From Burkholderiales bacterium (GTDB lineage Bacteria; Pseudomonadota; Gammaproteobacteria; Burkholderiales; Burkholderiaceae_C): a stretch of DNA of 40,188 nt. A program made the position numbers and the translations under genes. A model generated the notes under the pieces. The model searched no databases and was not told the DNA's origin. It worked only from the letters and a program-made list of their open reading frames with translations. Positions within the stretch are counted from its first letter, which is position 1. Every line of letters begins with the position of its first letter. Where the stretch lies: positions 39,729-79,916 of the forward strand of contig JAIXKN010000104.1 in the NCBI GenBank assembly GCA_026932425.1, in the 5' to 3' direction. Positions 1 to 40,188 of the stretch are shown piece by piece.

Positions 1-1266
1 ATGGTGCTGCTCGTGCTCTCGGCCTCGCTGCGCGCGCGCGTGCGCGTCTTCATCGCCAAGCACTTCTACAGCTACCGCTACGACTACCGCGACGAATGGC
101 TGGCGTTCACCGCGATGCTCGCCTCCGACACCGCGCCGCAGGAGGTGGGCGTGCGCGTCGTGCGCGCGCTGGCCAACATCGTCGAATGTCCGGCCGGCAG
201 CCTCTGGACGCTGCGCGACGACGAACAGGTCTTTCGCCAGGCGGTGAGCTGGAACATGCCGCCCAGCGAGCAGCAGCTGCCGGCGCAGGCGCCGCTGGCC
301 GGCTTCCTCGATCAGAAGGCCTGGATCGTCGATCTGGAGGAGTACCGGCGAAAGCGGGAAGCCTACGGCGAACTCGTCCTGCCCGAGTGGCTGGCGGCCG
401 ACGCGCGTCTGTGGGTGATTGTCCCGCTGCATGCGGCCAGCCAGTTGCTGGGCTTCGTCGCGCTGGCGCCGCCGCGAACGCCGGTCGAGCTGAACTGGGA
501 GACGCGCGACCTGCTGAAGACCGCCAGCCGCCAGGCCGCGGGGTATCTCGCGCAGATGCGCGCCACCGAGGCGCTGCTGGAGGCGCGCAAGTTCGACGCC
601 TTCAACCGCATGTCGGCCTTCGTCGTCCACGACCTCAAGAACATCGTCACCCAGCTCTCGCTGATGCTGAAGAACGCGCGCCGCCTGCGCGACAACCCCG
701 AGTTCCAGGAGGACATGCTGACCACCGTCGAGAGCTCGCTCGAGAAGATGCGTCGGATGATGCTGCAGCTGCGCGAAGGCGTGGCGCCGCCCGGCGGCAC
801 GCGCGGTGTGGCGATGAGCGCGATCGTGCAGAAGCTGCAGGCGCTGGCGCGGCACGGCGGCCGGCAGATCGAGACCAAGGTCACCGCGGAGCTGTTCACG
901 CGCGGGCATGAGGAGCGGCTCGAGCGCGTGCTCGGCCACCTCGTGCAGAACGCACTGGACGCCACGCCTGCTTCGGGCCGAGTATGGGTGGAGGTCGCGC
1001 GCCACAGCGGTCAGCTGCGCGTGGAGATCGGTGACACCGGGCATGGCATGAGCGAGGAGTTCGTACGCACGCGGCTGTTCAAGCCGTTTTCCAGCACCAA
1101 GGGCAGCGGCATGGGCATCGGCAGCTACGAGAGCGCGCAGTACATCCGTGAGCTCGGGGGCAGCATCGAGGTCGACAGCCGCGAAGGGCAGGGCACCGTG
1201 CTGACGGTGCTGCTGCCGCTGCTCGAAGTCGGCCAGAGCGCCGAGCTGCCGGTGTCCGCATCATGA
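1..1266 (+). CDS. prsK: PEP-CTERM system histidine kinase PrsK, C-terminal part (5' end outside window)
   Basis: This is a sensor histidine kinase that would phosphorylate the PrsR regulator encoded next to it. The visible 421 residues hold a GAF-like sensory region (about 35-185), the phospho-acceptor helix with His210 in the string VVHDLKN, and an HATPase domain. The N-box asparagine is at 317, the DTGHGMS G1 box at 345-351, and the GSGMGIGS G2 region near 367-374. PrsK proteins usually carry an N-terminal membrane-spanning half and are much longer, so the ATG at position 1 is probably internal and the gene is cut by the window edge. Its stop overlaps the prsR start by 4 bases (ATGA), so the two are translationally coupled. 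The kinase domains are clear; the PrsK name follows from the domain layout plus the XrtA context. Confidence 0.88.
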   Translation: MVLLVLSASLRARVRVFIAKHFYSYRYDYRDEWLAFTAMLASDTAPQEVGVRVVRALANIVECPAGSLWTLRDDEQVFRQAVSWNMPPSEQQLPAQAPLAGFLDQKAWIVDLEEYRRKREAYGELVLPEWLAADARLWVIVPLHAASQLLGFVALAPPRTPVELNWETRDLLKTASRQAAGYLAQMRATEALLEARKFDAFNRMSAFVVHDLKNIVTQLSLMLKNARRLRDNPEFQEDMLTTVESSLEKMRRMMLQLREGVAPPGGTRGVAMSAIVQKLQALARHGGRQIETKVTAELFTRGHEERLERVLGHLVQNALDATPASGRVWVEVARHSGQLRVEIGDTGHGMSEEFVRTRLFKPFSSTKGSGMGIGSYESAQYIRELGGSIEVDSREGQGTVLTVLLPLLEVGQSAELPVSAS

Positions 1267-2660
1267 GCACGAACGGAAACGACCTGCCGCCGCTGCTCAT
1301 CGTCGAGGACGACCTCGCGCTGCAGAAGCAGATCAAGTGGTCGCTCGACCAGTTCGAGTCGGTGACCGCAAGCGACCGCGAGTCGGCGCTCGCGGCGTAC
1401 CGTCGCCACCGGCCCGCGGTGGTGACGATGGACCTGGGCCTGCCGCCGGACGCCGACGGCACGAGCGAGGGCTTCCGGCTGCTCGAACAGCTGCTCGAGC
1501 AGGACGCGGACCTCAAGATCATCGTGCTCACCGGCCAGAACGACCGCGCCAACGCGCTGCGCGCCGTCTCGCAGGGCGCATACGACTTCTTCGCCAAACC
1601 CTTCGAGCCCGAGCTGCTGGCGCTGACCATCGATCGCGCCTTCCGCGTCTGGGAGCTGCAGCGCGAGAACCGACGCCTGCAGGCGATGCAGCCCAGCGGC
1701 AGCCTGGCCGGGCTGATCACGCGCGACCCGGAGATGCTCAAGGTCGGTCGCATGATCGAGCGCGTGGCCAGCAGCGACGCCACCGTGATGCTGCTGGGCG
1801 AAAGCGGCACCGGCAAGGAGGTGCTGGCGCAGGGCCTGCACCAGGCGAGCAAGCGCAGCGGCAAGTTCGTCGCGATCAACTGCGCCGCGATCCCCGAAAC
1901 CCTGCTCGAGAGCGAGCTCTTCGGCTACGAGAAGGGCGCCTTCACCGGAGCCGCCAAGACCACCGTCGGCAAGATCGAGACGGCGCATGGCGGCACGCTG
2001 ATGCTCGACGAGATCGGCGACCTGCCGCACCCGCTGCAGGCCAAGCTGCTGCGCTTCCTGCAGGAGCGCAAGATCGAGCGCATCGGCGGCCGGCAGGAGA
2101 TCCCCGTCGACGTGCGCGTCGTCTGCGCGACGCACCAGGACCTGCAGGCACTGATCAAGGAGCAGCGCTTCCGCGAGGACCTGTACTACCGGCTCGCCGA
2201 GATCGTGATCCAGATCCCGCCGCTGCGCGAGCGCCACGGCGACGCGCTGCTGCTGGCGCAGTCCTTCCTGCAGCGCTTCGCGCAGGAGCAGCGCCGCAGC
2301 CTCAGCTTCAGCGAGGACGCGATGGCCGCGATCGAGCGCCACGACTGGCCCGGCAACGTGCGCCAGCTGCTGAACGCGGTGAAGCGGGCGTCGATCATGG
2401 CGGATGGCGGGCGGGTGACGGCGGAGGATGTGGGGTTGTCAGCCGCCAGCGAGCCCGGCGACATAGAGACCGGAGCAATACTGGATATCCGCTCGGCACG
2501 TGAGAACGCTGAACGCCAAGCAATCCTGCTCGCGTTATCGCGGTCGGGAGGGAATATGCTCAGGACGTCGGAGCTACTGGGAATCAGCCGCCCTACGTTG
2601 TACGACCTGATCAACCGGTTGGGAATAAAGCAGCAGGTCGACGGCAAGCCATCCGAATGA
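1263..2660 (+). CDS. prsR: PEP-CTERM system sigma-54-dependent response regulator PrsR
   Basis: This NtrC-type response regulator would activate sigma-54 promoters after phosphorylation by PrsK. The 465 residues contain a receiver domain with phospho-acceptor Asp57 (VTMDLGLPP) and a AAA+ domain with Walker A GESGTGKE at 179-186. The sigma-54 contact loop GAFTGA is intact at 225-230, Walker B (LMLDEIGD) is at 246-253, and a Fis-type helix-turn-helix lies at about 429-455. The intact GAFTGA loop means it should be a working activator. In the first 391 codons only 16 end in A or T, but in the last 74 codons (from about 2436) 22 do, so the DNA-binding tail has a different codon history. A sigma-54 promoter candidate lies upstream of the PEP-CTERM gene in this window (8991-9006). 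Confidence 0.92.
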
Positions 2661-2667
2661 TGCGCAA

Positions 2668-3462
2668 TCAGGCGACGACGGCCCGCCTCCGTTGTTGCGC
2701 TTCACGTAAGCGCACGACGATCTTGATTTCTTCCTCGATGGTGAAGAAATAGGGATAAAGAGAGCGTCCTTGCTCCGGCGTGTCGAGCTTGCCGCCGAAC
2801 TGTTCGATCTGTGAAAATCCGTAAGCCAAGTCTCCACGCAATAACACGGCCGGCGCCTTCACGTTCTGGTTGGTGCGGACGTCGCTTGCTATTTCGAAGC
2901 CAAGCATGCGTTCGTAATATCTGACGTGGCGCGGATTGACCTCAATCACGGCGATCTGGCACTGATGAATGCGATGTGCGACGATGAAGGCAACATGGAA
3001 GAGGGCAGCCAAGACGCGCTTAGTGCCGCTGATCGGGTCGATGGCGAACTTCGTGAATTCGCACAACGTCTTCCCCTGTCGCCGTATCTCGTTTGTAAGA
3101 TCCGAAAACGCCGCGTCGGCGTTCAGGCCTTCAGGCCCATCCAAACCGACTGTTAACGTCCCAATCGTCTCGCCCTCTTCGATTGCGGAAAGAGAAATCC
3201 TGTTGGGTACTCCATCGGGGGGCAATTCAGCCTTGCCATAGCCGCGCCATGAATAACGATCACTGAGCAGGCGGCTCGCCGAATTGCGTTGAGCGAAGGA
3301 AGTTGCCTGCTTGATTTTGAACATCCTCGGCCCTGGCTGCCCTTCGCGTAACAAATCGATACGCGCATCCGCAGACAACATCGCATTCGCGCCGCGGTGA
3401 TGCAGCGACGGCGTCGCGATGATGGTGCTCTGCGGCCAGGGAACAGGATTCGTTTTTTTCAA
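2668..3462 (-). CDS. FeeM-type N-acyl amino acid synthase / PEP-CTERM-associated acyltransferase
   Basis: This is a GNAT-fold acyltransferase resembling the PEP-CTERM/exosortase-associated N-acyl amino acid synthases, which join a long fatty acyl chain from acyl-ACP to an amino acid. Visible family traits in the 264 residues are the N-terminal block MFKIKQATSF...RLLSDRYSWRGYG, a central CEFTKFAIDP strand, and EVNPRHVRYYERMLGFE near the C-terminus. The C-terminal glutamate/arginine-rich tail is poorly conserved. The frame opens at a TTG with GGAGG 10 bases upstream; an in-frame ATG 27 codons later (MLSADARID) is an alternative. It is convergent with prsR (7-base gap) and divergent from the second acyltransferase at 3681. 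GC and codon bias are clearly lower than in prsK. The substrate amino acid cannot be read from sequence. Confidence 0.75.
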   Translation of the reverse strand: MKKTNPVPWPQSTIIATPSLHHRGANAMLSADARIDLLREGQPGPRMFKIKQATSFAQRNSASRLLSDRYSWRGYGKAELPPDGVPNRISLSAIEEGETIGTLTVGLDGPEGLNADAAFSDLTNEIRRQGKTLCEFTKFAIDPISGTKRVLAALFHVAFIVAHRIHQCQIAVIEVNPRHVRYYERMLGFEIASDVRTNQNVKAPAVLLRGDLAYGFSQIEQFGGKLDTPEQGRSLYPYFFTIEEEIKIVVRLREAQQRRRAVVA

Positions 3463-3680
3463 TGGGATACATCCTCCATTCTGGACCTCAGTATACTTCT
3501 CGGCTCCCGCGCGGGTGCGTTCGATTGTAACCGACCGAGGTGATCGGATGGTGACGCGTTACCCTTGTCTGGCGATTAGGTAGGGGGTGTAGTGCGCAGC
3601 GGCCGAGGCCTCCCTCTGTGTGAAGGCTGGCGAGTGCGCTCTGGATGCAGGTCGATCGACCTGAATGGAGGACGAGAATC
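3463..3680. other. Divergent intergenic region between two acyltransferase genes
   Basis: This stretch of 218 bases separates two divergently read FeeM-type genes and must hold both promoters. A ribosome binding site (GGAGG) faces the minus-strand TTG start, and GGAGGA at 3666-3671 faces the plus-strand ATG at 3681. No convincing -24/-12 element and no strong -35/-10 pair was found in either direction. Confidence 0.4.
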
Positions 3681-5027
3681 ATGACCATCGAGCAGGGATT
3701 GCGCGCTGGCGAAAGGCGCCGTATGACGGCGTCGCACACGCTTCGACAGGCGACACGTACCGCGCTCGGATGGCTGCCGCAGTCAGTCAGGCATCGTCTG
3801 TACCGCAATATGGTCAGATGTGATCCCGCGCCCGACTCCAGGCTGAAACTCAAGATCGCGGAGTCATTGCCTGAGTTGGAGGGTTGCTTCTCGCTGCTGC
3901 ACGATGCCTATGTGACTTCTGGATTCATGAAACCCGACCCATCCGGCATGCGGGTCACGATTTACCATGCATTGCCGACCACCACGACTTTGGTTGCTCT
4001 TTGGGACGGTCGACCAGTCGGCACGCTTTCTTTGATCCGCGATGGGGCGTTTGGTTTGCCGATGCAGTCCGCGTTTGATCTGTCTTCCGTTCGACGAAAG
4101 GGAGGTCAGATTGCCGAGGTTTCAGCATTGGCGGTAGCCGATGAATTTCGACGAAGTGGCGGGACGATATTATTTCCATTGATGAAATTCATGTACGAAT
4201 ACTGTATCAAGTATTTCGATACGCGTCATCTAGTGATAGCTGTCAACCCTAACCGCATCGAGTTGTACGAATCGCTGCTGTTCTTCGAAAGGTTACCTGC
4301 ATCGACCGTAAATCACTACGACTTTGCCAACGGCGCACCCGCAGTGGGTGCGACGCTGGACTTGAGTAAGGCACTTGTTCGTTTCAAGACTGTGTACGGA
4401 GAGAAGCGGCCGTTAAGAAACCTATATTCATACTTCGTCGAAACGACGCTGGCGAATATAGACTTACCGCCGCGACCCTTGCACACCACCAACGATCCGG
4501 TGCTGACGCCGGGACTCATGGATCATTTCTTCAATCGGCGGACACAGGTCTTGTCCGTCCTCGAACCGCACGACCGCGCGTTGTTGCGGTCCATCTATCG
4601 GGGCACTAGCCTCGAGGCGGTGCTGCCAAGTGCCGGCGTCAAGGAGGTGGCGATGCGGCGCCATCCGCGGTACTCGATCCGCTGCCCGGCCAGGTTGAGC
4701 CTGGGGCACGACGGCAAGGGCGGCGAAGAGCTGTCGACGGTGCTGACCGACCTGTCGGAAGCCGGTTGTCGCGTGGAGTCCCCGGCACAAATGGAGATCG
4801 GACAGTCGGGCATGCTGGAGGTGGAACTGGGGCCGCGATGTCATTCGCTCCTGCAGGTTCAGGTGGTCCGGAGTGTCCGCGCGCCAGCGCCGGTCAGGCG
4901 ATACGCTTTGCGCGTCATTCACGCAGACGACAACTGGACCGAGTGCGTGCACGCGCTGGAAAGCGGCCTGACCTTCTCGGATCTGTTGGGCGGTGTGCCC
5001 GCCGGCGCAGCCGAGGCGTGCGTGTAA
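3681..5027 (+). CDS. FeeM-like acyltransferase fused to a C-terminal PilZ domain
   Basis: The protein has two parts. Residues 1 to about 300 form a GNAT-fold acyltransferase like the FeeM N-acyl amino acid synthases (QIAEVSALAVADEFR, then VIAVNPNRIELYESLLFFE, matching the same blocks in the gene at 2668). Residues about 323-430 form a PilZ domain with both c-di-GMP-binding signatures, RRHPR at 326-330 and DLSEAG at 357-362. PilZ domains bind cyclic di-GMP, so the acyltransferase may be allosterically controlled by this second messenger. ATG 3681 was chosen over an upstream ATG at 3645 because GGAGGA lies 9 bases ahead, giving 448 residues. The acyltransferase half is poorer in GC than the PilZ half. 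The gene runs tail-to-tail into prsT with a 24-base gap. The fold and PilZ motifs are clear; the acyl substrate is inferred. Confidence 0.78.
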   Translation: MTIEQGLRAGERRRMTASHTLRQATRTALGWLPQSVRHRLYRNMVRCDPAPDSRLKLKIAESLPELEGCFSLLHDAYVTSGFMKPDPSGMRVTIYHALPTTTTLVALWDGRPVGTLSLIRDGAFGLPMQSAFDLSSVRRKGGQIAEVSALAVADEFRRSGGTILFPLMKFMYEYCIKYFDTRHLVIAVNPNRIELYESLLFFERLPASTVNHYDFANGAPAVGATLDLSKALVRFKTVYGEKRPLRNLYSYFVETTLANIDLPPRPLHTTNDPVLTPGLMDHFFNRRTQVLSVLEPHDRALLRSIYRGTSLEAVLPSAGVKEVAMRRHPRYSIRCPARLSLGHDGKGGEELSTVLTDLSEAGCRVESPAQMEIGQSGMLEVELGPRCHSLLQVQVVRSVRAPAPVRRYALRVIHADDNWTECVHALESGLTFSDLLGGVPAGAAEACV

Positions 5028-5051
5028 CGAAGCGCGGCCTTGCACCGGGGA

Positions 5052-7811
5052 TCACATCGCAGCGAGCAGCGACGTCACTTCGCTCTGGTCGGCAAATCGA
5101 TCGCCCAAGGCTTGCAACCAGTCCAACTCCTTGCGGGCACTTTCGCGATCGCCGAAACGGATCAGCAGCCGAGCCAACCCCAAGCGATAGATAGGTGCGC
5201 CGTTCGATGCCGTCAGCGCCTTTCGTTGCCAAACCAATGCTTCCTCTTTCTGGTTGTTGAGTGCGCTGGCCAGAGCGAGTGTGTCCATGATGCCGGGGTG
5301 CTCGGGACGGAGGCGATTGGCCTTCCTGGCGTATTGGAGTGCCTCGGGCTTGCCCTGCATGGCGAGTGCCATCGCGTAGTTGTTGAGCACCAGTGGATCC
5401 TCGGGATTGCCGCTCAGCGCTTTCGAGAACTGCGCTTCGGCCGCAACGTACTTCTTCTTTGCGAGAGATGCCAGCCCGAGTTCGATCAGGGCAGGGCTTC
5501 CTGCCGGGAGTTCGTTCAGCATCCCGGCACCCAGGCGCTCGGCCTCGGCATCACGTCCGGCGTTGAGCAGCATCAGGTAGAGACGTGCTGAAAGCCCCGA
5601 GTTCGCGCCCTTGCTCAGTGCGCCCTCCAGCGCGGTGGCCGCCGCATTCCAGCGGCGCTTGGCGATGTGAACGTCAGCCTCGATGAGCCAGCCGGCAGGA
5701 TCTTTCGGTTGGATCTGGCGCACCGTCTGCGCAACGCGCAGGGCATCGTCGAACCGGCCGCCCATCATTGCCGCACGCGCTAGCGCGATCTGGGCAGGCA
5801 AGGACTTCGGATCCAGATCGAGCGCCTTGCGAAGGACCGTTGTCGCGCTCGCCACGTCGTTGGCGGACATGTAGGCCTCCGCCAACCCCAGCAAAGGGCG
5901 GACCTGTGTCGGCTGTCCGCTTGAGAGCTTGCGGAAGGTATTGACCGCCTGCTGTGCGTCGCCGGCGAGCAGTTGCACGCGACCTGCCGCGTCCAACAAC
6001 GCCGTACTATCGGGGAGTGCCGCCGCAGCGTCCTGGACCGCTTGCCGCGCGGAAGTAAAGTCGCGTTGCACGGCGAAGTGATTGATCAACGCCAGATGCG
6101 CTGCCTCGTCGTTGCGGTCTGCACGTACCGCGGCCGCCAGTGTCGCCGCGATGTCCGTGGCCGCCGCTCCCGTTCGGCGCTTGCACTCGGCCAGGAGCAG
6201 CAAGGCTTTCGAGTGACCGGGCGCCTTGTCCAGGAAGGCCTGCACCCTGCGTGCAGCGTCGTCGGGTTTGTTGTCGGCCCAGTCCAGCGTCGTCAGCTGC
6301 AGCAGGGCGGGGAAATACGCCGGGTCGATCTCCAACGCTTTCTCGTAACTCCGGCGCGCAGTGACGGCATCTTTCCGGCCGGCGTGAATCCGTCCCTGAA
6401 GCAGGTAAGGAACGGCCGACGCTGGCAGTTTCTTCTTCACGCGCTCGATCACTGCAAGTGCGGCGTCCGGTTCGTTGCGGCGAAGACGCGTAGCGATGAG
6501 CGCCAGATCGGCGTAAGCCGTCGGATCGGTCGCGGCCACCGATTCAAGCTGGGCCACGCCGCTGTCCACTCGACCCTTGGCGATCTGGATCAGCGCGACC
6601 GCGGTTTGGGCGGTCGTATTGCCGGGGTTCGCCTTTGCGGCCTGCGCGTAAAGCTTTTCAGCGGCGTCGACGTGGCCGAGTTGCAGGTTGGCCTCGGCCG
6701 CCATCGACAACACCTCGGGTCCCGGAGAGTGCATCGTCAGCAGCGGTTGCAGCACGTTCACGGCGCGTTGTGCCTGGCCGCTGCGGACGTAGGTCTGGGC
6801 CAGCAGCCGTCGCGCTGCGACGGAGGCCGGTGCCTGCTGTAATGCCTTGGTAAGTGCTGATTCGGCGCGGAGCAGAGAGCCGAGCTGAAGATCGATGGCG
6901 CCGGACAGCAGCAGCACGCTCGTGCTCTCCGGCGCCAACTGCATGAGCCGCTCGGCACCCTCTTTGGCCCGAGTCAAATCCTCCGTCGCCAAGGCCAGCT
7001 GCACGTCGTAGAACTGCGCAGCAAAGCTGTCGGGCAACGCCTTCTTGAGACCGGCGACGCGGCTCTTCAGTTGGGTGAGGTCGTTCTGGGACAGCGCGAT
7101 GTCGATCAGCCCGGAATGTGACGGCAGGTAGGTCGGCATCGCCGCCAAGGCTTTCTCGAAAGCCGCTTGTGCCCCCTCGAGATCCTGCTTGGTGTACAGA
7201 AGCAGTTGTCCGAGCAGATTCTGCGCTTCGTGACTGCGAGGGTTATCCGCGGCGACGCTGCGGGTCTCCGCGAGCGCCGCTTCGAGGTCGCCACGGCCCG
7301 CAATCAGCCGAACGTTCAGCAGCCGCGCAAGGAGGTTCTTGGGGTCACTGTCCAGTGCCTCCTGCACCGCACGCGCGCCGAGCTCGGTGTTTCCCTGCGC
7401 CCGCCAGGCATCGGCCACTACGGCCTTCAACTGCGCGTCGGCGGCCTTGCCGTCCAGGGTCAGGCCGTCGAACTCGGTGGTCACCTGAGCGGCGCGGCCC
7501 GAGCGCAACAGCGCGAGCGCGAGATCTGGGAGCACGAGATCGCGGCTCTCGCCCAGCTCGCGTGCTCTCTCCAGCTCCACCGCGGCCGCTGCGCCGTCGC
7601 CAAGAGCGAGCAAGACTTGCCCATAGAGGCGCCGGGCTTCCCCGGACCGGGGGTTGCTCGCCAAAGCGTTCTTGAGCTGCAACACGGCAGCCTTGTAGTC
7701 GGACTTGTGCAGCTTCTCCTGAGCTGACTGGATCAGCTCACTCTCGGATGGTTGATTGCCGCACGCTGTGACAAGCATGCCAACGACGAGTGCCAGACTC
7801 AGAACTCGCAT
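5052..7811 (-). CDS. prsT: PEP-CTERM system TPR-repeat lipoprotein PrsT
   Basis: This is a 919-residue lipoprotein made almost wholly of tetratricopeptide repeats, matching the PrsT family found with XrtA loci. The N-terminus is a lipoprotein signal with lipobox LVTAC (Cys17), so the mature protein should be anchored to a membrane on the periplasmic side. The rest is a string of helical TPR units with typical A-x-x-x-Y/L...P spacing (for example near DYKAAVLQLKNALASNP). TPR solenoids are protein-interaction scaffolds; the exact role of PrsT in PEP-CTERM sorting or polysaccharide secretion is not established. ATG 7811 was preferred over an upstream in-frame start at 7859 because it places the signal peptide at the very N-terminus. 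The gene lies downstream of the PEP-CTERM gene on the same strand, separated by a hairpin terminator. Confidence 0.9.
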   Translation of the reverse strand: MRVLSLALVVGMLVTACGNQPSESELIQSAQEKLHKSDYKAAVLQLKNALASNPRSGEARRLYGQVLLALGDGAAAAVELERARELGESRDLVLPDLALALLRSGRAAQVTTEFDGLTLDGKAADAQLKAVVADAWRAQGNTELGARAVQEALDSDPKNLLARLLNVRLIAGRGDLEAALAETRSVAADNPRSHEAQNLLGQLLLYTKQDLEGAQAAFEKALAAMPTYLPSHSGLIDIALSQNDLTQLKSRVAGLKKALPDSFAAQFYDVQLALATEDLTRAKEGAERLMQLAPESTSVLLLSGAIDLQLGSLLRAESALTKALQQAPASVAARRLLAQTYVRSGQAQRAVNVLQPLLTMHSPGPEVLSMAAEANLQLGHVDAAEKLYAQAAKANPGNTTAQTAVALIQIAKGRVDSGVAQLESVAATDPTAYADLALIATRLRRNEPDAALAVIERVKKKLPASAVPYLLQGRIHAGRKDAVTARRSYEKALEIDPAYFPALLQLTTLDWADNKPDDAARRVQAFLDKAPGHSKALLLLAECKRRTGAAATDIAATLAAAVRADRNDEAAHLALINHFAVQRDFTSARQAVQDAAAALPDSTALLDAAGRVQLLAGDAQQAVNTFRKLSSGQPTQVRPLLGLAEAYMSANDVASATTVLRKALDLDPKSLPAQIALARAAMMGGRFDDALRVAQTVRQIQPKDPAGWLIEADVHIAKRRWNAAATALEGALSKGANSGLSARLYLMLLNAGRDAEAERLGAGMLNELPAGSPALIELGLASLAKKKYVAAEAQFSKALSGNPEDPLVLNNYAMALAMQGKPEALQYARKANRLRPEHPGIMDTLALASALNNQKEEALVWQRKALTASNGAPIYRLGLARLLIRFGDRESARKELDWLQALGDRFADQSEVTSLLAAM

Positions 7812-7879
7812 CGACACGCGCACCCCTGTTGCACAAGAAACAATCCCGAAGTCTGCCACCTCGTCGACTGGTCGATCAG

Positions 7880-7908
7880 TAACTAAGTCACGACCGCCAA
7901 AGTGTCAA
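7880..7908 (-). promoter_or_regulatory. Weak sigma-70-like promoter candidate for prsT
   Basis: On the minus strand a perfect TTGACA (7908-7903) is followed 17 bases later by TAGTTA (7885-7880), which is a poor -10 element. It lies 69 bases upstream of the chosen prsT start and downstream of the terminator of the preceding gene, so some promoter is expected here. The match is weak and only the -35 box is good. Confidence 0.3.
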
Positions 7909-7949
7909 GCAAGGTTTACGTCACCTGCGCTCTCGCGAGTGAAAATCAA

Positions 7950-7975
7950 GAACGGGGCCCCGAGGGGCCCCGTTC
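7950..7975 (-). terminator. Strong hairpin terminator after the PEP-CTERM gene
   Basis: A perfect 12-bp inverted repeat (arm GAACGGGGCCCC, 2-base centre) lies 25 bases past the stop of the PEP-CTERM gene. In the minus-strand direction it is followed by CTTGATTTTC, a moderately T-rich tract. It should stop transcripts of the PEP-CTERM gene before prsT. The T tract is short, so some read-through is possible. Confidence 0.75.
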
Positions 7976-8000
7976 AAACGCTGCAGAAATGCGCCCTTGT

Positions 8001-8915
8001 TCAGGCGGCCGTCAGCTTGCGACGACGCGATGCCGCCCCAGCGCCGAGCAGCGCCAGACCAGCCAGCGCCAGCACGCCAGGTTCCGGGACACGATTCGCG
8101 AACAGAACGTTCCCAGAGCCGGAGCCCTTGTTCAACGGGGTCACCGAGGTCGTAACGTAGGTCATGCCCCCGCTGGTTGACCAAGTCGTACCCGCCTCAC
8201 CCGGGCCCGGCGGAATCGTGCCGGTCGCCGAGGCCGACAAATCAATGTCGAAAGGAACAGGTGCTTCCCAGAAACCACCAGGCCCCTCCGTATTCGCAGC
8301 GGGAGTGAAATTCATTTTCGCGCTGAACGACGTAAACGCGTCGTGATTGGCCGCCAAGTTCGCAATGCCCGATGCGAACGTCCCTGCCGCGAAAGTTGCG
8401 GTTCCAAGAACGAAATCCGATGCGTCCGGGATGATGCCGTACAGGTTGCCCAGCGTCGGCGTCGCGACGCCTACAGGTGCCGCGCCCGGGCTTCCGTACA
8501 AGGTCGCGGTCAGTGAGACATTCGTCGCACTCGGTGCAAAGACGCCCCCCGTGGCGGGGCTACCGCCGGGCATCCACGAGCCCGTGCCGCTGAGGGTGAA
8601 CAGCGCGTAGACGTTGTAGTTCTCTGTCACGCCGGTGACGGAGTTGGGGTGCCCCGAGAACGATTCCACCAAGAGAAAGCCCGTTTCCGAATAGGAAACC
8701 AATCCGGATGCGCCGGGCGCGGAGCTGATCTGCAGCAAGGACGCGTAGTTCGTCGTCGCCTTGTCTGTCTGGAACGCTGCGTCGGAGCTCAGCTGTCCCG
8801 CGCCGCCGTTGGTTGCCGATGGGTTCAGCGTGACGGTGGATGAAAAAGCGCTCGTTGTCAGCATCACCGCGCCGCCGAGTACAGCGGCCGCAGCAGTCTT
8901 GCGAAGTTGTTTCAT
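8001..8915 (-). CDS. Secreted PEP-CTERM sorting-domain protein
   Basis: This is a 304-residue exported protein ending in a canonical PEP-CTERM sorting signal: VPEPG at 276-280, a hydrophobic helix (VLALAGLALLGAGAA), then the basic cluster SRRRK. It is thus a likely substrate of the exosortase A encoded at 29900. The N-terminus is a Sec signal peptide (MKQLRKTAAAAVLGGAVML, cleavage near SAFSS). The mature part is rich in Ser, Thr, Gly and Ala, lacks cysteine and looks beta-rich. The start at 8915 was chosen over an upstream in-frame ATG at 8957 because it begins the signal peptide and has GGAG 6 bases upstream. A sigma-54 promoter candidate lies about 75 bases upstream. Its size and the motif SYSETGFL suggest the flocculation-associated PepA group, but this is only an impression. 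Confidence 0.9.
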   Translation of the reverse strand: MKQLRKTAAAAVLGGAVMLTTSAFSSTVTLNPSATNGGAGQLSSDAAFQTDKATTNYASLLQISSAPGASGLVSYSETGFLLVESFSGHPNSVTGVTENYNVYALFTLSGTGSWMPGGSPATGGVFAPSATNVSLTATLYGSPGAAPVGVATPTLGNLYGIIPDASDFVLGTATFAAGTFASGIANLAANHDAFTSFSAKMNFTPAANTEGPGGFWEAPVPFDIDLSASATGTIPPGPGEAGTTWSTSGGMTYVTTSVTPLNKGSGSGNVLFANRVPEPGVLALAGLALLGAGAASRRRKLTAA

Positions 8916-8990
8916 GTGACGCTCCAAAAAAACGGGATGACCGATTGGCATTCTCAAGGCGCCGCGCCTTCAGACGCACACTTCATGACA

Positions 8991-9006
8991 AGCAGGTTGT
9001 ATGCCA
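8991..9006 (-). promoter_or_regulatory. Sigma-54 (-24/-12) promoter of the PEP-CTERM gene
   Basis: The minus strand reads TGGCATACAACCTGCT. Against the sigma-54 consensus TGGCACRNNNNTTGCW this differs at only two of twelve defined positions, and the invariant GG and GC pairs are at the right spacing. The predicted start of transcription is near 8980, giving a leader of about 65 bases before the ATG at 8915. The window also encodes an NtrC-type activator with an intact GAFTGA loop (prsR), the kind of protein such a promoter needs. Confidence 0.72.
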
Positions 9007-9090
9007 GGGTCGCCCGTGTTCACGTAACATATTGATTTTTAAGGGAGTTATCGTTCTGTGCGGGAGTCCGATCCGACGGCTCAGTCGGGC

Positions 9091-9161
9091 TGTGTAAGAA
9101 AATTCGACACCTCGGTTCACTTGTTCCTGTGTCTGGGAAGGCCCTCAGTGAACGCTTACAC
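9091..9161. promoter_or_regulatory. Nested inverted repeats, candidate enhancer-binding sites
   Basis: Two perfect 7-base dyads are nested here: GTGTAAG (9092-9098) with CTTACAC (9155-9161), and GTTCACT (9115-9121) with AGTGAAC (9147-9153). A shorter pair GACAC (9106-9110)/GTGTC (9129-9133) overlaps them. They lie about 86-156 bases upstream of the -24 element at 8991-9006, the distance usual for NtrC-family enhancer sites. They could instead act on the divergent operon starting at 9264, or form an RNA structure. PrsR binding is inference. Confidence 0.4.
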
Positions 9162-9263
9162 CGGTCGAGGTAGCCGCCTTTTCTGCGGTTTCCGCACGGT
9201 AAGCGCGCGGCGCGGTTGACCTAAGATCGGCGCCAGCTTCCAAGCCGTTCGCCTAGAAGCCTA

Positions 9264-10397
9264 GTGAAAACCGAGATGAAGCGTTGCGTCAAGTGCCTGC
9301 TGCCCGCCGCGGTGCCCGGAGCCGACCTGAATGCGGCGGGGGTGTGCCGGCCCTGCCGCGACTACCGGCCCGCCGATCTCGGCCGCTTCGAGACGGTGCG
9401 GGCTTTGCGCGAGAAGGATCTGCAGCAAGCCTTGCAGAGCTGCCGGGGCGTGGGCGACTACGACTGCCTTGTGCCGCTGTCGGGGGGCAAGGACAGCGTC
9501 TACCTGATCCATCGGCTGAAGGTGGATTACGGGCTGCGGGTGCTGGCGCACACGACGGACATCGACATCGGCGAGGTGGCCTGGGCCAACATCCGGCGTG
9601 CGGTCGACAAACTGGACGTCGAGCATCTGGTCTACCGGCCGCCGATGCGCTTCTACCGTGACCTGTTCCGCTGGCTGCTGATGAACCAGGAAGCGCGTGG
9701 GGCGGTGCACACGATCTCTTACGTCTACGCACCGCTGTTCGAGGGCAACGCGCTGAAAGTCGCAGTGGAGAAGCGGATCCCGCTCGTGCTCGCAGGCTAC
9801 TCGCCCGGCCAACCGATTGCCGACCGCATGGAGTACGAGTTCCCTCCCGAGGCCATCGCGCAGGTCGACTGGACGCCGCCCGAACTCGCGGCGGCTGGGC
9901 AGTTCACGGATGAAGACCTGGCGCGGTTCTGGAACCCGGCGCACTATCCGCCGGGCACACGCTTTCCCCGCTACATCGCGCCTTACCATGCGTGGAAATA
10001 CGATCAGGATGCGATCATGAAGAAGGTGGTCGAACTGGGGTTGATCGCCAGTGCAAAGAACGCCAGCCCGGTGTTCTCCAACTATCCGATCAATTGGCTG
10101 CTGATGTATTCGGACCTGAAGAACTTGGGCTACAACCCCTACGCACCGGAATTCGCCGCGCTGATCCGTGAGGGCAAGGCGAGCCGCCGCTACTGGGGCC
10201 TGATGGCCAAGGTGGTGGATTTCATCACCCTCAACAAGATCTACCTCGGTCGTCACGTGGCAAGACACATGGCATGGCTGGGCCTGTCGGACGCCGACCT
10301 GCGCATCACTCGCTCCAGCCGTCGTGACTGGCCCGAATCCGTCTACCAGAGCAGGGCGACCAACGTGCTATTGCGACCGATATCGGAAGAGGCATGA
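9264..10397 (+). CDS. PP-loop amidotransferase, N-acetyl sugar amidotransferase-like
   Basis: The 377-residue protein resembles the N-acetyl sugar amidotransferase family (WbpG/PseA/LegG-like), ATP-pyrophosphatases that adenylate a substrate and replace oxygen with nitrogen. Visible features are two CxxC pairs (Cys8/Cys11 and Cys28/Cys31, a likely zinc knuckle) and the PP-loop SGGKDS at 73-78. Characterised WbpG-type enzymes receive ammonia from HisH/HisF-like partners, but no such genes are present in this window, so the nitrogen source or even the reaction may differ. The frame opens with GTG at 9264; ATG 9276 (MKRCVKCLLP) is an equally good start. It is the first gene of a tight operon and overlaps the next gene by 4 bases. 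Its neighbours are acyl/aromatic enzymes rather than sugar genes, so the substrate should be treated as unknown. Confidence 0.75.
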   Translation: MKTEMKRCVKCLLPAAVPGADLNAAGVCRPCRDYRPADLGRFETVRALREKDLQQALQSCRGVGDYDCLVPLSGGKDSVYLIHRLKVDYGLRVLAHTTDIDIGEVAWANIRRAVDKLDVEHLVYRPPMRFYRDLFRWLLMNQEARGAVHTISYVYAPLFEGNALKVAVEKRIPLVLAGYSPGQPIADRMEYEFPPEAIAQVDWTPPELAAAGQFTDEDLARFWNPAHYPPGTRFPRYIAPYHAWKYDQDAIMKKVVELGLIASAKNASPVFSNYPINWLLMYSDLKNLGYNPYAPEFAALIREGKASRRYWGLMAKVVDFITLNKIYLGRHVARHMAWLGLSDADLRITRSSRRDWPESVYQSRATNVLLRPISEEA

Positions 10398-12058
10398 GCG
10401 TGCCGTACGGGGCGTCGCGCACCGCCGCCACACTTCCGGCGACGCTGGTCGCAGCCCTCGAATCCCTCCTTGGTCCCGATGCGGTGCTGGCTGACGCCGA
10501 CGCGGTCGAGGCAGTGACTCGGACCTGCGTCCCCGTGCGCGAGTTGGCATCGGCGGTGGTCTACCCGTCTACTGCAGAGCAGGTGCAGGCCGTGCTGCGC
10601 TTGGCCTCGGAGGCGGGCGTGCCGGTGTGGCCGGTCAGTACCGGACGCAACTGGGGTTACGGCGAACGTTCGGCCTGCTATCCCGGAGGCATCACGCTCC
10701 TGCTGGAGCGCATGACCCGGATCTGGCACGTCGACGAGACGCTTGGCTATGCGATCGTCGAGCCCGGCGTCACCTACAAGCAGCTCAACGATCACCTGAA
10801 GCAATCGCGCTCGCGTCTGTGGGCCGACTGCGCAGGCAGCACGCAGTTCGCCAGCGTGATCGGCAACGCGCTCGACAAGGGGCGCGGCCTGACCCCGATG
10901 GCCGACCACTTCGGTGCGCTTTGTGGGATGGACGTCGCGCTGCCCGACGGCACGCTGATGGAGACCGGCGGTGGCGAAGCTGGGAACAACACCGTGCGGC
11001 ATCTGTACAAATGGGGCGTCGGACCGTATCTGGACGGGCTGTTCGCGCAGTCGAACCTGGGCGTAGTGGTCAGGGCAGGCATCTGGCTGATGCCGGCTCC
11101 GGCGGTGTTCGACTTCGCCGCCTTCGAGTACACGGCTGGACCCGAGCGTCTCGGCCCGTTCATCGACGACCTGCGCGAGCTGGTGATGCAGCGCGCAATC
11201 CGTGCGCACCCGCACCTGGCCAACGACTTCGCGATGATGTGCATCCTCTCGCAGTACCCGCACGAGGCGCTGCAAGGCCGTCGGCATCTCAGCGAGGCGG
11301 CGACGGCAGCGTGGCGCCGGCAGCACGGCGTGGCGGCGTGGACGTTCGGCTGCGGCCTCTACGGGAGCCGAGAGGAGGTGCGCTATCAGAAGCGGATGAT
11401 GCGACGCGTGCTGTCGCGCTACGGCCGCGTCCAGTTCATCGGCGCCGCGATCCGGGATGACTGGTTCGGCGCCATCGTACGGTGGGCCGCGCCGCGTGCC
11501 AACCGATTGCTGGGCAAGTCGCCCGAATTCACCAAGGTCATGTTGCCAGCGATCAACCTGTTCCGCGGCATTCCGACCGACGATTTCGTGCGTCAGGCCT
11601 ATTTCAAGTCGCACCGCGTCAAGCCCGAGCGCGACATCGACCCCGCACGCGACGGCTGCGGCTTCGTCTGGATCGGGCCCGTGGTACCGTTCACCGGCGA
11701 GCATGTCCTGAAGGCGCTGGCCCTGACGCGGCCGATCTTCGAGCGTCACGAGTTCGACTTCTTCGTCGAAGTCATCATCGAGAGCGCGCGCACGGTGATT
11801 GTCTTGGTTGGCGTCTTCTACGAACGGCACGACGCCGCCGACGCGGAGCGTGCACGACGCTGGTACGACGATGCGCGCGAAACCTACCGGGCGCATGGTT
11901 ATCCACCATACCGGGCGACATCGATGAGCACGGCCGAGGCGCTGACGGGTAATCCGCCGTTGTGCGATTTCCTGGGCACGATCAAGCGTGCTCTCGACCC
12001 TTCCGGCACGCTGGCACCGGGACGCTACGGCGTCGGAGTCCCGCCGGATCGCGCATGA
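10394..12058 (+). CDS. FAD-binding oxidoreductase, VAO/PCMH (4-cresol dehydrogenase-like) family
   Basis: This 554-residue flavoprotein is of the vanillyl-alcohol oxidase/p-cresol methylhydroxylase type. The FAD domain has the family strings PVSTGRNWGYG (about 75-85) and SVIGNALDKGRGLTPMADHFG (about 155-175). The C-terminus (PPLCDFLGTIKRALDPSGTLAPGRYG) matches the end of the 4-cresol dehydrogenase flavin subunit. Known members oxidise para-substituted phenols at the benzylic carbon, with electrons passing to oxygen or to a cytochrome c subunit. No cytochrome gene (CxxCH) is adjacent. Start and stop overlap both neighbours by 4 bases (ATGA), implying translational coupling. It has no signal peptide, so it is probably cytoplasmic. 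Family membership is fairly sure; a phenolic substrate is inferred. Confidence 0.82.
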   Translation: MSVPYGASRTAATLPATLVAALESLLGPDAVLADADAVEAVTRTCVPVRELASAVVYPSTAEQVQAVLRLASEAGVPVWPVSTGRNWGYGERSACYPGGITLLLERMTRIWHVDETLGYAIVEPGVTYKQLNDHLKQSRSRLWADCAGSTQFASVIGNALDKGRGLTPMADHFGALCGMDVALPDGTLMETGGGEAGNNTVRHLYKWGVGPYLDGLFAQSNLGVVVRAGIWLMPAPAVFDFAAFEYTAGPERLGPFIDDLRELVMQRAIRAHPHLANDFAMMCILSQYPHEALQGRRHLSEAATAAWRRQHGVAAWTFGCGLYGSREEVRYQKRMMRRVLSRYGRVQFIGAAIRDDWFGAIVRWAAPRANRLLGKSPEFTKVMLPAINLFRGIPTDDFVRQAYFKSHRVKPERDIDPARDGCGFVWIGPVVPFTGEHVLKALALTRPIFERHEFDFFVEVIIESARTVIVLVGVFYERHDAADAERARRWYDDARETYRAHGYPPYRATSMSTAEALTGNPPLCDFLGTIKRALDPSGTLAPGRYGVGVPPDRA

Positions 12059-13182
12059 AGGTTCTGCTCACCGGCTGCACCGGCACGATCGGAAGCGCGC
12101 TGGTGCCGCGGCTGCTGCGTGATCCGGCGGCCGAAATTGTCTTGCTGATGCGTGCGCGCGACGACGCCGACCTGCAGCACCGCTTTCGCTCGATGCTGTC
12201 GTACTGGTCGATTGCCGAAGGTGACGAGTGCGCTGCGCGGTTGTGGCCGCTGCGCGGCGACGTGTCGGCTACGAGGCTGGGGCTGGATGAGCGCACGCAC
12301 GACGAGCTCGGTCGCGAGTTGACGCACATCGTGCACTCGGCGGCCAGCGTCAAGCTGAACATGTCGATGGAGGAGGCCGTCGACACCGCGGTGATGCCGA
12401 CACGGCATATCCTGCAGCTTGGGCGTCTTGCGCAGGCGGCCGGCACCCTGGTGAAGATGGAGCTGGTCAGCACCGTTGGCGTCTGGGGGCGTACGCCCGG
12501 ATTGATGCCCGAGCAGCCGCTGCCCGACGTCGCCTCGTTCCACAATACCTACGAAGCAGCGAAGTCGCAGGCCGAGAGACTGATCTGGGACGAGGGTCGG
12601 GATCTGCCGGTCACCGTGCACCGCCCCAGCATGGTGGTCGGCGAGACCGGCAGCGGCCGCGTCGTGCACTTTCAAATCTTCTATCACTTGTGCGAGTTCC
12701 TCTCGGGCGCACGCACCTACGGCGTCATGCCCGACCTCGGTCAGCAGCGGCTGGACACGATCCCGGTCGACTGGGTGGCGGAAGTGATGTACTGGTCATT
12801 GAACCAGCCTGGCGCGGAAGGGCGCATCCTGCATCTGTGCTCGGGCCCCGAGCAGTCGATCCTGCTGACGCAGCTCCAGGACGAGGTACGTCGCCGGTGG
12901 GTGCTTCACGGGCGCCGCGTACCGGGGCTCATCCGCGTGCCTGCCGCGTTCCTGAGCCGTGCCGTGCCGGTGATCGGTCTCGTTGCGGGCGCTCGCGCGC
13001 GTCGCGCCCTGAAAGCGCTGCCTCCGGTGCTGGCCTACCTGTCCGAAGACCAGGCGTTCTCGAACCAGCGCACGCTCGCTCTGCTCGCCGATGCCGGTAT
13101 TTCGCTGCCGTCGGTAGCCAGCTATCTCGGTGTCGTGCTGGACTTCTATCTACGGACGGCCGAGCGGCGCGCAGCGTCGTGA
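12055..13182 (+). CDS. Extended SDR, thioester reductase-like (NAD-binding 4/male-sterility type)
   Basis: The 375-residue protein is an NAD(P)-binding short-chain dehydrogenase of the thioester-reductase/fatty-acyl-CoA-reductase group. The nucleotide-binding motif TGCTGTIGS is at 6-14 and the HSAASVKLNMS segment follows the fourth strand. The catalytic YxxxK is Y166-K170 (YEAAK), and VHRPSMVVGE follows it. Members reduce acyl thioesters to aldehydes or alcohols; some related proteins act as sugar or steroid epimerases/dehydrogenases. The ATG at 12055 overlaps the previous stop by 4 bases and begins directly with the Rossmann strand, so a longer upstream extension was rejected. An acyl-activating ligase follows, which fits an activate-then-reduce step. 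No carrier-protein domain is attached. Confidence 0.75.
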   Translation: MKVLLTGCTGTIGSALVPRLLRDPAAEIVLLMRARDDADLQHRFRSMLSYWSIAEGDECAARLWPLRGDVSATRLGLDERTHDELGRELTHIVHSAASVKLNMSMEEAVDTAVMPTRHILQLGRLAQAAGTLVKMELVSTVGVWGRTPGLMPEQPLPDVASFHNTYEAAKSQAERLIWDEGRDLPVTVHRPSMVVGETGSGRVVHFQIFYHLCEFLSGARTYGVMPDLGQQRLDTIPVDWVAEVMYWSLNQPGAEGRILHLCSGPEQSILLTQLQDEVRRRWVLHGRRVPGLIRVPAAFLSRAVPVIGLVAGARARRALKALPPVLAYLSEDQAFSNQRTLALLADAGISLPSVASYLGVVLDFYLRTAERRAAS

Positions 13183-13240
13183 GGGTGGGGCTGCGTTGCC
13201 AAGCGCCCATCCTGGTGCATCTCGTGCGAAGGATGATCGA

Positions 13241-15010
13241 GTGACCGCGCTGTGGGCATCTGCCGCCACTGTGCCTGAGCTGCTCGCGCATCGCGCCGCA
13301 GCGACGCCGGAAGGACAGGCCTTTGTAGCGGTGGGCGTCGGCGTAGCGAGATCGAGCCTGAGTTGGCAGCAGTTCGCCGACCAGGCAGCCAGGATGGCCG
13401 GGGCGCTGTATACGGCCGGATTGCGCCACGGTGATCGCATCGCGGTGCTGATCCCGGCGTCGATCGAATGGGAGCTGCTGCACCACGCGGTGCTGAGCCT
13501 GGGTGCCATCGTCGTCGGGCTCGATGCGCACGACGTTCCAGAGCGCCTGGCAGCGATGTGCGATCAGGTCGACGTTGTCGCTGTCGTGGCACCTGATTTC
13601 GGGCCGCTCGCGGCGCTGTCGCCCGAGCGCTGGCAGCGCTTGCGGTTCGTGATGACCCAGTCGGCTGGCGAAGGCGCGGCGCCGGTACGCAGCCTGGGTT
13701 GGGCTGAGTTGCTGGCGCTTCCCGCACCGCAGGAACCGCCTCGATCGCCGCAGCCCGACGATTTGGCAACGCTCATCTTCACTTCGGGAACGACGGGCAC
13801 GCCGAAGGCGATCCCTTACAGGCACCGTCAGGTGTGTGCGGCGGTGCACGCGATCGGGGAAGCCTTCGGCTTCATTGGCGTGGGCGGCCGACTGCTCTGC
13901 TGGTTGCCGCTGTCCAACCTGTTTCAGCGCATGGTGAACTTGGCCGGACTGCGCAACGGCGCCACGACCTTCGTTCTATCGGACCCGCGTCAAATCATGG
14001 ACGTGGTGGCGTTGGCCTCGCCCGACGTCTTCATCGGGGTGCCGCGCTTCTTCGAGAAGCTGCACCAGGGAATCGTCGCGAAGCTGGAGGAATTGCCGCC
14101 GCTGCAGCGCCGCGCGGCGCAATGGGCTTGTCAAGTCGGGCGCGACGTCGGGCGCGTGCGGCTGGCGGGTGGCAAGCCCCAGCGCTGGCTGGGCCTCAAG
14201 CATCGTGCCGCCGAACGCTGGGTGCTATCGCGCCTTCGCACGTCAGTGATGGGCAGGCGACTGCGCTTCATGATCACGGGTTCGGCGCCGACACCGCCGC
14301 CGCTGCTGACGGAGTTCTACGCGCTCGGATGGCCATTGCTGGAGGCCTATGGCCTGAGCGAGAACGTGATGCCGATGGCGATGAACCGCATCGAGGATTT
14401 CCGTTTCGGGACTGTTGGCAAACCCTTCCCCGGCAACGAACTGGCGATCGGTCCGGATGACACGATCCTGGTGCGCAGCGCTTGTCTGGCGCGTCCCGCT
14501 GGTGACCTGGCCGGCACGCCCGTCGACGCACAGGGTTACTACGATACCGGCGACCTGGGAAGCATCGACGCCGACGGGTTCGTGCGCCTGTCGGGTCGCA
14601 AGAGCGAAGTCTTCAAGACTTCTACCGGCCGCCGCGTATCCCCATATGCGGCCGAGGCGGCGCTGCGCGCGGTGCCCGGCATCGACCAGGCAGTCCTGGT
14701 GGGTGCCGGGCGCAAGTGCGTCGTCGCTCTTTGCGCTACCCCAGCTCCGGTTGCGCTATCTGACCGTCGGGCGCTGCAGCAGGCGCTGAGTGCCGCGGTC
14801 GAGGGGGTGGGCGTGCATGAGCGGCCGCAGGCGATTGCCATGGTGCCGCATGCCTTCACGGTGGAGCACGGCGAGCTGACGCCCAATCTCAAGTTGCGCC
14901 GCGCAGCGATCGAGCAACTGCACGCTGAGGCGATCGAGGCGGCGTACGCAGGACTCGGCGCGGTGAGTGGCAGTGCAGGCCGACTACTCGTCGTCTGGCC
15001 AGCAGAATGA
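13241..15010 (+). CDS. AMP-binding acyl-CoA synthetase/ligase
   Basis: This 589-residue ANL-superfamily enzyme would activate a carboxylic acid as acyl-AMP and then probably as a CoA thioester. The P-loop motif TSGTTGTPK is at 181-189, EAYGLSEN begins at residue 368, and the YYDTGDLG segment has its conserved Asp at 438. A C-terminal region ends with PNLKLRR, carrying the expected basic residues. Overall it looks most like long-chain fatty acyl-CoA synthetases. GTG 13241 is preferred because a start at 13130 would overlap the preceding gene by 53 bases and add a segment unlike the family. It follows the reductase after 58 bases. The substrate could be a fatty acid or an aromatic acid. Confidence 0.85.
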   Translation: MTALWASAATVPELLAHRAAATPEGQAFVAVGVGVARSSLSWQQFADQAARMAGALYTAGLRHGDRIAVLIPASIEWELLHHAVLSLGAIVVGLDAHDVPERLAAMCDQVDVVAVVAPDFGPLAALSPERWQRLRFVMTQSAGEGAAPVRSLGWAELLALPAPQEPPRSPQPDDLATLIFTSGTTGTPKAIPYRHRQVCAAVHAIGEAFGFIGVGGRLLCWLPLSNLFQRMVNLAGLRNGATTFVLSDPRQIMDVVALASPDVFIGVPRFFEKLHQGIVAKLEELPPLQRRAAQWACQVGRDVGRVRLAGGKPQRWLGLKHRAAERWVLSRLRTSVMGRRLRFMITGSAPTPPPLLTEFYALGWPLLEAYGLSENVMPMAMNRIEDFRFGTVGKPFPGNELAIGPDDTILVRSACLARPAGDLAGTPVDAQGYYDTGDLGSIDADGFVRLSGRKSEVFKTSTGRRVSPYAAEAALRAVPGIDQAVLVGAGRKCVVALCATPAPVALSDRRALQQALSAAVEGVGVHERPQAIAMVPHAFTVEHGELTPNLKLRRAAIEQLHAEAIEAAYAGLGAVSGSAGRLLVVWPAE

Positions 15011-15026
15011 GGAGCGGACAGGGGCG

Positions 15027-16421
15027 ATGAACGTCTTCTCGCTTGCAGTCAGGAACCTGCTCCGCAACCGCCGCCGGTCGCTGACGACGCTGGTCGCGGT
15101 GGCTCTAGGCACGGCGGCGATCCTGCTGTTCGGCGGCTACCGTGCGGCGATCAACTACGCGATGCAGACGGTTTACGTGCGTTCCGGCGGGCATCTGCAG
15201 ATTCAGCACCGTGATTTCTTCCTCTTCGGGAGTGGCAATCCCACGGGCTATGCGATCGAGCACTACCAAGCCATCATCGACGCCATCCGCAAGGATCCGA
15301 CGTTGAGGGAAATGGTCCTCGTGGTCACGCCGACACTTCAGCTTGGTGGCATCGCCGGCAACTACGCTGCTGGCGTGTCGCGCACAGTGGTTGGCCTCGG
15401 CCTGGTTGCATCAGACCATGTCGCGATGCGGAAGTGGGATCCTTACGATGTCGGATTCGCTGCGCCTGAGCTCGAACTCGACGGTGCGGCGTCGAATGCG
15501 GCCGTCATCGGGATCGGTCTGGCGCGAGTGTTGCAGCTCTGTGCCCCGCTGGGCATCGAAGATTGCCCCAAACCGGCGAGGCACGGCGACGAGCCATCCG
15601 GCAATGGCGTGGCCCTGCCCGACGACGTGGCGGCTCTGGCTGCAGCGGCCGGGCCGGCGCCGAAGGAAGAGCCGCGGAACATCGAGCTGTTGTCGGGGAA
15701 CGCTCGTGGTACCCCCAACGTTGCGACCCTGCGGATCGTCGCTGCCGAGCAGCAAGGCTTCAAGGAGCTGGACGAGATCTACATGTTGCTGCACTTGACT
15801 CAGGCACAGCGCTTGGTCTACGGATCATCAGCGCCCAAGGTGACCGCGATCCTGGTGCAGCTCCGGGATACCGCACGGACTGCTGAAGTGCACGAGCACA
15901 TCGAAACGAGGCTGGCCGAGTGGTCAGCAGGTCAGCCGCTGGTGGTGCGGGATTTCGGCGAGCTGAACCCGTTCTATGTGCAATCCGTTCAGCTTTTCGA
16001 CACCATCTTCGGCTTCATGTTTCTGCTCATTGGTGGGATCGTGATGTTTACTGTCAGCAATACCATGAACGCCTCGGTGGTGGAGCGCACGATCGAGGTC
16101 GGCACACTGCGGGCGATCGGCCTGCGTCAACTGGGCATACGCAGGATGTTCATCGCTGAAGGCTCGGTTATCGGAGCTGCCGGCGCGCTGCTGGGCGTGG
16201 CTTGCGCGCTGGCTGGATCGGCGATCGTCAACCGAATGGAGCTGACGTGGACGCCGCCAGGTGCCGCTGGGCCGGTGCCGTTGAACTTGGTAGTGTGGGG
16301 TGAGACGCTGATGATCATCGGCACGGCGCTCTGTCTCGTCGCCGTTACCATCGCGTCTGCGTGGTGGCCCGCCTATCGCGCCGCACGGCTCAATGTCGTC
16401 GAGGCCCTGAGGCATGTTTAG
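15027..16421 (+). CDS. ABC transporter permease, FtsX/MacB/LolC-E type
   Basis: The 464-residue protein has the four-helix layout of the MacB/LolCE class. One N-terminal membrane segment follows the basic stretch RNLLRNRRR (about 25-45), a large periplasmic domain spans about 50-310, and three C-terminal membrane helices form the FtsX domain. The segment ERTIEVGTLRAIGLR between helices 2 and 3 is the typical coupling sequence. Transporters of this class move lipids, lipoproteins or hydrophobic molecules from the outer leaflet of the inner membrane, not across it. ATG 15027 begins the membrane-anchored part; an upstream start at 14967 lies inside the ligase gene. It overlaps the LolA-like gene by 8 bases. 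The matching ATPase is encoded at 18536. Confidence 0.88.
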   Translation: MNVFSLAVRNLLRNRRRSLTTLVAVALGTAAILLFGGYRAAINYAMQTVYVRSGGHLQIQHRDFFLFGSGNPTGYAIEHYQAIIDAIRKDPTLREMVLVVTPTLQLGGIAGNYAAGVSRTVVGLGLVASDHVAMRKWDPYDVGFAAPELELDGAASNAAVIGIGLARVLQLCAPLGIEDCPKPARHGDEPSGNGVALPDDVAALAAAAGPAPKEEPRNIELLSGNARGTPNVATLRIVAAEQQGFKELDEIYMLLHLTQAQRLVYGSSAPKVTAILVQLRDTARTAEVHEHIETRLAEWSAGQPLVVRDFGELNPFYVQSVQLFDTIFGFMFLLIGGIVMFTVSNTMNASVVERTIEVGTLRAIGLRQLGIRRMFIAEGSVIGAAGALLGVACALAGSAIVNRMELTWTPPGAAGPVPLNLVVWGETLMIIGTALCLVAVTIASAWWPAYRAARLNVVEALRHV

Positions 16422-17217
16422 TCGTTTTGTCGCCGTTGCCGTGAACATCCGCGCCATCGCGATGGCCGTTTTGACCGTATCGCTGGCCACTACTGCGAGT
16501 GTCGCAGCGCCGGCCGCACAAGATCTGTTGCGAGCGAGCGACGCCATTCGCAACCCAGCTCGTCCATTCAAGGCCCGCGTCGTACTGACCGAGTTTGAGG
16601 AGGGCAAGCAGGTCGACACCAGTACGCTGGTGACTTACTCGCGGGAGCAGGACAACAGTGGGCAGTACGCGACGCTGGTCAGCTTCGTTCATCCGGCACG
16701 GGACGCGGGCAAGCTGATGCTGCGTAACGGTGACGACCTGTGGTTTTACGACCCCAGCACCAAGGCCAGTATCCGCTTGTCGCCTCAGCAGCGGCTGATG
16801 GGCCAAGCGTCGAACGGCGACGTCGTGACCGTGAACTTGGCGAGGGACTACGCCGCCAAGCTCCTGGCGGAGGAAATGGTGGTGAATGGCGAGCGCAAAG
16901 AGCGCCGAAGTTTCAAGCTGGGCCTGATCGCGAGTGCGCCGTCGGCGACTTACGCCAGCATTGAGTATTGGGTCGACGCCGAGAACAAGCGGCCCATCAA
17001 GGGCCTCTTCTATGCCGAGAGTGGCCACCTGCTGAAAACTGTCTTCTATCGTCGCTACCAGGCTCAGTTGGGCGAAGACAGACCGACCGAGATGGTTATC
17101 ATCGACGGGCTGAAGCCGCAGTCGGTCACCCTGATGAGGTTCTCGGACTTCTCGACGCCAACCATCCCTGCGACTTGGTTCAGTCGCGATTACTTGCCTC
17201 GATTCCAACCGGAGTAG
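16414..17217 (+). CDS. LolA-like periplasmic carrier (outer membrane lipoprotein-sorting protein family)
   Basis: This 267-residue exported protein resembles the LolA-like 'outer membrane lipoprotein-sorting' family. The signal peptide covers about 1-32 (cleavage near ASVAA-P). The body shows LWFYDPSTKASIRLSPQQRLMGQASNGDV (about 109-137), a stretch typical of this family, followed by strands that would build the open beta-barrel lipid-binding fold. LolA-fold proteins shuttle hydrophobic cargo through the periplasm. Its position between an FtsX-type permease and an outer-membrane barrel suggests that it hands cargo from one to the other. This is a paralogue-type protein rather than the housekeeping LolA. 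Confidence 0.82.
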   Translation: MFSRFVAVAVNIRAIAMAVLTVSLATTASVAAPAAQDLLRASDAIRNPARPFKARVVLTEFEEGKQVDTSTLVTYSREQDNSGQYATLVSFVHPARDAGKLMLRNGDDLWFYDPSTKASIRLSPQQRLMGQASNGDVVTVNLARDYAAKLLAEEMVVNGERKERRSFKLGLIASAPSATYASIEYWVDAENKRPIKGLFYAESGHLLKTVFYRRYQAQLGEDRPTEMVIIDGLKPQSVTLMRFSDFSTPTIPATWFSRDYLPRFQPE

Positions 17218-17220
17218 CGT

Positions 17221-18510
17221 TTGTCGAGATCCAACGTACATGGACTGCGCCGTGCGCTGCAGATCATCTTGTTGGCTGGGTGTTCACTGGCTTCGGCGCA
17301 GAGTGCGGGTGATCTGAGCGCTCTGGATCTCGAGAGCGCCGACGACATTCAAGCGGTCGCCGCGGCGCCAAGCCATCTGACGATCGAACTGGCGCTCGGC
17401 AACGACCGGCGGCGCTTTGATCTTGCTACGCAGGACACCGCGCGTGCTTCGATCGACTGGGTGTACCGGCAGAAGCTGGGTGCTGGTACCCGCCTGGTGG
17501 TGTCCGACCGTATCGACTTCCTGCGTCCGCACGATGCCCGCGGTGGGGAGCACTTGGTCAACAGCCTGCGCGAGGCCTACGTCGGCTGGACGGACGAGGA
17601 GGGTAATCTTGCGCTCGACTTCGGACGTGTGAACATACGCTCGGGTCCGGCGTACGGCTACAACCCGACCGATTTCTTCCGCGGCGGTTCGTTGCGCTCG
17701 ATGCCCACGGCGGACCCGGTTGCGCTGCGCGCAAACCGCATGGGTACCGTTGTCTTGCGTGCGCAAAGCCTTTGGCGGAATGGTTCGCTGACAGTCAACT
17801 TGTCGCCCGAATTGCGGGATGGTCCGAGCACCGATCCATGGAGCCTGGATTTGGGTTCGACCAACGCTGCCGATCGCGCGCTGGTGACGTTGGCGACGCA
17901 GTGGTCTGACCGACTCAATACCCAGCTTCATGTCTTCAAGCAAGCCGGGTCGCCAGTACAACTGGGAGCCAGCGGGTCGGTGTTGGTGTCAGATGCTGTG
18001 GTCGCCTATGCCGAACTCACCTCTTCTCGCGAGCCGGCTCCGCCCGTCGCAGCCATGCTCGGCAACGGATCGCGGCGTCGTGGTGAACGAGTATCGGCTG
18101 GGCTCACCTACACCACGCCCGGCAAGCTGTCCATCACCGCTGAACTGCAGTACAACGCACACGCCCTGGCCGATGCGCAGTGGGATCGTGCTGCCTTGGT
18201 TGCGCCGCGGGGGCTTGCTGCCTACGTCGCCGATGCCTTGTGGCGGCAGGATCTGGCGGGGCGCCGCGGTTACCTGATCTACGTGTCGCAGCGGGACTTG
18301 GTCATCAAGAATCTCCATCTGACCGCCTTCGTGCAGACCAACGCGCATGATCGAAGCCGGCTGTCGTGGCTGGAGCTCCGGCGGCAATGGACGGCACTCG
18401 AGGCCGCGGTGCAGCTGCAATACCAATCGGCAGGCAGAGGAGGTGCCTCCGAATTCGGGCTGGCGCCCAATCGGGCTTCGTTGGCGGTGTTGGCCGGATA
18501 TCGGTTCTGA
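17221..18510 (+). CDS. Outer-membrane beta-barrel protein, DUF1302/alginate-export-like
   Basis: The 429-residue protein has an N-terminal signal peptide (possible cleavage after ASA at 24-26) and many alternating hydrophobic/polar strands. It ends in an aromatic residue (LAVLAGYRF), the usual mark of a BAM-inserted outer-membrane barrel. The segment LDFGRVNIRSGPAYGYNPTDFF resembles DUF1302-type barrels, which are often encoded with LolA-like proteins and lipid transporters. A lipobox-like LAGC (18-21) is also present, so lipidation cannot be excluded. The TTG start is supported by GGAG at 17211-17214, 6 bases upstream, and no in-frame ATG is nearby. The spacing to the LolA-like gene is 3 bases. 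Cargo is unknown. Confidence 0.72.
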   Translation: MSRSNVHGLRRALQIILLAGCSLASAQSAGDLSALDLESADDIQAVAAAPSHLTIELALGNDRRRFDLATQDTARASIDWVYRQKLGAGTRLVVSDRIDFLRPHDARGGEHLVNSLREAYVGWTDEEGNLALDFGRVNIRSGPAYGYNPTDFFRGGSLRSMPTADPVALRANRMGTVVLRAQSLWRNGSLTVNLSPELRDGPSTDPWSLDLGSTNAADRALVTLATQWSDRLNTQLHVFKQAGSPVQLGASGSVLVSDAVVAYAELTSSREPAPPVAAMLGNGSRRRGERVSAGLTYTTPGKLSITAELQYNAHALADAQWDRAALVAPRGLAAYVADALWRQDLAGRRGYLIYVSQRDLVIKNLHLTAFVQTNAHDRSRLSWLELRRQWTALEAAVQLQYQSAGRGGASEFGLAPNRASLAVLAGYRF

Positions 18511-18535
18511 CCTGAGCCTGGGCAGGACGACGGGA

Positions 18536-19360
18536 ATGTCGGATATCGATCCAGCCGATGCTGTCGCGTCGCTGACCGATGTCGTCAAGTCCTATCGGAT
18601 GGACGCCGTTACCGTCCCGGTGCTGCGCGGTGTCAATCTGTCGGTCCGGCTTGGTCATTTCACCGTCGTGCTTGGGCCCTCGGGCAGCGGCAAGACGACG
18701 ATGCTGAATCTGCTGGGGTGCATTGACCGTCCCGATGAGGGCAGGGTGGTTGTTGCTGGAGTCGACATCGCGACGCTGGACGATGATGAGCTGTCGGATT
18801 TCCGTGCTGAGAACATCGGATTCGTGTTCCAGAACTTCAATCTGATCCCGGTGCTGAGCGCCTTCGAGAATGTCGAATACCCGCTGGTATTGGCCGGGAT
18901 GGAGCCGGCGCGTCGTCGTCGGCGTGTGATGCGACTGCTGGAAGCGGTGGGATTGGAGGGGCGAGCCAACAACCTTCCCGGCCAACTCTCGGGCGGGCAA
19001 CGTCAGCGTGTCGCCATAGCGCGTGCGCTGGCACGGAAGCCCAAGGTTGTGATCGCTGATGAGCCAACGGCCAACCTTGACAGCAAGACTGGCGCGGCCA
19101 TCATTGCGCTGATGCGCTGGATGCAACAGAAGTTCCATATCTCGTTCATCTTCTCGTCACACGACAGCAGTTTGATCAAGGCGGCGGATGACCTGATTCT
19201 CCTCCGCGACGGCGCGATCCAGTCGGTGCGCCGCAAGCCCGCTTCTGTACCCGGCGACAACGCGGAGCTTGCCGGTGATTTCGACGATCTCATCGATGGC
19301 GATGCTCGCGGGAGTCGTTCCCTGAAGGCTCTGCCGGACACGGCTTGGCTCGAGTCGTGA
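18536..19360 (+). CDS. ABC transporter ATP-binding protein, LolD/MacB type
   Basis: This 274-residue ATPase is the partner of the FtsX-type permease at 15027. It has Walker A GPSGSGKT at 47-54, Q-loop Gln99 in FVFQNFNLIPVLSAFENVEYPL (characteristic of the LolD/MacB/FtsE group), signature LSGGQ at 151-155, Walker B VVIADEP at 171-177 and the H-loop in FSSHD. It is unusual in being separated from its permease by the periplasmic carrier and the barrel gene, which argues that all four form one export path. ATG 18536 was chosen; a start at 18347 would overlap the barrel gene. It is the last gene of the operon. Confidence 0.9.
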   Translation: MSDIDPADAVASLTDVVKSYRMDAVTVPVLRGVNLSVRLGHFTVVLGPSGSGKTTMLNLLGCIDRPDEGRVVVAGVDIATLDDDELSDFRAENIGFVFQNFNLIPVLSAFENVEYPLVLAGMEPARRRRRVMRLLEAVGLEGRANNLPGQLSGGQRQRVAIARALARKPKVVIADEPTANLDSKTGAAIIALMRWMQQKFHISFIFSSHDSSLIKAADDLILLRDGAIQSVRRKPASVPGDNAELAGDFDDLIDGDARGSRSLKALPDTAWLES

Positions 19361-19662
19361 CCGGGCTGAGTGGCAGCTTGCGGATTCGCGTGGCGAGCCG
19401 CCGGCGGCCATCGCGCCTACGATTCGACGTGGCGCCGGCTTCGCCGGAGGGTGAGTCGATGGCGCGGCGTAGCATTTCGCGCGTCGGCCCCGGCGTCGGT
19501 CCGGCCGCCAGTCCCCTCGACTGAGGGGGTCTTACGGGCCGTCCGACGAGCCCGTGCATTTTTGCGCTGTGCCTCCCTCCGCAAGCGAGCCGCGACGGGT
19601 TTTGCCGCGAACCCTGTGCGAAGATCGCCGTCCCGCCCGCAGCATCCGGACCGAGGTCTTCC
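19361..19662. other. Intergenic region between the export operon and the polysaccharide operon
   Basis: No credible gene is seen in these 302 bases. A 6-bp hairpin (CCCCTC/GAGGGG, 19513-19528) could be a weak terminator but has no T tract. The strong ribosome binding site GAGG at 19653-19656 serves the GTG start at 19663. A promoter for the long downstream operon is expected here but could not be pinned down; a loose -24/-12-like match at 19430-19445 has four mismatches. Codon and base bias change across this stretch. Confidence 0.45.
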
Positions 19663-20304
19663 GTGAACAGCATCTTTCAGTCGATTCGTACGGCTCGCGT
19701 CGCACTTGGCAGCCTGCTGCTGCTGTCGCTTGGCTGGCTCGCCGGCTGTGCCGGCGGCCCGGCGCTGCCGCCGGCGCCGCCGACCCTGCCTGCGGCGCTC
19801 GACTACACCTACATCATCGGCCCGGGCGACGGCCTGAACGTCAGCGTCTGGCGCAACCCCGAGCTCTCGATGTCGGTGGTCGTGCGGCCCGACGGCAAGG
19901 TCAACGCCCCGCTCGTCGACGAACTGGTCGCGCAGGGCAAGACGCCCGAGCAGCTCGCGCGCGAGGTCGAGAAGATCCTCGGCAAGTACGTGCGCGACCC
20001 GGTCGTCACGGTGATGGTGACGGGTTTCGTCGGGCCCTACAGCGAGCAGATCCGCGTCGTCGGCGAGGCTGCCAAGCCGCAGTTCCTGCCTTACAAGAAC
20101 AAGATGACGCTGCTGGACGTGATGATCGCCGTGGGCGGCCTGACCGACTTCGCCTCCGGCAACAAGGCGACGATCCTGCGCACCGCCGAGGGCAACAAGC
20201 AGTACGCCGTGCGCATCGAGGACCTGATCAAGCGCGGCGACGTCAACGCCAACGTCGAGATGCGCCCGGGCGACATCCTCATCATCCCGCAGAGCCTGTT
20301 CTGA
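19663..20304 (+). CDS. XrtA-system polysaccharide export lipoprotein (Wza/EpsE-like)
   Basis: This 213-residue outer-membrane polysaccharide export protein belongs to the Wza superfamily, small form. The lipobox LAGC at 26-29 (Cys29) follows a hydrophobic signal. A Poly_export domain starts at YIIGPGDGLNVSVWRNPELS, and a SLBB-like domain (QIRVVGEAAKPQFLPYKNKMTLLDVMIAVGG) follows. It would form the periplasmic/outer-membrane channel through which the polymer leaves. The GTG start is supported by GAGG 6 bases upstream. It is the first gene of the core exopolysaccharide operon and has almost exclusively G/C-ending codons, unlike the preceding operon. Confidence 0.9.
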   Translation: MNSIFQSIRTARVALGSLLLLSLGWLAGCAGGPALPPAPPTLPAALDYTYIIGPGDGLNVSVWRNPELSMSVVVRPDGKVNAPLVDELVAQGKTPEQLAREVEKILGKYVRDPVVTVMVTGFVGPYSEQIRVVGEAAKPQFLPYKNKMTLLDVMIAVGGLTDFASGNKATILRTAEGNKQYAVRIEDLIKRGDVNANVEMRPGDILIIPQSLF

Positions 20305-20344
20305 GCCGGCCAGGCTCGATTTCCCGGACCGAGACCCGATCGCC

Positions 20345-21934
20345 ATGGAAGAACTCATCCGCCAAGCGCAGTCGATCCTTCGCGGCATGTGGCGCTACCG
20401 CTGGCAGGCGCTGCTCACCTCGTGGGTGGTCGCCATCGTCGGCGTCGTCGTCGTCTTCAAGATCCCGGACCAGTACGAGGCCTCGGCGCGGATCTACGTC
20501 GACACGCAGTCGATCCTCAAGCCGCTGATGGCAGGCCTGACCGTGCAGCCCAACATCGAGCAGCAGATCTCGATGCTCAGCCGCACGCTGATCAGCCGGC
20601 CCAACGTCGAGAAGCTGATCCGCATGGCCGACCTGGACCTCAAGGCCGCCTCCAAGCTCGAGCAGGAGGCATTGGTCGAGCGGCTCACAAAGGAAATACA
20701 GATCCGCAACACGGGCCGCGACAACCTCTATTCGCTCGCCTACAAGGACTCCGACCAGGAAAAGGCCAAGCGCGTGATCCAGTCGCTGGTCTCGATCTTC
20801 GTCGAGTCCAGCCTCGGCGCCAGCCGCAAGGACACCGATTCGGCCAAGACCTTCCTCAACGAGCAGATCAGGCAGTACGAGGCCAAGCTCGAGGAAGCGG
20901 AGGCGAGGCTCAAGGAATTCAAGATCCGCAACATCGAGATGCAGGGCGCCGACGGGAAGGATGCCATGGGGCGCGTTGCGGATGCGGCCAAGATGCTCGA
21001 GCAGGCCAAGCTGGAATTGCGCGAGGCCGAGAACGCGCGCGACATGGCGAAGGCCCAGATCGCGGCCACCTTGCAGGCGGCGCAGGCCGCAACGTCGGGC
21101 GAGGCCGAGACGGCCCTGCCGATCATGACGCCGGAAATCGACGCACGCATCGACATCCAGCGGCGCAACCTCGATTCCCTGTTGCAGCGCTACACGGAGC
21201 AGCACCCCGACGTCATCGCCACGCGGCGGCTGCTGCGCGATCTGGAAGAGCAGAAGAAGCGTGAAGTCGCCGAGTTGCGCAAAGCGGCGGCCGCTGCCGC
21301 TGCGGCCGGCGCCAGCGCCACCGCACTGGGAGGTGGCGCCGGCATGATGGCGCAGGAGATGAATCGCATGCTGGCGGCGGCCGAACTCCAGGTCGCGTCG
21401 CTGCGCGCGCGTGTGCAGGAATACACGAATCGTCACGCAGCCGCACGGGAAGCGCTGAAGATCGCGCCTCAGGTCGAAGCCGAGGCGGCGCAGCTCAATC
21501 GGGACTACGCGATCGTCAAGAAGAACTACGAGGATCTGGTGGCGCGGCGTGCCTCGGCGATGATGTCGGGTGAGCTGGACGTCGCGTCGGGCGTGGTCGA
21601 CTTCCGCCTGATCGACCCGCCGCGGGTGTCTCCGAAGCCGGTGTGGCCCAACCGGCTGCTGCTCCTACCGCTTGCGCTGGTTGCGGCGGTCATTGCCGGG
21701 CTTGCCGTTGCCTTCCTTGCCAGCCAGCTGCGGCCGGTGTTTGCCGACGCCCAGGATCTGCGCCTGAAGACCGGGCTGCCCTTGCTTGGCGTCGTTTCGA
21801 TGGCGCTGGCCGAGGACGAGCGCCGGGCCGAACGCCGCAATCTGATTCAGTTCTACGGCGCGTCGGTCGGGCTGATCGGCGTCTTCATTGTCGGCCTGGT
21901 CGCGATGGCCTTCATCTCACGGACTTTCGGGTGA
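20345..21934 (+). CDS. XrtA-system polysaccharide chain-length determinant (Wzz/GNVR family)
   Basis: The 529-residue inner-membrane co-polymerase sets chain length and links synthesis to export. A Wzz domain has its first transmembrane helix at about 18-37 (WVVAIVGVVVVF). Long coiled-coil periplasmic helices run from about 165 to 400 (rich in Lys, Glu and Ala). A GNVR-like segment (LNRDYAIVKKNYEDLV) precedes the second membrane helix (LLLLPLALVAAVIAGLAVAF), and a further hydrophobic helix sits at the C-terminus. It lacks a kinase domain; the cytoplasmic kinase is encoded separately just downstream, as is usual in XrtA loci. Confidence 0.9.
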   Translation: MEELIRQAQSILRGMWRYRWQALLTSWVVAIVGVVVVFKIPDQYEASARIYVDTQSILKPLMAGLTVQPNIEQQISMLSRTLISRPNVEKLIRMADLDLKAASKLEQEALVERLTKEIQIRNTGRDNLYSLAYKDSDQEKAKRVIQSLVSIFVESSLGASRKDTDSAKTFLNEQIRQYEAKLEEAEARLKEFKIRNIEMQGADGKDAMGRVADAAKMLEQAKLELREAENARDMAKAQIAATLQAAQAATSGEAETALPIMTPEIDARIDIQRRNLDSLLQRYTEQHPDVIATRRLLRDLEEQKKREVAELRKAAAAAAAAGASATALGGGAGMMAQEMNRMLAAAELQVASLRARVQEYTNRHAAAREALKIAPQVEAEAAQLNRDYAIVKKNYEDLVARRASAMMSGELDVASGVVDFRLIDPPRVSPKPVWPNRLLLLPLALVAAVIAGLAVAFLASQLRPVFADAQDLRLKTGLPLLGVVSMALAEDERRAERRNLIQFYGASVGLIGVFIVGLVAMAFISRTFG

Positions 21935-21938
21935 CCTC

Positions 21939-22889
21939 ATGAGCTTGATCGAGCAGGCCGCCCAGCGGCTGCAACAACTTCGCGAAGCCGGCGTCGAGAT
22001 CCCTGATGTGGATGGCTTGGCGGGATCCGTCTCCACGCCGGGCACGCAGACGGCGGCAGTCAAGCCGGCCACCCCGCCGACCAACACGTCCAAGCTCGTC
22101 ACGCTCGACCTCGACGGCTTGATGGCCAAGGGCATCGTCACGCCCAATGCGCCGCGCTCGGTCATCGCCGACCAGTTCCGGGTCGTCAAGCGGCCCTTGA
22201 TCACCAACGCGATGAATCGCGGCGATGCGGCCGTCCAGCACTCGAATCTGATCATGGTGACCAGCGCGCTCTCGGGCGAGGGCAAGAGCTTCACCTCGAT
22301 CAACCTCGCGATGAGCATCGCCGCCGAACTCGACCACACGGTGATGCTGGTCGACGCCGACGTCGCACGTCCGTCGATCCTCAAGGTGCTGGGGCTCGAT
22401 CCGGCTCCCGGACTGCTCGAGGTGCTCGAGGGCAAGGCCGACCTTGCCGGTACCCTGCTGCGCACCAACGTCGACAAGCTCACGATCCTGCCGAGCGGCA
22501 CGCCGCACCCCAAGGCCACCGAACTGCTCGCCTCGGAGGCGATGGCTGCGCTGCTCGAGGACATCGCCACGCGCTACTCCGACCGCATCGTCATCTTCGA
22601 TTCGCCGCCGTTGCTGCTGACGACCGAATCACGCGTCCTGGCCTCGCACATGGGCCAGATCGTTGTCGTCGTCCAGGCCGGCCGCACCCTGCAGGCCGAT
22701 GTTCAGAACGCACTGGCGACGATCGAATCCTGCCCGATCCGGCTGATGCTGCTGAACAAGGCCCGCGCGATCGGCAAGGATGCCTATGGTTACGGCTATG
22801 GCTACGGCTATGGCGAGTATGGCTACGGCTATGGTCACGGCTACGGTTATGGCTACGGCGATGCCGCGTCCAGCGCGGCCAAGGCCTGA
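21939..22889 (+). CDS. XrtA-system cytoplasmic tyrosine kinase (CpsD/BY-kinase) with YG-repeat tail
   Basis: This 316-residue BY-kinase would autophosphorylate on tyrosines and drive assembly cycles with the chain-length protein. Walker A is SGEGKS (in VTSALSGEGKSFTSIN), Walker A' is VMLVDADVARPS, and Walker B is IVIFDSPPLLL. The C-terminus is striking: residues 283-307 are a YG-type repeat with eleven tyrosines, interrupted once by Glu and once by His-Gly. BY-kinases carry a tyrosine cluster at the C-terminus as the phosphorylation site, so this tail should be the target. ATG 21939 follows the previous stop after 4 bases. A start at 21888 would overlap the upstream gene. Confidence 0.9.
   Translation: MSLIEQAAQRLQQLREAGVEIPDVDGLAGSVSTPGTQTAAVKPATPPTNTSKLVTLDLDGLMAKGIVTPNAPRSVIADQFRVVKRPLITNAMNRGDAAVQHSNLIMVTSALSGEGKSFTSINLAMSIAAELDHTVMLVDADVARPSILKVLGLDPAPGLLEVLEGKADLAGTLLRTNVDKLTILPSGTPHPKATELLASEAMAALLEDIATRYSDRIVIFDSPPLLLTTESRVLASHMGQIVVVVQAGRTLQADVQNALATIESCPIRLMLLNKARAIGKDAYGYGYGYGYGEYGYGYGHGYGYGYGDAASSAAKA
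22785..22859 (+). repeat. In-gene hexanucleotide repeat encoding the Tyr-Gly tail
   Basis: An imperfect tandem array of the 6-base unit TAYGGY encodes alternating Tyr-Gly at the end of the kinase gene. It is interrupted by single GAG and CAC codons. TAT/TAC and GGT/GGC alternate, so the DNA is degenerate while the peptide is nearly perfect; such arrays can gain or lose units by slippage without shifting frame. Confidence 0.9.
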
Positions 22890-22944
22890 CACCGGCCGCA
22901 CTGCGACGCAGAACCCGGGACGCTACACCTTGCAGACCTGCCTC

Positions 22945-24429
22945 ATGCAGTCCGTGCGCGTCCTCACGGTCGTGGCTGTGGCCGTGACGGCGATGAGCGC
23001 CCTGGCGCAGGATTCGCTCACGGTTGTGCCGAGCGTGTCGGTCACGATGACCGCGACCGACAACGTCGATCTGGCGCCCAACGGGCGCTCGGACCTGATC
23101 ACCGAGCTGAGGCCGGGAATCGCGATCGCGTCCAGGCGTGGACCCTTGCAGGGCATGCTCGATTATTCGCTCAGCGGTGTGGTCTACGCACGGTCCTCGG
23201 CGCGGAACACCGCCTATCACAACCTCGCCGCCAATGGGAACTGGACGCTGATGGACGGTCGCGCGGGGCTCGATGCGAGTGCCAGTGCCGGTCGTCAGAT
23301 CGTCTCGGCTTTCGGGACGCAGAGCAGCGACCCGTTCCGTGCGCAAGGCAACCAGACGCAGGTTTTCACGTACAGCCTGTCACCGCACATCGCGGGTCCC
23401 TTTTTGGGCAATGCCAGCTATCGTGCGCGAGCGACCTATTCCGAATCGCGCAGCGGCGCCTCATCGCTCAACGGCAACACGAAATCGCTGGGGGCCGTGG
23501 TCGGTTTGGGCGGCCGGCAAGGCATGGTCGGCTGGGGGATCGATGCCAGTCGCTCGATTTACGAGACCCCTCAGACGGCCCGCGCGCACAGCGGGAGCAT
23601 CATCGGAAGCCTCAGTTTTCAACCCGATCCGGACTGGATGGTGGCCGCGCGTGCAGGCACCGAGGTCAACGACATCCTCGCAGGACAGTCCGAGCGTATC
23701 TTCAGCTGGGGTTTGGGCGCGCAATGGCTGCCGACGCCGCGCACGGTGCTGCGCGCCGACTACGACCGGCGCTTCTTCGGCCGCTCTCATGCCCTGACCT
23801 TTTCGCATCGCACGGCGCGTACGGTCTGGACGCTGGGTGATCAGCGCAGCTTCCAGGTCAGCAACACCGGCGGGCGCGCCATCGTGTCCGTGTATGACCT
23901 GTTCTTCGCGCAGTTCGCTTCGATCGAACCCGATCCGATCCAGCGCGACCTGCTGGTGCGCAACTTCCTGGCCGCCAACGGGATCGACCCCAACAGCAGC
24001 GTCATCGTCGGCGGTTTCCTGAACTCGGGGCCGACGGTTCAGCGCAGCCAGAGCGTTGCCGTCGCCTACCAGGGTCTGCGCAGCACGGTCGTGTTCAGCG
24101 TGGTGCGCTCGAACACGCAGCAGATCGGCCATGGGCCAGCGACGGGTGACCTGAGTGTCACCAACAAGGTGGATCAGCGCACCGTGAGCGTGAGCCTGTC
24201 GCACCGCCTGACACCGGATTCCTCACTCCTCGTCTCGCTCAGTCAGCAGCACACGCCCGATTCCGGCAGTCTGAAGGGGAACGACCTGCAGACGATCGTG
24301 GCGACCTGGTCGAAGCGGCTCGGGCCTTCGACGACCGGCTCGCTCGGGTTGCGCCACAGCCGTTTCGATAGCGAGTCCCGGCCCTACAACGAGTCCGCGC
24401 TGATCGGCTCGCTTCGGATGCAGTTCTGA
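22945..24429 (+). CDS. PEP-CTERM system-associated outer-membrane beta-barrel protein (TIGR03016-like)
   Basis: This 494-residue protein has a signal peptide (cleavage near SALAQ at about 18-22). A long run of amphipathic strands with barrel-type aromatic girdles follows, and it ends in SLRMQF, the C-terminal aromatic typical of outer-membrane barrels. Its place between the tyrosine kinase and the AAA ATPase is that of the TIGR03016-type protein in XrtA loci; by position it may be the outer-membrane porin-like partner of polysaccharide secretion. The start is uncertain: ATG 22945 begins a plausible signal peptide, while an in-frame TTG at 22930 has GGGA upstream. Longer in-frame extensions into the kinase gene were rejected. 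Confidence 0.82.
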   Translation: MQSVRVLTVVAVAVTAMSALAQDSLTVVPSVSVTMTATDNVDLAPNGRSDLITELRPGIAIASRRGPLQGMLDYSLSGVVYARSSARNTAYHNLAANGNWTLMDGRAGLDASASAGRQIVSAFGTQSSDPFRAQGNQTQVFTYSLSPHIAGPFLGNASYRARATYSESRSGASSLNGNTKSLGAVVGLGGRQGMVGWGIDASRSIYETPQTARAHSGSIIGSLSFQPDPDWMVAARAGTEVNDILAGQSERIFSWGLGAQWLPTPRTVLRADYDRRFFGRSHALTFSHRTARTVWTLGDQRSFQVSNTGGRAIVSVYDLFFAQFASIEPDPIQRDLLVRNFLAANGIDPNSSVIVGGFLNSGPTVQRSQSVAVAYQGLRSTVVFSVVRSNTQQIGHGPATGDLSVTNKVDQRTVSVSLSHRLTPDSSLLVSLSQQHTPDSGSLKGNDLQTIVATWSKRLGPSTTGSLGLRHSRFDSESRPYNESALIGSLRMQF

Positions 24430-24431
24430 TC

Positions 24432-25535
24432 ATGTACGAGGCCTTCTACGGGCTCACGAGCAAGCCCTTCCAGCTCAACCCCGACCCGAGCTTCTTTTTC
24501 GGCAGCAAGCAGCACCGGCGCGCCAAGGCCTACCTGGAATACGGCGTCTCGCGCAACGAGGGCTTCATCGTCATCACCGGCGAGATCGGCGCCGGCAAGA
24601 CGACCGTGCTGCGCTCGCTGATCGACGGCCTGCACGGCAGCAACGTCATCACCGGCCACCTGGTGACGACGCAGCTCGGTGCCGAGGACACGCTGCGCAT
24701 GGTCGGCGCGGCCTTCGGCTTTCGGGTCAAGGACGTTCCGAAGTCCGAGCTGCTGATCACGCTCGAAGCCTTCCTCATCAGCCAGACGAGCAAGGGCAAG
24801 CGCTGCCTGCTGATCGTCGACGAGGCGCAGAACCTCTCGCCGCGCGCGGTCGAGGAACTGCGCATGCTCTCGAACTTCCAGTTCGGCAACCAGGCGCTGC
24901 TGCAGAGCTTCCTCATCGGCCAGCCCGAGTTCCGCGAGATCCTGGCGCGCCCCGAGATGGAGCAGTTCCGCCAGCGCGTTGCGGCCACCTGCCACATCGG
25001 GCCGCTGGACGCCGAGGAGACGCGCGCCTACATCGAGCACCGGCTCAAGTGCGCCGGCGCCACCGACAAGCCGAGCTTCGAGGACACCGCCTTCGAGGGC
25101 ATCTACAAGGCCAGCGGCGGCATCCCGCGCCGGATCAACTCCTTCTGCGACCGGCTGCTGCTGCTGGGCTTCCTGAGCAATCGCACGCACCTGACGCGCG
25201 AGGACGTCGACGAGGTCGCCAAGGAGTTCGCGCAGGAGATGCAGGTGCCGCAGCGCGCCGAGAGCGTGGCCGCGCCGGCCCTGGCCTTCGAGGGCAGCGG
25301 CGATGCCGGCTCGGGCGAGCTCGACGTCGACCTCAGCAAGCTCAAGCTCGAACCGCACGAGGCGGAGACGATGAACCGGCAGCTCGCGGCGATCGCCGCC
25401 GACCAGCGCGGCGACCAGTTGCAGCGCCTCGAGCGCAGCCTGCTGCGCCTGGAGCGCATCAACGTGCAGACGCTGGCGATGCTGCAGAAGCTCGTCAACG
25501 CGGCCCGGCGCGCGCCCGACGAAAGCAAGCCATGA
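24432..25535 (+). CDS. XrtA-system-associated AAA ATPase (ExeA-like, TIGR03015-type)
   Basis: This 367-residue cytoplasmic ATPase is related to the general-secretion ExeA ATPases. It begins MYEAFYGLTSKPFQLNPDPSFFF, typical of the family, with Walker A GEIGAGKTT at 50-58, Walker B LLIVDEAQ (Asp130, Glu131) and the sensor region CHIGPLDAEETRAYIEHRL. A C-terminal coiled-coil-prone segment (about 310-360) may mediate contacts. It starts 2 bases after the barrel gene and overlaps wecB by 4 bases. Its job in the exosortase locus is not established. In other systems ExeA-type ATPases help place envelope secretion machinery. Confidence 0.88.
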   Translation: MYEAFYGLTSKPFQLNPDPSFFFGSKQHRRAKAYLEYGVSRNEGFIVITGEIGAGKTTVLRSLIDGLHGSNVITGHLVTTQLGAEDTLRMVGAAFGFRVKDVPKSELLITLEAFLISQTSKGKRCLLIVDEAQNLSPRAVEELRMLSNFQFGNQALLQSFLIGQPEFREILARPEMEQFRQRVAATCHIGPLDAEETRAYIEHRLKCAGATDKPSFEDTAFEGIYKASGGIPRRINSFCDRLLLLGFLSNRTHLTREDVDEVAKEFAQEMQVPQRAESVAAPALAFEGSGDAGSGELDVDLSKLKLEPHEAETMNRQLAAIAADQRGDQLQRLERSLLRLERINVQTLAMLQKLVNAARRAPDESKP

Positions 25536-26695
25536 GCGTGAACGCCGCCTCCGGCGAGCTTGGCCCGGTGATGTGCATCGTCGGCGCGCGACCGAACTTC
25601 ATGAAGATGGCGCCGATCCTGCGCGCCTTCGCGGCGCACGAGCCGCCGGTTCCGGCGCTGCTCGTGCACACCGGCCAGCACTACGACGCGAGCATGAGCG
25701 ACCAGCTCTTCGCCGACCTGCGCCTGCCGCGGCCGGATCTCAACCTCGAGGTCGGCTCCGGCAGCCACGCGGTGCAGACCGCCGAGGTCATGAAGCGCAT
25801 CGAGCCGGCGATCGACGAGCACCGCCCCTCGTGCGTGCTCGTCGTCGGCGACGTGAACTCGACGCTGGCCTGCGCGCTGGTCGCGGTGAAGAAGGACGTT
25901 CCGGTCGTCCACGTCGAGGCCGGGCTGCGCAGCGGCGACCGCCGCATGCCCGAGGAGATCAACCGCGTGCTGACCGACCAGATCTCCGACCGGCTCTACA
26001 CCACCGAGCGCAGCGCGCTGGCCAACCTGCTGCGCGAGGGCATCGCCGAGGAGCGCGTGTGCTTTGCCGGCAACGTGATGATCGACTCGCTGCACGCCGC
26101 GCGCCCGCAGGCGCGCAGCGCCGCCGAGACGCTGCGCGCGCACGGTCATGATCCGGCCTTGCTCCGGGGCGCGATGGGCTACGGCGCCGTCACGATGCAC
26201 CGCCCATCCAACGTCGACGAGCCCGGGACCCTGCGCGGCCTGCTGCAGACGCTGCGCCGCGTCGCCGAGCGGGTGCCGCTCGTCTTCGCGCTGCACCCGC
26301 GCACCCGGGCCAACATCGAGCGCTTCGGCCTCGCGGGCCTGGTCGACGACACGCGCATGATCCTGCTGCCGCCGCAGGGCTACCTCGAGATGCTCGGGCT
26401 GATGGCCGGCGCAAGCCTCGTGCTGACCGATTCCGGCGGCCTGCAGGAGGAGACGACCGCGCTGGGCGTCCCGTGCCTGACGATGCGCGAGAACACCGAG
26501 CGCCCGATCACCATCGAGCAGGGGACCAACACGATGGTCGGGCGCGACCACGCGGCGATCCTTGCCGGGGTCGACGAGATCCTCGCCGGTCGCGGCAAGC
26601 GCGGGCGCGTGCCCGAGAACTGGGATGGCCACGCCGCCACCCGCATCGCCGCCGATCTCTGGCGCTGGCTCGCCAGCCGGCCGGCCGCTTCGTGA
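25532..26695 (+). CDS. wecB: UDP-N-acetylglucosamine 2-epimerase (non-hydrolysing)
   Basis: This 387-residue cytoplasmic enzyme interconverts UDP-GlcNAc and UDP-ManNAc. Family motifs are GARPNFMKMAPILRA near the start, HTGQHYDASMSD, VVGDVNSTLACALVA, HVEAGLRSGDRRMPEEINR, TMHRPSNVDEP and DSGGLQEETTALGVPCLTMRENTERP. The last of these holds the catalytic and UDP-binding residues of the WecB fold. It starts with a 4-base overlap of the ATPase gene and ends one base before the deacetylase start. With the TviB-type dehydrogenase downstream it suggests an N-acetyl-mannosamine- or uronic-type amino sugar in the polymer. Confidence 0.95.
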   Translation: MSVNAASGELGPVMCIVGARPNFMKMAPILRAFAAHEPPVPALLVHTGQHYDASMSDQLFADLRLPRPDLNLEVGSGSHAVQTAEVMKRIEPAIDEHRPSCVLVVGDVNSTLACALVAVKKDVPVVHVEAGLRSGDRRMPEEINRVLTDQISDRLYTTERSALANLLREGIAEERVCFAGNVMIDSLHAARPQARSAAETLRAHGHDPALLRGAMGYGAVTMHRPSNVDEPGTLRGLLQTLRRVAERVPLVFALHPRTRANIERFGLAGLVDDTRMILLPPQGYLEMLGLMAGASLVLTDSGGLQEETTALGVPCLTMRENTERPITIEQGTNTMVGRDHAAILAGVDEILAGRGKRGRVPENWDGHAATRIAADLWRWLASRPAAS

Positions 26696-26696
26696 G

Positions 26697-27581
26697 ATGA
26701 CCGTGCCGGCAAGCACGATCCGCAACGCGCTGACCATCGACGTCGAGGACTACTTCCAGGTCTCGGCTTTCGCGCCCTACATCGCGCGCAGCGACTGGGA
26801 GCGCCGCGAATGCCGGGTCGAGCGCAACGTGCAGCGCATCCTCGGACTGCTCGCCGAGCGCGAGGTCAAGGCGACCTTCTTCACGCTGGGCTGGATCGCC
26901 GAGCGCTATCCGGGCCTGGTGCGCGACATCGTCGCCGGCGGTCATGAGCTGGCCAGCCACGGCTACGGGCACGAACGCGCGAGCGACCTCGACCGCAGCG
27001 CCTTCCGCGAGGACGTGCTGCGTGCCAAGGGCGTGCTCGAAGACGCCGGCGGTGTCGCCGTCAAGGGCTATCGCGCGCCCAGCTTCTCGATCGGACACGG
27101 CAACCTCTGGGCGCTGGAGACGCTGGCGCAGACGGGGCACCGCTACAGCTCGTCGATCTATCCGATCGCGCACGACCACTACGGCATGCCCGATGCACCG
27201 CGCTTCGCGCACCGCACCGACAGCGGCCTGCTCGAAGTCCCGGTGACGACGCTGCGCATGGCCGGTCGCAACCTGCCTTCCAGCGGCGGCGGCTACTTCC
27301 GGCTGCTGCCCTACCCGACGACACGCTGGATGATCCGTCGCGTCAACCAGGCCGAGCGCGAGAGCGCGGTCTTCTACTTTCACCCCTGGGAGATCGATCC
27401 CGCGCAGCCGCGCATCGAGGGCATCGACGCCAGGACCCGCTTCCGGCACTACGTCAACCTCGCGCCCAACGAGCGCAAGCTGCAGCGGCTGCTGCAGGAT
27501 TTCCGCTGGGGCCGGATGGACGACATTTTTCTCGACCGGGCGGCCGAGACTGCGCAACCTGCACTGGTCAGCGCGACCTGA
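26697..27581 (+). CDS. XrtA-system polysaccharide deacetylase (NodB domain plus DUF3473)
   Basis: This 294-residue carbohydrate esterase 4 family protein would remove N- or O-acetyl groups from the polymer or an intermediate. The NodB motifs are complete: TIDVEDYF (Asp15, Asp18), the metal-binding SHGYGH (His88, His92), YRAPSFSI and FYFHPWEID. The region after about 200 (NLPSSGGGYFRLLPY and onward) matches the C-terminal extension common in exosortase-associated deacetylases. There is no signal peptide, so it may act in the cytoplasm, or its export route is unknown. ATG 26697 follows the wecB stop after one base. Confidence 0.9.
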   Translation: MTVPASTIRNALTIDVEDYFQVSAFAPYIARSDWERRECRVERNVQRILGLLAEREVKATFFTLGWIAERYPGLVRDIVAGGHELASHGYGHERASDLDRSAFREDVLRAKGVLEDAGGVAVKGYRAPSFSIGHGNLWALETLAQTGHRYSSSIYPIAHDHYGMPDAPRFAHRTDSGLLEVPVTTLRMAGRNLPSSGGGYFRLLPYPTTRWMIRRVNQAERESAVFYFHPWEIDPAQPRIEGIDARTRFRHYVNLAPNERKLQRLLQDFRWGRMDDIFLDRAAETAQPALVSAT

Positions 27582-27601
27582 ATGCGATGTGATTGCGCGC
27601 T

Positions 27602-28639
27602 GTGACCCGCATCGATCGACTCTCCCCGGACGACGCCCCGGCCCATGCGGCCTGGGACGACTACGTCCTGGCCGCGCCCGGCGCCACCTTCTTCCACCGC
27701 GCCGGCTGGCAGCGCGTGCTGCGCCAGGCCTTCCGTCATGAGACGCACTACCTGAAGGCCGTGCGCGGCGAGCGCATCGTCGGCGTGCTGCCGCTTGCGC
27801 ACGTGAAGAGCATGCTCTTCGGCAGCGCGCTCACGAGCCTGCCCTTTGCCGTCTACGGCGGCGTCGTCGCCGACGACGAGCAGGCGGCCACGGCGCTCGA
27901 GGAAGAAGCACAACGCCTGGCGCGCAAACTCGGCGTGCAGCACCTGGAGATGCGCAACCTGCAGCCGCGCCATCCCGACTGGCCGCGGCAGGACCTCTAC
28001 GTCACCTTCCGCAAGCCCATCCTGCCCGACGAGGAGGCCAACATGCTGGCCATCCCGCGCAAGCAGCGCGCGATGGTGCGCAAGGGCATCAAGAACGGGC
28101 TGCAGGGCGCGATCGACGAGGGCGTCGATCGCTTCTTCGCGCTCTACGCCGACAACGTGCACCGGCACGGCACGCCGGCGATGCCCAGGCGCTACTTCGA
28201 GGCCCTGCGGCGCGAGTTCGGCCAGGATTGCGAAGTGCTCACCGTCAGCACCGCCGAAGGCCGCCCGATCTCGAGCGTGATGAGCTTCTACTTCCGTGAC
28301 GAGGTGCTGCCCTACTACGCGGGCGACGCCGAAGCCGCGCGCGAGCTTGCCGCCAACGACTTCAAGTACTGGGAGCTGATGCGCCGTGCCTGCGCGCGCG
28401 GGCTCAAGACCTTCGACTACGGCCGCAGCAAGCAGGGCACGGGCTCGTTCGCGTTCAAGAAGAACTGGGGTTTCGAGCCGCAGCCGCTGTACTACGAGTA
28501 CTGCCTCTACAAGCGCGACGCGGTGCCGCAGAACAACCCGAGCAACGCCAAGTACAAGCTGCTGATCGAGACCTGGCGCCGCCTTCCCATCGGCATGGCC
28601 AACTGGCTCGGCCCCTTCGTGGTGCGCAGCCTGGGGTGA
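27602..28639 (+). CDS. XrtA-system-associated FemAB-family acyl/aminoacyl transferase
   Basis: The 345-residue protein has two GNAT-like halves as in FemAB/FemX. Segments such as GATFFHRAGWQRVLRQAF, LPFAVYGGVVADDE and FDYGRSKQGTGSFAFKKNWGFEPQPLYYEY are typical of the exosortase-associated group. Classical FemX enzymes add amino acids from aminoacyl-tRNA to peptidoglycan precursors; the group in EPS loci may modify the polysaccharide or its linkage to protein, but no member's substrate is established. The start is weakly defined: GTG 27602 is proposed, TTG 27593 is possible, and neither has a good ribosome binding site. It overlaps the next gene by 4 bases. Confidence 0.85.
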   Translation: MTRIDRLSPDDAPAHAAWDDYVLAAPGATFFHRAGWQRVLRQAFRHETHYLKAVRGERIVGVLPLAHVKSMLFGSALTSLPFAVYGGVVADDEQAATALEEEAQRLARKLGVQHLEMRNLQPRHPDWPRQDLYVTFRKPILPDEEANMLAIPRKQRAMVRKGIKNGLQGAIDEGVDRFFALYADNVHRHGTPAMPRRYFEALRREFGQDCEVLTVSTAEGRPISSVMSFYFRDEVLPYYAGDAEAARELAANDFKYWELMRRACARGLKTFDYGRSKQGTGSFAFKKNWGFEPQPLYYEYCLYKRDAVPQNNPSNAKYKLLIETWRRLPIGMANWLGPFVVRSLG

Positions 28640-29907
28640 GAGGCGTGGCCAAGATCCTCTACCTGGTGCACCGGCTGCCGTACCCGCCCAACAAGGGCGA
28701 CAAGGTGCGTTCCTACCATCTGCTGCGCCACCTGGCAGCGCAGCATCAGGTTTTCCTCGGCACCTTCGTCGACGACCCCGAGGACATGGCGCACATCGAC
28801 ACGCTGCGGCAGTGGTGTGCCGACGTGAAGGCGGTGCCGCTGCATCCGCGTCGCGCACGCATCGCGAGCCTGCGCGGGCTGCTCGGCCGCGACGCGCTCA
28901 CGCTGCACTACTACCGCAACGCCGAACTGCGGTGCTGGGTGGACGAGACCGTCGCGCGAGAAGGCATCGGCACCGCGGTGGTCTTCAGCTCGTCGATGGC
29001 GCAGTATGCGCAGGGGCGGCCCGGTCTGTCGATGCTCGTCGACTTCGTCGATGTCGATTCGGCCAAGTGGGCCGAGTACGCCGATCGCCATCCCTGGCCG
29101 CTGTCCTGGCTTTACCGGCGCGAGGGTCGGGCGCTGCTTGCCTACGAGCGTCGCGTGGCGCTGGAGTCGGCGCATTCGTTCTTCGTCACCGAGCAGGAGA
29201 CTGCGCTCTTCCGTTCGCTGGCTCCCGAATGCGCGCCGATGGTCGAGCCGCTGTGCAACGGTGTCGACGCAGACTACTTCGCGCCCGACCCGGCGCGCGC
29301 CTCGCCCTTTGCGCCCGGCGAGCAGGCCGTCGTCTTCACCGGCGCGATGGACTACTGGCCCAACGTCGACGCCGTGCAGTGGTTCGTCGCCGAGATGCTG
29401 CCGCCGCTGCGTTTGCGCTGGCCGAAGCTGCGCTTTCACATCGTCGGCCGAAGCCCGACGCCCGCGGTCCGGGCATTGGCAAGCGATGCCGTCAACGTCA
29501 CCGGCACCGTTCCCGACGTGCGCCCCTACCTGCAGCACGCCGATGTCGTCGTCGCACCGCTGCGGCTGGCGCGCGGCGTCCAGAACAAGATCCTTGAGGC
29601 GATGGCGATGGCGCGGCCGGTCGTCGCCGCGCAGTCCTGTGTCGACGCCATTCCGCAACTCGCGGGTCATGGGCTGCAGGGCGCGAGTGTTCCCGACGAT
29701 TACGTCGCCGCCGTCGAGCGGCTGCTCCAGAGCCCGGAGCGCGCCCGTGATCTCGGCGCAGAGGGGCGCCGGCGCGTGCTGGCGCACTGCAGCTGGAAGG
29801 CGAGCTTGTCGGCGCTCGCCGGGCATCTTCGGCGCGGCGACAGTGCGGACGCCGGACTCGACGCGGTTTCGACCCGCCCGCTCGACCCCTTGCTGCATCA
29901 TGTCTGA
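28636..29907 (+). CDS. XrtA-system GT4 glycosyltransferase (stp1/TIGR03087-like)
   Basis: This 423-residue glycosyltransferase of the GT-B fold, family 4, begins with HRLPYPPNKGDKVRSYHLLRHLA, the signature N-terminus of the sugar transferases linked to EpsH1/exosortase A. The donor-binding part shows VVFTGAMDYWPNVDAV, FHIVGRSPTPAV and NKILEAMAMARPVVAAQSC. It would transfer a sugar during assembly of the lipid-linked repeat unit at the inner membrane. It begins at a GTG overlapping the FemAB stop; a GTG three codons later is equally possible. Its end overlaps the exosortase start by 8 bases. Confidence 0.88.
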   Translation: MRGVAKILYLVHRLPYPPNKGDKVRSYHLLRHLAAQHQVFLGTFVDDPEDMAHIDTLRQWCADVKAVPLHPRRARIASLRGLLGRDALTLHYYRNAELRCWVDETVAREGIGTAVVFSSSMAQYAQGRPGLSMLVDFVDVDSAKWAEYADRHPWPLSWLYRREGRALLAYERRVALESAHSFFVTEQETALFRSLAPECAPMVEPLCNGVDADYFAPDPARASPFAPGEQAVVFTGAMDYWPNVDAVQWFVAEMLPPLRLRWPKLRFHIVGRSPTPAVRALASDAVNVTGTVPDVRPYLQHADVVVAPLRLARGVQNKILEAMAMARPVVAAQSCVDAIPQLAGHGLQGASVPDDYVAAVERLLQSPERARDLGAEGRRRVLAHCSWKASLSALAGHLRRGDSADAGLDAVSTRPLDPLLHHV

Positions 29908-31459
29908 GATCGCTCTTCCCTTGCGCACTGAACTCTCATGGCGGGTCGCGCTGCCGACGGTGGTGCTCGTCCTGCTGGCGATCGGCGTCGCTTTCCGCGA
30001 CACGGTTCGGGTGATGACCGGCATCTGGTGGCGGTCGGACACGTTCGCGCACTGCATGCTGGTGTTGCCGATCAGCCTGTGGCTGGTGTGGCGAAAACGC
30101 GATCAGCTGGCGGCCTTGAACCCGTCTCCTCAGCCGTGGATGCTGCTGGCCATGGTCGTGACGGCGGGGGCGTGGCTGCTGGCCGAGCTTGCGGTCGTCA
30201 ATGCGGCGGCGCAGTTCGCCTTCGTGACCATGCTGATCCTCGCGGTGCCGGCGGTTCTGGGCATTGCGGTTGCCCGCGCCATCATGTTCCCCTTGCTGTT
30301 TCTGTACTTCGCCGTTCCGTTCGGCGAGTTCATGCTTCCGGCGATGATGGAGTGGACGGCCGATTTCACGGTTGCGGCGCTCCGCTTGAGCGGGATACCC
30401 GTCTTTCGCGAAGGACAGAACTTCGCGATTCCGTCCGGCAACTGGTCGGTGATCGACGAATGCAGCGGCGTTCGCTACGTGATGGCCTCGTTCCTGGTCG
30501 GCTCCTTGTTCGCCTATCTCAACTACCGCTCCTATCTCAAGCGGGCGGTCTTCATGGGCGTGTCCTTGCTGCTGCCGGTGGTGGCGAACTGGATCCGCGC
30601 CTACATGATCGTGATGCTTGCCCACCTTTCGGGCAATCGCATCGCGGTGGGCGTCGATCACATCCTCTACGGGTGGGTCTTCTTCGGTTTGATCGTCTTC
30701 GCGATGTTCATGATCGGCATGCGCTGGGCCGATGCCGACGCGGCACGCGAAGCAGGATCCCCGGCGCCGCCCGGCATCGGGTCGGCAGCGGCTACGCGCA
30801 CCGTCGCGACGGGCGTCGCGGCGGTGGTGATCGGGATCGCGCCGCACCTGGCGGTCGCGGCCATGGAGAGGGCCGAAGCGAGCGCAGGGCCGGTGACGCT
30901 CGAATTGCCGGCCCGCCTGGGCCCGGCCTGGCAGGCCGATGATGCCGGCCCGATCGAGTATCGCTCGCAGGTCCTGAATCCGTCGGCGGAGGCGTGGCGG
31001 ACCTACGCCGGGCCTGCAGGCAAGGTCGGCCTGCAACTGGCCTACTTTCGCCACCAGTCAACGGAGCGCAAGCTCGTGAGTTCGCAGCATCAGCTGACGT
31101 CGATGCGCGACGAGCGCTGGTCGCTGCCGACCTATCAGGATCGCGAGCTGCGCCTTGGCGACCGTGAACTGGCGATGCGCAGCGCGAATGTTCTCGAACG
31201 GGCGCAGGGTCTGCAGCGCAAGCAACTCGTGATCTGGCGTCTCTACTGGATCGACGGCCAGTTCGTCGCAAGCGACGTCCGCGCCAAGTGGGCCGGGATG
31301 GTGTCCCGGCTGAGCGGCGCCGGCGACGAAGGCGCGCTCCTGACCGTGTATGCCGAGCAGGCCGCGCCTGGAGAGGCCGAAGCCCGGCTCGAGCGCTTCC
31401 TGAACGACAACGCCTCCGAACTCAACACGCTGCTGTCCCGAGTCCAACGGACGCGCTGA
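29900..31459 (+). CDS. xrtA: Exosortase A fused to an EpsI domain
   Basis: This 519-residue membrane protease/transpeptidase is thought to cleave PEP-CTERM proteins at the PEP motif and transfer them to a surface acceptor. The N-terminal 285 residues form about eight transmembrane helices. The catalytic residues are all present: Cys188 (DECSGVRY), Arg233 (NWIRAYM) and His254 (VGVDHILYGW). From about 310 a membrane helix leads into a periplasmic EpsI domain (WRTYAGPAGKVGLQLAYF and onward), as in XrtA proteins of beta-proteobacteria. ATG 29900 begins the exosortase; the same frame stays open far upstream inside the glycosyltransferase gene, but that extension is a shadow. The PEP-CTERM protein at 8001 is a likely substrate. 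Confidence 0.95.
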   Translation: MSEIALPLRTELSWRVALPTVVLVLLAIGVAFRDTVRVMTGIWWRSDTFAHCMLVLPISLWLVWRKRDQLAALNPSPQPWMLLAMVVTAGAWLLAELAVVNAAAQFAFVTMLILAVPAVLGIAVARAIMFPLLFLYFAVPFGEFMLPAMMEWTADFTVAALRLSGIPVFREGQNFAIPSGNWSVIDECSGVRYVMASFLVGSLFAYLNYRSYLKRAVFMGVSLLLPVVANWIRAYMIVMLAHLSGNRIAVGVDHILYGWVFFGLIVFAMFMIGMRWADADAAREAGSPAPPGIGSAAATRTVATGVAAVVIGIAPHLAVAAMERAEASAGPVTLELPARLGPAWQADDAGPIEYRSQVLNPSAEAWRTYAGPAGKVGLQLAYFRHQSTERKLVSSQHQLTSMRDERWSLPTYQDRELRLGDRELAMRSANVLERAQGLQRKQLVIWRLYWIDGQFVASDVRAKWAGMVSRLSGAGDEGALLTVYAEQAAPGEAEARLERFLNDNASELNTLLSRVQRTR

Positions 31460-31509
31460 GCTCCGCGGGCCGTGGCTGCACGAACTGAACCTCAAACCGG
31501 ACTGCCCTC

Positions 31510-32790
31510 ATGAACACCCTCGCCGTCATCGGCCTCGGCTACGTCGGCCTGCCCCTCGTCGTCGAGTTCGGCAAGCACATGCGCACCATCGGCTTCGACA
31601 TCGCGCAGCACAAGGTCGACGCCTGCCTGCGCGGCACCGACCCCAGCCGCGAGCTGGAGGACGCGCAGATGGCGCAGGCCAAGCACGCCGTCTACACCAG
31701 CGATCCGGCGCTGCTCGCCGAGGCCGACATGATCATCGTCGCCGTGCCCACACCGGTGGACGAGGCGCACATCCCCGACTTCCGCCCGCTCGTCGGCTCG
31801 TCGACCAGCGTCGGCCGGCACATGAAGAAGGGCGTCACGGTGATCTACGAATCCACCGTCTACCCCGGCGCCACCGAGGAGGTCTGCATCCCCGTGCTCG
31901 AGCGCGAATCGGGCCTGAAGTGGAAGGAGGACTTCTTCGTCGGCTACAGCCCCGAGCGCATCAACCCCGGCGACAAGGAGCACACGCTGACCAAGATCCT
32001 GAAGATCGTCAGCGGCGACAGCCCCGAGACGCTGGATCGGGTCGCCCGGCTCTACGAGAAGATCATCGTCCCCGGCGTGCACCGCGCCAGCAGCATCAAG
32101 GCCGCCGAGGCCGCCAAGGTGATCGAGAACACGCAGCGCGACCTCAACATCGCGCTCATGAACGAGCTGGCGATCATCTTCGACCGCATCGGCATCGACA
32201 CCAGCGAAGTGCTCGAGGCCGCGGGCACGAAGTGGAACTTCCTCAGGTTCAAGCCGGGCCTCGTCGGCGGGCACTGCATCGGCGTCGACCCCTACTACCT
32301 GACGCACAAGGCCGACATGCTGGGCTACCACCCGCAGGTCATCCTCGCGGGGCGGCGCATCAACGACGGCATGGGCAAGTTCATCGCCGAGCAGACCATC
32401 AAGCACATGATCGCCGCGGGCAGCTACGTCAAGGGCGCCAAGGTCAACGTGCTGGGCCTGACCTTCAAGGAGAACTGCGGCGACCTGCGCAACAGCAAGG
32501 TCATCGACATCATCCACGAGCTGCAGAGCTACGGCGTCGACGTGCACGTCACCGACCCGACCGCGGACCCGCAAGAGGCGATGCACGAATACGGCGTCAC
32601 GCTCGAGCCCTGGGACGCACTGCCCCGCGCCGACGCCATCGTCGCGGCGGTGGCGCATCGCGAGTACCAGGCGCTCTCGGTCGAGGATCTTGGCCGCAAG
32701 ATGATCAAGGGCGGCGCCTTCATCGACGTCAAGGCGGCGTTCGACCCGATGGCGCTTGGCGAAGCAGGTTATCGCGTCTGGCGTCTTTGA
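31510..32790 (+). CDS. tviB: Nucleotide-sugar dehydrogenase, TviB/VipA type (UDP-GlcNAc/GalNAc 6-dehydrogenase)
   Basis: This 426-residue cytoplasmic NAD-dependent enzyme oxidises the C6 alcohol of a UDP-HexNAc to the uronic acid in two steps. The N-terminal Rossmann motif is GLGYVGLPL. Next come YESTVYPGATEE and YSPERINPGDKEH, and the catalytic Cys256 lies in GGHCIGVDPYYLTHKA. The long conserved stretches match the TviB/WbpO group better than WecC. It lies 50 bases after xrtA. Together with WecB (25532) it points to amino-uronic acids in the polymer; the exact sugar (GlcNAc, GalNAc or ManNAc series) cannot be decided here. Confidence 0.9.
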   Translation: MNTLAVIGLGYVGLPLVVEFGKHMRTIGFDIAQHKVDACLRGTDPSRELEDAQMAQAKHAVYTSDPALLAEADMIIVAVPTPVDEAHIPDFRPLVGSSTSVGRHMKKGVTVIYESTVYPGATEEVCIPVLERESGLKWKEDFFVGYSPERINPGDKEHTLTKILKIVSGDSPETLDRVARLYEKIIVPGVHRASSIKAAEAAKVIENTQRDLNIALMNELAIIFDRIGIDTSEVLEAAGTKWNFLRFKPGLVGGHCIGVDPYYLTHKADMLGYHPQVILAGRRINDGMGKFIAEQTIKHMIAAGSYVKGAKVNVLGLTFKENCGDLRNSKVIDIIHELQSYGVDVHVTDPTADPQEAMHEYGVTLEPWDALPRADAIVAAVAHREYQALSVEDLGRKMIKGGAFIDVKAAFDPMALGEAGYRVWRL

Positions 32791-32822
32791 AGGCGGAGCG
32801 TAATCATGCTGACGTAGCCTCG

Positions 32823-33983
32823 TTGATCAGCGAGGCGCAGGATTCCCGCCCCCTCGTCCTCCACGTCGTCTACCGCTTCGACGTCGGCGGCCTCGAGAAC
32901 GGCGTCGTCAACCTCATCAACCGCATGACCGACTGGCGGCACGCGGTCGTCGCCTTGACCGAATGCGCGCCGGCCTTCTGCGCGCGGGTGCAACGCGCGG
33001 ACGTGAGCTTTCATTCGCTGCACCAGCAGCCCGGGCACGGCTATCGAAGCTGGCCGGCGCTGCTGCGCATCCTGCGCGAGCTGCGGCCGCAGGTGGTGCA
33101 CACGCGCAACCTGGCCGCACTCGAGATGCAGCCCGCGGCCTGGTGGGCCGGCGTGCCGCTGCGCGTGCACGGCGAGCACGGCCGCGACGCCGAGGACCCC
33201 GACGGCCGCAGCCGCAAGCACCAGTGGATCCGCCGCGCCTATCGGCCCTTCGTCCACCGCTATGTCGCCTTGTCGCGCGATCTCGAGCGCTACCTCGTCG
33301 ACACGGTGGGCTTCGACCGCCGCGCCGTGGTGCAGATCACCAACGGCGTCGACAGCGTGCGCTTCGCGCCGGCGTCGCACCCGCAGCGTCCGACGGGCTG
33401 CCCGTTCACCGAACCGGGCCTGTGCCTGGTTGGCACGGTCGGCCGCATGCAGACCGTCAAGGCGCAGCCGCTGCTGGCGCAAGCCTTCGTCGCGGCCCTC
33501 GCGCAGCAGCCCGCGCTGCGCGAAACGCTGCGGCTGGTGCTGGTCGGCGACGGGCCGCTGAAAGCCGAGTGCGAGCAGATCCTGACCGATGCCGGCGTGC
33601 GCGAACTCGCCTGGCTGCCGGGCGAGCGCAGCGACGTGCCGGCGGTGATGCAGGGCCTGGACCTCTTTGTGCTGCCGTCGCTGGCCGAAGGCATCTCCAA
33701 CACCATCCTCGAAGCCATGGCCAGCGGCCTGCCGGTCGTGGCGACGGCGGTCGGCGGCAACGCCGACCTGGTCGAGGACGGCGTCACGGGCCGCATCGTG
33801 GCTGCTGGCGACGTGCCGGCGCTGGCGCAGGCGCTGGTCGACTTCGCACAGGACGCGCCTGCGCGCGGCGCCGCAGGGGCGGCCGGTCGCGCACGGGTCG
33901 AGGCGCGCTGCAGCCTGGAGACGATGGTGAGGGCGTATCGGCAGGTGTACGAGGGAGCGAGCGGGGTCTCGAGAACCGAGTGA
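32823..33983 (+). CDS. XrtA-system GT4 glycosyltransferase (stp2/TIGR03088-like)
   Basis: This 386-residue GT4 glycosyltransferase starts close to the family signature LVLHVVYRFDVGGLENGVVNLINRM. Its donor-binding half shows GTVGRMQTVKAQPLLAQAF, LVLVGDGPLKAECEQIL and FVLPSLAEGISNTILEAMASGLPVVATAVGGN. No ATG or GTG start is available in frame near the expected N-terminus. TTG 32823 (386 residues) or TTG 32787 (398 residues, overlapping the tviB stop) must be used, and neither has a ribosome binding site. Between them an ATG at 32806 with a good GGCGGAG upstream opens a frame that stops after three codons. The start region may therefore be damaged, or translation may be coupled to that mini-ORF. 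The catalytic part is intact. Confidence 0.83.
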   Translation: MISEAQDSRPLVLHVVYRFDVGGLENGVVNLINRMTDWRHAVVALTECAPAFCARVQRADVSFHSLHQQPGHGYRSWPALLRILRELRPQVVHTRNLAALEMQPAAWWAGVPLRVHGEHGRDAEDPDGRSRKHQWIRRAYRPFVHRYVALSRDLERYLVDTVGFDRRAVVQITNGVDSVRFAPASHPQRPTGCPFTEPGLCLVGTVGRMQTVKAQPLLAQAFVAALAQQPALRETLRLVLVGDGPLKAECEQILTDAGVRELAWLPGERSDVPAVMQGLDLFVLPSLAEGISNTILEAMASGLPVVATAVGGNADLVEDGVTGRIVAAGDVPALAQALVDFAQDAPARGAAGAAGRARVEARCSLETMVRAYRQVYEGASGVSRTE

Positions 33984-34314
33984 TCTGCCACCAGCGGTTT
34001 CGAACGGCCCAAGAGATACCCAGGAGCTTCGAAGGACGCACGCGTACACCGCGCACGTGAAATCCGCCGTTGTCGGTCCCGGCGATCGATGACACCGTTT
34101 GACCTGGTCGCAGGCAGTTGACCGACCTGTACCAGCTGGCGCTGGCGGTGCACCGCGGCGGCTGTTTCCTGTCCTTCGATGCACGCATCCCGCTCGAAGC
34201 GGTCCGGGGCGCCGAGCCCCGTCATCTGCGGCGCCTGCTGGCACCCTGAGGCTCAGCCTCATCCCCGGCCTGAGCCTGCTGCTCCCTTCGCGCGCCCGGC
34301 TACCGCGCCTTGAC
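33984..34314. other. Gene-poor stretch at the left side of the toxin-antitoxin island
   Basis: No intact gene is seen in these 331 bases. They hold the decayed PIN-domain toxin described separately (34082-34249). A 13-base perfect inverted repeat GAGGCTCAGCCTC (34248-34260) overlaps the remnant's stop; without a T tract it is a weak terminator at best. The sequence is less codon-biased than the polysaccharide genes on both sides. Confidence 0.5.
34082..34249 (+). pseudogene. VapC-like PIN-domain toxin remnant, frameshifted
   Basis: The frame ending at 34249 encodes QLTDLYQLALAVHRGGCFLSFDARIP and continues to a stop, matching the C-terminal third of VapC PIN toxins (the TDxYLLALA helix, then the GGxxxTFDxxIP strand with its acidic residue). 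Immediately upstream, in another frame, AIDDTV (34082-34099) matches the segment that normally precedes it. The two parts are therefore split by an indel near 34100. The N-terminal two thirds, including the first catalytic Asp, and any VapB antitoxin are absent. It is a dead remnant, probably of an older toxin-antitoxin module replaced or joined by the Doc module next to it. Confidence 0.6.
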
Positions 34315-34695
34315 TTACGCCACGGCGACCGCGAATGCCCGCAGCCAGGGATCGAGATGGGCGATGTCGAAGGTACCGGCCTCGAACATCCGGATCATCT
34401 CGGCGTGGATCTGCTCCGGTGAGCGTTGCAGGCGCCAGCCGTTGATGCGCAGGAAGACGTCGACAGCGGCAAACGCGAGTCGCTTGTTGCCGTCGACGAA
34501 AGGATGGTTGATCGCCAGGCTTTCCAGCAGCGCGGCCGCTTCGGCCACGATGTCCTCGTAGTAGCCGGTCTGCGGCCGGAACAGGGCCGCTTCCAGCGCG
34601 CCGGGATCCCGCACGCCCGGCGCGCCGCCGTAGCGCTGCATCAGCACGGCGTGCATGCCGAGCACATCGGCCACCGTCAGGTGATCGTGCGCCAC
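34315..34695 (-). CDS. doc: Doc/Fic-family toxin (death-on-curing)
   Basis: This 126-residue type II toxin has a Fic fold of the Doc type. The catalytic loop HPFVDGNKR is at 64-72; it carries the Doc-like NKR ending rather than the GNGR of AMPylating Fic enzymes. Phage P1 Doc phosphorylates elongation factor EF-Tu and blocks translation, and the same activity is likely but unproven here. The start is GTG, 3 bases after the antitoxin stop, so antitoxin and toxin are coupled with a weaker toxin start. Family length (about 125) and motif are intact, so it is probably functional. Confidence 0.88.
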   Translation of the reverse strand: MAHDHLTVADVLGMHAVLMQRYGGAPGVRDPGALEAALFRPQTGYYEDIVAEAAALLESLAINHPFVDGNKRLAFAAVDVFLRINGWRLQRSPEQIHAEMIRMFEAGTFDIAHLDPWLRAFAVAVA

Positions 34696-34698
34696 GAC

Positions 34699-34929
34699 TT
34701 ACCTGGCCAGTTCGCGGTAGAGGCTGTCGAACTCTTCCAGGCTCGAGGCAAACGAAGCCATCACGTGACGACGGGGGCGCTCCTTCTGCTGCCGGTCGAT
34801 GTAGTCGCGCAGCGCCTCGTCCAGCACCGCCTGGAACTGGCGCCCCTGGCTTTCGGCGATCTGGCGCAAGGCCGCCAGGACGTCGGGCGCAGCCTGGGAG
34901 GAGAACTTCTCGCGAACGGGAGTCGCCAT
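34699..34929 (-). CDS. Ribbon-helix-helix-type antitoxin for Doc
   Basis: This 76-residue protein is encoded directly upstream of the Doc toxin. The N-terminal part (REKFSSQAAPDVLAALRQIAESQGRQFQAVLDEALRDYI) has the pattern of a strand followed by two helices seen in ribbon-helix-helix DNA-binding proteins. The C-terminal tail (HVMASFASSLEEFDSLYREL) would wrap the toxin. ATG 34929 gives the compact domain; in-frame ATGs at 34944 and 34974 are alternatives, and the longest would start inside the proposed operator. Doc toxins are classically paired with Phd antitoxins, so an RHH-type partner is a swapped arrangement. It probably represses its own promoter. Confidence 0.78.
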   Translation of the reverse strand: MATPVREKFSSQAAPDVLAALRQIAESQGRQFQAVLDEALRDYIDRQQKERPRRHVMASFASSLEEFDSLYRELAR

Positions 34930-34937
34930 GTCACGCA

Positions 34938-34965
34938 CGATCATGATTTGTCTTGACCGATCATG
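34938..34965 (-). promoter_or_regulatory. Paired CGATCATG repeats, candidate antitoxin operator
   Basis: The octamer CGATCATG occurs at 34938-34945 and again at 34958-34965, exactly 20 bases (about two helical turns) apart, directly upstream of the antitoxin start. Ribbon-helix-helix antitoxins bind such short repeats cooperatively to autoregulate. The promoter itself was not resolved. The first repeat overlaps the alternative antitoxin start at 34944. Confidence 0.42.
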
Positions 34966-35196
34966 GTAGATCAAGACGACCCCTCGCGTGGCGGTCCAAG
35001 ACCATTCGGTGCCGGACCGATGGCCTTGGTCGCGCGTCGAGCGCCGCCCGCGTGGCAGATGTCATGCGAGCCCGCTTCGCGAAATCGCGCGGGCCGCTGC
35101 GGCCCCCCCTGCCTCGCCTACGATCCCTGCTCGCCCGCAGCACCGTCATGCGCAGCGGCGCCTCGCCTCTTCAGCTTTCCAGGATTTCACCCCCTC
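34966..35196. other. Intergenic region between the antitoxin and the amidotransferase gene
   Basis: No gene or clear promoter was recognised in this stretch. Open frames running through it join the amidotransferase frame upstream of its true start but lack family similarity. It must hold or transmit the promoter for the genes from 35197 onward, because the toxin-antitoxin module is read in the opposite direction. Confidence 0.35.
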
Positions 35197-37143
35197 ATGT
35201 GCGGCATCACCGGCATCTTCGACACCCGCAGCAAGCGCCCCGTCGACGACGTCGTGCTGCGCCGCATGAACGCGACGCAGACGCACCGTGGGCCGGACGA
35301 GGGCAGCCTGCACATCGAGCCAGGGCTCGGCTTCGGGCATCGTCGTTTGTCGATCATCGACATCGCCACCGGGCACCAGCCGCTCTTCAACGAGGACGGC
35401 ACGGTCGTCATCGTCTTCAACGGCGAGATCTACAACCACCGCGAGCTGATCCCCGAGCTGCAGGCGCTGGGCCACGTCTTTCACACCAAGAGCGACACCG
35501 AGTGCATCGTGCACGCCTGGGAGGCCTGGGGCGAGGACTGCCTCAAGCGCCTGCGCGGGATGTTCGCGTTCGCGATCTGGGACCGCAAGCGCCAGTGCCT
35601 CTTCATGGCGCGCGACCGCCTGGGGGTCAAGCCGCTCTACTACGCGCTGCTCGACGACGGCACGCTGCTCTTCGGCTCGGAGCTGAAGTCGATCCTTGCG
35701 CATGGGGGCATGCGCCGCGACCTCGACCCGCTGGCCATCGAGGAGTACTTCGCCCTCGGCTACGTCGCCGAGCCGCGCACCGTCTTCCGTCAGGCACAGA
35801 AGATGCCGCCGGGGCACTGCATGCTGATCGAGCACGGCAAGCCGCTGCCGCAGCCGCGCCCGTACTGGGACCTGCGCTTCACGCTCGACAACCCGATCTC
35901 GCTGGCGGACGCGCAGGCCGAGCTCGTGGCCCGCATCCGCGAATCGGTGCGCCTGCGCATGATCGCCGAGGTGCCGCTCGGCGCCTTCCTCTCGGGCGGC
36001 GTCGATTCGAGCGCCGTCGTCGCGATGATGGCCGGGCTCTCGAGCGAACCCGTCAACACCTGCTCGATCGGCTTCGACGACCCGGCCTTCAACGAGAGCG
36101 CCTTCGCGCAGATGGTCGCCGATCGCTACCGCACCAACCACCAGCTCGAGATCGTCGACAGCGAGGACTTCGACCTCATCGACACGCTCGCACGCCTCTA
36201 CGACGAACCCTATGCCGACAGCTCGGCGATCCCGACCTATCGCGTCTGCGAAATGGCGCGCAAGCGCGTCAAGGTCGTGCTCTCGGGCGATGGCGGCGAC
36301 GAGATGATGGGCGGCTACCGCCGCTACCGCATGCACCTGATGGAAGAACGCATGCGCTCGGCGCTGCCCGCCGGACTGCGCCGCCCGCTCTTCGGCCTGC
36401 TCGGTCGCGTCTACCCCAAGGCCGACTGGGCGCCGCGCTTCCTGCGCGCCAAGACCACCTTCGAGGGCATGGCGCGCACCGCGGTCGAGGCCTATTTCCA
36501 CTCGGTGTCGATCCTGCGCGGGCCGATGCGCGCGCAGCTCTTCAGCGACCGCCTGAAAGGCGAACTCGCCGGCTACGACGCGCTGCAGCTCTTCGAGCGC
36601 CACGCGCAGCGCGCCGGCACCGACGACCCGCTGGCGCTGATCCAGTACCTGGACATCAAGACCTACATGGTCGGCGACTGCAACACCAAGGTCGACCGCG
36701 CCTCGATGGCGCACGGCCTGGAGGTGCGCGAACCGCTGCTGGACGACAAGCTGGCCGAGTGGCTGGCCACACTGCCCTCGTCGATGAAGGTGCAAGGGCA
36801 GGAGGGCAAGTACTTCTTCAAGAAGGCGATGGAGCCGCACCTGCCGGCCGACGTGCTCTACCGGCCGAAGATGGGTTTTGCCGTGCCGCTGGCACGCTGG
36901 TTCCGCGGCCCGCTACGCCAGCGCGTGCGCGAGGCCGTGCTCGGCCCGCGCCTGGAGATGACCGGCTGGTTCAACCGCACGTACCTGCAGCACCTGCTCG
37001 ACGCGCACCAGTCCGGCGCACGCGACTACAGCGCGCCGCTGTGGACGCTGCTGATGTTCGAGGCCTTCCTGAGGAACGTCGTCGATGCCTCGGTCAACGG
37101 CCACGGCACCCCGCATGTGCCGGCGCTGGCGGAGGCGGCTTGA
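35197..37143 (+). CDS. XrtA-system asparagine-synthase-like amidotransferase
   Basis: The 648-residue protein has a class II glutamine amidotransferase domain and an asparagine-synthase-type ATP-pyrophosphatase domain. Cys2 (MCGITGIFD) is the glutaminase nucleophile and NGEIYNH and HRGPDEG are its conserved strings. The ATP domain shows AFLSGGVDSSAVVAMM (PP-loop) and VLSGDGGDEMMGGYRRY. Family members transfer glutamine ammonia to a carboxylate. Here, in a polysaccharide locus with two uronic-acid-forming dehydrogenases, amidation of a uronic acid is plausible but unproven. ATG 35197 is fixed because Cys must follow Met; longer upstream frames are not part of the protein. Confidence 0.92.
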   Translation: MCGITGIFDTRSKRPVDDVVLRRMNATQTHRGPDEGSLHIEPGLGFGHRRLSIIDIATGHQPLFNEDGTVVIVFNGEIYNHRELIPELQALGHVFHTKSDTECIVHAWEAWGEDCLKRLRGMFAFAIWDRKRQCLFMARDRLGVKPLYYALLDDGTLLFGSELKSILAHGGMRRDLDPLAIEEYFALGYVAEPRTVFRQAQKMPPGHCMLIEHGKPLPQPRPYWDLRFTLDNPISLADAQAELVARIRESVRLRMIAEVPLGAFLSGGVDSSAVVAMMAGLSSEPVNTCSIGFDDPAFNESAFAQMVADRYRTNHQLEIVDSEDFDLIDTLARLYDEPYADSSAIPTYRVCEMARKRVKVVLSGDGGDEMMGGYRRYRMHLMEERMRSALPAGLRRPLFGLLGRVYPKADWAPRFLRAKTTFEGMARTAVEAYFHSVSILRGPMRAQLFSDRLKGELAGYDALQLFERHAQRAGTDDPLALIQYLDIKTYMVGDCNTKVDRASMAHGLEVREPLLDDKLAEWLATLPSSMKVQGQEGKYFFKKAMEPHLPADVLYRPKMGFAVPLARWFRGPLRQRVREAVLGPRLEMTGWFNRTYLQHLLDAHQSGARDYSAPLWTLLMFEAFLRNVVDASVNGHGTPHVPALAEAA

Positions 37144-37191
37144 GATGAGGCGGCCTTGCCGGGCGTGGCTCGGGTTCGCTTTCTGCCGGTC

Positions 37192-38412
37192 ATGACCCTG
37201 CGCGTCCTGCACGTCCTCGACCACTCGATCCCGCTGCACAGCGGGTATACGTTTCGCACGCTTGCGCTGCTGCGCGGGCAGCGCGCGCTCGGGTGGGAGA
37301 CCTTTCACCTGACGAGCCCCAAGCACACCGCACCCAGCGGCGCCGAGGAGAGCGTCGACGGCTGGCACTTCTATCGCACGCCGGCCGCCGAGGGCGGCGG
37401 GCGGCTGCCGGGCCTGGGCGAAATGGCGTTGATGCGCCAGCTCGAGCGGCGCCTCGACGAGGTCGTGCAGCGCGTGCAGCCGCAGCTCATCCACGCGCAC
37501 TCGCCCGTGCTCAACGCGCTGCCCGCGCTGCGCGTGGGCCGCAGGCGCGGCATTCCCGTCGTCTACGAAGTGCGCGCGTTCTGGGAAGACGCCGCGGTCG
37601 ACCACGGCAGCACCACCGAAGGCAGCCTGCGCTATCGCCTCACGCGCCGCATGGAGACGCACGCGCTGCGCCAGGCCGCGCATGTCTTCACCATCTGCGA
37701 AGGCCTGCGCGGCGACATCGTCGCGCGCGGCATCCCCGCGGCCAAGGTCACGGTGATCCCCAACGCCGTCGACATCGAGAGCTTCGAGCCCGGCGGCACG
37801 CCCGATGAAGCGCTGAAGGCGCAGCTGGGCCTCGCCGGCGCGACCGTGCTCGGCTTCATCGGCAGCTTCTACGCCTACGAAGGGCTGGACCTGCTGCTGC
37901 AGGCCCTGCCGCTCTTGCTGAGCGAACGAAGCGAGCTGCGCGTGCTGCTGGTGGGCGGCGGCCCGCAGGAGGCGGCGCTGAAGGCGCAGGCGCAAAGCCT
38001 GGGCATCGCCGACCGCGTCGTCTTCACCGGCCGCGTGCCGCACGACCAGGTGCAGCGCTACTACGACCTCGTCGACGTGCTCGCCTACCCGCGCCACAGC
38101 ATGCGCCTGACCGAGCTGGTGACCCCGCTCAAGCCTCTGGAGGCGATGGCGCAGGGGCGCCTGCTGGTCGCCAGCGACGTCGGCGGCCACAGGGAGCTGA
38201 TCCGCCACGGCGAGACCGGCTGGCTCTTCAAGGCGGGCAGCGCGCAGGCGCTGGCCGACGCGGCGCTGCAGCTGCTGGCCCGACGCGAGCAATGGCCTAG
38301 CCTGCGCGCCGCGGGGCGGCTGTTCGTGGAGCGCGAGCGCAACTGGGCGCGCTCGGTGCAGAACTACGTCGGCCCGTACCGGGCGCTCACGCGCGAGGCG
38401 CTTGCGGCATGA
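37192..38412 (+). CDS. XrtA-associated GT4 glycosyltransferase (TIGR04063-like)
   Basis: This 406-residue GT-B glycosyltransferase begins MTLRVLHVLDHSIPLHSGYTFR, the characteristic N-terminus of exosortase A-associated transferases. Further family strings are YEVRAFWEDAAVDHG, VIPNAVDIESFEP, GFIGSFYAYEGLDLLLQALP and a donor site TPLKPLEAMAQGRLLVASDVGGHREL. It should add a sugar to the lipid-linked repeat. ATG 37192 was chosen over an upstream start at 37156 because it begins the first strand. It overlaps the next gene by 4 bases. Confidence 0.88.
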   Translation: MTLRVLHVLDHSIPLHSGYTFRTLALLRGQRALGWETFHLTSPKHTAPSGAEESVDGWHFYRTPAAEGGGRLPGLGEMALMRQLERRLDEVVQRVQPQLIHAHSPVLNALPALRVGRRRGIPVVYEVRAFWEDAAVDHGSTTEGSLRYRLTRRMETHALRQAAHVFTICEGLRGDIVARGIPAAKVTVIPNAVDIESFEPGGTPDEALKAQLGLAGATVLGFIGSFYAYEGLDLLLQALPLLLSERSELRVLLVGGGPQEAALKAQAQSLGIADRVVFTGRVPHDQVQRYYDLVDVLAYPRHSMRLTELVTPLKPLEAMAQGRLLVASDVGGHRELIRHGETGWLFKAGSAQALADAALQLLARREQWPSLRAAGRLFVERERNWARSVQNYVGPYRALTREALAA

Positions 38413-39524
38413 GGTTTCGCGACCTCAGCGTGGCCCTCGTCGGCCCCGTGCCGCCGCCGGCCGGAGGCATGGCCAACCAGACGCGGCAGCTCGCCGAGCT
38501 GCTGCGCGGCGAAGGCGCGCAGGTCGAGCTGGTGCCGACCAACCCGCCCTACCGCCCGGCCTGGATCGGCCAGATGCGCGGCCTGCGCGCGCTGGCCCGC
38601 CTGCTGCCCTACCTGCACGCGCTCTGGCGCGCCGCGGGGCGCAATCGCGTCATGCACCTGATGGCCAACTCCGGCTGGTCCTGGCATCTGTTCGCCGCGC
38701 CCGCCATCGGCGTCGCATGGCTGCGCGGGCAGCCTGTCGTCGTCAACTATCGCGGCGGCGAGGCGGGCGAGTTCCTGCAGCGCTCGGGTCGCCTCGTGCG
38801 CGCCGGCATGCGCCGCGCGGCGGCGCTCATCGTGCCCTCGGGCTTTCTGCAGGAGGTCTTTGCGCGTCACGGCATGCCCGCCCAGGTGGTCCCCAACGTC
38901 GTCGACCTGCAGCGCTTTCGCCCGGCCGAAGATCGCGGCGAGCAGGCACCTGCTGCAGCGCCGCCGCAGATCCTCGTCGCCCGCAACCTGGAGGCGATCT
39001 ACGACAACGCCACCGCGCTGCGCGCCTTCGCCGAGCTGCTGAAGCGGCGGCCCGCAGCCCGCCTCCTCGTCGCCGGCACCGGGCCACAGGAGGGCGAGCT
39101 GCGCGCGCTCGCCGCCGAGCTCGGCATCGCGGCGCAGGTCGACTTCTGCGGCCGCCTGGATCGCGACGCGATGGCGGCGCGGCTGCGCGGCTGCAGCGTC
39201 TCGCTCAACCCGAGCCGCGTCGACAACATGCCCAACTCGGTGCTGGAGGCGCTGGCCAGCGGCGTGCCGGTGGTGAGCACCGCCGTCGGCGGCGTGCCGT
39301 TCATCGTGCGCGACGGCGTGACCGCGCTTCTGGTCCCGCCCGGCGATCACGAAGCGATGGCCCGGGCGCTGCTGCGCGTGCTCGATGATCCGATGCTTGC
39401 CCGGCAACTGCGCGAGGCGGGCCTGCGCGAGGTGCAGCGCTACACCTGGACGCAGGTGGCGCCGGTTCTCGAACGCGTGTATGCGCAAGCCTGCGCGCCC
39501 GCGGCCGCGCGCCGCGCGGCGTGA
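38409..39524 (+). CDS. GT4-family glycosyltransferase
   Basis: This 371-residue glycosyltransferase has a GT-B fold: an N-terminal acceptor domain beginning VALVGPVPPPAGGMANQTRQLAELL and a donor-binding domain with VVPNVVDLQRFRP, LVAGTGPQEGELRALAAELG and PNSVLEALASGVPVVSTAVGGVPFIV. The EX7E-like motif falls in the last of these. The ATG overlaps the previous stop (ATGA). The donor and acceptor sugars are unknown; it probably completes the repeat unit together with the three other transferases in the locus. Confidence 0.87.
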   Translation: MRFRDLSVALVGPVPPPAGGMANQTRQLAELLRGEGAQVELVPTNPPYRPAWIGQMRGLRALARLLPYLHALWRAAGRNRVMHLMANSGWSWHLFAAPAIGVAWLRGQPVVVNYRGGEAGEFLQRSGRLVRAGMRRAAALIVPSGFLQEVFARHGMPAQVVPNVVDLQRFRPAEDRGEQAPAAAPPQILVARNLEAIYDNATALRAFAELLKRRPAARLLVAGTGPQEGELRALAAELGIAAQVDFCGRLDRDAMAARLRGCSVSLNPSRVDNMPNSVLEALASGVPVVSTAVGGVPFIVRDGVTALLVPPGDHEAMARALLRVLDDPMLARQLREAGLREVQRYTWTQVAPVLERVYAQACAPAAARRAA

Positions 39525-39581
39525 GCGCAAGCGCGTGACCGCCATGAGCTCGCCGCGCGATCCAAGCCCCGTCGGACCGAC

Positions 39582-40188
39582 ATGAAAGTCACCGTCATCG
39601 GCACCGGCTACGTCGGCCTCGTCACCGGCGCCTGCCTCTCGGAGATGGGCAACCACGTCGTCTGCCTGGACGTCGACGAAGCCAAGATCCGGCTTCTGAG
39701 CGAGGGCGGCATCCCCATCCACGAGCCCGGCCTGCAGGCCCTGGTGCAGCGCAACGCCGCCGCCGGGCGGCTGCAGTTCACGACCGATGCCGCGAGCGCC
39801 GTCGCGCACGGCACGCTGCAGTTCATCGGCGTCGGCACACCGCCCGACGAGGACGGCTCGGCCGACCTGCAGTACGTGCTCGCCGCAGCGGCCAGCATCG
39901 GGCAGCACATGAGCGACTACAAGGTCATCGTCGACAAGAGCACCGTCCCCGTGGGCACCGCCGACAAGGTGCGTGAGGCCGTGCGCGCCGCACTCGCCGC
40001 GCGCGGGATGGACGGGCTGCCGTTCGCCGTCGTCGCCAACCCCGAATTCCTGAAGGAGGGTGCTGCCGTCGACGACTGCATGCGCCCGGACCGCATCATC
40101 CTGGGTGCCGACGACGAGCGCGCGATCCTGCTCATGCGCGCGCTCTACACCCCCTTCATGCGCAACCACGACCGGCTGCACCTGATGG
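39582..40188 (+). CDS. ugd: UDP-glucose 6-dehydrogenase, N-terminal part (3' end outside window)
   Basis: The open frame runs from ATG 39582 to the window end (202 codons, no stop). It starts [21 protein letters not shown], with the NAD-binding GxGYVG motif, and continues with [31 protein letters not shown] and [23 protein letters not shown], all diagnostic of the UDP-glucose dehydrogenase family. The catalytic cysteine lies beyond the window. It makes UDP-glucuronic acid from UDP-glucose for the polysaccharide. It follows the glycosyltransferase after 57 bases that hold no other gene. Confidence 0.93.

Follow-up and report, generated by a model that had tools for sequence, protein, structure and literature searches.

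The window analysed here is a single stretch of DNA of 40,188 nucleotides. Eight genes at positions 9264-19360, all on the + strand in the ORF list, form a putative operon, which is followed by a Wza-like gene 302 bp past the LolD-like gene. The junctions measure, in gene order, -4, -4, +49, +16, -8, +3 and +25 bp. An earlier note on this DNA had described eight tightly packed same-strand genes, and junctions between -8 and +49 bp bear this out. The eight genes were assigned to families by HMM, sequence and fold; the starts of the SDR, ligase, FtsX and LolD genes were picked within longer listed ORFs. The features of the operon and of the region preceding it are as follows.

2668..3462, - strand: FeeM-type N-acyl amino acid synthase (NAS) (PF21926 2.8e-47)
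3645..5027, + strand: FeeM-type NAS with C-terminal PilZ domain (PF21926 1.2e-43, PilZ 2e-8)
8001..8957, - strand: PEP-CTERM protein, divergent from the operon (C-terminal VPEP...RRRK tail)
9264..10397, + strand: PP-loop (SGGKDS) enzyme with tetracysteine motif, divergent, N-acetyl-sugar-amidotransferase (WbuX/WbpG)-like (TIGR03573 and fold)
10394..12058, + strand: VAO/PCMH-type flavoprotein, predicted 4-alkylphenol oxidase (FAD_binding_4 2.8e-24; phenol triad)
12055..13182, + strand: thioester-reductase / fatty-acyl-CoA-reductase-like SDR (NAD_binding_4 1.2e-45)
13232..15010, + strand: AMP-forming acyl-CoA ligase (AMP-binding 1.1e-58)
15027..16421, + strand: FtsX/LolCE-like ABC permease (FtsX 6e-12)
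16414..17217, + strand: LolA-like periplasmic lipid/lipoprotein carrier (LolA_like PF17131 4.7e-37)
17221..18510, + strand: outer-membrane beta-barrel, porin/AlgE-like, moderate-confidence model (predicted structure)
18536..19360, + strand: LolD/MacB-type ABC ATPase (ABC_tran 1.4e-32; TIGR02211 214.5 bits)

XrtA is encoded inside the window, from about position 29960. Sigma-54 sites showed no excess in the window (19 matches, 19.7 expected).

The flavoprotein gene was tried as a probe for related loci and dropped. Among 274 genomes of the class 10 matched at E <=1e-40; apart from the operon's own copy (100%) the matches were paralogues of about 27-37% identity, one short stretch reaching 48%, and the PP-loop gene was therefore taken instead. 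Its relatives were found via two peptide patterns, a search that misses divergent relatives. Of 90 relatives that were confirmed, the best 80, from several phyla, were kept and made up 81 loci with the window added; their genes are our ORF picks, not curated annotation. Some loci are not independent: L074 and L113 share one PP-loop protein, as do L097 and L099, and L098, L046, L054 and L059 may repeat genomes of other searched samples. Two loci carry a doubtful Klebsiella pneumoniae label.

Of the loci from the best 80 of 90, 57 extend 4.5 kb or more downstream, and in 55 of these both the ligase and the SDR gene lie nearby on the strand of the PP-loop gene. The conserved unit is this three-enzyme core of PP-loop enzyme, ligase and SDR, whereas exporter and flavoprotein, though frequent, can be exchanged or absent. 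The core recurs far beyond the source genome, which speaks for more than chance. Distances between the core proteins were correlated over 66 loci (66 of 67 rows, one left out), with rho values of 0.48, 0.54 and 0.80 against permuted maxima of 0.26, 0.21 and 0.23, a correlation that common descent of the hosts by itself produces as well. Co-occurrence of the eight families elsewhere, on which the earlier note had made its single-system reading depend, holds for the core; the full eight were present, the window aside, in few loci (3/80: L043, L045 and L058), to which L062 and L080 can be added if a DUF1302 barrel is accepted as the barrel. The core together with LolD, FtsX and LolA was seen in 13/80. 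Within the stretches fetched for the 39 widest loci, only 20 have an exporter-family ABC gene, 17 a NAS gene and 16 a flavoprotein of the VAO type, so the substrate of the core need not be tyrosine. Flavoproteins were counted by pairwise comparison; the HMM 'FAD' count (32 loci) also takes in glycolate-oxidase-like proteins.

The product of the first gene had been called a PP-loop amidotransferase. Several features relate it to that group. The tetracysteine motif CXXC-Xn-[GN]XCXXC, as defined for N-acetyl sugar amidotransferases (NASATs) in PMC10607449, is present as C8, C11, C28 and C31, and the PP-loop SGGXDS motif as S73-G-G-K-D-S78; both were invariant in 38 sequences (the alignment used for folding comprised 38 of the 81). 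NASAT was the nearest fold, the nearest solved structure and the nearest named family. Membership was not supported: the TIGR03573 (N-acetyl sugar amidotransferase) score of 93.7 bits lies under the cut-off of 203.2, and Pfam gave no match, which leaves a divergent relative of these enzymes. Since sulfur transferases and a nitrile synthetase are also among its fold relatives, nitrogen, sulfur or nitrile chemistry are all possible.

If the PP-loop protein were nevertheless a true N-acetyl sugar amidotransferase, it would decorate the locus's exopolysaccharide with acetamidino groups, and the genes around it would be incidental. The nearest family and solved structure agree with such a role, as do the glycosyltransferase-like and exopolysaccharide-export-like ORFs that we read in the window. 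We consider it very unlikely in view of the score under the cut-off, the tie to ligase and SDR in 55/57 loci and the fusion of PP-loop enzyme and ligase into a single ORF in two near-identical planctomycete loci. L033, a locus of the order sample with a 34% relative and no other queried gene within 20 kb, also counts against it.

The catalytic motifs of the ligase and the SDR are intact. The C-terminal lysine of the adenylating-enzyme motif was kept in 69/69 ligases; of the SDRs, 64/64 kept all three TGxxGxxG glycines, Thr171 (as numbered in the listed ORF) and YxxxK, and 63/64 the first Thr. Carboxylic acid reductases are among the families that the two proteins match, the ligase corresponding to one catalytic half and the SDR to the other. 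With 85.2 bits against a cut-off of 592.35 the ligase falls outside the exosortase A-associated acyl-CoA ligase model TIGR03098.

The earlier note had suggested a possible link to the NAS genes, and this link proved firmer than stated. The two synthases of the window scored 160.9 and 149.1 bits (cut-off 27), and no other FeeM match turned up in the genome (84% complete). They end 4.2 and 5.8 kb ahead of the operon, with two opposite-strand genes between. Among the 81 loci NAS was present in 38, and in 15 it lay on the same strand at most 350 bp upstream; a homologue of the window's NAS-PilZ gene directly precedes the PP-loop gene in L039, L041, L042 and L043. The gene order is NAS-DevC-LolD-DevB-PPloop-ACS-SDR in L060, L082 and L093, and NAS-LolA-PPloop-ACS-SDR in L107.

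These arrangements bear on a fatty aldehyde/alcohol or fatty-amide route, in which ligase and SDR would act on plain fatty acids and the PP-loop enzyme would amidate a fatty acyl group, NAS being a mere neighbour. The best subfamily matches of the ligase are fatty-acid ligases, and for the SDR there is a match to 'male sterility', a domain known from fatty-acyl reductases. We regard this route as unlikely, because it does not account for the close upstream NAS genes of the 15 loci or for their place within longer runs in L060, L082, L093, L101 and L107, and it leaves the phenol-binding flavoprotein without a substrate.

In the flavoprotein the triad Y89, Y506 and R507 was kept in 27/27 sequences, the window's included. 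The reference residues were Tyr108, Tyr503 and Arg504 of VAO and Tyr95, Tyr473 and Arg474 of PCMH. Glu427 and His436, presumably active-site residues of PCMH, were not conserved at the aligned positions, so the side-chain chemistry may differ from that of PCMH. These two residues mark PCMH, not the whole 4-phenol oxidase group. The triad has a phenol-binding role (PMC10404669, PMC5646868), and its retention throughout points to a tyrosine-type substrate.

The export genes resemble the Lol system. The ATPase reached 214.5 bits on the LolD model TIGR02211 (cut-off 307.75) and the permease 79.4 on the LolCE model (cut-off 362.45), both falling short. A LolCE above the cut-off is encoded elsewhere in the genome, on contig C94, alongside a LolD-like ATPase that is the strongest LolD of the genome and, at 305.8 bits, is itself under 307.75. 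The exporter of the operon is additional to this LolCE. The LolA-like protein matched the solved relative 3buu (NE2245) at 3.8e-35, and this orphan structure thereby gains a genomic context. The barrel model (pLDDT 66, about 18 strands) resembles Occ/OprD and AlgE porin barrels; neither HMM library gave a match. Its structural matches are generic porins with TM of about 0.5.

Exporter type varies with lineage: Lol-like with this barrel, Lol-like with a DUF1302 barrel, or DevBC-like. This variation, together with the lack of any exporter-family ABC gene in 19 of the 39 widest loci, would suit two independent modules, with the enzymes and an exporter of other cargo adjacent by chance. We find such a chance pairing quite unlikely, since exporter and core genes make up one same-strand run in L050, L058, L060, L082, L093 and L101 (LolD-FtsX-LolA-barrel-PPloop-ACS-SDR-FAD in L058), and several exporter types next to one core speak for a shared cargo.

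The neighbourhood search proposed in the earlier note was run with exosortase context in view. The families recur mostly in exosortase genomes: 68 of the 79 source genomes of PP-loop loci had an exosortase, against 54/299 in a phylum sample. As they do co-occur elsewhere, the single-system reading does not fail on this point. A PEP-CTERM-like ORF was present in 41/50 loci of at least 15 kb. A single partner PEP-CTERM family was rejected: 50 proteins of the counted loci fell into 21 sequence groups, and when the three largest were compared with the rest, one clear join emerged, between a six-member group and a lone protein (probability 90). Of the 98 genomes in the order sample whose XrtA scores above the cut-off, 92 have no PP-loop gene at the threshold applied.

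On balance we favour, with moderate confidence, an exosortase/PEP-CTERM-linked cluster for the synthesis and export of a modified N-acyl-amino-acid-type lipid. The candidate product is a carboxyl-reduced, probably amidated or cyclised N-acyl-tyrosine lipid. FeeM-type NAS, whose family function is known, would acylate an amino acid (probably tyrosine) with a fatty acid. The ligase would activate the free carboxylate and the SDR reduce it to an alpha-amido aldehyde, much as if a carboxylic acid reductase had been divided between two genes. In the manner of N-acetyl sugar amidotransferases, which make acetamidino from acetamido groups, the PP-loop enzyme may, in the least certain step, use ATP to add nitrogen to the amide (or carboxyl) carbon. 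Ring closure between an amidine and the adjacent aldehyde could then yield an imidazole or imidazoline, although such a specific heterocycle as the product is doubtful. Where present, the 4-alkylphenol oxidase, with its intact triad, could oxidise the tyrosyl side chain. By homology, the LolD-like ATPase and FtsX would lift the lipid off the inner membrane and pass it to the LolA-like carrier and on to the barrel.

The core in 55/57 loci, the correlated distances, the PP-loop-ligase fusion, the NAS runs, the phenol triad, the intact catalytic motifs, the NASAT-like fold, the carboxylic-acid-reductase-like halves and the extra exporter support this pathway. Counted against it are the distance of the window's NAS genes, past two opposite-strand genes, the modest NAS, ABC and flavoprotein counts in the 39 widest loci, the sulfur and nitrile enzymes among the fold relatives of the PP-loop protein, and the 92/98 XrtA genomes lacking the PP-loop gene. 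Among the annotated families none stood out as a dedicated source of ammonia. The earlier proposal that the operon makes and exports an acylated or aromatic compound or lipid is thus supported in part: the families co-occur and the NAS link is firmer, but it is narrowed to a conserved three-enzyme core, with an exporter in some loci.

A more speculative extension, which we consider highly improbable, is that the exported N-acyl-amino-acid-derived lipid serves as the membrane acceptor (anchor) that receives a subset of the PEP-CTERM proteins from exosortase, carrier and barrel bringing the lipid or a lipid-protein conjugate to the outer membrane. The exosortase genomes, the PEP-CTERM-like ORFs of unrelated families and the export genes fit it. 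The XrtA genomes without the PP-loop gene mean that the lipid cannot be the general exosortase acceptor.

NAS and exosortases have been associated for years, to our knowledge with no role assigned to the lipid. The cluster offers a full candidate pathway of activation, reduction, nitrogen transfer, phenol oxidation and export. Since cultured bacteria carry the core, Nitrosomonas europaea, Methylomonas sp. LW13 and Rhodopirellula/Stieleria among them, gene removal offers a way to test whether the lipid acts in surface-protein sorting and the biofilm matrix.

Craig, Cherry and Brady (2011) reportedly described NAS genes beside PEP-CTERM/exosortase loci. Those loci and ours have FeeM-type and TIGR03694 synthases, exosortase genomes and PEP-CTERM neighbours in common; the PP-loop/ligase/SDR core and the exporter are, as far as we know, not part of that description. 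The 2011 work is cited in PMC7293339 and PMC11072679. In the open-licence PMC literature searched, as far as its text was available, no description matched the gene set.

Carboxylic acid reductases (e.g. 5msp) share the adenylating and reductase halves, but in the operon these are two separate genes instead of one chain, neither with a carrier-domain match. Compared with the N-acetyl sugar amidotransferases WbuX, WbpG and LpNASAT (8wex; PMC10607449), the PP-loop protein scores under the family cut-off, and its type is accompanied by, and in two loci fused to, an acyl-CoA ligase. The ATPase, FtsX and LolA-like parts are like those of LolCDE-LolA, yet under the LolD and LolCE cut-offs; similarly, the DevB/DevC-like parts of the planctomycete loci are below the DevB and DevC cut-offs of DevBCA lipid exporters. 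The stieleriacine, thalassotalic acid and kyonggic acid clusters are also NAS-centred, with N-acyl-tyrosine and tyrosyl oxidation, and that of S. maiorica likewise has a PEP-CTERM gene (PMC12479983, PMC7293339). There, ThiF and nitroreductase genes are assigned to the double bond. A ThiF gene lay within the fetched stretch in 4/81 loci. Unlike these clusters, as far as the available text describes them, the eight genes of the operon include no ThiF or nitroreductase gene and encode instead a 4-phenol oxidase, a ligase, an SDR and a PP-loop enzyme.

Eight genes on the same strand, claimed by the earlier note to form an operon, were all recovered in the window on the + strand, with junctions ranging from -8 to +49 bp. 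The operon and its flanks contain the following features:

9264-19360, + strand: operon encoding, in order, a PP-loop enzyme, a VAO/PCMH-type flavoprotein, a thioester-reductase-like SDR, an AMP-forming acyl-CoA ligase, FtsX, a LolA-like protein, a barrel and a LolD-like protein
302 bp past the operon: start of exopolysaccharide-type genes, plus the exosortase XrtA
Other flank, opposite the exopolysaccharide genes: divergent PEP-CTERM gene
Flank with the PEP-CTERM gene and the synthase genes: TPR gene, PrsT-like
Same flank as the PEP-CTERM and TPR genes: two genes for FeeM-family N-acyl amino acid synthases (NAS), one with a terminal PilZ domain
3645-5027: the one of these two NAS that has the C-terminal PilZ domain

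XrtA of the window scores above the curated cut-off. The TPR protein is presumably PrsT-like, a label that draws on its position in the XrtA locus. The host genome bin has 3.09 Mb and is 84% complete, and the PP-loop protein of the window clusters with relatives from Burkholderiales, e.g. Aquabacterium and Rubrivivax.

The PP-loop gene was searched for in 399 genomes of the order, the window's own genome counted in, and found in eight. One of these matches is a relative of 34% identity, around which none of the other queried genes was detected; the remaining seven genomes carry orthologues at 59-100% identity. A scan of public genomes yielded 80 loci (the best 80 of 90 relatives; L-numbers below), predominantly from Pseudomonadota and also from Planctomycetota and Desulfobacterales, with one locus each titled Omnitrophota, Kiritimatiellae and Parachlamydiales. 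Two loci (L048, L112) come from bins titled Klebsiella pneumoniae; the title is doubtful, and the PP-loop protein clusters with gammaproteobacterial bins.

The earlier note had made its single-system reading depend on co-occurrence of the eight families elsewhere. The families were identified in the loci, and co-occurrence was observed for a core of three: the ligase and the SDR are encoded near the PP-loop gene and on the same strand in 55 of the 57 loci whose downstream sequence reaches at least 4.5 kb, the exceptions being L104 (no SDR) and L109 (neither SDR nor ligase). The full set of eight families recurs in L043, L045 and L058 of the 80 loci besides the window. The core is accompanied by LolD, FtsX and LolA together in 13/80 loci. 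Protein distances of the PP-loop enzyme, ligase and SDR are correlated (66 loci), and in L097 and L099 (9926-12868; Stieleria/Rhodopirellula), whose PP-loop parts are identical to each other, the PP-loop enzyme and the ligase form a single ORF of 980 residues.

The exosortase model PF09721 matched 68 of 79 source genomes of the loci versus 54 of 299 genomes in the phylum sample (Fisher p 1.6e-29, kinship ignored), a comparison in which the source loci extend beyond the phylum sampled. All 11 source genomes lacking a PF09721 match have titles marked as MAG, and the 17 searched genomes without MAG in the title (15 named strains and two Candidatus) all have one. In the order sample XrtA exceeded the cut-off in 6/7 PP-loop genomes versus 92/392 others (p 0.0011, kinship ignored), three of the seven sharing one genus. 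A weak point is the absence of the PP-loop gene from most XrtA genomes of the order sample.

PEP-CTERM-like ORFs were found in 47 of the 81 loci (window included), and none of 3757 ORFs tested in a shuffling control passed the same call. Among loci of at least 15 kb, 41/50 have such a gene no more than 10 kb from the core; most of these genes have about 260-340 codons. Because a 2006 listing (PMC1569441) gives 8 such proteins for N. europaea and 12 for R. baltica, position alone would account for a few percent in these two; genomes richer in PEP-CTERM proteins would have a higher chance expectation. We also considered the neighbours as a single family and rejected this, as the proteins belong to unrelated families.

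NAS genes of any of three types occur in 38/81 loci, the window counted, and in 15/81 a same-strand NAS gene lies at most 350 bp upstream; in L039, L041, L042 and L043 this gene is of the window's NAS-PilZ type. The C-terminal PilZ domain of the window NAS suggests c-di-GMP control of lipid supply. The same two-domain form is reported for Nas343 and Nas354 (PMC4897644). Besides the window, 26 loci encode the flavoprotein (38-77% identity, coverage of 94% or more); it is truncated by contig ends in two further loci and has 28% identity in one more. In L050, L058, L060, L082, L093 and L101 exporter genes belong to one same-strand run with the core; those of L060, L082, L093 and L101 are of the planctomycete, DevB/DevC-like kind. 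Outside planctomycete loci the exporter is often LolA plus a DUF1302 barrel. An orphan solved structure, 3buu (NE2245), belongs to the LolA-like protein encoded close to the core cluster of N. europaea (L062, 1-788).

We propose a pathway that would start with the NAS reaction, after which the ligase and the SDR would act on the carboxylate and the PP-loop enzyme would transfer nitrogen to the amide, possibly with subsequent ring closure; oxidation on the phenol side, presumably followed by export, would complete it. The analysis establishes which families the proteins belong to and that these co-occur; we infer every substrate and the order of the steps. Weak points of this reading are that, among the 39 widest loci, NAS (17), exporter (ABC gene, 20) and flavoprotein (16) are each present in roughly half at most, that in the window the NAS genes do not adjoin the operon, and that no ammonia donor emerged among the annotated families.

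In L047, L074, L109 and L113 the stretch that contains the PP-loop gene also includes a gene of the ThiF family, which is the type associated with clusters for N-acyl dehydrotyrosine and tyrazolone. Bacterial cyclisation or oxidation of N-acyl tyrosines has been shown or proposed for the tyrazolone, stieleriacine, thalassotalic acid and kyonggic acid pathways; as described in PMC12479983 and PMC7293339, these pathways differ from the one proposed here in using ThiF and nitroreductase proteins instead of the present gene set.
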